From NCBI GenBank assembly GCA_029012085.1, contig JAQXLK010000248.1, forward strand, positions 1 through 43,496: DNA of 43,496 nucleotides. The letters are read 5' to 3'. Position 1 is the stretch's first letter; every line of letters starts with the position of its first letter. Both the position numbers and the translations under genes were made by a program. Source of the DNA: Clostridiales bacterium. GTDB taxonomy: Bacteria; Bacillota; Clostridia; Lachnospirales; Lachnospiraceae. Positions 1-43,496 of the stretch are shown here, one piece after another. The notes beneath the pieces are model-generated. The model worked only from the letters and a program-made list of their open reading frames with translations. It made no database searches and had not been told where the DNA came from.

Positions 1-1352
1 CCTATCACTACACCTAATTCATTATTTTTAACATCTGATACAAACCGGTCTGCTGCAGAACCTGTTCTCTGAGACACCAAAAATGCAACGTTTTTACTGT
101 TTTTCGCCGTACCTCTATAGGATTGTTTTGCAATCCCCACATAAGATTTTGCCTGCTTATCTGATGAATATGGAGAATCCTCTGTTTTTTTTAATTTTGA
201 TATCACCCGATTCCAAAAATCATTATATATAATTTTGTTTGTATCCGAAGCTGGCACATACCAGTTGCTTGATGTATCAAAATCCTTATCAAAAAGTTCC
301 GGATATATATATGTCGCTGCAAATTCCACATTGCCACCATAATTGTCTCGAAAATCAATTATCACATTTTCATTCTTTAGGTTCGAAATCCTGCTCCGTA
401 TATCTTTTCCATTTGCCACTGACATACCATCAATCTTTACATAAGAAACTTCATCTGTTTCATATACGGAAATTTCATCACTTTCATCAAACACCTCAAC
501 ATAATCTATTTCGTCAATATCCATATAGAGAAATTTCAGTTCTTCACAAATATCATAATATGCATCCTTATATACTATTTCACCATTCTTATTTTGAAGT
601 TTTAAACTTACTTTTTCACCATTTCTATCATTGAATACAACGCATGTTCTACATGGTTTTTCATTCTTTCCATCATAGTACAAATTAAATATAAATATAT
701 TATCTTTTATATACGTATCTGTATCAAAATCATTCACGCCAACCAATGTATATTGTTCATTCCAATCCGAACGAATACTATCCTGCGAGTGATACAAATA
801 TTTTCCATCAACATAAGAAAAACAGTAATAGCTATTATCTGACATTTCCCTGCATTTTTTTGCCTCATCTTCAATTAACTTCTTCCAATATTGGCTGCAC
901 TGCAGCACCTCTTTATTCGCCTTAACATTTCTTATATTGTAGCAATGTAGACCATTAATCTCCACCGGATAAACTAAATCGGTATGAAAGCTTGGAATTT
1001 CCTGACTGATTGCACTCATGATACAATAAAACTCAAAATCGTTTTCTGTTCCTTTTACTAATTCTTCATAAACTTCTTTTCTATCCCGAAATGAAAATCC
1101 ATATACTTCTTCATATTCATCAATCATCGGAACACTATTTATCACAGTGTCATAAAAGAAATTAAAATCTTCCAGTTTCTCTTCCATTGTCAAATCTAAG
1201 TTATCAATGGACTCAACACCATTCTGATTATAAATATACAACTGTATATCCGGCCAAAATGTTCTCCATGCAAAAAACAATGAAATAAATAAAGCGATTA
1301 CTGCCAATATCAGCCCTATTATCCCTGACATAGTACCCATTTTTTTTTCCAA
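1..1352 (-). CDS. S41-family (C-terminal-processing type) peptidase, 3' end beyond the window
   Basis: The frame is open from a TTG codon at 1352 to the left edge, about 450 codons, and the end of the gene is missing. An in-frame TAA sits directly before the TTG, and GGAGGA lies 8 nt upstream, so TTG is preferred over the ATG at 1340. A single hydrophobic segment (about residues 8-27) predicts a membrane-anchored protein with its catalytic part outside. Near residues 327-340 NVIIDFRDNYGGN matches the S41 strand and glycine turn, and near residue 430 RTGSAADRF matches the S41 SAAE block, with the presumed catalytic serine. It follows two bacteriocin-like peptide genes on the same strand after a hairpin, so it may act in peptide processing or turnover; that role is inference. 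The family call is fairly secure, the substrate unknown. Confidence 0.8.
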   Translation of the reverse strand, partial: MEKKMGTMSGIIGLILAVIALFISLFFAWRTFWPDIQLYIYNQNGVESIDNLDLTMEEKLEDFNFFYDTVINSVPMIDEYEEVYGFSFRDRKEVYEELVKGTENDFEFYCIMSAISQEIPSFHTDLVYPVEINGLHCYNIRNVKANKEVLQCSQYWKKLIEDEAKKCREMSDNSYYCFSYVDGKYLYHSQDSIRSDWNEQYTLVGVNDFDTDTYIKDNIFIFNLYYDGKNEKPCRTCVVFNDRNGEKVSLKLQNKNGEIVYKDAYYDICEELKFLYMDIDEIDYVEVFDESDEISVYETDEVSYVKIDGMSVANGKDIRSRISNLKNENVIIDFRDNYGGNVEFAATYIYPELFDKDFDTSSNWYVPASDTNKIIYNDFWNRVISKLKKTEDSPYSSDKQAKSYVGIAKQSYRGTAKNSKNVAFLVSQRTGSAADRFVSDVKNNELGVVI

Positions 1353-1447
1353 TTAAGAAATCCTCCACAATGGTATTATAATTAAATACAATTCAATAAT
1401 ATTTAAGAAATAATTCTAAAACTACCTTTAGTAAAACAATTGAACAT

Positions 1448-1493
1448 GAGACTATTGTATACATTTAAATAAACGCATATCTACAATAGTCTC
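1448..1493. terminator. 12-bp perfect inverted repeat between peptide genes and the S41 gene
   Basis: GAGACTATTGTA (1448-1459) pairs perfectly with TACAATAGTCTC (1482-1493) across a 22-nt AT-rich loop. It lies downstream of the double-glycine peptides and upstream of the S41 peptidase. There is no clean U run on either side, so it may be a weak terminator or an RNA-stabilising hairpin. Confidence 0.5.
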
Positions 1494-1563
1494 TGTCCTT
1501 ATATAAAATAAATATAATTTTAATAGCTGATTACCTGTTCTACTATTATATTGCTAATAAACT

Positions 1564-1764
1564 TTATTTCTTCTTTTTTTCCAACTCGCGATATGCAGCT
1601 TGCTGACCTTTTGCATAACCATAAGCATAAATACCTGTTCCAATTGCAACAACTCCTGAAGCTATCCCTGCAATTGCAGCAATAGTTCCTAAAACACCAC
1701 CTTCCGTTTCAAGTGATTCTTCCATAGACAAATCTAAAAATTCATTTGTTTCTCCTAAATTCAT
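1564..1764 (-). CDS. double-glycine-leader bacteriocin-like peptide A (66 aa)
   Basis: This 66-residue precursor starts at ATG 1764; a good AAGGAGGG ribosome site precedes it, and a longer TTG-started reading is less likely because it would include that site. Residues 1-23 form an acidic leader ending LSMEESLETEGG, a standard Gly-Gly processing site of class II bacteriocins exported by peptidase-ABC transporters. The predicted 43-residue mature peptide is very rich in Gly, Ala and Ile with small-residue spacing, then a Tyr/Gly stretch and a basic tail ending EKKKK. No processing transporter lies in the window. It is the second gene of a pair with peptide B, suggesting a two-peptide class IIb bacteriocin. 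The bacteriocin role is inferred; an intercellular signal is the alternative. Confidence 0.75.
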   Translation of the reverse strand: MNLGETNEFLDLSMEESLETEGGVLGTIAAIAGIASGVVAIGTGIYAYGYAKGQQAAYRELEKKKK

Positions 1765-1785
1765 AATATACCCTCCTTTCAAACT

Positions 1786-1962
1786 CTAACAACCATATTT
1801 AACAGAGTTTTTTCCATTCTCGTAACCTAATTCATACAGATATTTTGTAAACTTATATGAAGTGTAAGTGCTTAATACAAGCATTCCTATCACACCGCCT
1901 TCAACATCTCGCATTTCCTCTTGAGAAATTTCATTAAAATCATTGCTTAGTTTCATTTCCAT
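1786..1962 (-). CDS. double-glycine-leader bacteriocin-like peptide B (58 aa)
   Basis: The start at ATG 1962 is chosen because GAAAGGAAGGTG sits just upstream; the reading could extend further 5' but without a ribosome site. Residues 1-23 form a leader ending ISQEEMRDVEGG, a Gly-Gly cleavage site. The predicted mature part is 35 residues, begins VIGMLVLSTYTSY, and ends with a single Cys. Its C-terminal half has the pattern Y-x-x-x-Y-x-x-G, like peptide A, which supports a paired two-component peptide. The two genes are about 20 nt apart and presumably share one transcript starting upstream in the conserved element at 1999-2095. No immunity gene is obvious next to it. Confidence 0.75.
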   Translation of the reverse strand: MEMKLSNDFNEISQEEMRDVEGGVIGMLVLSTYTSYKFTKYLYELGYENGKNSVKYGC

Positions 1963-1998
1963 TTTAAACACCTTCCTTTCGTTTTCCTTTACACCCAT

Positions 1999-2095
1999 CT
2001 GAAAAAGTGATATACTCTACCTAGGTACTTTTTCATAAGTGCTTAACAGTTTGGGGATTCTGAGAGTTTGCGCATATTTTTCAGAATCCTCTTTT
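1999..2095 (-). promoter_or_regulatory. conserved upstream element of the peptide genes (copy A)
   Basis: This stretch upstream of peptide B recurs almost unchanged at 8891-8985 upstream of another secreted-protein gene. It contains a GAAAAAGT/ACTTTTTC inverted repeat enclosing the palindrome ACCTAGGT and a minus-strand TATATC that may serve as -10, and a second hairpin, GGATTCTGA (2055-2063) with TCAGAATCC (2081-2089). No -35 is convincing, so activation by a regulator is likely. The conservation is seen; the promoter role is inference. Confidence 0.55.
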
Positions 2096-2147
2096 TATAT
2101 ATAACAGTCTGTATCAAATTACAGAACTGAAATATATCATCGTTATA

Positions 2148-2219
2148 CTACCCCAATAACAATCTAAATAATTCTCCAAGACCCCAGCCATAATTATTAA
2201 TCATACTAAAAAAAATCAT
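2148..2219 (-). CDS. short peptide ORF (23 aa), candidate signal or leaderless peptide
   Basis: The ATG at 2219 is preceded by AAGGAGGG and encodes 23 residues, beginning MIFFSMINNYGWG and ending LFRLLLG, then TAG. The peptide is hydrophobic with aromatic and glycine residues, has no cysteine for an Agr-type thiolactone, no Gly-Gly leader and no typical signal peptide. Its position is telling: directly after the GHKL kinase gene, behind a 20-bp-period direct repeat, and before two bacteriocin-like genes, which is where inducing peptides of LytTR-controlled bacteriocin loci sit. Function as a pheromone is inference. A leaderless bacteriocin is the alternative, and untranslated sequence cannot be excluded. 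Confidence 0.45.
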   Translation of the reverse strand: MIFFSMINNYGWGLGELFRLLLG

Positions 2220-2265
2220 AGTCGTATGCCCTCCTTTCGACAGGAAGATAGCACATACGACTATG
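2217..2265. repeat. perfect 12-bp inverted repeat around the short-peptide start
   Basis: CATAGTCGTATG (2217-2228) and CATACGACTATG (2254-2265) are exact inverted copies 25 nt apart. The near arm contains the start codon of the 23-residue peptide; the loop holds the ribosome site and a minus-strand TATCTT (2245-2250) that could be the -10. It could be an operator, or, if transcribed from further upstream, an RNA hairpin masking the start. Confidence 0.6.
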
Positions 2266-2278
2266 AACAACAACCCCC

Positions 2279-2314
2279 TAACCCAACATTCGGTTCTTTA
2301 ACCCAACATTCGGT
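2279..2314 (-). promoter_or_regulatory. tandem direct repeat, candidate LytTR regulator boxes (copy A)
   Basis: TAACCCAACATTCGGT occurs at 2279-2294 and again at 2299-2314, a period of 20 bp, ending at the stop codon of the sensor kinase. On the minus strand the boxes lie just upstream of where a -35 for the short peptide would be, and no good -35 is present. LytTR/AgrA-type regulators are known to bind two direct repeats about two helical turns apart, so these are the best candidate sites for the neighbouring response regulator. The pattern is repeated at 9066-9101. Confidence 0.55.
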
Positions 2315-3342
2315 CAATTTTCGTTACAAATTGGCAGAATCACCTCACAACAGAATTCTTTTTCTTTGATATCATAATGGATTCTCCCATTATTTCTCTC
2401 CACCGCCTTCTCCACATTTTGCAATCCCATCCCATGGTTTGCCTTGTCTTCTTTTGATGTTTGCAGTTTTCCAGCTTTATTCAGACACAATTTTTCCTCA
2501 TTCATTGGATTTACAATAGATATCTGTACATACTTCCCTCCCTTTATAATATTAATTTCCAAATAATACGGCGGCGTTTCCACTCCCCGAACAGCCTCCA
2601 CTGCATTCTTAATAATATTGGAAAAAATCATGCACTGTTCCATGTCTGATACATCAATTTGACAATAATCTTCACATTTTATTTTTACTTCTGTATCTTG
2701 CGGCAGACGAACAGCGTAATGATTAAGTAGTATATCAAAAATCTCAATTCCAGTATGATAACTAAGGCTCTTGATTTTCCCCAAATACGTATTCATTTCT
2801 TTTATATACTCTTTCACACCCTCCAAGTCATTATCGCTAACAAGACCATTCAGGCAGACCAGATGCCCATTTAAATCATGACGGTATTTCTTTGTCTCTG
2901 CTTCCTTTTCCAATAACACTTCATAGTACTTCTTCTGAAATTCCTGCATCTGTTTTTCCATAACCAGCATCTGTTCCATCGTTTCGTTACTTTTCTTGAC
3001 ATAAAGAATCATCACCACAAAAATTCCTATACTAATCATAGCCATAAAGCTGAGACCTTTCCCCACTACACGATATCGCAGGTCACTATATTTTTCAATC
3101 AATACATTGATACTCACAATCAGACACAGAATCTCAAATGCCAGAAAAAACAGCAGAGGTATCATACTTTTCCTTAAAAATGATGCAAATTTCAAATTAA
3201 AAAATGTTTCCTTATATCTGGAATATATGCCTGCAATCAGTATTATCACAAATGTATTCACCGCATACCCAAACAAATATAACCACTCTTCTGATATCCG
3301 GATACCACACAATTCTACAACCGTTTTCACAATCATAGTCAT
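2314..3342 (-). CDS. GHKL sensor histidine kinase, 3' part of a frameshifted gene
   Basis: This 342-residue frame contains four or five membrane segments in residues 1-115, a coiled linker, the H-box KKYRHDLNGH with the presumed phospho-His at 155, an N-box around IFSNIIKNAVEA, and the G-box GMGLQNVEKAV. That is a complete GHKL (AgrC/LytTR-partner) catalytic core. The first ATG lacks a ribosome site, and the frame is open upstream as far as 3407, running back into the 3' end of the preceding ORF at 3390-3647. Joining the two at the A6 tract near 3393 would give a kinase of about 440 residues, close to the 430-residue GHKL kinase at 41043-42335. It would pair with the response regulator encoded just upstream. 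Confidence 0.8.
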   Translation of the reverse strand: MTMIVKTVVELCGIRISEEWLYLFGYAVNTFVIILIAGIYSRYKETFFNLKFASFLRKSMIPLLFFLAFEILCLIVSINVLIEKYSDLRYRVVGKGLSFMAMISIGIFVVMILYVKKSNETMEQMLVMEKQMQEFQKKYYEVLLEKEAETKKYRHDLNGHLVCLNGLVSDNDLEGVKEYIKEMNTYLGKIKSLSYHTGIEIFDILLNHYAVRLPQDTEVKIKCEDYCQIDVSDMEQCMIFSNIIKNAVEAVRGVETPPYYLEINIIKGGKYVQISIVNPMNEEKLCLNKAGKLQTSKEDKANHGMGLQNVEKAVERNNGRIHYDIKEKEFCCEVILPICNEN

Positions 3343-3389
3343 TAATTCATCTAAGTACGTCAGAATAATTAACCTTACAAATATCCATC

Positions 3390-3647
3390 TTATTTTTTCG
3401 TATTCTCAGTTGATATCACAAAAAAACAAACCACATTAGCCAACAGCCATCCCATTACTCCAATCTTATCCATAAGCAGTTGGCTGGATTGCACATCATT
3501 TAAACATACAAAAACCCCAAAGCCAGCATAACAAAGCACACGCAGCCATTTTCTTTTTAATTTTCCACCAAACAATGCTGTGAATCCAATCATTAGGTAT
3601 GCTAATTCCAAACCAAATTGTAAGAATAATACGATCTTTTCTTCCAT
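3390..3647 (-). CDS. N-terminal membrane part of the GHKL sensor kinase (frameshifted)
   Basis: An 85-residue frame with three hydrophobic segments, starting 4 nt after the response regulator, with its AGGTGA ribosome site overlapping that gene's stop. It ends in ENTKK then TAA within AAAAAATAA. One extra A in the A6 run continues the reading as IRWIFVRLIILTYL and on into the kinase frame. The sequence RWIF at this point is also present at the same position of the second GHKL kinase of the window. I therefore read it as the sensor domain of the same kinase, broken by a one-base indel, and not as an independent small protein. Confidence 0.7.
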   Translation of the reverse strand: MEEKIVLFLQFGLELAYLMIGFTALFGGKLKRKWLRVLCYAGFGVFVCLNDVQSSQLLMDKIGVMGWLLANVVCFFVISTENTKK

Positions 3648-3651
3648 TTTT

Positions 3652-4347
3652 TCACCTGTATTTTAAATCAAATCTTATATATGCGTCTTCAAACTCTTTC
3701 CTTTGTCTTCTGGAAAGTGGAATCTTTATCTTCCCTACAAACACCTCATCTGCCTTTATCTCTTTTACCCATAATAAATTCACAATATAACTCTTATGAA
3801 CTTTAAAAAACATTTCCTCATCCAATATCTCTTCTAACTGCTTTAACGAGATGTCTTTCCGGTACACACATCCGTCCACCATCATCTCAACATATCCTCT
3901 AAATGAGGCAATATAGTGAATATCCCTCTGCCGGAACCAATAAGATTTACGATTACGGTACATTTCTATCTCCGCATATCCAATTAAATTCTCTGTATAT
4001 GCCTTAATGGCATCCTTCACTTCTTCTTCATCAAATGGCTTTGAAATAAAACGCAATGGGTGAATCCGATAGGTTTCCTTAAAACGGTCCTCCCTGCTGG
4101 AAGCTACTACAATTTTGCATTCCGGATTTTCTGCCTCAATTTCCCTGCCAACCTCCATGCCATCCATATCCGGCATATCCATATCCAGGAAAACCAATCC
4201 AAATCGGTCAATCTCTTTCAATAAATCTCTTCCTGATGTAAAATATTCTACTTCACCCGTTATCCTCTGTTCTTCCAATACTTTATATATTACAGACACC
4301 AATTCTTTGCAAATCAGCTCCTCATCATCACATATTCCAAGAATCAT
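3652..4347 (-). CDS. LytTR-family (AgrA-like) response regulator
   Basis: The 231-residue protein starts at ATG 4347 (MILGICDDEE), preferred over an ATG six codons upstream because GAAGGAAG is well placed before it. The receiver domain shows the acid pair D7/D8 and the phospho-acceptor D55 in VFLDMDMPDMDG. Residues from about 130 onward are a LytTR DNA-binding domain with FFKVHKSYIVNL and PLSRRQRKEFE. It is the first gene of an operon with the split GHKL kinase. LytTR regulators commonly control bacteriocin or virulence peptide loci, and the direct repeats at 2279-2314 are plausible targets. Confidence 0.9.
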   Translation of the reverse strand: MILGICDDEELICKELVSVIYKVLEEQRITGEVEYFTSGRDLLKEIDRFGLVFLDMDMPDMDGMEVGREIEAENPECKIVVASSREDRFKETYRIHPLRFISKPFDEEEVKDAIKAYTENLIGYAEIEMYRNRKSYWFRQRDIHYIASFRGYVEMMVDGCVYRKDISLKQLEEILDEEMFFKVHKSYIVNLLWVKEIKADEVFVGKIKIPLSRRQRKEFEDAYIRFDLKYR

Positions 4348-4462
4348 TTTTTCTTCCTTCTCCATCCTTCCAGTCTCCCCCAGTCTTCTGCTGTACCTCT
4401 ATATCTCTTGAACTTTTAGGTTCCCGTTCTTTTCATTTACTTTCTCATTGCAGTCTTTTTCC

Positions 4463-4491
4463 ATTATATCTTTCAAACATCAAACCCTCAA
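4463..4491 (-). promoter_or_regulatory. sigma-A-type promoter of the response regulator/kinase operon
   Basis: On the minus strand TTGAGG (4486-4491) and TATAAT (4463-4468) are separated by 17 bp, with the response regulator start about 115 nt downstream. The -10 is perfect and the -35 matches four of six positions. Confidence 0.65.
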
Positions 4492-4540
4492 CTACTTTTT
4501 AACAAATTACGCAACCATTGAAGTAACCGTATTTTCCTTA

Positions 4541-4569
4541 ATGACAAATCTTTCCTAATAAGATATAAT
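4541..4569 (+). promoter_or_regulatory. sigma-A-type promoter of iorAB
   Basis: ATGACA (4541-4546), a 17-bp spacer and a perfect TATAAT (4564-4569) lie 60 nt before iorA. A short hairpin, TAGATG/CATCTA, lies at the start of the leader. Confidence 0.7.
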
Positions 4570-4629
4570 AGATGTATCTGTGCATCTATTTTTATAGAAT
4601 GCAAAAATGTTACAAAAAGGAGGATTTTC

Positions 4630-6402
4630 ATGTCCGAGAAAAAGATAATGCTTGGTAACGAGGCGATTGCCCGCGGAGCATATGAAGCAGGTGTCAAAGT
4701 ATCTGCGGCATATCCGGGAACACCAAGTACAGAGATTAGTGAAAACGTTGTCAAATATCCGGAGATTTACTGTGAGTGGTCTCCAAATGAGAAGGTTGCA
4801 ATGGAGGTTGCAATTGGAGCATCCATCAGCGGTGTTCGTGCCATGGCTTCTATGAAGCACGTTGGCTTCAATGTGGCAGCAGACCCAATGTATACGGCAG
4901 CCTATATCGGTGCCCAGGGCGGTCTGGTTGCAGTGGTTGCCGATGACCCTGGTATGTACAGCTCGCAAAATGAGCAGGATACCCGTCAGATTTGCCGCGC
5001 GGCACAGGTTCCGGTGTTAGAGCCATCTGACTCACAGGAAGCAAAGGATTTCATGAAGCTGGCATTTGAGCTGTCAGAAGAGTATGACACGCCAATGGTA
5101 CTTCGTACCACAACCCGTCTTGCCCATTCACAGGGTGTTGTTACATTAGAAGACCGTGTAGTACCGGAAGATAAGCCTTATGAAAGAAATATAGCAAAGA
5201 ACGTTATGATGCCGGGTAATGCCATCAAACGCCACGTATTTGTTGAAGAGCGATTAAACCGTATGGCAAAGGATGCCTGCACCTTAAAGGTTTCCAAGGA
5301 AGGTGCTTCAAAGGATATTCCGCTTAACCGTGTAGAAATGAACGACACAAAGATTGGTTTTATTACCAGCGGTATTCCATATACATACGTAAAGGAAGCC
5401 TGCCCGGAAGCTTCTGTATTGAAGCTGGGTCTGGTTCATCCACTTCCAAAGGATTTAATTTTGGATTTTGCTTCTAAGGTTGATACCTTATACATATTTG
5501 AAGAATTAGAGCCGGTGATTGAAGAACAGGTTCGTGCATGGGGCATTGAATGTATCGGTAAGGAGGCATTTACGGTACAGGGTGAATACAGTGCCAACAT
5601 GATTCGTAAAGTTGTACTGAAACAGGATTTGAAGCTCAATGAGCCTGCCCAGGTTGCAGGAAGACCTCCTCTTTTATGTCCGGGCTGTCCACACAGAAGT
5701 GTGTATTCTGTCCTTAAGAAGTTAAAGATTCATGCTGCCGGAGATATCGGCTGTTATACTTTAGGTGCAGTTGCACCCCTTAGTGTGGTTGACACCACCA
5801 TCTGTATGGGAGCTTCCATTTCTTCCTTACATGGTATGGAAAAGGCTAAGGGTAAGGATTATATCAAGAACTGGGTTGCTGTTATCGGCGATTCCACATT
5901 TATGCATACCGGTATCAATTCGCTGATGAATATGGTGTACAATCAGGGAACCGGAACTGTCATTATCTTAGATAACTCTACAACCGGTATGACCGGACAT
6001 CAGGATCATGCTGCTACCGGAAAGACCTTAATGGGCGAGACTGTCCCTGCCATTAACATTTATCATCTTTGCAAGTCTCTTGGAATTGAGCATGTTACCG
6101 AGATTGATGCATTTGATATTGAAGGTCTTGAGAAATTGGTAAAGGAAGAAGTGGCAAGAGATGCCGTGTCTGTTATCATTACCAAGTCGCCTTGCGTACT
6201 GCTTAAGGAAGTTTCCTTCCCGAATGTATGCAGACCGCTTTCCGATAAATGTAAGAAATGCGGTAAGTGCTTACAGCCTGGCTGTCCTGCTCTTACAAAA
6301 AATGCTGACGGCACCATCACCATTGACCAGACCATGTGTAATGGCTGTGGTCTATGTAAGCAGATGTGTCCGTTTGATGCAATTGAGGAGGTGGCAAGAT
6401 AA
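4630..6402 (+). CDS. iorA: indolepyruvate:ferredoxin oxidoreductase, alpha subunit
   Basis: The 590-residue cytoplasmic enzyme oxidatively decarboxylates aryl pyruvates such as indolepyruvate to acyl-CoA with ferredoxin as acceptor (EC 1.2.7.8), or runs in reverse to make aromatic amino acids. The N-terminal pyruvate-oxidoreductase domain begins with MLGNEAIARGAYEAG and AYPGTPSTEI. The thiamine-diphosphate domain follows, with CPGCPHR and the GDS...N motif near VIGDSTFMHTGINSL. The C-terminus holds two 4Fe-4S clusters, with CKKCGKCLQPGC and CNGCGLCKQMC. AAAGGAGG precedes ATG 4630. It overlaps iorB by one base (TAATG), implying coupled translation of the two-subunit enzyme. Confidence 0.96.
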   Translation: MSEKKIMLGNEAIARGAYEAGVKVSAAYPGTPSTEISENVVKYPEIYCEWSPNEKVAMEVAIGASISGVRAMASMKHVGFNVAADPMYTAAYIGAQGGLVAVVADDPGMYSSQNEQDTRQICRAAQVPVLEPSDSQEAKDFMKLAFELSEEYDTPMVLRTTTRLAHSQGVVTLEDRVVPEDKPYERNIAKNVMMPGNAIKRHVFVEERLNRMAKDACTLKVSKEGASKDIPLNRVEMNDTKIGFITSGIPYTYVKEACPEASVLKLGLVHPLPKDLILDFASKVDTLYIFEELEPVIEEQVRAWGIECIGKEAFTVQGEYSANMIRKVVLKQDLKLNEPAQVAGRPPLLCPGCPHRSVYSVLKKLKIHAAGDIGCYTLGAVAPLSVVDTTICMGASISSLHGMEKAKGKDYIKNWVAVIGDSTFMHTGINSLMNMVYNQGTGTVIILDNSTTGMTGHQDHAATGKTLMGETVPAINIYHLCKSLGIEHVTEIDAFDIEGLEKLVKEEVARDAVSVIITKSPCVLLKEVSFPNVCRPLSDKCKKCGKCLQPGCPALTKNADGTITIDQTMCNGCGLCKQMCPFDAIEEVAR

Positions 6403-6974
6403 TGGCTGAAACAAAGAATATTATGATTGTTGGTGTAGGTGGACAGGGAACCCTGCTTACCAGCCGTATCCTTGGCGGTATCATGGTAAAGGGCGGCTAC
6501 GACGTGAAGCTTTCCGAGGTACATGGTATGTCACAGCGTGGCGGTTCTGTTGTTACTTATGTACGTTACGGTGAGAAGGTTGCAGAACCGATTGTAGAAG
6601 AAGGTCAGGCAGACGTATTAATTGCCTTTGAGCGTTTAGAAGCTCTCCGCTATGCACACTTCTTAAAGCCGGATGGAGCTTTGATTGTGAACGACCACAG
6701 AATGGATCCAATCACAGTTGTAACCGGTGCAGCTGAGTATCCGGAAAATATAATTGAAAACCTTTCTAAGACCTATAAGGTATATTCCATCAACGCGGCA
6801 GAGGAAGCCTTAAAGCTTGGCAACTCCCGTGTATTTAACAACATCGTGTTAGGCCTTGCAGCCCAGCACATGGACTTTACCAAAGAGGAGTGGTTAGAGG
6901 TAATCGCCAATACGGTTCCACCAAAGACTGTTGAGATTAACCAGAAGGCATTCCTTGTGGGGTATGAGAGTTAG
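6402..6974 (+). CDS. iorB: indolepyruvate:ferredoxin oxidoreductase, beta subunit
   Basis: This 190-residue subunit carries the gamma-type domain of 2-oxoacid:ferredoxin oxidoreductases. It shows the hallmark IMIVGVGGQGTLLTSRI at the N-terminus and SEVHGMSQRGGSVVTYVR. The length is typical for IorB. It starts on the last base of the iorA stop and is followed by a strong terminator, so iorAB is a two-gene operon. The last codons and the terminator are duplicated as a scar at 9260-9414. Confidence 0.95.
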   Translation: MAETKNIMIVGVGGQGTLLTSRILGGIMVKGGYDVKLSEVHGMSQRGGSVVTYVRYGEKVAEPIVEEGQADVLIAFERLEALRYAHFLKPDGALIVNDHRMDPITVVTGAAEYPENIIENLSKTYKVYSINAAEEALKLGNSRVFNNIVLGLAAQHMDFTKEEWLEVIANTVPPKTVEINQKAFLVGYES

Positions 6975-7094
6975 ACAATAGGAAAAAACTGGCGGAGTGT
7001 TTTATATAAGACACTCCGCCAGTTTTTTTATAATCTGTTGCATTTTCCGCTAAATGATTCTAAAAATAAATTTTCCTCATTTGTTTAAATTTCT
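6943..7094. repeat. duplicated segment, intact copy (iorB 3' end, terminator, orphan-gene 3' end)
   Basis: About 150 bp, from the last ten codons of iorB through its terminator and the last twelve codons of the opposing 98-residue gene, match 9260-9414 with scattered substitutions and small indels. Both copies keep the same order and orientation. Confidence 0.85.
6983..7029 (+). terminator. rho-independent terminator of iorAB
   Basis: ACTGGCGGAGTGT and ACACTCCGCCAGT pair around a 10-nt loop, flanked by A6 and T7. It is therefore likely to work in both directions and also to end the converging minus-strand operon. Confidence 0.92.
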
Positions 7095-7356
7095 GCAACT
7101 CTTGTTTTGTAACCGGAACATAATTTTCACATTCGATATATACTTTTTCTGAACAATCCAAAAGATATCTGTCATTCAAATAATAAACATACTGTTCTAT
7201 CCCAAAACAAGTTCCCTTTTCCATCATCGGATCAAAAGATGTTCCTGATACCCATTCACGAAAGTCATCTGTATATTTATCTAAGTTTTTTGCAATTATA
7301 TCTGGTACTACGATGATATCCGTAGTACACGTCCATATTACTTTAATTCTTTCCAT
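7060..7356 (-). CDS. uncharacterised 98-aa protein, last gene of the toxin-like cassette
   Basis: I do not recognise this protein. The start at ATG 7356 is chosen for GAAAGGAAAATATTC just before it. The sequence is soluble, begins MERIKVIWTCTTDIIVV, has several aromatic residues and cysteines and ends KQMRKIYF. It overlaps the end of the broken subtilase-like gene by 14 nt and follows the secreted toxin-like gene, so it belongs to that operon; an immunity role is possible by position only. Its last twelve codons are present again as a remnant at 9370-9414, showing that an ancestral copy also lay there. Confidence 0.6.
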   Translation of the reverse strand: MERIKVIWTCTTDIIVVPDIIAKNLDKYTDDFREWVSGTSFDPMMEKGTCFGIEQYVYYLNDRYLLDCSEKVYIECENYVPVTKQELQKFKQMRKIYF

Positions 7357-7996
7357 GAATATTTTCCTTTCTTTTATCACTAACCATTTGCATTGGTGCT
7401 AGATAAGAGTTTCCGCTATACATATTGACACCATTTCCAACTAAGAAAATTTTATTTGTCCTATATTTAACATCAATTTCCTTATATTCAACTTTAAATC
7501 CGCTTCCAACACCTATTACATTAGAATATTGTGCAGGATAATCCACTGTATTGAATAAATTATTATAACTCGCATAAATGGTAACTTCATCTTGATGTTC
7601 TTCAATCCATGCTTCCAGAGTTTCTGAATAATAACCACTACTCAAGCTTATACACACGCAATCAATCTTATTTTCTATCATCCAATTCAATCCTTCTATA
7701 AGTGCCTCTGTAGTAATACTACTATTTTGCTGTGCATCATAATATGCGATTTTAACATTACTATCATATTTTTCTAAAAAATTTAAGATAAAGTCACCAT
7801 GTTATTTTTCTTCTTCCGTTGTTAAATTTACAGTATTTAAAATATTATTGTGACTTAAAGCTAAATTTCCATCAATAATTCCTAATATTATCTGAGACTC
7901 ATTATTTTTTGATGGAAAGATAATAATATATGTAAGAAACACTCCAACTATTATTAGCGAAAGTGAAGTAAAGAATATAAAAATTATTTTTCTCAT
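7343..7996 (-). pseudogene. compact membrane-anchored subtilase-like (S8) protein, interrupted by an in-frame TAA
   Basis: One frame runs from ATG 7996 to 7343 and is broken only by TAA at 7802-7804. Before the stop come a membrane segment (residues about 4-27) and ILGIIDGNLALSH, like the S8 aspartate motif. Directly after the stop is HGDFILNFLEK, like the S8 histidine motif. Further on come YPAQYSNVIGVGS, a classic subtilase stretch, and YSGNSYLAPM in place of the GTSMAxP serine motif. Total length would be about 216 residues, short for S8. Its ATG overlaps the stop of the upstream gene (ATGA), so it was co-translated with the toxin-like protein. A C-to-T change in a CAA codon would explain the stop. 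Some active-site context is already unusual, so an inactive relative is possible. Confidence 0.7.
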
Positions 7997-8859
7997 ATTG
8001 TGCCTACAATAGGTGCACCATAAAATGAATGAAACCCACCTGTATGGAGTACATGACCCCTCGTATTTGCTTTATGATAATGCCACAAGTATACATGTCC
8101 TTTGTATCTCTTAGCATCTATCTCTGGTAACGAGCAGAGAAATCCAGCCTGTGCAATTACTGCACTAGCCATAACTGACGAAAAAGAATATACCGAAAGA
8201 TTACTCTTGACTCTACCTATCGCTTTTGACTTAGATATTCCTTTTGGTGATACAACTACTTGACCATTCCATACTGCTGCTTTGTAATAATATTTTTTTA
8301 CTTTTTTTCTTTTCGTAGCAGAGGCAGCTTCTACCTTAGAATAGAATTCTGTCACAACAATATACAAAACCCCTGCAATTACCACAGCCAACAATGCCTC
8401 TAGTAACGCTTCCAACACCATTCCTAACGATATAACAACTCCCCCTGCAGAAATTGCAACTTGTCCCACGTATGTATCTTCTATAATTTCATCAACGGAA
8501 GAAATATCTTCTACTTTATCCCCCTCTTCATAAACAGCAATATCAACGTCATCAGACGTGAACTCATCCATTTCTAATTCGTACTCCTCTGAATCTACAA
8601 CGTCTTCATCATTTCGGATTTCTAATTCTCCAAACCCATTTTCATCAACCAATAGAAATGCATCACTAATATCAGTATGACCTTCAACCTCAATTTGAAA
8701 ATCATCATTAATAGAAACATTAAATTCAACACCATCAATATATACCGTTTTCTCATTTTCTCCTAGTATAGTTTCAGCGTTAACATTCGTTCCAAAAACA
8801 TTACATAAAATAGTTGCAACTAAAATTATACTTAACATCTTATTTAACTTTTTTATCAT
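7993..8859 (-). CDS. secreted toxin-like protein with His-rich C-terminus
   Basis: The 288-residue protein has a signal peptide (residues 1 to about 28, ending NVNAE), an acidic extracellular region (about 30-130) and a long small-residue hydrophobic stretch (about 130-170). A basic segment containing KRKKVKKYYYK follows, then a C-terminal domain with YLWHYHKANTRGH and FHSFYGAPI. The closing histidine-rich block resembles what I recall of SAR2788-type putative toxins of Gram-positives; that match is from memory and needs a search. It heads a translationally coupled operon with a subtilase-like gene and a 98-residue orphan, behind a control region copied from the bacteriocin-peptide locus, which supports a role in competition. 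Function is inferred. Confidence 0.65.
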   Translation of the reverse strand: MIKKLNKMLSIILVATILCNVFGTNVNAETILGENEKTVYIDGVEFNVSINDDFQIEVEGHTDISDAFLLVDENGFGELEIRNDEDVVDSEEYELEMDEFTSDDVDIAVYEEGDKVEDISSVDEIIEDTYVGQVAISAGGVVISLGMVLEALLEALLAVVIAGVLYIVVTEFYSKVEAASATKRKKVKKYYYKAAVWNGQVVVSPKGISKSKAIGRVKSNLSVYSFSSVMASAVIAQAGFLCSLPEIDAKRYKGHVYLWHYHKANTRGHVLHTGGFHSFYGAPIVGTI

Positions 8860-8890
8860 ATTATTCTCCTCAAATAAAATTTACACTATT

Positions 8891-8985
8891 CTGAAAAAGC
8901 ACTATACTTCACCTAGGTACTTTTTCATAAGTGCTTATTACTTTGGGAATTCTGAGAGTTTGCGCATATCATTTCAGAATCCTCT
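8891..8985 (-). promoter_or_regulatory. conserved upstream element (copy B)
   Basis: This is the counterpart of 1999-2095, about 30 nt upstream of the toxin-like gene. It keeps the GAAAAAG/CTTTTTC inverted repeat, ACCTAGGT, a minus-strand TATAGT and the TTCTGA/TCAGAA hairpin. The same arrangement before two unrelated secreted products points to shared regulation. Confidence 0.55.
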
Positions 8986-8995
8986 TTATATAAAA

Positions 8996-9023
8996 CAGTC
9001 TGATTGAAGCTTGAGACTGTTTT
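8996..9023 (-). terminator. small hairpin between repeat boxes and the conserved element
   Basis: On the minus strand AACAGTCT pairs with AGACTGTT, followed by TTATATAAA. At the equivalent place in copy A an imperfect hairpin follows the short peptide. It may have ended the transcript of a signal-peptide gene now deleted from this copy. Confidence 0.4.
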
Positions 9024-9065
9024 ATATCATATCTATATCATACAAAACTATGACTAACAACTCCC

Positions 9066-9101
9066 TAACCTAACATTCGGTTCTATAACCCATCATTCGG
9101 T
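9066..9101 (-). promoter_or_regulatory. tandem direct repeat, candidate LytTR boxes (copy B)
   Basis: TAACCTAACATTCGGT (9066-9081) and TAACCCATCATTCGGT (9086-9101) repeat at 20 bp, as at 2279-2314, and again abut the 3' end of a kinase sequence. The short-peptide gene that follows the boxes in copy A is missing here; only the inverted-repeat flanks survive in part. Confidence 0.5.
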
Positions 9102-9160
9102 CAATTTTGATTTATAAATTGGTAAACCTATTTTCCAACAAAACTCTTTTTCATTTTTAA
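9101..9160 (-). pseudogene. remnant of a GHKL kinase 3' end
   Basis: Read on the minus strand this stretch gives EKEFCWKIGLPI and then drifts out of frame, against EKEFCCEVILPICNEN at the end of the kinase at 2314-3342. It is a decayed second copy, with the rest of the gene deleted. Between it and the next scar (9260) about 100 bp hold nothing recognisable. Confidence 0.65.
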
Positions 9161-9259
9161 GGTTTTTGCGTACAACAATAAATATCATAAGACAATAATG
9201 TTTTCAACCCATAACACCCTAAACGAGCTTATAACGCCACGAACGGGCATTTTTTAGCT

Positions 9260-9414
9260 AGAAGGCATTCTTTTGGAGTATGAAAGTTAGACAATAGGAA
9301 AAAACTGGCGGAGTGTCTTCTTATGTAAGACACCTCCGCCAGTTCTTTATAATCCGTTGCATTTTCTTCTAAATGATTCTAAAAATAAATTTTCCTCATT
9401 TGTTTAAATTCCTG
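9260..9414. repeat. duplicated segment, scar copy (iorB 3' end, terminator, orphan-gene 3' end)
   Basis: It corresponds to 6943-7094 and begins with decayed iorB codons on the plus strand. The terminator follows (ACTGGCGG at 9304 to CCGCCAGT at 9343, stem intact), then the reading EFKQMRKIYF on the minus strand. The HEPN gene that follows uses a TAA lying inside this repeat as its stop codon. Confidence 0.85.
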
Positions 9415-9703
9415 AATCCAACCATTGTTTTGCAAGTAATAATGCTTTTTCGACCGAATCAATTCTGACAGAAAAATGTAAGTCATATCTTCCCGCTGCT
9501 TCCCAATCACTATACATATACGCATTATTCTTTATTAGTCTTGGAACTTTTATACCATTAAGCTCTGCAATTGCCTGTTGAGCATGATAAGCAGCTATTC
9601 CTTTTAGTGCCTTCTCATTCCCCTCTTTTTTCTTCACTGCCTCTAAGGCCGACTCCGATGCCCGAATATCAGCCTTTGCATAAGAGATAAGTGAAATTGC
9701 CAT
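9404..9703 (-). CDS. short HEPN-domain protein, toxin partner of MNT
   Basis: The 99-residue helical protein shows the HEPN start SLISYAKADIRASESAL and the AYHAQQA helix. The stretch that normally continues EKxLKALL and the long middle loop are abbreviated, and the usual RX4-6H RNase motif is represented only by RYDLH (R-X3-H). The ribosome site AGGAGG lies in the last codons of the preceding nucleotidyltransferase gene, one base separating the ORFs. HEPN/MNT pairs are known toxin-antitoxin modules in which MNT AMPylates HEPN. This copy may be reduced or inactive. Its stop codon falls in the duplicated scar, so the 3' end may have been altered by the rearrangement. Confidence 0.7.
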   Translation of the reverse strand: MAISLISYAKADIRASESALEAVKKKEGNEKALKGIAAYHAQQAIAELNGIKVPRLIKNNAYMYSDWEAAGRYDLHFSVRIDSVEKALLLAKQWLDSGI

Positions 9704-9704
9704 A

Positions 9705-10094
9705 TTACGCCCTCCTATAAAGAGTCTTACCGTTTTGTAAAACTTCCTTAAATATTATTACATTTTCTTCCTCACGTTGCATTTCATCCAAACCATGAAC
9801 ACAAATCACATCATACTGCTGGGTATAATCATCCTTATCATGTAGCCTTCTTAAAAATTCCTGATAGTTTTTATTCCTATATAATCGTGAGCGTGTAACA
9901 TCACTCACGACAACCAAATCTACATCCGATTCTTCTGTGCAGCGACTCTCTATCGCAGAACCAAACAATATAATTTGGAGAATATTGCTACATGTCTTTG
10001 CCGCCTCAACAATATTCTGTATTACTTCCTGTTTTACATCTGCCACTTCTATTTCCGTATCAAAATTCGTCTTTACATTTACTAATTGACACAT
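9705..10094 (-). CDS. MNT-type minimal nucleotidyltransferase, antitoxin partner of HEPN
   Basis: The 129-residue protein carries the polymerase-beta nucleotidyltransferase signature GSAIESRCTEESDVDLVVV, with the GS pair and the D-x-D metal ligands. The third carboxylate is probably D in YDVICVH. ATG 10094 is chosen because AGAAAGGAGAAG lies just upstream; the reading could extend 15 codons further. In known HEPN/MNT modules this protein neutralises the HEPN RNase by adding AMP groups. It is transcribed from the promoter at 10158-10186. Confidence 0.85.
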   Translation of the reverse strand: MCQLVNVKTNFDTEIEVADVKQEVIQNIVEAAKTCSNILQIILFGSAIESRCTEESDVDLVVVSDVTRSRLYRNKNYQEFLRRLHDKDDYTQQYDVICVHGLDEMQREEENVIIFKEVLQNGKTLYRRA

Positions 10095-10157
10095 AGCACT
10101 TCTCCTTTCTAAAATAATACGTGTTTGTGGTTCCATCACACCTTCACCCTTGGTTTT

Positions 10158-10186
10158 ATTTTACTATCCTTGCATAAATGTGTCAA
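10158..10186 (-). promoter_or_regulatory. promoter of the MNT-HEPN operon
   Basis: On the minus strand a perfect TTGACA (10181-10186) is followed after 17 bp by TAAAAT (10158-10163). Confidence 0.75.
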
Positions 10187-10213
10187 ACAAATCTAAATTT
10201 CCTCCAAATGAAC

Positions 10214-12064
10214 TCACACCAATTCAATCTGATACTTCGCCAGCCAGTAATTTACCTGAATCATATACGCCAACAACTGCGGTCCCGCCATTAACTGTCC
10301 GTAAAATGGTCTTCCATAGTCCGTCGGACTCTCCATAAACTGCTTCACCTTTTCCCGGTCAAGCAAATCGCAGATTGGCGCATTTCCATTTTCCATCAGT
10401 TCCCACATGGTATCCCGCAGCAGTTTTTCATATGCTGGGTCATAAGTCTTTGGATACGGACTCTTCTTCCGGTAAAGTACGTCATATGGCAGATACTTCT
10501 CTCCCGCTGCCCGCAGCAGCCCTTTTACAACTCCATTGTGACATTTCATCTCCCAGGGCACGTTCCACACATACTCAATAATCCGGTGGTCTGCAAATGG
10601 CACCCTGGCTTCTAATCCACTTCGCATACTGGTACGGTCCATCCGGTCAAGCAGTGTCTGCATGAACCACTTCAGATTCAGATATGAAATTTCCCGCCTG
10701 CGCTTTTCCTCCGGATTTTCCCCTTCTAACCGAGGCGTTTCCGCCACCGTCTGCTCATAAGCTGCCCTTGCATATTCCTCCAACGGAAGCTCACGAATCA
10801 CCTCATCTTTCAGCAGCATGGTTCTCGGTGACATATCCATAGACCATGGGAAAATATCCGCTTCAAAACATTCTTTTTTATGAAACCATGGATATCCGCC
10901 AAAGATTTCATCTGCACACTCTCCCGTCAGCGTCACCTTATTATTCTTTGCCACCTTCCGGCAGAAATACAACATGGATGATTCCACATCCGCCATACAT
11001 GGCAAATCCCTTGCCTCCACCGCCTCAAAAAGATAGTCATAAAGTTCCACATAATTACATTCGAGAAAATGGTGCCTTGTATCTGTAAAGGCTGTCATCT
11101 TCTCTACAAAAGGACGGTCCTGTGTCGGCTGGAAGGAATTCGCCTTAAAATTTACATCATTATCCGTAAAATCAAAAGAATACGTAGTGAGCTGCTTTCC
11201 CTGCTTTTTCAACTCCTTACTGCAGATAGCAGTTACCAGACTGCTGTCTACCCCACCGGATAAAAAGGTACAGATTGGCACATCCGACAGCATCTGTTTC
11301 TTCACCGCATCCTCCACCAGATAAGCAGTATACTCCACTGTTTCCTCGTAGCTTTCGTTGTGGGGTTTGCTCTCCAACTGCCAATAGCAGTAATCACGAA
11401 GACCATTTCTATCAAACTCCAGAAAATGTCCCGGCAGCGCCTCCGACACATTCTGAAAAACACCCTTTCCATAGGTTTTGGCAGGACCCAAGCCAAACAC
11501 CTCACAAAGACCTTCCTTATTCACCTTAGGCGTTACTCCCGGATAAGCAAACAGTCCTTTTATCTCTGAAGAAAACACAATCCCCCCATCCTGAAAAGTG
11601 TAAAATAACGGTTTAATTCCTGACCTGTCACGAAACAGATAAAGCCGTTCCCGCCATTCATCCCAGATTACAAACGCAAAAATCCCATTTAATTTCTTTA
11701 CGATATCCACCCCATAACGCTGATATCCCGCAAGAATCACCTCTGTATCACTATCCGTATCAAAATGTACACCCTTTCCTCGAAGCTCTCGTCTAAGCTC
11801 CTTCATATTATAGATTTCTCCATTGTACACAATCGTACAGGTTCTCCCCTCCCGCTTCCTCGTCATAGGCTGCTGCCCGGACTTTAAATCAATAATGGAA
11901 AGCCGCACATGCCCCATCCCACAATGAGAATCTAAAAACTCCCCCTCCTCATCCGGTCCCCTATGCTTTTGCACCCTGTTCATACCTTTAAGCACCTTCA
12001 CCCATTTTCCCCCATCAGACACATAATCCATCGCAAAATTACTAAATCCAGCTATACCGCACAT
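10214..12064 (-). CDS. asnB: glutamine-hydrolysing asparagine synthetase
   Basis: The 616-residue cytoplasmic enzyme makes asparagine from aspartate, ATP and glutamine (EC 6.3.5.4). It starts MCGIAGF, so Cys2 is the glutaminase nucleophile, and the class II amidotransferase half includes IVYNGEIYN. The synthetase half contains the P-loop CTFLSGGVDSSLV and the ECADEIFGGY segment. AGAAAGGATAT lies before the ATG. It begins 26 nt after dpaB with no terminator between, so it may be co-transcribed with the dipicolinate genes; sporulation-linked asparagine synthetases are known in Bacillus (asnO), but the link here is inference. Confidence 0.95.
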   Translation of the reverse strand: MCGIAGFSNFAMDYVSDGGKWVKVLKGMNRVQKHRGPDEEGEFLDSHCGMGHVRLSIIDLKSGQQPMTRKREGRTCTIVYNGEIYNMKELRRELRGKGVHFDTDSDTEVILAGYQRYGVDIVKKLNGIFAFVIWDEWRERLYLFRDRSGIKPLFYTFQDGGIVFSSEIKGLFAYPGVTPKVNKEGLCEVFGLGPAKTYGKGVFQNVSEALPGHFLEFDRNGLRDYCYWQLESKPHNESYEETVEYTAYLVEDAVKKQMLSDVPICTFLSGGVDSSLVTAICSKELKKQGKQLTTYSFDFTDNDVNFKANSFQPTQDRPFVEKMTAFTDTRHHFLECNYVELYDYLFEAVEARDLPCMADVESSMLYFCRKVAKNNKVTLTGECADEIFGGYPWFHKKECFEADIFPWSMDMSPRTMLLKDEVIRELPLEEYARAAYEQTVAETPRLEGENPEEKRRREISYLNLKWFMQTLLDRMDRTSMRSGLEARVPFADHRIIEYVWNVPWEMKCHNGVVKGLLRAAGEKYLPYDVLYRKKSPYPKTYDPAYEKLLRDTMWELMENGNAPICDLLDREKVKQFMESPTDYGRPFYGQLMAGPQLLAYMIQVNYWLAKYQIELV

Positions 12065-12090
12065 ATATCTTTATATCCTTTCTTATTCAA

Positions 12091-12675
12091 TCACCACGCT
12101 TCTAAAATTGGCTGCACCTGCACCCCATCCAGTGCCCCCTCAAGAGTCGGAATCAGTTTATCCGTATGCGCAATCAGTGAGTTGGTTTTCTTTATAGGAT
12201 TATCCTGCCCAAAAGGTACAAAATATATATTCTTTGCATTCAACAAAAGACCAATATTTTTCATATTCATCCCTAATGCATCATTGGTGGAGATAGAAAT
12301 GACCAGTGGCTTATTATTGCGCAGATGTGCCTTTGCCGCCATCAGTACCGGAGTATCCGTAATACCGTTTGCAAGCTTTGCCACTGTATTACCGGTACAC
12401 GGAAAAATAACCAGCACATCCAGATATCCCTTTGGACCAATGGGTTCTGCTTCCCCTATGGTAAGAATTGGCTTTCTTCCTGTAATTTCCTCTGCCCTTT
12501 TTAGGAATTCCTCCGGTGTGCCGAATCGGCTGGCAATTTTTTGTGATGACTCCGAAAATATCGTATAGACATCGGCTCCAGCCGCCACCAGCTTCTCTAA
12601 TTCAATAAATATCTTGTCAAAAGTGCAAAATGAACCTGTAAATGCAACACCGACTTTTTTACCCTTTATCTCCAT
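12091..12675 (-). CDS. dpaB: dipicolinate synthase subunit B
   Basis: The 194-residue flavoprotein-like subunit (SpoVFB) begins KKVGVAFTGSFCTFDK and contains FPCTGNTVAKLANGITD, typical of DpaB and related to the phosphopantothenoylcysteine decarboxylase fold. With DpaA it makes dipicolinic acid from the lysine-pathway intermediate in the mother cell, for storage with calcium in the spore core. GAAAGGAG precedes the start, which lies inside the 3' end of dpaA (17-bp overlap). The presence of dpaAB indicates that the organism forms or descends from endospore formers. Confidence 0.95.
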   Translation of the reverse strand: MEIKGKKVGVAFTGSFCTFDKIFIELEKLVAAGADVYTIFSESSQKIASRFGTPEEFLKRAEEITGRKPILTIGEAEPIGPKGYLDVLVIFPCTGNTVAKLANGITDTPVLMAAKAHLRNNKPLVISISTNDALGMNMKNIGLLLNAKNIYFVPFGQDNPIKKTNSLIAHTDKLIPTLEGALDGVQVQPILEAW

Positions 12676-13543
12676 TCCAAATCTCCTTTCCCTGCTCCAT
12701 TTTTCGGATTACAAAATCAACTAAACCGTTTGCAGATATCTTCGGTGCATATTTCCCCGGAAGCCCCAGACAATGCAAAGCCTTCACTCCAAGCTGTTTT
12801 GCCAGATTATAATCCACGCCTCCCTGTCCGGATGCAATATCAATAACCAGCACATCTCTTCTCATCCTTGTAAGCAAGTTTTTGCCAAGTAATTTTGCAG
12901 GTATGGTATTGTAAATGTATTCAAACCGCTGAATTTCATCCTCCAGTTTTCCAATGGGCACCACATTCAATCCACAGGTAGCGGCACAAGCGCGTTCCAC
13001 CGGACAACGGCTGCATACTGTAACCTTTGCACCAATCCCCTTTAATTTATCTGCCATTACCTTTCCACATCTTCCATAGCCCAGCACCAATGTCTCACTG
13101 CCATGAATATTTGTCTCCTTATTTTTCAATGCCTCTAAAATGGCACCTTCCGCCGTGGCAACTGCATTAAAAACCGCAAGCGGTTCATCCTTCATAAAAT
13201 CATAGCAGCCGATATCTCTTTCCCCACAAAGCTCTGCAAACCTTGCAGGAATGACTCCTCCAAACACCATCTGGTCAGGCTTTAAGTACTCATAAAATTT
13301 CTCCTCCATCCCATCCGGCATTTCCTTCTTTGCAAACACCCTTCCATCTTTGAATAAAGGAATCCCGCCCACGATACAGGCTGACTGTTCCACTGCATCC
13401 TTCAATGAATCCGCACATATAACAGGACTATCCACATCTAAAATCCCATAACAAATGACCTGATATCCCATTTCCATAAGACATGGCGCCATATAAGCAA
13501 TGCGGGCATCTCCACCAATTAGTGCAATGTCATATTGTCTCAT
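12659..13543 (-). CDS. dpaA: dipicolinate synthase subunit A
   Basis: The 294-residue subunit (SpoVFA) has an N-terminal part starting DIALIGGDARIAYMA and an NAD(P)-binding Rossmann domain with VLGYGRCGKVMADKLKGIG near residues 150-170. Length and order match characterised DpaA proteins. It is the oxidoreductase partner of DpaB. A strong sigma-K promoter match lies about 30 nt upstream, fitting the late mother-cell expression known for spoVF in Bacillus subtilis. Confidence 0.95.
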   Translation of the reverse strand: MRQYDIALIGGDARIAYMAPCLMEMGYQVICYGILDVDSPVICADSLKDAVEQSACIVGGIPLFKDGRVFAKKEMPDGMEEKFYEYLKPDQMVFGGVIPARFAELCGERDIGCYDFMKDEPLAVFNAVATAEGAILEALKNKETNIHGSETLVLGYGRCGKVMADKLKGIGAKVTVCSRCPVERACAATCGLNVVPIGKLEDEIQRFEYIYNTIPAKLLGKNLLTRMRRDVLVIDIASGQGGVDYNLAKQLGVKALHCLGLPGKYAPKISANGLVDFVIRKMEQGKEIWNGDKG

Positions 13544-13573
13544 TTTCTCTATCCTTTAAACCATCTCTACTTA

Positions 13574-13601
13574 TAAAGTATGACGCACAAAAAAAATGGT
13601 T
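13574..13601 (-). promoter_or_regulatory. sigma-K-type promoter of dpaAB
   Basis: On the minus strand AACC (13598-13601) is followed after 15 bp by CATACTTTA (13574-13582), fitting the sigma-K pattern HACM-N15-CATANNNTA. Its -35 lies in the stem of the terminator of the preceding gene. Confidence 0.65.
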
Positions 13602-13621
13602 ACAGCAAACTCTGTAACCAT
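13591..13621 (-). terminator. terminator overlapping the 3' end of the Sfp-type gene
   Basis: ATGGTTACAG and CTGTAACCAT form a perfect 10-bp stem around a 6-nt loop, followed on the minus strand by T8. The stem encodes the last residues of the transferase and includes its stop codon. Confidence 0.88.
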
Positions 13622-14403
13622 ATCTCTTCTAAAGAAATCTCATTTATTTCAAACTCTTTTATTCTGGTATCACTAATATCTTTTTCTTTCATTTGTTCAT
13701 CTTCTCTATTCCGTTCTGTCCACACGCCTTTTACCTCACTCATATTACTGCTGCAAACAGAAAGAAAATACGACGGATCCTCCATCTGAAAGGTTACAAA
13801 AAAAGCCTCCTGCCCTTCCCTTGTTTTGTCCTTTACACAAGATAATCCATTACCCATCCTCTCTATCAAGAAAGAATTCAGTGGAATCTTCAAGCCCTCC
13901 CCACAGTATTTCACATAAGCCTCTTTCATCGTCCAATACTCCAGAAATCTCCGTTCCCGGCTCTCCTCATCCGGCATCCGCATGATATCTTCATATTCTC
14001 TTTCATGAAAACATCGCTTTGCCACAGATAAGCGGTTCTTCTTTACCTGTTCCACATCAATTCCCACAGCTCCATCACTCACTGCCAGCACCGCATATCT
14101 GCCGGAATGGGATAAATTAAAATCAACCGCCCTCAGCTTCTGCCCATCTAATCTCTCAGACAACTTCAAATAAGGCTTCCCCTGCTCCCCATAAGTATAT
14201 TCAATCTCCCTCATAGGAATCCCTAACGTCCTGCTTAACCCATACTGCATAAAAATTCCAGCCAATATTTTCTTTTTTGCCAATTCCCTATTATTCAGTC
14301 TATCTACCAGCCCCTGCCGCTCCTTCGGCAGCATTTCATAAAAACCCCGAATCTTCTCCTCTTCACAATCACACCCTATATACACATAAAATATTCTTAT
14401 CAT
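13600..14403 (-). CDS. Sfp-type 4'-phosphopantetheinyl transferase
   Basis: The 267-residue enzyme transfers phosphopantetheine from CoA to a carrier-protein serine. Motifs are NFSHSG-like FNLSHSGRYAVLAV, the metal-binding GIDVEQVKK, and WTMKEAYVKYCGEGL. It is longer than the usual 220-240 residues, with an acidic C-terminal tail of about 35 residues (RNREDEQMKEKDISD and onward) encoded partly within the terminator. No peptide or polyketide synthase lies in the window, so its carrier partner is unknown and it could serve the fatty-acid carrier protein. Confidence 0.9.
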   Translation of the reverse strand: MIRIFYVYIGCDCEEEKIRGFYEMLPKERQGLVDRLNNRELAKKKILAGIFMQYGLSRTLGIPMREIEYTYGEQGKPYLKLSERLDGQKLRAVDFNLSHSGRYAVLAVSDGAVGIDVEQVKKNRLSVAKRCFHEREYEDIMRMPDEESRERRFLEYWTMKEAYVKYCGEGLKIPLNSFLIERMGNGLSCVKDKTREGQEAFFVTFQMEDPSYFLSVCSSNMSEVKGVWTERNREDEQMKEKDISDTRIKEFEINEISLEEIWLQSLL

Positions 14404-14445
14404 ACCATCCCCACCAAATGTTATTCTTTATTTTGCCAATACACA

Positions 14446-14799
14446 GCTTTGGGTTCGATAAAATTGTTTTCCACAAGGGATATTTGCGCGAAATAATGAG
14501 CCGAGCGGAAGGGCTTGCACTTCCATTCGGCGAATATCGCGTTCATCGAAGATGCGTCCGTCAGTACTTGCATTGAGTACTTAGCGAGGTTCTTTCGAGC
14601 TTAGTACGAAAGTACACTTGACCACTTCGCATTGAACACTTAGTGAGTGCCTTAGCACGAACTTAGTGTGAAAGTGTGCCTTGGCTGTGAGGTACTTTCG
14701 AACCTAGTGGGCATAGTGTTACCTTGCTTATGTACTGCTACGCACGCAACTAAGCGCAAGCGTGCCCGACTGGAAAACAATTTTAATCGAACCCAAAGC
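14446..14799. repeat. 354-bp non-coding element with inverted-repeat ends and internal paired repeats
   Basis: The ends are near-perfect inverted copies of 28 and 29 bp: GCTTTGGGTTCGAT... at 14446-14473 and its complement at 14771-14799, differing by one T. The interior has no gene but two related tandem units (14571-14629 and 14630-14689). In unit 1 GTACTT pairs with AAGTAC; in unit 2 ACACTT pairs with AAGTGT, a two-position compensatory change that supports folding as RNA or a cruciform. The base composition (many CG steps) differs from the neighbours. The flank AGCGTCCGCCT recurs with a partial right end at 24340-24383, so this is a dispersed repeat family, either a mobile non-autonomous element or a structured RNA. 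It fills most of the 425-bp gap at 14404-14828. Confidence 0.7.
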
Positions 14800-14828
14800 G
14801 TCCGCCTAGCCAACTCGTGAAATCCACT

Positions 14829-16541
14829 CTACTTTTTCTGTAGTTCTTTATTCTTCTTATCCTTCACCCTTCTAAGCAGAATACCATGAATCAAATTCAC
14901 ATATAACAGCACCGTCAACACCGTCACGATGACTACCGCCACCACAATATCCGATGTATAATACGGAATCATATCAAACAATTTTTCGCCATTGGAGTAT
15001 TCCACAATAGCGCCCGCCATTTTATCAAAGAAATGATGTGGCAAAATCCCCACAATAATCTGCATGCAGCCAAGCATCAACAGCAGGATTTCTCCAACCC
15101 GGTATGGATTTTTCTTTGTCTTGTCTTCCTCTATCAGCTTTTCCTCGTAGGCTTCCTTTTGCATATTTACAGCTTCGCCTTCTTCTGTCATAATACGCAA
15201 TGCCTTTTCCCGGGTACTGACAAACAGCTTCATGAAAATACGGGTAACTGCTGTTGCCAGAAAAGCCCATAAAATGATATAAAGCACCACCAGCCATCGC
15301 CAGTGAAGATTCACCAAAATGGTTCGATACAGCAGTGCATGGGACAAAAATCCTGCCGTACCCGGCACTCCTGCCATACTGGCACAGGCCAGAAAACAGA
15401 CAGCCGCCATACATTTATTTTCTTTACCGGAAGCAATGAGACCCTTAATCTCAAAGGTATGCATTTTTCGTACCTGCTCTAAAGCAACCATATACAATGC
15501 AAGGAGCGACAAAGATGATGCAAAAAGCATATACACGCTGCTTCGGGATGCATAACCGTTGGAATCTCCACAAAGAACCATCAGGCTGACTGCCAGTGTA
15601 TTAAAACCGTTGGTCGCAATATTAAGTCCCATGATGATTTTCCGGATATCCGTAAATGCAAATGTCAGCAGCAGTCCCCAGATAATCGTCAAAAGTGCCA
15701 GTACTAATAGGCTTCTGCCGTAAAGTATCCTGTTCGGAAACATATTTGCAGCCAGTGTCATCAGACCGATTACTCCAAGCTTTGATGCCACACCGGCAAG
15801 TATTGCAGAAGCCTCCATTAAACCATAGGAGCTTCCCCGGGTTATCATCATCTGCACCGGAAAAATCCCGGTACAAATTGCAAACCCTATCATCACAAAA
15901 ATTCCCGCTAACAACGTTATTCCACTATATCCATCTTCCATAGCCACGTCATAAAGCACGCCATAACTGGTATCACCAAACTTAACTAGCAATAATGTAC
16001 ATCCCGCCATCAAAAATACAATGGCAGCCGTAAGAAAGATAAGATAAATTCTCGCATTTTTCAAAGCATTTTCATCCTGTCTATGTACGATAAGCGGATA
16101 AATAAACAAAAATGCCAGCACTGTAAACAGAGAATAATTAAAGAGGCTGTCTGTCATAAACGCCCCGAGCAGCATTACATACACAACCGTATAGATTAGA
16201 TAAAACCGGTTGCTCCGCTCTTCTCTCCAAAGAGATTCCTTCAGAAACCAGAACATAATGACAAACACCACCGTCAGTAAACCGCACAGCAATACCCGCA
16301 TCCGGTCCAATACGAAATGAATCTGCAGCTTTCCCACATTCATTAATGTAGTTGACAGCACTCTTCCCTCGTAACATACCAGATATGCCATATATCCTAT
16401 GACAGCCATCTCCACAAGCATAACCACATTGATGAAATGATTCCGAAACCCCTTATTACTTTTACCAATACAAAAACTCAGTACTCCACCAATCAGCGGA
16501 AATAATAATACCGCCAATATTCCGCTATCCTGACCACTCAT
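14829..16541 (-). CDS. NuoL/M/N-family membrane protein (proton-translocating antiporter-like)
   Basis: The 570-residue protein is almost wholly hydrophobic, with about 14 membrane segments, and resembles the antiporter-like subunits of complex I and related complexes (Proton_antipo_M type). A cytoplasmic insert of charged residues (EEGEAVNMQKEAYEEKL) comes near residue 470, and a basic tail ends KDKKNKELQKK. AAGGAGGT precedes the ATG. No other complex I, hydrogenase or Mrp gene is adjacent, which is unusual for this family. It starts 38 nt after corA, across a small TACCGG/CCGGTA hairpin, so the two probably share a transcript. Which ion it moves, if any, is unknown. Confidence 0.8.
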   Translation of the reverse strand: MSGQDSGILAVLLFPLIGGVLSFCIGKSNKGFRNHFINVVMLVEMAVIGYMAYLVCYEGRVLSTTLMNVGKLQIHFVLDRMRVLLCGLLTVVFVIMFWFLKESLWREERSNRFYLIYTVVYVMLLGAFMTDSLFNYSLFTVLAFLFIYPLIVHRQDENALKNARIYLIFLTAAIVFLMAGCTLLLVKFGDTSYGVLYDVAMEDGYSGITLLAGIFVMIGFAICTGIFPVQMMITRGSSYGLMEASAILAGVASKLGVIGLMTLAANMFPNRILYGRSLLVLALLTIIWGLLLTFAFTDIRKIIMGLNIATNGFNTLAVSLMVLCGDSNGYASRSSVYMLFASSLSLLALYMVALEQVRKMHTFEIKGLIASGKENKCMAAVCFLACASMAGVPGTAGFLSHALLYRTILVNLHWRWLVVLYIILWAFLATAVTRIFMKLFVSTREKALRIMTEEGEAVNMQKEAYEEKLIEEDKTKKNPYRVGEILLLMLGCMQIIVGILPHHFFDKMAGAIVEYSNGEKLFDMIPYYTSDIVVAVVIVTVLTVLLYVNLIHGILLRRVKDKKNKELQKK

Positions 16542-16579
16542 TTCTACTCTACCTCCTTACCGGTCTTACACCGGTATCT

Positions 16580-17494
16580 CTACAACAACTTATATTTTTT
16601 AAATGCAATTACACAAATACCTACTACCACAACAGAAAATACAATAACACCAGCATACCCATAGCGCCATGTAAGTTCCGGCATATTTGTAAAATTCATA
16701 CCATACCAGCCCACAATCAGAGTTAAGGGCAAAAAAATGGTAGTAATCACTGTAAAAAGCTTCATAATGCTGTTGAGATTATAATCTAACATGGCATCAT
16801 GCGTCTCCTGAAGCTGCACCGTATATTCCTTTAAATACTTTACATTTTCACTAATGCGGGTTGCTCTCTGTGTAAAAATAGCAAATCTTCTCACATTTTC
16901 CACAGGAAACATATCATTTTCATTATCCCGGAGTACCTCTCCCACGTCAATCAGCTGCTCATAATAATTCCAGATATACATAAGTTCCTTCTTTATGGAA
17001 AGAATCTCATTGATAAAAGAAGGGTTCACCCTCTCCTCCATCATACGGGTTTCCAAATCGCTCATCTGAAATTCCATATTCTCTAAAAACTTCCGGTCAT
17101 CCAGCATAAGATGGTCCAAAAAATGATATAAAAACTTTTCCGGAACCGTACACCGCATTCCCCGTCCGCTTTTCTCATAACGCTCCACCACTGCCTGAAA
17201 CTGTCTGCGGATATTACCATTCTGATCCCGGATATCCACCACTAAACACAAATCACTCCGTATATAGATTGCAACTCTATCCTTTTCACCAAAAACATCC
17301 AGCAAATTAATCAAATCCAGCACAACGAAGACCAAATCATCCATCACATAATTATTGCTTCGAAAATTGTGCTGGTTACTGCCACATTCCATAACCGTCT
17401 GTTCTGGAAATCCATACATCACATAATCATCTTTTAATTCCTCAAAAGTAATCATGCCCACCCGGCCTCTTTCCATTTCATAAAACATAGTCAT
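16580..17494 (-). CDS. corA: CorA-family divalent-cation channel
   Basis: The protein of about 304 residues has the CorA layout: a long cytoplasmic alpha/beta and helical region, then two C-terminal membrane helices joined by the signature YGMNFTNMPE near residue 270. It would carry Mg2+ (or Co2+/Ni2+) as a pentamer in the membrane. ATG 17494 (MTMFYEMERG) is chosen since AAAAGGGG lies just upstream; an upstream TTG reading would absorb this site. No M-box or other Mg-sensing leader was recognised. Confidence 0.9.
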   Translation of the reverse strand: MTMFYEMERGRVGMITFEELKDDYVMYGFPEQTVMECGSNQHNFRSNNYVMDDLVFVVLDLINLLDVFGEKDRVAIYIRSDLCLVVDIRDQNGNIRRQFQAVVERYEKSGRGMRCTVPEKFLYHFLDHLMLDDRKFLENMEFQMSDLETRMMEERVNPSFINEILSIKKELMYIWNYYEQLIDVGEVLRDNENDMFPVENVRRFAIFTQRATRISENVKYLKEYTVQLQETHDAMLDYNLNSIMKLFTVITTIFLPLTLIVGWYGMNFTNMPELTWRYGYAGVIVFSVVVVGICVIAFKKYKLL

Positions 17495-17695
17495 TGTCCC
17501 CTTTTCCAAAGTATCGTGACATATGTATTATGTCCTGTACAATCTAATTTATATACAGACACGGAATATTTTACCATTATAATTAAAATATGCAAGTTAC
17601 TTTTTGTCTCTCGTTCAGCATTTTCACGCTCATACTTACACCTTACCTTTCTTATCACGGATTTTTCGGGTTTACTCATTATTCCTCCATAACAC

Positions 17696-17723
17696 AAGAG
17701 GCTATGCTGATGCATAGCCTCTT
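17696..17723 (-). terminator. hairpin after the DUF1002 gene
   Basis: AAGAGGCTATGC and GCATAGCCTCTT form a perfect 12-bp stem with a 4-nt loop. The following minus-strand bases (GTGTTATG) are poor in U, so termination may be partial. Confidence 0.65.
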
Positions 17724-17753
17724 GGTAGTATCCGTCGCAACGGAAAACTCCTC

Positions 17754-18659
17754 CTATTCAAACAGAGAGCTAAAGAACTCCTTCAGCGCATCAATAATCT
17801 TCTGGAAAAAATTCTTTGCCTGCTCTTTATCAATTCCCATGTCCTCTAACTTATTAAACAAATCCTTTGCCTGCTGCTGCATACTCTCAAGATCCAGGTC
17901 AAGATCACTAATCTTCTTCATTAAGGAGATGATAGACTGTTTCTCATCCTCGGTAATGGAAATTCCGAGCTGGGAAGCACCTTCATCGATTGCCTTACTG
18001 ATAGCCTCGTCATTATCAAGTCCCTCTTCTACAACCTTTGCCTTTACAAATGCCATCAACTGCTCAATATCCTCAGAATTCACATTCTCTGCAATCTCAC
18101 TGGTAACAACAAGCTCATTCACAGCTGCATCCATACTGTCTTCTGAAATCTTCTCACCGGTAAGCTCTGCATATGCCCTCATTGCACCTACTAATGCCGC
18201 AGTACCTGTAATCTCAAAAGGACCGGCTACAATCACATCTGCATCCTCAATGCCAGCTGTAATCAAAGCATTCGTATACATACCCGGTGTACAATAGGAA
18301 ATATTCTTTGTCTCAACATCGATTCCATCGCCTTTCTCTCCAACTACAACGATAACAGACGATAATGCTCTTGAACCGATTACACTGGCATCCAGATAAT
18401 CACCGAGATAATTCTTCTCATCCGCATTGGTAATCTCACCAACCTTGAAATTATCCAAGTCTTTCTCTGTAATTCCCATAAGCCCCAAAACCGTTGCCTT
18501 CTCATTGGCATTCAAATCTGCACCAAATGATACGTACACATCCTTCGGATCTGCTTCCGTAACTGCATCTGCCTTTGCCGTTATACCTGCTGCCGGCAAT
18601 GTGAATACCATAAGTGCTACAAGCGAAACCGCTGCAATTTTGCTATATAACTTTCTCAT
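17754..18659 (-). CDS. secreted DUF1002 protein
   Basis: The 301-residue protein has a signal peptide (residues 1 to about 31, ending TAKA) and the DUF1002 features VYVSFGADLNANEKATVLGL and ISYCTPGMYTNALITAGIED. The C-terminal third is charged and helical. DUF1002 proteins are common, conserved secreted proteins of Clostridia and Bacilli with no established function. GAAGGAGG precedes the ATG and a good promoter lies at 18696-18724. It is monocistronic, between two hairpin-bounded gaps. Confidence 0.9.
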   Translation of the reverse strand: MRKLYSKIAAVSLVALMVFTLPAAGITAKADAVTEADPKDVYVSFGADLNANEKATVLGLMGITEKDLDNFKVGEITNADEKNYLGDYLDASVIGSRALSSVIVVVGEKGDGIDVETKNISYCTPGMYTNALITAGIEDADVIVAGPFEITGTAALVGAMRAYAELTGEKISEDSMDAAVNELVVTSEIAENVNSEDIEQLMAFVKAKVVEEGLDNDEAISKAIDEGASQLGISITEDEKQSIISLMKKISDLDLDLESMQQQAKDLFNKLEDMGIDKEQAKNFFQKIIDALKEFFSSLFE

Positions 18660-18695
18660 ATTTTTCCTCCTTCAATAGTCCTACAAGACTCCGTT

Positions 18696-18724
18696 ATCAT
18701 AACACTGTCGCTTTCATTCGTCAA
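18696..18724 (-). promoter_or_regulatory. promoter of the DUF1002 gene
   Basis: On the minus strand TTGACG (18719-18724) and TATGAT (18696-18701) are spaced by 17 bp, about 37 nt before the start codon. Confidence 0.7.
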
Positions 18725-18814
18725 ATTAAGAATTCCTGAAAGAGTTCTTAAAATCTTGTTACTTTTATTACATTTATCAGACAAAAATGTTAAATATACG
18801 CCTTTATTCTATAT

Positions 18815-19609
18815 TTAGTCGTCTCTGCGCCCCACGCCAAGATATCTTGTAACGTAATATAAAACCTGCATTACAGAAGTTACAAGTGCTGCTACATAAG
18901 TCATTGCTGCCGCTGTAAGCACTTTTTTAGCGCCCTTATAATCCTCTTCACCAAACCGTCCGCTATCTCCAATAACCTGAAGCGCACGTTTTGATGCATT
19001 CAGCTCCACCGGCAATGTAACCAGCTGAAATACTGCCACTAAAGAAAACAATAAGATTCCAAAAAACATCAGGTTTACACCCAGACGACTTCCTGCAAAA
19101 ATACAGCCAATCATAATTAAAATCGGTCCTACACTGGAACCAAAATTGCACACCGGAACAATTGCATTCCGTATACGAATCGGTGCATATTCCTCTGCAT
19201 CCTGTACCGCATGTCCTGCCTCATGGGCTGCCACTCCGACAGCACCAATCGAAGTAGAATCATGCACAGCCGTAGATAACCGGATGACTCCATCCTTTGG
19301 ATCATAATGATCTGTCAAATCACCATTAATACGTTCTATCCTGATATAACTCAGTCCATTCTGGTCTAATATCATTCTTGCAGCCTGTGCTCCTGTGATA
19401 TGTCCCGAATTACCAATTCGATTATACTTTTTAAATGTACTTTTTACTTTTGCCTGTGCCCACAAGCCTAACAAAAGTGCCGGAAGCATGTAAATCAGAT
19501 ATGATAAATAGCCATACCCATAACCGTATCCATAACCTCCATAATATAGACTCATGATACCACTACCAGCCATAAGCTGCACCATTCCCTGCGCCATTAC
19601 TCCTGTCAT
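18815..19609 (-). CDS. membrane zinc metallopeptidase, YugP type
   Basis: The 264-residue protein contains the metallopeptidase motif AAHEAGHAVQDAEEYAPI near residue 120, with HEAGH supplying two metal ligands and the catalytic Glu, followed by PVCNFGSSVGPIL and several membrane helices. A glycine/tyrosine stretch (YYGGYGYGYGYGY) lies near the N-terminus before the first helix. ATG 19609 is chosen because AAGGAGGCG sits upstream; longer readings lack a site. This is the neutral zinc metallopeptidase family (B. subtilis YugP), with no firmly known substrate. Confidence 0.9.
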   Translation of the reverse strand: MTGVMAQGMVQLMAGSGIMSLYYGGYGYGYGYGYLSYLIYMLPALLLGLWAQAKVKSTFKKYNRIGNSGHITGAQAARMILDQNGLSYIRIERINGDLTDHYDPKDGVIRLSTAVHDSTSIGAVGVAAHEAGHAVQDAEEYAPIRIRNAIVPVCNFGSSVGPILIMIGCIFAGSRLGVNLMFFGILLFSLVAVFQLVTLPVELNASKRALQVIGDSGRFGEEDYKGAKKVLTAAAMTYVAALVTSVMQVLYYVTRYLGVGRRDD

Positions 19610-19732
19610 ATAAATACGCCTCCTTGTCGACAAATCCCATCTGTCTCTTTCTCCACAGAGTATCACATCTGAACGCCCCTTTCAAGGGGACAATTCCGAA
19701 CGTTTTGTGAACAATGCATTTTACAATATTCT

Positions 19733-20226
19733 TCACACATCTTTTTCTTTCCCATGTACATTAATGATAAGAATACCGGCTCCCACAAGACAGAGGGCAA
19801 TGATAATACGCCCTGCTCCTAATGCACCATTTTGCTCATTTAAGAGAATGGCTGACAAAATAACACCAAAAACCGGATTCATAAATCCATACACAGATAT
19901 TTTGGACACCGGATTGTATTTCAATAAAATACCCCACAGAGAATATGCTACTGCGGATACAAAAGCAAGATAAAACCTTCACCATTCAACCGGAAGGTCA
20001 TTACAAGTCCTTCCCCTCCTAAATTAACGAGTACAACACCGGCAAATCCCGCAAGAAAAAAGCGCATTCCCGCATATAGAATCTGAGTATACACATCATC
20101 CTTTACAATGCCAAATAATTTATACCCAATTTTAACACAGGGAAACGCACTGCCCCATAGCAGACAGCAAATCATCGCAAGTAAAAACACAACCAGTTCA
20201 TTTTTTAACAGGGTATCTCGTCTCAT
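19733..20226 (-). pseudogene. EamA-family (DMT) transporter, internally deleted and frameshifted
   Basis: The 5' part (20226 to about 19950) gives MRRDTLLKNELVVFLLAM and LLWGSAFPCVKIGYK, the start of an EamA permease. The 3' part (to 19733), in another frame, gives FYLAFVSAVAYSLWGILLKY and the last helices to INVHGKEKDV. The join is at a T4 run near 19979, where one more T would restore the frame. Even joined, the product would be about 164 residues instead of about 300, lacking the end of the first repeat and the start of the second. So both an in-gene deletion and an indel have occurred and the gene is dead. Confidence 0.85.
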
Positions 20227-20251
20227 TTTTCTCTCCCGTCCAGATAAATCT

Positions 20252-20295
20252 AAAAAAGAGACTATCACAAAACAATCCTTGTGACAATCTCTTTT
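20252..20295 (-). terminator. terminator of the WYL regulator gene
   Basis: On the minus strand AAAGAGATTGTCACAA pairs with TTGTGATAGTCTCTTT (two mismatches), ending in a T run at 20252-20257. Confidence 0.8.
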
Positions 20296-20342
20296 CTTCG
20301 TTCCCGATTTATCCTTTTCCTCTACAGGCTAGATTTATCCCC

Positions 20343-21320
20343 TTATAACTCCCCATTCCTTTTCAAAACCTGATTCAAAAAGTCTAAAAACTTCTGTCTT
20401 ATAATCTCCGGTTCCACAATCTGTATTCTTCCACCGTATCCTGCAAGCCAGCCAAAAAATTTGTCACTGACAAAAACTTCTACAACTGCACGGAAATGTG
20501 TTGTGTCATCCGAATGCATCCAGCAATCCTGTCCAAACCGGTCGATGATTGCCCCCGCAAGCTCATTCTCGCATAGTAACGTTATCACTGTTCTTTCACC
20601 ACTATACATTCCAAAATGCAGCTTGGAATACTCTGCTATATCAAGAGACTGGTATAATTCATCTCCAAGTCGCCTTTCGGGAAGCTTCTCTATCTGCAGC
20701 ATCTTATCCACCCGGAAATGCTTCATGAGCTTCGATGCTTCATCATAACCCACGAGATAATACCGTTCATTCTCCCATTGCAAAAACCAAGGTGAAAGGA
20801 TGTAGCGTACACCTCCCTTTCTGGATTCTAACCGTCGCTCTATGGTCCATGTACAATAACAAAAAGAAATCTGACAGCCACACTCCATAGCATCAAATAT
20901 CCGGTCTACATTATAATAAATAGACTCATTCATCGTCTTTACCCGGTTTTTAATATATACCTGTCTTTGCAGCTGGTGTGCCAGATTCTTCCCTCCAAGC
21001 CTTCCAAGCTTTTCAATCAGATCCCGACTCTTTTTTTCTGTAATAAATCTGGAGGACTGCACCACATCCACTAAAAGTTTAAGCTCCGCCGTTTCAAACA
21101 AACGCGAAGCCAGATAGGCGCCCCTTCGTCCCCGTATAATATCAAATCCAAATTCTTCCAATGTATCTAAGTCCCGGTATACACTTTTCCGTTCACAGAA
21201 AACCCCATATGCTTCAAGCCGCTTGGCAATCTCCCTTGCTGAGAGCGGATGCTGCTCATCCGTCTCCTCCCATAAAATCTTCAATATGTATATTAGTTTT
21301 GCCTGTTTGTCCTTTCCCAA
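20343..21320 (-). CDS. WYL-domain transcriptional regulator
   Basis: The 325-residue protein has an N-terminal winged helix (residues about 5-65, with LSAREIAKRLEAYG and ERKSVYRDLDTLEEFG), a WYL domain (about 140-220, with ILSPWFLQWENERYYLVGYD) and a C-terminal WCX-type extension. The start is a TTG at 21320: an in-frame TAA lies just upstream, no ATG is available, and AAGGGGG precedes it. WYL regulators sense nucleic-acid or small ligands and often control stress or DNA-damage genes. Here it lies upstream of a dead EamA transporter, possibly its former target. Confidence 0.88.
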   Translation of the reverse strand: MGKDKQAKLIYILKILWEETDEQHPLSAREIAKRLEAYGVFCERKSVYRDLDTLEEFGFDIIRGRRGAYLASRLFETAELKLLVDVVQSSRFITEKKSRDLIEKLGRLGGKNLAHQLQRQVYIKNRVKTMNESIYYNVDRIFDAMECGCQISFCYCTWTIERRLESRKGGVRYILSPWFLQWENERYYLVGYDEASKLMKHFRVDKMLQIEKLPERRLGDELYQSLDIAEYSKLHFGMYSGERTVITLLCENELAGAIIDRFGQDCWMHSDDTTHFRAVVEVFVSDKFFGWLAGYGGRIQIVEPEIIRQKFLDFLNQVLKRNGEL

Positions 21321-21547
21321 ACCTTCCCCCTTACCTTCTTAAGCCTCTTCGTTTTAACCATCCCGCATATTATTCTCTCAAATATATAATTTATATTGTA
21401 ACACATTTTTTGTTTATTTCCAACTAAAATACTATGTTTTTTTATCACATTTTCATATTGAATTCCTTTAATATCCATTCTACAATTTAACCGACTGGTT
21501 ATGTTATATTATCAGCTATTCCCCGCTAATGAAAGGAGCGCTTTATC

Positions 21548-21943
21548 ATGCACAACGAAAATGTCATTTACGACGGACGAAAACTTGCCGCCTATAACAT
21601 CGCTGCTGATTTTTGCAAGAGCTTCGGCTATGACGATACCTTTCTTGCTGAACTATGGGAAGGAATTCTTTTTAATCCTGCCCTATATGATGAATTTGTA
21701 TATTTCCTTCAAAAAAAGGAACTCACCGGCAATTTTGTATGCGAGGGATATTCCATGTTTGATTTGTATTTTTATCATTTAGGAGAATATAATTTTACCC
21801 ATGATATTGGGAAGAATCCGGACGGATGTGATAAGGACGAGATTACCTTCCGCGCCTTCCACACAATGGGAAGGCTTGTAAAGGATCCTGTTACATATAA
21901 AAAATATCTTTCAAAAGATTTGGGAATGGATTTTGGATTATGA
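21548..21943 (+). CDS. conserved-looking 131-aa protein of unknown function
   Basis: I do not recognise the family. The ATG is preceded by GAAAGGAGCG, giving a soluble, acidic protein rich in aromatic residues (MFDLYFYHLGEYNF, YKKYLSKDLGMDFGL) with no membrane segment or clear catalytic motif. It is a lone plus-strand gene in a minus-strand region. Its stop codon overlaps the end of the converging gatD by 6 nt, with no terminator between. Codon use looks like that of its neighbours. Confidence 0.75.
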   Translation: MHNENVIYDGRKLAAYNIAADFCKSFGYDDTFLAELWEGILFNPALYDEFVYFLQKKELTGNFVCEGYSMFDLYFYHLGEYNFTHDIGKNPDGCDKDEITFRAFHTMGRLVKDPVTYKKYLSKDLGMDFGL

Positions 21944-22678
21944 TATCTGCCTGATTGCATCCTGCAAAGCAGCATCCTCCATTTCACGTTCTAATGGTGG
22001 CAGTTTTTCGCCATACTTTCGTTCATAAGCAATGCCGAGAAGCTCATCTGCAATCTGCGCATTTTTCGGAAGTAAAGGTCCGTGGGAATAGGTCGCAAAT
22101 ACATTTTTATATCTGGCTCCCTCCGTTCCATCCTCTCCGTTATTGCCATAACCTTTGACAATCTTTCCCATAGGCTTCACACCTTCACCGAGCCATGTCT
22201 GACCATTATGATTCTCAAAGCCTGCAATCTGAAATGTCTCCCCGTCCTCTTTCTCATACTCATAAATGAAATTTCCAATCATCCGCTTATCAGATGCAGT
22301 AGTATAGACATCAATCCCACCTAAAAAGTCCACCTTTGTTCCATCTGCAGCCTCATAATATTTGCCAAGCATCTGATATCCACCGCAGATTGCAAGAATT
22401 ACCGTACCTTTTTCAATCTCACCCTTTAGCCAGTCTGCTTTGTATTCAAACAAATCCTTCACCAATATTTCCTGCTCAAAATCCTGTCCGCCACCAATAA
22501 AAATGATGTCGTACTCCTCTGACCTATCTACCTCACCAAAAGAAAGACGGGTTACCTTAGATTCCATCCCCCGCCACTCCAAGCGCTTCTGCATGGTACG
22601 GATATTACCGTTATCTCCATAAAGATTCAAAATATCATAGTATAAATGACAAATATGCAATGTCTTTTTTTCGCTCAT
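21938..22678 (-). CDS. gatD: lipid II isoglutaminyl synthase, glutamine amidotransferase subunit
   Basis: The 246-residue class I (CobB/CobQ-like) amidotransferase has the nucleophile in ILAICGGYQMLG near residue 98 and the histidine in ATYSHGPLLPKN near residue 195; IFIGGGQDFEQ is also typical. With MurT it converts the D-Glu of lipid II to D-isoGln, needed for peptidoglycan cross-linking in many Gram-positives. It follows murT after about 60 nt on the same strand, the usual murT-gatD pairing. Confidence 0.94.
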   Translation of the reverse strand: MSEKKTLHICHLYYDILNLYGDNGNIRTMQKRLEWRGMESKVTRLSFGEVDRSEEYDIIFIGGGQDFEQEILVKDLFEYKADWLKGEIEKGTVILAICGGYQMLGKYYEAADGTKVDFLGGIDVYTTASDKRMIGNFIYEYEKEDGETFQIAGFENHNGQTWLGEGVKPMGKIVKGYGNNGEDGTEGARYKNVFATYSHGPLLPKNAQIADELLGIAYERKYGEKLPPLEREMEDAALQDAIRQIS

Positions 22679-22737
22679 GGTTCTTCCTTTCTGCTTTTTC
22701 CAAACATATTACTCTTGCACTCTTTTTCACTACAACT

Positions 22738-24156
22738 CTAGCTTTCATACTTTTTAAGCGGTACAAACTCTGCAAGTTTATCCCGAAACTCTAACATACA
22801 GGTATAAGACAATACTAAAAAAGTATCCTCCTCCGACTGGCCGAGACGGGTAATCAGATTCTTATAATCCTTTTCCACAACAAACTTTTCCGTATCAAAA
22901 TCTGCATATTTTAAACGAAGCTGCATATCATAAGCTCTTTTTCCTGTAAAGTAAAAATGTTTCGCTCCGGACGCCGCCTTCGTCAATCGTTCAAATTCCA
23001 CATCATAAATCCAGGAAATATCTTTTCCATCTGCATAATTATCATTTAATCCAAACACAATATTACCGGTAGGCTGCTGCTGAATCAAAAACTGCAGCAC
23101 CTCATTAAATCCCGCCGGATTCTTAACCAACACCAGATGGAGCTTATGTCCCTGATATTCCACTTCCTCCATACGTCCAAAATGTGTGGTAAGACCTCCA
23201 AGCACTTCTACAATCTTGGTTTCCGGCAGTCCAATCAGCTTTGCAACTGTGGTTGCAGCCAACGCATTATACAGATTGTAACCACCCGGCAGCATAACCT
23301 CTGCTTCTAAATTCTCATATATCACTTCATCCTGTCCGGAATCTGCTGCATTCATCCCTTTGGCTATCTCCATGGAAACCACTGAAGAAGCATCCTTCCA
23401 CTCCAATACTTTGCCAATCGCCACATCCGGCTGTCTTCTCTGGTAACCACATTTTTCACAATAAAATCCGCCTAAATGCCCAAAAGTATGATAACGATAC
23501 TGATACTTTGTCTTACAGTGAATACAATATACCGCATCCGAAATATCCGAAGAAGTTCCCTCGTAAAGAGGTTCATTTACACCAAAAAAATGAAGTTCCT
23601 TATGTGGCAAATCACTTAAAGAGGTTGTCAGGGAACAATCTGCATTCAGTACAAGCTTTACGTCAGGAAGCTGTTCTAAACCCGCCCGAATCTTATTTAC
23701 CGTGGTAAGCACTTCTCCATAGCGGTCCAACTGATCCCGAAATACATTCGTTACCACTGCCGTTACATCCAGACTTCCAAAATGTTCTACAATGCTTTTA
23801 AGTGCGGCTTCATCACACTCCAGCAATGCATAATCCTTATCAATTCTGCCACCCAAAGAAGCTGCACCCACAAATGCAGATACCACTCCGCCTAGCAGAT
23901 TCGCTCCCGCATCATTACAAAATACCGTCTGTCCATTTGCTTCAATCATATCCCTTATAATATGACAGGTGGTTGTCTTACCATTGGTTCCCGTCACGCA
24001 GATTATCTTCATATCCTTCGCCAAATGTCCCAGAATATCCGGACAAATCTTTAGAACCACCTTGCCCGGCAACGAAGTTCCTCCACTGCCCATTAACTTT
24101 AATATCATTGTTGTAAATTTACCGGCCCACACCGCAAAATTTGATCTTATACTCAT
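22738..24156 (-). CDS. murT: lipid II isoglutaminyl synthase, Mur-ligase-like subunit
   Basis: The 472-residue ATP-dependent subunit has the Mur ligase P-loop CVTGTNGKTTTCHII (about 53-67) and ECDEAALKSIV. A zinc ribbon (IHCKTKYQYRYH and FYCEKCGYQRR) sits inside the central domain, as in known MurT proteins, and the C-terminal part includes NPAGFNEVLQFL. It lacks the usual UDP-MurNAc-binding N-terminal domain. It supplies the activated lipid II to GatD, encoded next. Confidence 0.94.
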   Translation of the reverse strand: MSIRSNFAVWAGKFTTMILKLMGSGGTSLPGKVVLKICPDILGHLAKDMKIICVTGTNGKTTTCHIIRDMIEANGQTVFCNDAGANLLGGVVSAFVGAASLGGRIDKDYALLECDEAALKSIVEHFGSLDVTAVVTNVFRDQLDRYGEVLTTVNKIRAGLEQLPDVKLVLNADCSLTTSLSDLPHKELHFFGVNEPLYEGTSSDISDAVYCIHCKTKYQYRYHTFGHLGGFYCEKCGYQRRQPDVAIGKVLEWKDASSVVSMEIAKGMNAADSGQDEVIYENLEAEVMLPGGYNLYNALAATTVAKLIGLPETKIVEVLGGLTTHFGRMEEVEYQGHKLHLVLVKNPAGFNEVLQFLIQQQPTGNIVFGLNDNYADGKDISWIYDVEFERLTKAASGAKHFYFTGKRAYDMQLRLKYADFDTEKFVVEKDYKNLITRLGQSEEDTFLVLSYTCMLEFRDKLAEFVPLKKYES

Positions 24157-24339
24157 TTTTATCCCCTTGCTGCAAATATATTTTATTTTTTAAGTATTGC
24201 CGCCATTCTTTTTCATATTCCACAATCAAGTCTCGTATATCATGAAGCATAATCTCATGATTGTACTACGAAAACCACCCTTGCAAGCAAGTATTATATC
24301 ACGAACACATACATGTTACAAATCTATTTCTTCCATAAT

Positions 24340-24404
24340 CAATTTTATCGAGTCTGGAGCGTCCGCCTGACCAAACCAGTGAACAGTAACATCTGGAGCG
24401 TCCG
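24340..24404. repeat. partial right end of the dispersed 354-bp element
   Basis: The stretch at 24340-24383 aligns with 14778-14821, the right inverted repeat plus flank: CAATTTTATCGA against CAATTTTAATCGA, and AGCGTCCGCCT then ACCAAACCAGTGAA against GCCAACTCGTGAA. TCTGGAGCGTCCG occurs twice, at 24353 and 24392. No left end is visible. The rest of the 24157-24472 gap holds only AT-rich sequence and a terminator. Confidence 0.6.
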
Positions 24405-24407
24405 TTG

Positions 24408-24450
24408 AAAAAAAGGCACCAGAAACCGAAATGAAACAGTTCCTGATGCC
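24408..24450 (-). terminator. terminator of the maltose operon after the LacI gene
   Basis: On the minus strand GGCATCAGGAAC and GTTTCTGGTGCC form a long stem, followed by T7. Confidence 0.9.
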
Positions 24451-24472
24451 CACATTTACAGCATTTTATATT

Positions 24473-25519
24473 TTATTTTACTTCTTTTGTAGACTCACCT
24501 TCTATCAGTCTACCCTCAAACAGACAGTGTTCCTGCTCTTTTTCACCATCAATCAACCGGAACAAAATACGCATTGCTGCCTCTGCCATATCCTCTACCG
24601 GCTGCCGGACAGTTGTAAGAGAAGGATTATAATAATGTGCAATATCCAGTCCATCAAAACCTGCTACAGAAACATCCTCCGGAATCCGAATACCTGACTC
24701 TTGAAAAGCCTTGCATGCTCCCACTGCCATTCGGTCAGAAATAGCAAATACTGCAGTAAACTCTTTGCCGGATGTCAACAACTTCTTTGCCAGTGTATAG
24801 CCATTATCCATATTATAAGGATCCGGCACATCCGGTTCTGTATATATTATCAGCTCTTCATCCAGCTCAATCTCGTTCTTGGCTAATGCTCGTTTATATC
24901 CTTTTACCCGCAGATTACTGATACTGATATCATCCTTCTGTGCCACCAGCATAGCTATCTTCTTATGCCCCTTTTTACACAAATAATCTACCATTTTCTC
25001 ACTCTCTGCAACATCATCCACAGAAACATGTGAGTAAAGCTCAATATCTACCTGCTCACTAGGAGTTATGGTTGCAAGAACAAATGGTACCGGAAGCTTT
25101 TTAAATTTATCCTCTGTATGAGAAAAATATCCCCCTAGAAAAACAATCCCTTTCAGACGCTTTTCCTTTACCAGCTCCATAGCAATCTCAATCTCATCTT
25201 CCCTATCACTCACCTGATGAATCAAAACCGAATAATCTCTATCCTGTGAATAGAACTGGAACGACTCAATCATCATATAAAAGAACGGGTTATTGCTTCC
25301 CTTAACCAGAATCGCAATCGTATTTGCTTCCGTTCTCTTTAAATTTCTGGCACTATTATTGGGAATATAGTTATATTCCTCTATGGCTTGCATAATTTTT
25401 TCTTTTGTTTCTTTATTCACATCCGGGTGATTGTTCATTGCACGGGAAACGGTACTAACCCCAACACCACATATCCTTGCAATATCTTTAATCGTAATAC
25501 TTTCCATTCGCATATCCAT
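24473..25519 (-). CDS. LacI-family regulator, probable maltose operon repressor
   Basis: The 348-residue protein has an N-terminal helix-turn-helix (TIKDIARICGVGVSTVSRAM), the hinge YIPNNSARNLKR and a periplasmic-binding-like sensor domain from about residue 62, with the C-terminal FDGLDIAHYYNPSLTTVRQP. It starts at 25519, or possibly four codons later at MESITIK; neither has a strong ribosome site. It is the last gene of the malEFG-malQ cluster, 35 nt after malQ, so its likely targets are the two operators at the malE promoter, giving autoregulation. The inducing sugar is inferred to be maltose or maltodextrin. Confidence 0.88.
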   Translation of the reverse strand: MDMRMESITIKDIARICGVGVSTVSRAMNNHPDVNKETKEKIMQAIEEYNYIPNNSARNLKRTEANTIAILVKGSNNPFFYMMIESFQFYSQDRDYSVLIHQVSDREDEIEIAMELVKEKRLKGIVFLGGYFSHTEDKFKKLPVPFVLATITPSEQVDIELYSHVSVDDVAESEKMVDYLCKKGHKKIAMLVAQKDDISISNLRVKGYKRALAKNEIELDEELIIYTEPDVPDPYNMDNGYTLAKKLLTSGKEFTAVFAISDRMAVGACKAFQESGIRIPEDVSVAGFDGLDIAHYYNPSLTTVRQPVEDMAEAAMRILFRLIDGEKEQEHCLFEGRLIEGESTKEVK

Positions 25520-25553
25520 TCTTTCTAAGCAAATTAGCGGCTATTGAGAACAT

Positions 25554-27041
25554 TTAATTCTCTCTACCAAACAAAATTGTAAGTTTCTTTACATTCTGAA
25601 TTGTTTCTTTTGTAATTGCCTTTTCTGACATTCTCCATGTCCAGTTACCACCGATAGTAGAAGGAATATTAATTCTCGCTTTATCATCCAGTCCCAGATA
25701 ATCCTGCATTGGAATAATACACAAATCAGAAACACTTCCCATTGCCAGACGTATCAACTTCCATATTAACTCCTCTAAACCGATATTTTTATCATCCTCA
25801 CCAATATAATTCAGCATGTATTCTTTATCTTCCGGTGAAATCTCCGACAACCATCCCGCCACCGTACTATTGTCATGGGTTCCTGTATACACCACTGAAT
25901 TACTTTTATAGTTGTGTGGAAGATAATCACTTTCTTCACGGGAATCAAAGGCAAACTCTAAAACCTTCATACCAGGAAAACCGGTATCCTCTAATAACTT
26001 TTGCACAGTATCTGTTATAAAACCTAAATCCTCTGCAATAATATTAAGTTCACCCAAATCATTTTTTATCTGCTGAAACAAATCCATACCTGGTCCTTTT
26101 TTCCATGAACCATTTTCTGCCGTCTCCTCCCCATAAGGAATAGCATAATATTCATCAAAGCCACGGAAATGGTCAATCCGTACAACATCATAAATCTTTG
26201 CACAATGCTGCATACGCTTAACCCACCACTGATACTTTGTCTTTTTATGATATTCCCAGTCATACAACGGATTGCCCCATAACTGTCCTGTTTCAGAAAA
26301 GGCATCCGGAGGACATCCTGCTACCGCTGTCGGATAACCATTCTCATCAAGCTGGAACAATTCTTTATTTGCCCAGACATCTGCACTATCCGGAGCTACA
26401 TAAATCGGAATATCTCCGATAATCTTTACACCCTTTTTGTTTGCATAAGCCTTGAGCTTATCCCATTGCCGATAGAACTCATACTGTATATAACAGTAAA
26501 AATCTACCTCTTCCTGAAGACGCTCCTTATACTCTCTTAAGCTCTCCGAATCCCGCATGAGAATTTCCTTTTCCCATGTAAGCATGCTCTTCCCACCATG
26601 CACATCCTTAATTGCCATGTAAAGTGCATAATCCTCTAACCAGAATTCATTTTCCTCACAAAAAGCTTTGTATTCATCTGTATTTTGATGCTTACTTCTT
26701 TGGAATGCTTTCTTCAACACACGAAATCTCGTCTGAAAAAGCTTTTCATAATCAATATAATCCTTACCAGAAGAACAGATTACACACTCCTCTTCTTTCA
26801 GTAGCCGCTGTCTTTGTAATTCCTTTAAACTGATAAAATATGGATTACCGGCAAAGGTTGAAAAAGACTGATACGGTGAATCCCCATATCCTGTTGGACC
26901 AAGAGGCAAAACCTGCCAATAACTCTGCTTCATCTTTGCAAGCTGATCAATAAAATGGTAAGCAGCCTCATCAAATGCTCCAATTCCATAATCTGATGGC
27001 AAACTGAATACAGGCAGTAAAATTCCACTTCCTCTTTTCAT
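25554..27041 (-). CDS. malQ: 4-alpha-glucanotransferase (amylomaltase)
   Basis: The 495-residue GH77 enzyme (EC 2.4.1.25) disproportionates maltodextrins. Recognisable stretches are RGSGILLPVFSLPSDYGIG at the start, FRGFDEYYAIPYG after the catalytic-site arginine/aspartate block VVRIDH, and NIIAEDLGFIT, whose acidic residue is catalytic in GH77, and YTGTHDNST. ATG 27041 is chosen because AAGGAGAAAATATA precedes it; the frame is open for 49 codons upstream without a site. It lies downstream of malG behind a terminator-like hairpin, so its expression may be lower than that of the transporter. Confidence 0.93.
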   Translation of the reverse strand: MKRGSGILLPVFSLPSDYGIGAFDEAAYHFIDQLAKMKQSYWQVLPLGPTGYGDSPYQSFSTFAGNPYFISLKELQRQRLLKEEECVICSSGKDYIDYEKLFQTRFRVLKKAFQRSKHQNTDEYKAFCEENEFWLEDYALYMAIKDVHGGKSMLTWEKEILMRDSESLREYKERLQEEVDFYCYIQYEFYRQWDKLKAYANKKGVKIIGDIPIYVAPDSADVWANKELFQLDENGYPTAVAGCPPDAFSETGQLWGNPLYDWEYHKKTKYQWWVKRMQHCAKIYDVVRIDHFRGFDEYYAIPYGEETAENGSWKKGPGMDLFQQIKNDLGELNIIAEDLGFITDTVQKLLEDTGFPGMKVLEFAFDSREESDYLPHNYKSNSVVYTGTHDNSTVAGWLSEISPEDKEYMLNYIGEDDKNIGLEELIWKLIRLAMGSVSDLCIIPMQDYLGLDDKARINIPSTIGGNWTWRMSEKAITKETIQNVKKLTILFGREN

Positions 27042-27079
27042 TATATTTTCTCCTTGTATCCTACTATTCATACTTTTAG

Positions 27080-27129
27080 AAAAAGGCTGTCGCAAAAACA
27101 TGTATGCATTTGCAACAGCCTCTTTTTCC
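27080..27129 (-). terminator. terminator or attenuator between malG and malQ
   Basis: On the minus strand GAGGCTGTTGCAAA pairs with TTTGCGACAGCC(T), followed by TTTTTC; the flanks are A-rich on the other side as well. Confidence 0.75.
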
Positions 27130-27130
27130 C

Positions 27131-27186
27131 GTCGGAGATAACCATCTCCGACGGATTGCAGCAATAACACCAAAGTGTTACTGCAC
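27131..27186 (-). repeat. two further hairpins between malG and malQ
   Basis: CCGTCGGAGAT and ATCTCCGACGG form an 11-bp stem with an AACC loop (about 27130-27155). Right beside it GCAGCAATAACAC and GTGTTACTGC form another (about 27158-27184). With the terminator-like hairpin they fill the gap and probably set mRNA stability between transporter and enzyme genes. Confidence 0.6.
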
Positions 27187-27197
27187 ATATCAACACA

Positions 27198-28055
27198 TCA
27201 GCCTTTTACCGCACCAGCAGCTACACCCTCGATGATGTATCTCTGGCATGCTATGTAAAAGATAATAATTGGCAGAATTGCTAATACAAGCATTGCCATC
27301 ATGGCACCCATATCGATGGAGCCGTATCCACCACGCAAATACTGAATTGCAATTGGAATTGTCTTATAGTTACTACCAATTACCAAATATGGAAGCAGAT
27401 AATCGTTCCAAATCCACATTGCCTGAAGAATAGCTACTGTAATAGCTGTAGGCTTTAACATTGGCATTACTACGAAGAAGAAAGTCTGCAATGGATTACA
27501 TCCATCAATCAAAGCAGCCTCCTCAACGTCCACAGGAATTGCCTTAACAAATCCGGCAAACATGAATACAGATAATCCTGCACCAAAACCTAAATAAATA
27601 AATATAATTCCCACCGGATTATCTAAGTGCAATACATTTGCAACCTTTGTCATTGTAAACATAACCATCTGGAATGGTACAATCATCGCAAAAGCAAAGA
27701 GATAGTAAAGTGTTGTTGTAAACACATTCTTCACTCTTGTAATATACCATGCTGTCATAGATGTAAAAAATACAATTACCAAAACGGAAGTAACTGTTAT
27801 AAAAGCGGATAATCCAAAAGCATGTAAAAATCCAGTTGACGCAATACCTTCCGTGTAGTTTTTCAGTCCTGCAAAAGTCTCCGCATTTGGTAAACTAAAA
27901 GGCTGGTCACTAATAAAAAGCTTTCCCTTAAAGGAATTCATAAAAATGATTAAAATTGGTGCTAAAAATAATACTGCTACAATCAACAGGAAGAAGAAAC
28001 TGATGTCCATTTTCGGTCCTGTCATAGTTCGCATTTTTTTTGCTTTCTTTGCCAT
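27198..28055 (-). CDS. malG: maltose/maltodextrin ABC transporter permease
   Basis: The 285-residue inner-membrane permease has six predicted helices and the EAA loop EEAALIDGCNPLQTFFFVVM near residue 195, which contacts the ATPase. It ends GVAAGAVKG as typical MalG proteins do. Its ATG overlaps the malF stop by one base. No ATPase gene (malK/msmX) is in the operon, so it probably uses a shared ATPase encoded elsewhere. Confidence 0.92.
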   Translation of the reverse strand: MAKKAKKMRTMTGPKMDISFFFLLIVAVLFLAPILIIFMNSFKGKLFISDQPFSLPNAETFAGLKNYTEGIASTGFLHAFGLSAFITVTSVLVIVFFTSMTAWYITRVKNVFTTTLYYLFAFAMIVPFQMVMFTMTKVANVLHLDNPVGIIFIYLGFGAGLSVFMFAGFVKAIPVDVEEAALIDGCNPLQTFFFVVMPMLKPTAITVAILQAMWIWNDYLLPYLVIGSNYKTIPIAIQYLRGGYGSIDMGAMMAMLVLAILPIIIFYIACQRYIIEGVAAGAVKG

Positions 28056-28897
28056 TAGTTCTCTACCTCCTTATTTCTAGTCATTGCAAGCTGTAAATAT
28101 CCAAGCACCGCAACGATAATAAAGAATATCACTGCCTTTGCCTGTCCAACACCTTCATATCCTATTGTTCCGTAGAAAGTATTGTAAATATCAAGAGCAA
28201 GCATTGTAGTCTGCTTTGAAGGTCCACCAGCAGTTAATGCCAGGTTCTGGTCAAACAACTTAAATGAATTTGACAATGTCAGGAACAGACAAATTGTAAC
28301 AGAAGACATAACCAATGGAATTGTAATCTTGAATAATGTCTGAACACTATTCGCACCATCAATTCTAGCTGCTTCTAATACATCACTTGATATATTCTGA
28401 ATTCCTGCTATGTAAATAACCATCATATAACCAATCAACTGCCAATTCATCAGGATTACCAATCCCCAGAAACCATATTCCGGTTTGAATAAAATGGTAA
28501 CTCCTGATCTCATCAATACACCATTGATAATCAGCTGCCAAATGTAACCTAATACAATACCACCAATTAAGTTTGGCATAAAGAAAGTTGTACGGAACAG
28601 ATTCGTTCCTCTAAGTCCTCTTGTCAAAAGAAGTGCCAATGCAAAGGCAATTACATTAACTGTAACAACCGATACCACTGTAAACTTCACAGTAAACCAT
28701 AACGCATTAATAAAATCCTGATTCTGAAATGCTTTAATATAATTTGCTATTCCAACAAATTTTGCATCTACAACCGTTGTAAAATCTGTAAAAGAAAGAT
28801 AAATTCCCATTACAAACGGTACCAAAAATACTGCAACAAACGCAATCAATGTAGGTCCAATAAATACAGGTGCGTACCTGCGCAGTGACTTGTTCAT
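28055..28897 (-). CDS. malF: maltose/maltodextrin ABC transporter permease
   Basis: The 280-residue permease has six predicted helices, an N-terminal YAPVFIGPTLIAFVAVF segment and the EAA loop EAARIDGANSVQTLFKIT near residue 185. It lacks the large periplasmic loop of enterobacterial MalF, as is usual in Gram-positives. It forms a heterodimer with MalG. It follows malE after a strong hairpin in a 129-nt gap, and AAGGAGAATGACAA precedes the start. Confidence 0.92.
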   Translation of the reverse strand: MNKSLRRYAPVFIGPTLIAFVAVFLVPFVMGIYLSFTDFTTVVDAKFVGIANYIKAFQNQDFINALWFTVKFTVVSVVTVNVIAFALALLLTRGLRGTNLFRTTFFMPNLIGGIVLGYIWQLIINGVLMRSGVTILFKPEYGFWGLVILMNWQLIGYMMVIYIAGIQNISSDVLEAARIDGANSVQTLFKITIPLVMSSVTICLFLTLSNSFKLFDQNLALTAGGPSKQTTMLALDIYNTFYGTIGYEGVGQAKAVIFFIIVAVLGYLQLAMTRNKEVEN

Positions 28898-28931
28898 TTG
28901 TCATTCTCCTTCCAAATACTTATTAAAGTAA

Positions 28932-28965
28932 ATACGGACAGGGGAGCCAAGTCCCCTGTCCGTAT
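28932..28965 (-). terminator. hairpin between malE and malF
   Basis: ATACGGACAGGGGA and TCCCCTGTCCGTAT form a perfect 14-bp stem with a 6-nt loop and no following U run. Such hairpins after binding-protein genes are known to stabilise the 5' mRNA and allow more binding protein than permease. Confidence 0.85.
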
Positions 28966-29026
28966 ATCTGCAAGAGATTCTTACATATCTACACATAATT
29001 GTATTGTAATCTCTTAAATCATGTAA

Positions 29027-30448
29027 TTACTCTGCACTAGCGCTGTTTGCCTTCTCTGTCTCCCATGCAGACTGTACAGTAGTAACAACGTCATTCCACT
29101 CCATGCTTCCCTGAACATACTGAAGTAATGCATCACCGAAGATATCCTTGAAGTTCTCGCTTGGGAATGCAGCGAATGCCCAGCTTACGCTCTTATAACC
29201 TTCTTTACCATTCCAGTTGTAAACTTCTTTTGCTAATGGATCTGTTGGAGCCTCTTCATCAGAGAATGTATTAAATGGAGTAATAAATCCTAAATCATTC
29301 TGAACATGAGCCTTACCTTCAGGACTTGAGAACAACCACTGAATGAAGTCTAAAGAAGCCTTCTGATCAGCTTCTGATGCATTGCTGTTGATTGCAAGAT
29401 AGTTCTCTGTACCAACGCATAAGCCCTGTTTCTCTTCACCATCTAATCCTATATAGATTGGTAACATCTTGATATCCTCTTCCTTAACTGTGTTACCTTC
29501 TACTTCGCTAATCTGACCCCATGCCCAGTTACCATTCTGAACCATTGCACACTTACCAAGTGCAAACTCTGCCATAGAATCATCTACTGACTTACTTCCT
29601 AATAATCCCTTCTCTGTAAGAGAGTTGTTTGTATATAAATCAAAAATGTTCTTGAAGTTCTCATTGTACTTGAACTCAACCTTATCCATTGCAAGACCAG
29701 CTAAAATAACATTCTCATCGTTACCGCTATCAGCAAACTCAGCCTGGAAAGGAACGTTTGCTAAGTGTGTCTGCCATCTCCACTGGTTACCTGCTGATAA
29801 AGAAGTACTTGCGAATACACCTTCAATACCTAAATCAGCTGCATGGCTCTGCATATCTTCAACAACCTCTTTTAATGTAGCAAAGTTGTTGATATCATCC
29901 ATAGAAGAAGCACTTGATGCCTTACCTTCTAATGCAAAATACTTGTCCATGATTGCATTGTTATAAATGATTCCGTATCCCTCTACTGCGTATGGAATTG
30001 CTTTTACAGCATCTCCATCTTTAACAGCCATCTCAGGATCCTGTAACATTCCGTAGAACTCTGTGTCTGTTAAATCTGCACAATACTCTTTCCAGTTCTG
30101 GTAACCAACCGGACCATTAATCTGGAAGATTGTAGGAGCATCTGCCTTAGCAATCTCAGACTTCAATGTCTGCTCATATGTACCACTTGCTGCAGTTACT
30201 ACCTTAACCTCTACACCAGTAGCCTCTGTGTACTCTTTTGCAATTGCTTCATATGCGTCTGCAATCTCTGGCTTGAAGTTCAGGAAGTATACTTGACCTG
30301 CCCCATCATCTTTCTTGCTGCTTCCGCCGCCTGTAGAACCGCTTCCACCCTCAGTAGATGTTCCACCGCCACAACCTGTCATTAAAGTTGCTGTCATTGT
30401 TGCTAATAAACCACAAGCAACAGCTTTCTTCAAATTAGTCTTTCTCAT
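29027..30448 (-). CDS. malE: extracellular sugar-binding lipoprotein, maltose/maltodextrin type
   Basis: The 473-residue binding protein starts with a lipoprotein signal peptide ending in LMTGC, the cysteine near residue 26 being lipidated. A Gly/Ser linker (GGGTSTEGGSGSTGGGSSKK) and a family 1 binding-protein fold follow, including TIFQINGPVGYQNW and FALGKCAMVQNGNWAW. It captures the sugar outside the membrane for MalFG. It is the first gene of the operon, with a promoter at 30540-30568 covered by LacI-type operators. The exact sugar is inferred from malQ. Confidence 0.9.
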   Translation of the reverse strand: MRKTNLKKAVACGLLATMTATLMTGCGGGTSTEGGSGSTGGGSSKKDDGAGQVYFLNFKPEIADAYEAIAKEYTEATGVEVKVVTAASGTYEQTLKSEIAKADAPTIFQINGPVGYQNWKEYCADLTDTEFYGMLQDPEMAVKDGDAVKAIPYAVEGYGIIYNNAIMDKYFALEGKASSASSMDDINNFATLKEVVEDMQSHAADLGIEGVFASTSLSAGNQWRWQTHLANVPFQAEFADSGNDENVILAGLAMDKVEFKYNENFKNIFDLYTNNSLTEKGLLGSKSVDDSMAEFALGKCAMVQNGNWAWGQISEVEGNTVKEEDIKMLPIYIGLDGEEKQGLCVGTENYLAINSNASEADQKASLDFIQWLFSSPEGKAHVQNDLGFITPFNTFSDEEAPTDPLAKEVYNWNGKEGYKSVSWAFAAFPSENFKDIFGDALLQYVQGSMEWNDVVTTVQSAWETEKANSASAE

Positions 30449-30489
30449 TTCTCATACCTCACTCTTCTTTTATTCTTTGTTAGTGTTCT

Positions 30490-30536
30490 TCTTTGAAACG
30501 TTATCGGTATCGTTTTCGGTAACGTTTCCGATAACA
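30490..30536 (-). promoter_or_regulatory. tandem LacI-type operators of the mal operon
   Basis: Two imperfect palindromes centred on AACGTT (30497-30502 and 30521-30526), 24 bp apart, read GAAACGTTATCG and CGGTAACGTTTCCG; a further half site, CGATAAC, follows. They lie just downstream of the -10, where a bound repressor would block initiation. The LacI-family regulator at 24473-25519 is the natural binder. Confidence 0.8.
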
Positions 30537-30539
30537 TGT

Positions 30540-30568
30540 AATATATCACTAATCACCAAGAAATGCAA
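30540..30568 (-). promoter_or_regulatory. promoter of the mal operon
   Basis: On the minus strand TTGCAT (30563-30568) and TATATT (30540-30545) are separated by 17 bp, with the leader of about 90 nt containing the operators. Confidence 0.75.
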
Positions 30569-30734
30569 CCCCTATTTTTTATCTATATATAGTTTTTCAT
30601 GGTAATCCTCCCTTGATTCGCTCTATTTTTTGTGCACTTTTTACAACATTCTAACAAAAAGGACTTTTTATCATTTTGATTTTTGTCGATTATTACCTTT
30701 TTTACACTTTTACAACAAAATGCATAACAAAATC

Positions 30735-30790
30735 AAAAAATCCGTATGATTTTTATATACATTCACTGTATACGAAAAACCATACGGATT
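30735..30790 (-). terminator. terminator of the carbamoyltransferase gene
   Basis: On the minus strand AATCCGTATG pairs with CATACGGATT in a long stem extended by GTATAC-type pairing, followed by T6. Confidence 0.85.
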
Positions 30791-30809
30791 CAAAATCATT
30801 TATGTATTA

Positions 30810-31739
30810 TTATTTTAACAATGTAACCATTACTGCCTTTTCTGCATGACGACGATTTTCTGCCTGATCCAAAATAAATTCTAAATTCTCATCTACAACC
30901 TCCTGGCTGATTTCAAATCCCACATGCATTGGCATATCATGCATAACTTTTGCCTTGCTTCCTTCAAGGAACTCCTTGTTAATCTGGTAAGGCATCATCT
31001 TTGCGAGAGTCTCCTCTTTCTGCTGCTTGTAATCCGGATTGTTAAAGAATTCCATATCAACCCAGGTATCTGTATACAGCACGTCCATCTCAGAAGCATA
31101 TTTCTTTGCCTCCTCCATTGACATAGATGGATCCAGTTCTACATAATGACCTGTCGCTTTTGCATTTTCATAAAAATCTGCATCTACTGCCGTTTCATTC
31201 ACAAGAGGAGTCAATCCATAAATGGTACCCTCACCCATCTTTGCAAAGAACTCTACAAGAGAATTAAACACATTGTTCTTTGCACCAATATATAACATCT
31301 TTACATTCAATCCACCAAAATGTTCCTTTAATGTCAATGCATCCGCCAAAATCTGGCATGGATGATAGGTAGAATCACAGCCATTGATAAATGGTACGGT
31401 TGAGTTCTTGTTAAACAGCTCTACCGTCTCATTCTTAATCAATCTTGCCATAATAATGTCTACATTTCTTCCTACATACTTAATCTCAGAAACAGTCTCA
31501 CCTAAAACAAAATTGGAATCTTTCCAAAGCTGATTATAATAGGTTCCACCAAGTTCTGTAATTCCCGTTGAAAATGAAAGAAATGTTCTCGTTGAAGTCT
31601 TCTCAAATAAAGTATAAAGTTTCTTACCTTTTAGAGCCTCTGAATACTTTGCCGGATTCTTTTTCATATCATATGCCAAATCCAGGATATCAGAAAGTTC
31701 TTCCTTGCTAAAATTGCTAAAATTAACCATATTCTTCAT
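30810..31739 (-). CDS. ornithine carbamoyltransferase-like enzyme with atypical substrate motifs
   Basis: The 309-residue protein has the carbamoyl-phosphate site FEKTSTRTF (S49-T52) and YHPCQILADALTLKEHFG (near 125-140), and GAKNNVFNSLVEF in the second domain, so the aspartate/ornithine carbamoyltransferase fold is clear. The amino-substrate motifs differ from ornithine enzymes: DTWVDM stands where D-x-W-x-SMG is usual, and HDMPMHVG stands in place of HCLPxxRG, with no cysteine there. The substrate may therefore not be ornithine; putrescine, acylated ornithine or another amine are options I cannot separate. No arginine, agmatine or carbamate kinase gene is adjacent. It is monocistronic. Confidence 0.85.
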   Translation of the reverse strand: MKNMVNFSNFSKEELSDILDLAYDMKKNPAKYSEALKGKKLYTLFEKTSTRTFLSFSTGITELGGTYYNQLWKDSNFVLGETVSEIKYVGRNVDIIMARLIKNETVELFNKNSTVPFINGCDSTYHPCQILADALTLKEHFGGLNVKMLYIGAKNNVFNSLVEFFAKMGEGTIYGLTPLVNETAVDADFYENAKATGHYVELDPSMSMEEAKKYASEMDVLYTDTWVDMEFFNNPDYKQQKEETLAKMMPYQINKEFLEGSKAKVMHDMPMHVGFEISQEVVDENLEFILDQAENRRHAEKAVMVTLLK

Positions 31740-31810
31740 CGTATGTATACCTCTTTCTTATATTATTTGTATCTATTCCGATTCATAAAATTTTTCATAA
31801 AACTATGTGA

Positions 31811-31870
31811 ATCATACATATAATGTGAGTATCAAAAGTAAATTTTTCCACTCACTGATATCATACATAT
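31811..31870 (-). promoter_or_regulatory. 11-bp direct repeat in the carbamoyltransferase leader
   Basis: ATCATACATAT occurs at 31811-31821 and 31860-31870, and GTGA-type half sites flank the first copy. The repeats lie in the about 150-nt leader downstream of the promoter, so they could be operators or part of a leader fold. No ArgR-box consensus was convincing. Confidence 0.4.
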
Positions 31871-31895
31871 TTGTTTTTCATAGAAATAGAGTTAT

Positions 31896-31925
31896 ATTAT
31901 ACCTCTTTTATGTATAAAAATGCAA
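31896..31925 (-). promoter_or_regulatory. promoter of the carbamoyltransferase gene
   Basis: On the minus strand TTGCAT (31920-31925) and a perfect TATAAT (31896-31901) are spaced by 18 bp. Confidence 0.65.
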
Positions 31926-31932
31926 CCATTTC

Positions 31933-32628
31933 TTACACCTCTGATTTTTCAAGATTCGTCTCCGGTGTATCGCTGCAATCTTCCTTCTCAATACTGGGCT
32001 GCTTCGTCTGAGCCACCTTCCGTTTTAGACGCTTCTGCTTTCGTCTGTCAACAGAATGTACACCTGATGCTGCCGCCTCTGCTCTGGCGCGCTGGATTTC
32101 GCGCAGTGTCTGATCCAGCTTCCGGTATCTCGCTTCCGCCCGTTCCTCCTGCTCCTTCGTCATTCCCTGCATTTGCACTACTACTGCATTTGCTGCATGC
32201 TCTCCTGCTGTTTTGCCAATCAACTCATTGTTTTCTTTAATGGCATTTGACAATACCCGGTTCATTATCCGCTGAAACTGCTCCATTTTATCCTCATCAC
32301 TTGTCATAATATGCTGCTTCACCGGAATAATTTCGGACTTGTCCTCTGCCACAGCACGGATTGCATCTGTTTTTGAATCATTTGTACCATCTAAAAGCTG
32401 CTGTCTTCGTTTTTCCAGATAATCACGGATTGCCTTCAGCTGAAGACCCTTTTCCTTCAAATCCTTCACCTTTGAAAGTATCTCGATGTCTTTTTCCGTA
32501 TAGTATCTGTGCCCCATCGCATTGCGATGAATATCCATCTTCAGTTCTTCTTCCCAATACCGTAGTACATGGGATTCCACACCTACTTTAGCTGCAGCTT
32601 CCTTAATCAGATAATACTCCTGATTCAT
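31933..32628 (-). CDS. MerR-family transcriptional regulator
   Basis: The 231-residue protein starts at ATG 32628, since AGGAGGATATGA lies just before it. Residues 3-70 form a MerR winged helix with YLIKEAAAKVGVESHVLRYW and HRYYTEKDIEIL. A helical, charged region with coiled-coil character (MTKEQEERAEARYRKLDQ) follows, then a basic stretch, RRKQKRLKRK, near residue 205. There is no metal-binding cysteine set, so it is not a metal sensor. The long C-terminal helix with a basic patch suggests a structural DNA-binding protein or a ligand-free regulator. Targets are unknown. Confidence 0.85.
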   Translation of the reverse strand: MNQEYYLIKEAAAKVGVESHVLRYWEEELKMDIHRNAMGHRYYTEKDIEILSKVKDLKEKGLQLKAIRDYLEKRRQQLLDGTNDSKTDAIRAVAEDKSEIIPVKQHIMTSDEDKMEQFQRIMNRVLSNAIKENNELIGKTAGEHAANAVVVQMQGMTKEQEERAEARYRKLDQTLREIQRARAEAAASGVHSVDRRKQKRLKRKVAQTKQPSIEKEDCSDTPETNLEKSEV

Positions 32629-32751
32629 TTCATATCCTCCTATCCTTTGATGAAAGTCTAACATTTATTATAGATAGGTATTTTTAAAATGAACAGTAGG
32701 TATCATCTCAAAAAATCTGATGGATTCCTGCACAAGTCGACACAGATAGAT

Positions 32752-34137
32752 TTAAATTTCGGTATCTTCTATAGTTCCCACTTTCCTACAGTGCCCTCTC
32801 CAGTCAGCTTTATAAATAGCAGTTCCATATGTAATCTTCTTATTCTTTACCAAATATCCTTTTTCATTAAAATAGTATCTATATTTTCCAATTTTAATGA
32901 GCTTGCTTTGAACCCGGACACCATTTTTCTGGAGATAGTATTTTTTTCCACCTTTGGTAATCCACTTTTTCTTTTGAATCACACCATTTTTATCACAATA
33001 GTAATACTTATCATCAACCTTTTTAAAGCCCTTCGAACGTTTTCCCGCATTATTAAAATAATAGGTTTTGGAACCAATTTTGTACAGTTCGTTCTTCGCC
33101 ACAGCTCCATCCGCCTTTACATAAACAAGAACATTCCCTTTGTAGAGCCATTGACTTAACAACACATATCCATCTTCGTTCGCATAGTAGTCTTCACCAT
33201 CCACCGTAAACCAGCTTTTCTTCTTTAAAACACCATTATCATCAAAATAGTATTTTACCTTATCAATAGTTGCAAATCCTGTAACGCGATAACCATTCTC
33301 ATCTACATAGTACTTATTCTTGTCCAGGGTAAGCCATTTACTCTTTTGTAATGCCTCTGCTTTATAATACACAAAATGAATTCCATCAGCTGCCTGTTTC
33401 CAGCCTGTAAATGCCGGGTCCACCGATGGATCCACTGTTGATTGTTCCGGATTTTGCTGATCTGTGGATGGCTGTTCCGGAGTTGGAGCAACAATCGTTC
33501 CCCCTCCACCACCTATTACTAAATCATAATTTGCTGCACGTTCATAATAAGATACCGTCGTTGTGGATAAGGTTACAGCCCGATCCCAGTTAATAATGCA
33601 ACTGTTGGGATAATTTGCTTCCCCTACTGTAATTGTATTTCCTACACGGCTGATGACGAACACAGAATGTCCTATGGATAGTCTCACAATATCTCCTACC
33701 CGGATATCTGCCAATTGCTGCTCTGTCGTGATTGATATGGTTGTCCATGTGGTATCACCAAACACAGCATAACCAAGCTTGTTTGCGAAACCCATGCACT
33801 GGGTCGTTTTTCCTCCATGATTTGCATTCTCAAAATGATTACAAGTACAGCCATCACTTCCCTGAACATGAATACCTTTTGTTCCATGAAGTGTACATGG
33901 AGAATCTGTATATCCATCACTGTTATCCGTCGTCATCCCCACATGATTCCAGTATTTCCCCTGCGGAAACTTTGTCTTTAATGCCGTCACTTTTTCCTGA
34001 AAAGTCATCTCCACTGCATTTGCCGTCATAGGTTTTACAATACCGAACACCGATATCATCATAATAAAGGTAAATGTCACTGCGGCTTTGAACATATAGG
34101 AAACTCTCTGCTTCGTATCTTTTCTTTTGTATCTCAT
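32752..34137 (-). CDS. secreted CHAP-like protein with cell-wall/choline-binding-type repeats
   Basis: The 461-residue protein has a signal peptide (cleavage near TANAVE, residue 42). A Cys-rich N-terminal domain (about 45-205) contains KTTQCMGFANKLG and RLSIGHSVFVIS, whose Cys and His are placed as in CHAP/NlpC-type peptidases or amidases. A Pro/Gln linker (TPEQPSTDQQNPEQS) comes next. From about residue 250 onward are roughly nine repeats of about 20 residues of the glucan/choline-binding type, for example KYYFDDNGVLKKKSW and KTYYFNNAGKRSKGF. It is probably held on the wall or teichoic acid and may remodel peptidoglycan. Activity is inferred from two residues only. Confidence 0.8.
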   Translation of the reverse strand: MRYKRKDTKQRVSYMFKAAVTFTFIMMISVFGIVKPMTANAVEMTFQEKVTALKTKFPQGKYWNHVGMTTDNSDGYTDSPCTLHGTKGIHVQGSDGCTCNHFENANHGGKTTQCMGFANKLGYAVFGDTTWTTISITTEQQLADIRVGDIVRLSIGHSVFVISRVGNTITVGEANYPNSCIINWDRAVTLSTTTVSYYERAANYDLVIGGGGGTIVAPTPEQPSTDQQNPEQSTVDPSVDPAFTGWKQAADGIHFVYYKAEALQKSKWLTLDKNKYYVDENGYRVTGFATIDKVKYYFDDNGVLKKKSWFTVDGEDYYANEDGYVLLSQWLYKGNVLVYVKADGAVAKNELYKIGSKTYYFNNAGKRSKGFKKVDDKYYYCDKNGVIQKKKWITKGGKKYYLQKNGVRVQSKLIKIGKYRYYFNEKGYLVKNKKITYGTAIYKADWRGHCRKVGTIEDTEI

Positions 34138-34207
34138 ATTTTCTCTCCCAAATTATAATAAGTTTATGTTACATTTTTTCATTAGATTGTGTGTAACACT
34201 TTAAATT

Positions 34208-34236
34208 GATATTAGTATAGCGGATTTTTTTTAAAA
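34208..34236 (-). promoter_or_regulatory. probable promoter of the wall-binding protein gene
   Basis: On the minus strand TTGTAT and TATACT are separated by 17 bp within AT-rich sequence, about 75 nt before the start codon. The -35 is weak. Confidence 0.45.
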
Positions 34237-34297
34237 ATACAAATTAAATGCACCTATATTTTTTTCGTAGATACATAAATAACAGAATTTCACTATT

Positions 34298-34384
34298 GAC
34301 TTTTTTTCATTAAGATATAAACTTTCTACAAGAAATGGGTTTTCACCACACTTATTGTTGTGGCTTGCTCGTTTCTTTTTTTAT
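34298..34384 (+). ncRNA. candidate short RNA ending in a terminator hairpin
   Basis: On the plus strand TTGACT (near 34298) and a TAAACT-like -10 precede about 55 nt that fold as AAGAAATGGG with CTCGTTTCTT, enclosing CCACA/TGTGG, followed by T7. No plus-strand gene ends here, so the terminator has no other client. Either a small RNA or a lone transcription block between the two minus-strand genes; promoter spacing is only 16 bp. Confidence 0.4.
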
Positions 34385-34449
34385 TGCTAAAATATCATAA
34401 AGATATTTCTTCCGTTTATCAATACATCTTCTCCTATCCCGTTCTAAAT

Positions 34450-34476
34450 AAGGCTTGGTTTATACTTCCAAGCCTT
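34450..34476 (-). terminator. hairpin after uvrA
   Basis: AAGGCTTGG and CCAAGCCTT form a perfect 9-bp stem with a 9-nt loop, followed on the minus strand by ATTTAG, a weak U tract. The 34138-34491 gap otherwise holds the promoter and RNA candidate described. Confidence 0.65.
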
Positions 34477-34491
34477 AGATTCGAATTTGAA

Positions 34492-37311
34492 TTATAACAT
34501 TTTCTCCAGATACTTTCCTGTGTAGCTCTTCTTACATTTCACAATCTCCTCCGGCGTTCCCGCTGCCACGATGGTCCCGCCACCGTCACCGCCTTCCGGA
34601 CCAATATCAATAATATAATCCGCCGTCTTAATGACCTCTAAATTATGCTCAATGACAATCACCGTATTACCGCCATCGGAAAGCCGCCTTAATATCTCCA
34701 CCAGCTTGTGCACGTCGGCAAAATGCAGTCCGGTAGTCGGCTCATCTAATATATAAACGGTCTTACCGGTACTTCTGCGGGATAACTCTGTGGCAAGCTT
34801 CACACGCTGTGCTTCACCACCAGACAAAGTAGTGGATGGCTGTCCTAACTTAATGTAGCCAAGTCCAACCTCCTTTAATGTCTCAATCTTACGAAGAATA
34901 GATGGCACATTCTTAAAGAATTCACAGGCTTCATCCACCGTCATATCCAGTACATCAAAAATATTCTTACCCTTGTACTGTACTTCTAACGTCTCCCGGT
35001 TATAACGGTGTCCGTTACATACTTCACAAGGTACATACACATCCGGCAGGAAGTGCATCTCAATCTTCACGATACCGTCACCCTTACATGCTTCACAACG
35101 TCCTCCTGAGATATTGAAGGAAAATCTTCCCTTCTTGTAACCCTTTGCTTTGGCATCCTTTGTTCCGGCGAACAAATCACGAATCATGTCAAACACACCG
35201 GTATAAGTAGCAGGATTGGAACGTGGTGTTCTTCCAATTGGAGACTGGTCAATATCAATGACCTTATCCAACTGTTCCAGACCCTCTATTCCATCATGTT
35301 CTCCCGGCTTCGTCCTTGCACGGTTCAAGTCTCTTGCTAAATGTTTATATAAAATCTCATTTACAAGCGAGCTTTTACCGGAACCGGACACTCCGGTTAC
35401 ACAAGTCATCACTCCAAGAGGAAATGAAGCATCTATATTCTTTAAGTTATTCTGTCTGGCACCTTTGACGGTGAGCCAGCCTGTTGGTGTCCGTCTTTCT
35501 TCCGGAACCGGAATCTTAATGCGTCCTGACAGATATGCACCGGTAATGGACTTCTTATTCTTCATAATCTGCGCCGGTGTTCCCTGGGCAATGACTTCTC
35601 CACCATGCTCTCCGGCTCCCGGACCGATATCCACAATATGGTCTGCCGCCAGCATGGTATCCTCATCATGCTCTACTACAATCAGGGTGTTACCCAAATC
35701 CCGCAGGTGTTTCAAGGTTGCAATCAGCTTGTCATTGTCTCTTTGGTGAAGACCGATACTTGGCTCATCCAAAATATATGCCACACCAACCAGACCGGAA
35801 CCAATCTGTGTCGCCAGACGGATTCGCTGTGCCTCTCCTCCGGATAAGGTTCCCGTTGCCCGGTAAAGTGCCAGATAGTTAAGGCCTACATCCAATAAAA
35901 ACTGCAGTCTTGCCTTTACTTCCTTTAAAATTCCGCCGCCGATAAACTGCTGGCGGTCTGTAAGCTCCATATTCTCCAAAAATGCCAGCAGCTTATCAAT
36001 GGACATGGTGGTCATTTCATAAATATTCTTACCCCCTACCGTAACTGCCAGCGACTCCTGCTTTAATCTCTGTCCATGACAGTCATCACATGGGGTAAAT
36101 GTCATAAAACTTTCATATTCTTCTTTCATGGAACCATTACCGGCCTCCCGATAACGTCTCTGCACATTGCGTATCAACCCTTCAAAAGCAACATCATACA
36201 CGCCTTCTCCGCGCTGTCCTTTATAATGCACCTTAACCTCATGTCCATTAGTTCCGTAAAGAATAATATTCCTTGCCTCCTCTGACATCTGGTTAAATGG
36301 TGTATTCAAATCAAAGCCATATTCTTCTGCTAACGCATCCAGAATGGCTCTCGTATATGACTTCTTGTCGGTACAGGACTGCCATCCAATCACCACAATG
36401 GCTCCGTCCGCAATGGATAAGTTCTGATCCGGTATCATCAAATCCAAATCAAATTCCATCTTGTATCCCAGACCAAAGCAGGATGGACATGCACCAAATG
36501 GATTATTGAAGGAAAAGCTTCTCGGCTCAATCTCGTCAATACTGATTCCACAATCCGGGCAGGAAAAGCTGGAACTCATATTCATCGGCTTGCCGCCAAT
36601 GACATCCACTACCATAATACCTTCTGCCAGCTTCATTACCGCCTCAATGGAATCATTTAAACGGCGTTCCATACCTTCCTTTACCACAAGACGGTCTACC
36701 ACGATAGAGATATCGTGCTTCTTATTCTTATCCAACTCTATCTCTTCTGATAAATCATAAAGGGAACCATCCACCAATACCCGGACATAACCACTCTTCT
36801 TCGCCTGGGCAAGCACCTTCTCATGGCGTCCCTTCCGCCCTCTGACAACCGGTGCTAACAACTGAAACTTCGTCCCTTCCGGAAGCTCCATCACAGCATC
36901 TACCATCTGGTCTACGGTCTGCCGCTTAATCTCTTTGCCACACTTTGGACAATGAGGCACACCGATTCTGGCATACAAAAGACGCAGATAATCATAAATC
37001 TCCGTTACCGTTCCCACAGTCGAACGTGGATTGCGGTTGGTGGACTTCTGGTCAATGGAAATGGCCGGGGATAAACCTTCTATCTTCTCCACATCCGGCT
37101 TCTCCGCCTGACCTAAAAACTGTCTTGCATACGAAGACAACGATTCCATATAGCGGCGCTGTCCTTCTGCATATATGGTATCAAATGCAAGAGAAGACTT
37201 ACCGGAACCGGAAAGACCGGTCAGTACAACTAATTCGTCTCTTGGAATCTTAATATCTATATTCTTTAAATTATGCTCTTTGGCACCTTTGATTGTAATG
37301 TATTGCTTCAT
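34492..37311 (-). CDS. uvrA: excinuclease ABC subunit A
   Basis: The 939-residue damage-recognition ATPase of nucleotide excision repair has two ABC modules. The first Walker A is [12 protein letters not shown] (about 32-43) and the second is [12 protein letters not shown] (near 640). Two signature motifs, [12 protein letters not shown] and [12 protein letters not shown], are present. The zinc modules are CPKCGKE (first) and CEACKGDG with CEVCNGH (C-terminal). Length is normal for bacterial UvrA. It is transcribed alone, uvrB not being adjacent, from an extended -10 promoter. Confidence 0.98.
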
Positions 37312-37360
37312 TGGTCCGTCCTTTCCTTTTCTTCTTGTATTATCTCCCTAATCTTTACTG

Positions 37361-37370
37361 ATTATAGCAA
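37361..37370 (-). promoter_or_regulatory. extended -10 promoter of uvrA
   Basis: TGCTATAAT on the minus strand gives a perfect -10 with the TG extension, about 50 nt upstream of the start codon. No good -35 is present because the terminator of the next operon occupies that area. No LexA-type box was recognised. Confidence 0.55.
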
Positions 37371-37380
37371 ATACAAATAA

Positions 37381-37424
37381 AAAAGTACAGAACAAAATCG
37401 AATGTTTGTTCTGTACTTTTTTTA
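37381..37424. terminator. bidirectional terminator between the ABC operon and uvrA
   Basis: AAAAGTACAGAACA and TGTTCTGTACTTTT form a long perfect stem with A and T runs on both sides. Confidence 0.92.
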
Positions 37425-37440
37425 TAAAACGAAAAATTTC

Positions 37441-38115
37441 TTAAGACTCTGGTGTAATTTTACATTCAAGAACTCCTGCATCCATCTCATACACATGGTC
37501 GCAAAGCAGGCGGATATCCTCGCTGTTATGACTGGCAAGCAGAATTGTTTTTCCCTGTTCTTTTAACTCAAGCAGCAGTGTCCGCATCTCTTCCACCCCA
37601 TGTTTATCCAGCCCGTTAAATGGTTCATCTAAAATAAGGATTTCCGGATTTTCCATGATTGCCTGTGCGATTCCAAGTCGCTGGCGCATTCCCATAGAAT
37701 ACTTTCCTACCCATTTTTTACTTTCCGGATCTAATCCCACTTTTCGGATAGCGTCCTTAATCTCCTCATCTGTAATTTTCCTTTTTAACATTGCAAGAAA
37801 TTTCAAATTCCGGAAAGCATTGTAATTTGGCAGAAAACCGGGATTTTCAATAATTACTCCAAGATTTTGTGCCATATCCACATCTTTTCCAATCTGCTTT
37901 CCACTCACGGTAATCTTTCCGCTGTCCAAGGTAATAAAACCACAAATACATTTAAATAATACAGTTTTTCCACTTCCGTTCCGTCCGATAATTCCATGTA
38001 TCTTTCCTTTTCCAAAGGATACGGATACATTGTTTAAAACAGTCTGGGTGCCATACCGTTTCACTGCCTCTTCCACAGCAATTACAATTTCTCCCTTTTT
38101 GCTCTTTTCCATCAT
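37441..38115 (-). CDS. ABC transporter ATPase subunit
   Basis: The 224-residue ATPase has Walker A GIIGRNGSGKTVLFK (about 38-52), signature YSMGMRQRLGIAQ, Walker B ILILDEPFNGLD and the switch histidine in LLASHNSEDI. It resembles the CcmA/BcrA group of drug- and peptide-type transporters. The GGAGG site and ATGA overlap with the permease gene upstream show coupling. It would power the two membrane proteins encoded before it. Confidence 0.92.
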   Translation of the reverse strand: MMEKSKKGEIVIAVEEAVKRYGTQTVLNNVSVSFGKGKIHGIIGRNGSGKTVLFKCICGFITLDSGKITVSGKQIGKDVDMAQNLGVIIENPGFLPNYNAFRNLKFLAMLKRKITDEEIKDAIRKVGLDPESKKWVGKYSMGMRQRLGIAQAIMENPEILILDEPFNGLDKHGVEEMRTLLLELKEQGKTILLASHNSEDIRLLCDHVYEMDAGVLECKITPES

Positions 38116-38930
38116 ATTTCCTCCAATGCTTCAATGGTATAATGCTTTGATTTTCTTAGAATCAGCCCAGATAACACCAAACATCCAATTATTACAAATG
38201 CCGCCACATAGCCATAACTTACACCATTCTCCTTCCCGGTAAACACCGTCAATCCTGCCCAGGTAACCGGAGACAGATGGTGCATCAAAGTGCTATACGT
38301 CCAGGAAGAAATGTTTGAAAACAACACCCACGCCATTGCCATGGCAGGTCCAAAAATCCGGCTTTTAAACATGTTACCAAAGAAAATCAGCAGTCCCAGC
38401 AGCGTTCCAATTCCCGTATTTACTGCAAATGCCAGCAGACATGCCTTCAAAGGAGTATAGGACTCCAAAATAATTTGGGGAATAATAATCCCGGTAAGTG
38501 TATTACTGTCTGCACAGACAGTAAATATAGTGCCCCATTTCAATGACGGAGCTACATAAGGAATAAACATAATAATCGAAGCTGCTGCTACCAATAAAAA
38601 ATAACCGGCTGATGCCAGAAAAACATACAATATCTGCCCCATAAACCATTTTCTCCGTCCGGTACGTGTAAGGACAAACATCTGCTGGCTGTCCGTAAAA
38701 GGTGCATCACACAACAGCAGAATCAATCCAAAATAAAACAATAATCTAGTGATACCATCTGCCATCTGAAACGCAAAGAAATATGGTGTAACACTCAGCC
38801 CTAAATCTTTAGCATAGGTACGAATGGAATCTGTTCGGATATATGTAAATACCAGCACAGAAGCCAGTACCACATACACCCGATATGTACTTCCCCATTT
38901 TCTGAAATTCATCATGGCAATTCTAAACAT
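38112..38930 (-). CDS. ABC transporter membrane subunit 2
   Basis: The 272-residue protein has about six membrane segments and begins MFRIAMMNFRKWGSTYRVYV. The ATG at 38930 is preferred to a GTG two codons upstream because GGAGGGG is then well spaced. No sequence motif identifies the cargo. It overlaps the preceding permease gene by 8 nt and the ATPase gene by 4 nt. Presumably a half of the membrane channel with the 38923-39675 protein. Confidence 0.8.
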   Translation of the reverse strand: MFRIAMMNFRKWGSTYRVYVVLASVLVFTYIRTDSIRTYAKDLGLSVTPYFFAFQMADGITRLLFYFGLILLLCDAPFTDSQQMFVLTRTGRRKWFMGQILYVFLASAGYFLLVAAASIIMFIPYVAPSLKWGTIFTVCADSNTLTGIIIPQIILESYTPLKACLLAFAVNTGIGTLLGLLIFFGNMFKSRIFGPAMAMAWVLFSNISSWTYSTLMHHLSPVTWAGLTVFTGKENGVSYGYVAAFVIIGCLVLSGLILRKSKHYTIEALEEI

Positions 38931-39675
38931 GTTCACCCCTCCGTTTCATTCGGCGGTAAATACCCCTGTATAAAATAATTATGAAGCATATCGTAACCAG
39001 CAGCGCATATAAAAACTGCTGTCTTTCTCCGCCAAACAATTTATTATAACTAAAATAGATACATGACGGCATCAACACCGGGTTGCTCCAATACTTATTT
39101 GTCAGGGTAATGACAATATAATAAATCAAAACCGGAGTCGTCATCCCCACAAATACATTGGGAACAATAGCTGTTGCAAACAGTCCCAATACAGACAATG
39201 CAGAACCCAGCAGGCTGAAAATTAAAATGTTCCAGCTTATACTTTCAAATTCTGTGCCACCAGAAAATAGATTTTCCGTTGTTCCACTCTGAAAAACCAG
39301 ATACACCGACATCATTCCGCAAAACAGAACCTGTCCCAAAAACATACTGATATATCCACTAACAGCCGAAACAAAGGTCTTGGACACTGCATAAGAATGG
39401 ATACCATTCCGTATTACCATATAACGCATATAGTGATTCTTCACATCCATGCAGTAATCCAGCCCGCCTCCCACAACACAGAGCATATAAAACAATATTA
39501 CAAATCCCCCAAAGGTTGCCTCACTAAAACATTCTTCCAGAGTTGCATAACCATATCGGTCTTTCTTATAAGAAATCCCACTGACCAGCAACGCAAATGC
39601 CATACCCACAATACAGTAATAATATCTTCTGTTTAAAAAAAGGCGTTTAAAATCTACTTGTATGGTCCGTAACAT
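38923..39675 (-). CDS. ABC transporter membrane subunit 1
   Basis: The 250-residue protein has about six membrane segments, begins MLRTIQVDFKRLFLNRRYYY and ends with a basic tail (YRRMKRRGEHV). TAGGAGG precedes the ATG. The pair of small six-helix permeases with one ATPase resembles ABC-2-type peptide-antibiotic immunity exporters, but no specific relative is recognised. Confidence 0.8.
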   Translation of the reverse strand: MLRTIQVDFKRLFLNRRYYYCIVGMAFALLVSGISYKKDRYGYATLEECFSEATFGGFVILFYMLCVVGGGLDYCMDVKNHYMRYMVIRNGIHSYAVSKTFVSAVSGYISMFLGQVLFCGMMSVYLVFQSGTTENLFSGGTEFESISWNILIFSLLGSALSVLGLFATAIVPNVFVGMTTPVLIYYIVITLTNKYWSNPVLMPSCIYFSYNKLFGGERQQFLYALLVTICFIIILYRGIYRRMKRRGEHV

Positions 39676-39684
39676 CTTATCCTC

Positions 39685-40905
39685 CTAATACATTTTCTCA
39701 CCCGTAAAGGCATTGTAAACATCATACTTACTTTCATCTATTGTTACCTCTGTATCCCCAACAGAGGTTCCTGTCTGAATATAAGCAACTACCCATACCG
39801 GAACAGCCTGAAATTCCATTTTTTCTGCATCCTTTACGGTCGGCAGATAACACAGGCTGATTTCCTTTACTTCTACAGAAGTCCTTCCAGATGCCAGCGT
39901 TTTTAAATTAGAAACTGACTTTTCCAAAACATCAGAAAGCGGAACAATTGCGTGTGTATTTCCTGTCTTCTCTATATCAAACAAATTATTGGCATAAAAA
40001 TAAATTAAACCTTTCGATGAATACACTGCATAACCATCCGAATATGTACCATATCCAAAATCCTGTTTTTCCAAAGTCTGTTCTAACTGATATTTACAAA
40101 TCGGTATTTCGTCATATCCCTGCTGAAACTGAAAAAAATATGCTTCATCCTCCTTTGTGTATTCTGGTGCTTCCCCTGTACTCTGAAAATAAAAATCCGC
40201 TTCTGCTTCATGATATTTATCAAGGTAATGCTGTAAACTTTTCAAATCCAAAGAATAACAATGCATATCAGCTATCGATTCTACTCCACATTTTTTTAAT
40301 ACATTCTGCACTGACTTCCATGCTTCCTCCCATTTTCCAAATTCCAGCTCCTGCTTTTCCTTGTAGCAAAATTGTACTGCACCCTTTTCAAAAGGAAACA
40401 TTAATACATCCAATAAACGTGCACCATCATCTGTTGCTATCATAAGACAATTTGCAGCACTACCAACCCCGCTATAAGTATCAATCCACAAGTCATACGT
40501 CATTCTTTCTACCTTATCTTCAAACCCACTCCCATTATCCACGTTACATTCTATTTTATCCTCTTCGTATGGAAAAGAGCCGGCTTTCATCAACGTTACC
40601 GTATTTTCCCTCATTTCGTCATCAGAATAAATATGACGCGTAAGTGTCAGTTCCGGAGCCTCATTACTTTTCCTTTCTCCAGATACCAAAATACTGGCAT
40701 TAATTTCTAAATCATCTGTAACCTTCACTTCCAATTTTTCCGGCAGTTCAGAAACTGCCTTATCCTTAAGCATTGCCAGTTGAAGTTCCCATTCATAAGA
40801 GTCAGACAATTCCTTTTCTGTTGGATTACAAGAAACGCATAAAATCACACTAATACAAATTATAGATAATAAAACTCGAGCCACATTCTTCTTCCCCTGT
40901 TCCAT
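39685..40905 (-). CDS. secreted or lipid-anchored protein of the LytTR-linked ABC operon
   Basis: The 406-residue protein has an N-terminal signal with CISVILCVSCNPTEKE, which looks like a lipobox, though a cysteine at -3 is unusual. The remainder is hydrophilic, acidic and predicted to be outside the membrane, without a family I recognise; some repeats of E/K and aromatic residues suggest a two-domain binding protein, similar in layout to YycH/YycI-like or regulatory lipoproteins. GGAGG precedes the start. It is the first gene of the ABC operon and could sense or bind the transporter's substrate. Confidence 0.7.
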   Translation of the reverse strand: MEQGKKNVARVLLSIICISVILCVSCNPTEKELSDSYEWELQLAMLKDKAVSELPEKLEVKVTDDLEINASILVSGERKSNEAPELTLTRHIYSDDEMRENTVTLMKAGSFPYEEDKIECNVDNGSGFEDKVERMTYDLWIDTYSGVGSAANCLMIATDDGARLLDVLMFPFEKGAVQFCYKEKQELEFGKWEEAWKSVQNVLKKCGVESIADMHCYSLDLKSLQHYLDKYHEAEADFYFQSTGEAPEYTKEDEAYFFQFQQGYDEIPICKYQLEQTLEKQDFGYGTYSDGYAVYSSKGLIYFYANNLFDIEKTGNTHAIVPLSDVLEKSVSNLKTLASGRTSVEVKEISLCYLPTVKDAEKMEFQAVPVWVVAYIQTGTSVGDTEVTIDESKYDVYNAFTGEKMY

Positions 40906-40945
40906 CGCAACCTCCTTTCACTGCTCCTGTTTGTCCTACATCCGC

Positions 40946-40976
40946 ACTATAGCACATAAAAAAGAGGTTATGTAAA
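40946..40976 (-). promoter_or_regulatory. promoter of the lipoprotein-ABC operon
   Basis: On the minus strand TTTACA (40971-40976), 19 bp and TGCTATAGT (TATAGT at 40946-40951, extended -10). The long spacer suggests help from an activator; the LytTR regulator encoded upstream is a candidate. Confidence 0.5.
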
Positions 40977-41012
40977 AACGTGCACGAATTGTTACTTTTC
41001 GTGCACGTTTTG
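40974..41012 (-). terminator. terminator after the second GHKL kinase
   Basis: AAAACGTGCACGAA and TTCGTGCACGTTTT form a 14-bp stem; its downstream arm overlaps the -35 of the next operon. Confidence 0.85.
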
Positions 41013-41042
41013 TTAATCCCTCTTCAAATTCAATTTTTATTT

Positions 41043-42335
41043 TCAAAATTCCACTCTGGCTGTCACCCGGTTTCCGAACTGTTCGATTTCAAATATACCT
41101 CCATTTTTTTTCACAGTTTCCCTTACACTTTGCAGTCCTATTCCATGTATCCCCTTATTTTCTTTTGATGTTCTATTAAAGTCAATCTTTTCATCGACTG
41201 CACTATTTGTAACTTCTATTGTAAACCCGTCTTCTGATGGTTCTAATATCACTTCCACATATGCTTCCGCCTCTGAGTATCCAGCACCTTCTATGGCATT
41301 ATCCAACAGATTTCCTAAAACCCTTCCCACTTCAATCTCCGGTATCTGCAATTTATCCTCTATTCCACCCTGGACTGAGAAAAAGATATTTCTGCGCTCT
41401 GCCTCTATACACTTCAGGTTCAAAATCGCATCCAGCATAGTATTACCACAATGTATGATATGGTCTGTCCTATTAATCTGCTCCAATTCCTGATTAAGAT
41501 ATGCCCTTACGGAGGCATGATCTGAACCTTCCAGCATACTGCTTAAACAGACAACCGTATTCTTATAATCGTGAATCTGCTTCTGCCAATGTGCATATGC
41601 ATTTTGAGTCTCTGTCAATGACTGCTGTAATACTTTATTCTGCAGCTGTACAAGTTCTAACTGCTGCTGACTCTCGACCTTTTCTGTAACACTGAACAAT
41701 GCATACATAAGAAACAGTATCGTTCCTGCTGAAAGCAATAGAAATGACAAGGTTACTATTTCCGCATACCTTCCAGTGGTATTGTAAATCCAAAAGAACA
41801 AGAGCATTGCAATAATAACTGCACAGATAACCATTACGACTCTTTCAAATTTTTCATGAAAATAAACCTGCTCTTTTTCTCCCACAAGTCTATATGACAA
41901 TACTACCATTAATGCACATACCGTCTTCTCGATTACTATTATAGTCATCCGGTCCTGACCCATCTCTAAAAAGGCTGCCACTTCTGCACCACCAAAAAAC
42001 TGTACACAAAACATTAACAAAAGCTCCAGAATTGCAGATATGACAACATAAATAATTTCCCAAAACAACACCTTTTCCCACTTTACCTGAAAAATCCATC
42101 GAACAAGGATAAAAATACCACACAGAATAAGCATCGATTTAGCTGCGGATAACAATGCCTTCTGATCTAATACAAAACATACACTTCCCCATCCAACAGC
42201 ACAGACAAACATCTGCCGCCATTTTTTCGCAAAATTATCTTTTGCAGTAAATATTCCTATAAATGAAAATGCCATATTTGCATCTACAATATCCGCAAGC
42301 AATTCTACCAGTTTATACATATATGCTTCTATCAC
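41043..42335 (-). CDS. GHKL sensor histidine kinase
   Basis: The 430-residue kinase begins with GTG at 42335, overlapping the response regulator stop (GTGA). Residues 1-210 hold about six membrane helices, then a coiled region, the H-box HWQKQIHDYKNTV near residue 267, the N-box GNLLDNAIEGA and the G-box GIGLQSVRETVKKNGG. This AgrC/GHKL type senses peptides or membrane state. It is the intact counterpart of the frameshifted kinase at 2314-3647 and shares the segment RWIF after the third helix. Confidence 0.92.
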   Translation of the reverse strand: MIEAYMYKLVELLADIVDANMAFSFIGIFTAKDNFAKKWRQMFVCAVGWGSVCFVLDQKALLSAAKSMLILCGIFILVRWIFQVKWEKVLFWEIIYVVISAILELLLMFCVQFFGGAEVAAFLEMGQDRMTIIVIEKTVCALMVVLSYRLVGEKEQVYFHEKFERVVMVICAVIIAMLLFFWIYNTTGRYAEIVTLSFLLLSAGTILFLMYALFSVTEKVESQQQLELVQLQNKVLQQSLTETQNAYAHWQKQIHDYKNTVVCLSSMLEGSDHASVRAYLNQELEQINRTDHIIHCGNTMLDAILNLKCIEAERRNIFFSVQGGIEDKLQIPEIEVGRVLGNLLDNAIEGAGYSEAEAYVEVILEPSEDGFTIEVTNSAVDEKIDFNRTSKENKGIHGIGLQSVRETVKKNGGIFEIEQFGNRVTARVEF

Positions 42336-43054
42336 AGTCTTCTCCTATTCCGTACAATCATCTTCCTTACTTCCTCCTGTCGCGTTCTTGCAATCGGAAG
42401 GATGATACCATTTTGCAAAGTTACCCTTTGCCGCTGAAATGCCTTCACATGGGTTACATTTAAAAGCAGTCCCCTGTCTAACAAAACAAACCGGTCATCT
42501 CCTCTAAGTTCTTCCAGTAATTTGGTCATTGTCATTTTCACAATAATCTCTCTTTGATCCGACAAATAAAAATGCATCTTTCGGTTCAGCATTTCCGCAT
42601 AACAAATCGACAGGATATCTATCATTTCTTCTCCTTCTTCCCACACAAGAGAAAGATATTTTGTCTGTCTGCGGTCAATGATAGGAACTGCAGCCTGAAA
42701 AGCTAAAAACTGTTCCATTTCAATTACATGCTTTCGAATAAACCGAAACGGCTGCACCTCAAAGGACTGAAACACATATTCCTGATGTGCACTTAAAAAT
42801 GCAATTAACTGCCGTTCATCCAGTTCACGTATTTTCTTTGCTGTTTCTATGCCATTCATATTCGGCATATCAATATCCAAAAACAATAAATCCGGCAATT
42901 TGTTATCGTCCAGAAAATGCAAAAGTTCACTTCCGGACGAAAAAAATGTTAATTCAATCTTTACTCCACATTTTCTCGCTGCCTTATGCAGTCCCGCTTC
43001 TGCTAATTCTCTATATTCCCGTTCGTCATCACATACACCAATGCGGTATGTCAC
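42332..43054 (-). CDS. LytTR-family response regulator
   Basis: The 240-residue regulator starts at GTG 43054 after GGGGAGG. The receiver domain shows D9/D10 and the phospho-acceptor D60 in LLFLDIDMPNMNG. The LytTR domain begins near residue 135 and includes FVLLDRGLLLNVTHV and LPIARTRQEEV. It forms a coupled two-gene unit with the GHKL kinase, transcribed toward the lipoprotein and ABC genes, which are the likely targets. Confidence 0.92.
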   Translation of the reverse strand: MTYRIGVCDDEREYRELAEAGLHKAARKCGVKIELTFFSSGSELLHFLDDNKLPDLLFLDIDMPNMNGIETAKKIRELDERQLIAFLSAHQEYVFQSFEVQPFRFIRKHVIEMEQFLAFQAAVPIIDRRQTKYLSLVWEEGEEMIDILSICYAEMLNRKMHFYLSDQREIIVKMTMTKLLEELRGDDRFVLLDRGLLLNVTHVKAFQRQRVTLQNGIILPIARTRQEEVRKMIVRNRRRL

Positions 43055-43111
43055 GGTAAACCTCCCCTTCCATTTACGGAATCAAATTGATGAGTGTTAC
43101 ACTATCCCCGT

Positions 43112-43496
43112 TCAGCCCTTCCATTCCTCAATGACACAGGTATGATGTTTCTTACCATCCCCCTCTGCGTCATAGATAATTCCAACCAAAAGAATCTTAT
43201 CACCATATCCTGATAAGGCTCCCTGATATCTCTTTTCCTTAATTTGCCGAATGGCGGTATCTGCAGACTGATTGTACTTTAGTTCCACCACCATCGCCGG
43301 TCTCCAGCCCGCATTGGCTCTTGGCTTGAATATAAAGTCTGCGTACCCTTTGCCAGCCGGGTGCTCACGGATGATATCATAATATGCCGGTGCCGTAAAG
43401 TACGCCATGGTAAGAACACAGCTTAGGGAATTCTCATCATTGTAGTTTAAGACCGATGTGTAGGTTTCATGTGCCAGTTCGATCAGCTCTGCCACT
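43112..43496 (-). CDS. PD-(D/E)XK-type nuclease-like protein, 3' part only
   Basis: The gene continues beyond the right edge; 127 codons are seen, and the GTG near the edge is not taken as its start. The visible C-terminal domain has GYADFIFKPR and AMVVELKYNQ, the D and E-x-K of a PD-(D/E)XK fold, and RQIKEKRYQGAL. This matches the C-terminus of the common AAA-ATPase/DUF1703-like proteins of about 550 residues in gut anaerobes, whose role is unclear. The N-terminal ATPase is inferred and not visible. Confidence 0.75.
   Translation of the reverse strand, partial: VAELIELAHETYTSVLNYNDENSLSCVLTMAYFTAPAYYDIIREHPAGKGYADFIFKPRANAGWRPAMVVELKYNQSADTAIRQIKEKRYQGALSGYGDKILLVGIIYDAEGDGKKHHTCVIEEWKG

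Follow-up and report, generated by a model that had tools for sequence, protein, structure and literature searches.

Among described peptide-signalling systems, the closest to the locus analysed here are the three-component regulation of class II bacteriocins, of the ComCDE, BlpCHR and PlnABCD type; the agr system, AgrBDCA; and Rgg systems, in which the receptor is cytoplasmic. Direct repeats, the AgrA boxes, occur in the agr system (PMC4227749). Among Rgg/SHP-like systems, two reports describe RtgR/RtgS and Rgg1518 as using short pheromones with Trp-X-Trp near the C terminus, and RtgR/S as controlling Gly-Gly peptides together with a peptidase-containing exporter (PMC7018657, PMC9426450).

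Locus architecture and comparison with described systems

The locus lies in a stretch of 43,496 nucleotides (the window) from Clostridiales bacterium, of the Lachnospiraceae (GCA_029012085.1, contig JAQXLK010000248.1, positions 1 to 43,496; assembly size 3.69 Mb, completeness 91.6%). We computed the anatomy and recurrence of the locus, a Trp-rich short-ORF class, a hairpin, covariation in an RNA element, and a second box site. A preliminary description of the sequence had named a LytTR regulator, a GHKL kinase, a 20-bp repeat, a 23-residue ORF, a conserved element and two Gly-Gly peptides, and had likened their layout to three-component regulation. All of these parts are present on the minus strand in such a LytTR/GHKL peptide-regulation arrangement, in the order regulator, kinase (in two frames), box pair, 23-codon ORF, element and two Gly-Gly-leader peptides:

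3652..4365, minus strand: LytTR response regulator, 237 aa (Pfam LytTR 4.5e-17, Response_reg 6.5e-17)
3390..3647, minus strand: 85-aa ORF with two hydrophobic stretches, between regulator and kinase; it probably encodes the kinase's N-terminal membrane part in another frame than the rest
2314..3342, minus strand: GHKL histidine kinase, 342-aa ORF with three hydrophobic stretches (HATPase_c_5 4.5e-19)
2281..2314, minus strand: tandem box pair of period 20, a probable LytTR operator from its sequence and two assembly matches (control 0)
2245..2273, minus strand: proposed promoter, by eye (TTGTTG, 17 bp, TATCTT)
2216..2266, minus strand: terminator-like hairpin, an inverted repeat followed by T8, overlapping the proposed -10, the SD and the start codon
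2148..2219, minus strand: 23-codon ORF MIFFSMINNYGWGLGELFRLLLG, candidate signal peptide from its SD, AAAGGAGG, and the class statistics
2105..2129, minus strand: imperfect hairpin just before the element, outside its model
1988..2103, minus strand: two-hairpin structured RNA element, model R1 (120.3 bits, 8.1e-20, for a copy used to build the model; covariation)
1786..1962, minus strand: Gly-Gly-leader peptide 1, 58 aa from ATG 1962 (leader ...EEMRDVEGG; weak Bacteriocin_IIc match, 0.059)
1564..1764, minus strand: Gly-Gly-leader peptide 2, 66 aa from ATG 1764 (leader ...EESLETEGG)

A start for peptide 1 at 1998 is unlikely, because ATG 1962 has an SD. The 85-aa ORF at 3647-3390 was absent from the layout given in the preliminary description. 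At the sister locus C235, a single 433-aa kinase ORF fills the same place, and its N-terminal part is missing from the window kinase (35% identity by alignment); the window kinase is therefore interrupted by a frame break, either real or an assembly error. Searches of solved structures gave no match at 0.01 for the C235 kinase, and for the regulator only receiver-domain matches among the 11 listed.

The window shares with three-component regulation the LytTR regulator, a GHKL-type kinase with a hydrophobic N-terminal part, tandem boxes, a peptide gene as first target, and Gly-Gly peptides; in addition, a C39 exporter stands beside such a cassette elsewhere in the same genome (C84). It differs in its order, here regulator, kinase, then peptide, and in its inducer candidate, which at 23 aa (12–23 in the curated class) carries no Gly-Gly leader. 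The likeness to agr consists in the GHKL/LytTR pair and in direct repeats that precede the activated promoter, but the window peptide lacks the conserved cysteine of AgrD-type peptides, as the preliminary description had already remarked of both leader and cysteine. No AgrB-like ORF was recognised by eye in the window ORF list or among the family matches of the scanned ORFs. AgrD-like or AgrB-like genes adjoin further GHKL genes elsewhere in this genome (L086, L087 and L095, named by eye), so that the slot of the short ORF looks like a ligand slot. Relative to the Rgg systems, a Trp in the last ten residues recurs at kinase loci here (25/85), but not in the window peptide; the receptor there is Rgg and here would be a membrane GHKL kinase with a LytTR regulator, and the peptides here are shorter and mostly without a charged N terminus. 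The window ORF has LytTR and GHKL genes as neighbours, with no adjacent Rgg-type receptor gene.

A recurring class of short tryptophan-rich ORFs

An ORF of 12-26 aa with a strong SD and a Trp in its last ten residues, at most 400 nt after the kinase, was found at 25/85 same-family GHKL loci (24/83 minus the window and C235), compared to a mean of 5.3 and a maximum of 12 in 100 shuffle sets, and to 1/85 on the reverse complement. The Trp rule yields some false positives, such as the L100 ORF, which by eye sits within a longer frame. Regardless of Trp, short SD-ORFs showed only a moderate excess (34/85 vs shuffle mean 22.9, maximum 33). The order LytTR regulator, GHKL kinase, short ORF was seen in 27/28 curated loci, the exception beginning near a contig end. 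These 27–28 loci were picked by eye after the scans, which biases their Trp content upward; Cys is present in 4/26 of the curated members.

Within this class the window peptide is divergent: its Trp is at residue 12, outside the last ten residues, and it fails the Trp rule. The SD, called a strong ribosome site in the preliminary description, does precede the ORF, and short-ORF position, SD and hairpin agree between the window and C235. Conservation of the ORF, which the preliminary description had made a check on its interpretation, held in part: members share the position, the SD and the length class, and most also have a C-terminal half rich in Trp, but the exact sequence does not recur. 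The earlier interpretation is supported in part, for the layout, the inducer slot and this recurrence.

Ten class members had no match in Pfam or NCBIfam, and our literature searches listed nothing on such peptides in Lachnospiraceae. Co-divergence of peptide and kinase sensor was considered, with no significant correlation in 23 loci (Mantel r 0.107, p 0.076; r 0.113, p 0.066 when conditioned on the catalytic part), a set in which the window, L105, L157 and L198 were not entered and from which L190 was dropped by the script. A class-level search (E 1e-22) returned the source genome alone among 196 and missed the five other same-family genomes listed, including G261; since G261 does carry a cassette (L127), this search is uninformative on spread outside the family.

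Tandem boxes and a hairpin over the promoter

With up to 3 mismatches, the box-pair pattern has 2 matches in the assembly, both in the window, and the reversed pattern has none. Both sites precede exported products, and both have the period of 20 and, as in three-component systems, a position before a proposed promoter, with putative LytTR binding. The second site, which the preliminary description did not contain (9101-9068), comprises the following features:

9068..9101, minus strand: a second such box pair (pattern match and sequence)
8880..8996, minus strand: second copy of the RNA element (107.5 bits; also used for the model)
7993..8859, minus strand: 288-aa ORF with an N-terminal signal-like stretch, the second likely target of the boxes (weak family matches only)

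A matching promoter layout was seen by eye at 9032-9060, and no short ORF was seen in the sequence before this second element copy. Across loci, an automatic box detector, which by eye overlooks pairs starting within the kinase gene, reported pairs at 13/25 Trp-ORF loci (13/11/12/49, Fisher p 0.003).

The hairpin over the window promoter and start codon, likewise absent from the preliminary description, has an outer stem of 13 with no mismatch and a folding energy of -27.6 kcal/mol (z -7.4). Similar hairpins occur at 10/27 curated loci, compared to a mean of 0.7 and a maximum of 2 in 20 sets of shuffles.

A two-hairpin RNA element before genes for exported products

The RNA nature and the spread of the conserved element are further additions to the preliminary description. 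The source genome carries 3 copies, two of them in the window, and copies are present in 14/397 family genomes, the source genome included; there are 45 distinct copies. Two-sided changes affect 16/25 pairs, compared to a shuffled mean of 10.4, with 0/500 shuffles as high. Like a riboswitch, the element is a conserved, structured 5′-leader RNA with covariation, and no clear riboswitch-type expression platform was seen for it. Rfam gave no match, at E up to 1 for the copies of the window and of C235 and at gathering scores for the others, and no viral contig matched the element core exactly. The element usually precedes genes for Gly-Gly or signal-peptide products, with direct repeats or c-di-GMP-I riboswitches upstream in about half of the copies. 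The riboswitch (RF01051) stands upstream on the same strand in 12/45 copies.

We also asked whether the element codes for protein. In the window copy the frame translates as MKKYLGRVYHFFRWV, but stops interrupt it in the second window copy, in L027 and in L028, and it has no ATG in L024 or L026 (sequences judged by eye); we therefore rejected coding and took the element to be RNA. Among the 40 top-ranked column pairs, covariation gave no support for a pseudoknot between its two loops.

Proposed mechanism and alternatives

On balance, and with modest confidence, we regard the 23-residue product as a linear pheromone without a leader, serving a LytTR/GHKL autoinduction cassette, a role suggested by its position and its class. 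Evidence on the other side comprises the interrupted window kinase, the divergence of the window peptide, the only moderate excess of short ORFs irrespective of Trp, the rarity of adjoining exporters, the detection of box pairs at only some Trp-ORF loci and the non-significant correlation of peptide and kinase sensor. The gene of the short leaderless peptide would come first after the operator of its regulator, with the exported-peptide target genes next. We infer that the ORF is translated and that its product, most likely exported or membrane-located, is sensed by the GHKL kinase; the phosphorylated LytTR protein would bind the box pair, activating expression of the short peptide itself, of both Gly-Gly peptides and of the 288-aa secreted protein (8859-7993). 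The promoter-overlapping hairpin would probably terminate or silence transcription running through from the kinase gene, since these transcripts hold both hairpin arms and hide SD and AUG. The transcript from the activated promoter would start inside the hairpin, without the left arm, so that, with read-through blocked, the peptide would be made upon activation only. We take the two-hairpin RNA to be a separate 5′-leader module before exported-product genes in many Lachnospiraceae, which probably acts on the mRNA through stability, translation or antitermination.

Instead of being secreted, the short peptide could stay with the cell as a small membrane-bound protein, contacting the kinase from the inner side as a feedback or specificity factor. 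We consider this unlikely, although the peptides are hydrophobic, Trp-rich and leaderless, and exporters are sparse near their genes. The window locus has no adjacent exporter gene in view, and automatic screening detected no C39 exporter and no Gly-Gly peptide in the examined stretch of most curated loci, a stretch that is short for some. On the side of the pheromone reading, matches to a C39 exporter that cover most of the query lie downstream in 4/28 curated loci (L104, itself the query, L187, L190 and L191); a match in L195 runs to the end of the examined stretch, and L182, L183 and L184 have part matches. A ligand is the better fit for peptides that diverge strongly in sequence while keeping their position, and for the AgrD-like or AgrB-like genes beside the genome's other GHKL kinases (by eye).

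Similarly, the Trp-rich hydrophobic sequence, and the Gly-Gly peptide genes that come next at some loci, would suit an effector, such as a leaderless bacteriocin or small membrane toxin induced by a kinase sensing another cue. This reading appears distinctly improbable: 12-23 residues is very short, the short ORF also precedes operons already equipped with Gly-Gly peptides (window, L104, L187, L190, L195), and kinase adjacency is constant whereas the cargo is variable.

A leader peptide, acting on the downstream RNA element and genes through its translation and not through its product, would account for the hairpin over the ORF start and for the ORF's place between activated promoter and structured RNA at the window and C235. 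Such a role is nevertheless very improbable, as element and short ORF are mostly separate: against 45 distinct element copies and 28 curated cassettes, the two adjoin only in the window and C235 and are separated by about 2 kb in G210:C62, and in C84 the exporter gene directly follows the ORF. Finally, although SD-bearing short ORFs are common in shuffles and the window peptide fails the Trp rule, a chance reading frame is hardly credible given the excess of the Trp-bearing subset (25 vs at most 12), the agreement of ORF position, SD and hairpin between the window and C235, and, as a small sample, the short ORFs of L185 and L198, which differ by 3 synonymous and 1 non-synonymous codon where their kinases differ by 60 and 73.

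Implications for the Lachnospiraceae

Lachnospiraceae are dominant gut anaerobes, and the very short, mostly Trp-rich peptides that recur in them look, by sequence, like cell-to-cell signals. Beyond the pheromone reading of the window locus, we tentatively raise the possibility that the family uses a further class of GHKL/LytTR quorum-sensing ligands, unprocessed linear and mostly Trp-rich peptides of 12-23 residues, made from a self-insulating promoter within the terminator hairpin of the regulator operon. The exported-peptide regulons would share a new class of 5′-leader RNA, also found behind c-di-GMP riboswitches, so that density and c-di-GMP signals would converge on one RNA-controlled secretion programme. 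A recognisable class of short peptides, each beside its likely receptor, supplies a set of candidates for synthesis and direct testing. In many genomes the RNA element flags genes for exported peptides; it is a candidate for a new regulatory RNA, with a structure that lends itself to testing.

Locus architecture

Sequence and family matches recovered, on the minus strand at 4365-1564, all of the parts listed in the preliminary description of the window. In the genome that holds it, PF14501 matched 18 times at E 0.001, with 17 of these matches above the cut-off, and four kinases precede a box pair (a tandem direct repeat and probable LytTR operator) and a very short ORF, one in the window and three on other contigs (C235, which we call the sister locus, C84 and C225). 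The gene orders are:

Window, 4365-1564, minus strand: LytTR response regulator; 85-aa ORF; GHKL kinase; box pair of period 20; 23-codon ORF with a strong Shine–Dalgarno (SD) sequence; conserved RNA element; two Gly-Gly-leader peptides
C235: LytTR gene; GHKL kinase; box pair; 22-aa ORF MTFLGIQLYGSLLETFFAWIAG; RNA element; two radical-SAM or SPASM genes; ABC-transporter ORF (named by eye)
C84: GHKL kinase; box pair; short ORF MFLLNITDILNWLLGRH; C39 peptidase exporter; Gly-Gly peptides; HlyD-like gene
C225: GHKL kinase; box pair; short ORF MFLTKWSFWDWLFQH; short Gly-Gly-type ORF

Because a single 433-aa kinase in C235 occupies the place of the 85-aa ORF and 342-aa kinase of the window, we regard the window kinase as interrupted. 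Its pieces (3647-3390 and 3342-2314, minus strand) are separated by a frame break, and the kinase adjoining the C225 short ORF (L105, 4616-3299) is split as well, a recurrence that may point to assembly errors or to a variable frame in these kinases. No exporter gene was seen beside the window locus. Downstream of the Gly-Gly peptides, a peptidase family S41 ORF (1340-3, minus strand; Pfam 6.6e-9) runs off the contig end.

Other GHKL genes of the same genome adjoin AgrD-like or AgrB-like genes (L086, L087 and L095, named by eye). A second GHKL gene in the window (43054-41043, minus strand) adjoins a LytTR-like ORF, and behind the GHKL gene lie a weaker direct repeat (L094) and a lipoprotein-like ORF, both ORFs being named by eye; the scan described below called no short Trp-bearing ORF there.

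Allowing up to three mismatches, a pattern derived from the box pair of the window matched the 3,687,524-base assembly twice, both times in the window (at 2314-2282 and at 9101-9069); reversed, the pattern had no match in the same assembly. The second site is followed by another copy of the element (8996-8880) and by the gene of a 288-aa protein whose N terminus is signal-like; no short ORF was seen at this site. The window boxes resemble the LytTR consensus, less closely than the C235 boxes do. The nearer box core is centred ~52 bases before a start site proposed by eye; for promoter-proximal AgrA repeats, PMC4227749 places the centre near -60.

A class of short ORFs behind GHKL kinases

With the C235 kinase as protein query, 276 of 397 genomes of the family, probably the Lachnospiraceae, had a match at 1e-10. 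Loci were taken from the best 29 matches and the next 40 of the table (own genome skipped), and, with those of the own genome, 85 of 87 had the at least 150 nt of downstream sequence required for scanning. ORFs of 12-26 aa with an SD of at least 5 nt within 400 nt downstream occurred at 34 of these 85 loci (100 sets of dinucleotide shuffles: mean 22.9, maximum 33). Those with Trp in the last ten residues occurred at 25 (100 sets: mean 5.3, maximum 12), or at 24/83 without the window and C235; the reverse complements of the 85 loci yielded four SD-ORFs, one with Trp. By group, the Trp count was 4/16 in the own genome, where one (L100) is a false positive by eye, 13/29 among the best and 8/40 among the next. 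The window peptide itself fails the Trp rule, its Trp being residue 12.

Among 28 loci picked by eye after the scans, GHKL lies upstream in all and LytTR in 27, with near-constant spacing; the exception is L157, whose kinase begins near a contig end. Their peptides (n = 26, L184 and L198 left out) contain Trp in 25 cases, Gly-Gly in two and Cys in four, Trp making up 55 of 489 residues, figures that the curation biases. Ten class peptides matched no Pfam or NCBIfam family at E 10, nor did the window peptide at 0.1. In one close pair, L185 and L198, the ORFs differ by three synonymous codons and one non-synonymous codon, and the kinases by 60 and 73, respectively. Among tentative members, L187 starts with TTG, L157 and L197 with GTG, and L184 with no standard codon. 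Behind the L184 short ORF (G308:C13), a C39 exporter match lies in pieces, one on the opposite strand, which is an inversion or misassembly. Two further kinase loci, L163 and L108, carry a direct repeat and SD; by eye, the former lacks a standard start codon and the latter has an ORF of only seven codons, and both are possibly decayed or very short class members.

A hairpin over the proposed promoter and the start codon

An inverted repeat at window 2266-2216, with an outer stem of 13 bp without mismatch followed by eight T, folds at -27.6 kcal/mol compared to -10.9 in shuffles (z -7.4), and the SD and AUG of the ORF are paired in the predicted fold. The C235 hairpin has the same shape in a different sequence (stem 14, one mismatch). 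Such hairpins, some weak (stem 8), occur before (within 170 nt) or over the ORF start at 10 of 27 curated loci, compared to a mean of 0.7 and maximum of 2 in 20 shuffled sets. As we read the sequence, the hairpin arms flank the proposed -10 both in the window and in C235, so that the full hairpin would be carried by read-through transcripts only.

Elsewhere in the window, a long hairpin at 6973-7038, after ferredoxin oxidoreductase-like genes, is probably a terminator; its miRNA-family matches were weak and look like chance. A similar hairpin lies near 9340-9300.

The conserved RNA element

The element, a two-hairpin RNA, was found in 13 of 299 family genomes by a first DNA search, some matches being short and weak, and in 14 of 397 by a covariance model from 12 copies, both counts including the own genome, where the model placed it three times. 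An exact core pattern matched 29 stretches in an 84,980-species collection, titled Lachnospiraceae, Lachnospira, Agathobacter, Acetatifactor, uncultured Eubacteriales or Clostridiales, and Lactobacillus rogosae ATCC 27753, a strain considered misnamed; viral contigs had no match to this pattern. Rfam gave no match to the window and C235 copies (E up to 1) or to the remaining copies at gathering scores.

In 45 distinct fitted rows, 94.2% of cells are paired and two-sided changes occur at 16 of 25 pairs (shuffled mean 10.4), in an alignment that leans to the structure; an alignment not fitted to the model has them in 6 of 20. None of 500 shuffles reached any of the five observed measures, and every one of the top five covarying column pairs belongs to a stem.

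Upstream of the 45 copies, one of which has less than 150 nt of upstream sequence, a c-di-GMP-I riboswitch lies on the same strand in 12 (~550 nt away at L074, within ~275 nt in the others) and, in nine, a tight direct repeat lies no more than 400 nt away; by these rules, 24 have neither. By a rough rule with known errors, the first gene after the element is of signal-peptide or Gly-Gly type in 39 (one known error being the C235 radical-SAM gene), other in two and absent in four. In the window and C235 the element directly adjoins the cassette; at G210:C62 the element follows the short ORF by ~2 kb.

Comparison with known systems

In the open PMC literature, which covers a minority of subscription papers and no bioRxiv preprints, the matches listed do not describe the peptide class in title or abstract start; nor do they describe the RNA element, on which few queries bore. 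PMC12345188 has no occurrence of six regulation terms, and passages of PMC13289728 and PMC8895600 likewise yielded nothing that matched. Known relatives in behaviour, according to PMC7018657 and PMC9426450, are the Trp-X-Trp pheromones of pneumococcal Rgg systems, among which RtgR/S controls Gly-Gly peptides and an exporter; the receptor there, however, is Rgg.

The evidence best supports a reading of the locus as an autoinduction loop in which the signal would be a leaderless linear peptide. Against it stand the divergent window peptide, the missing local exporter and the correlation between peptide and sensor similarity, which was non-significant. As the preliminary description had held, the inducer candidate has neither a Gly-Gly leader nor an Agr-type cysteine; the locus differs from classical three-component regulation, whose defining peptide feature it lacks, and from agr, whose cysteine is absent, and for these reasons we place it within peptide-pheromone two-component signalling as a new variant.
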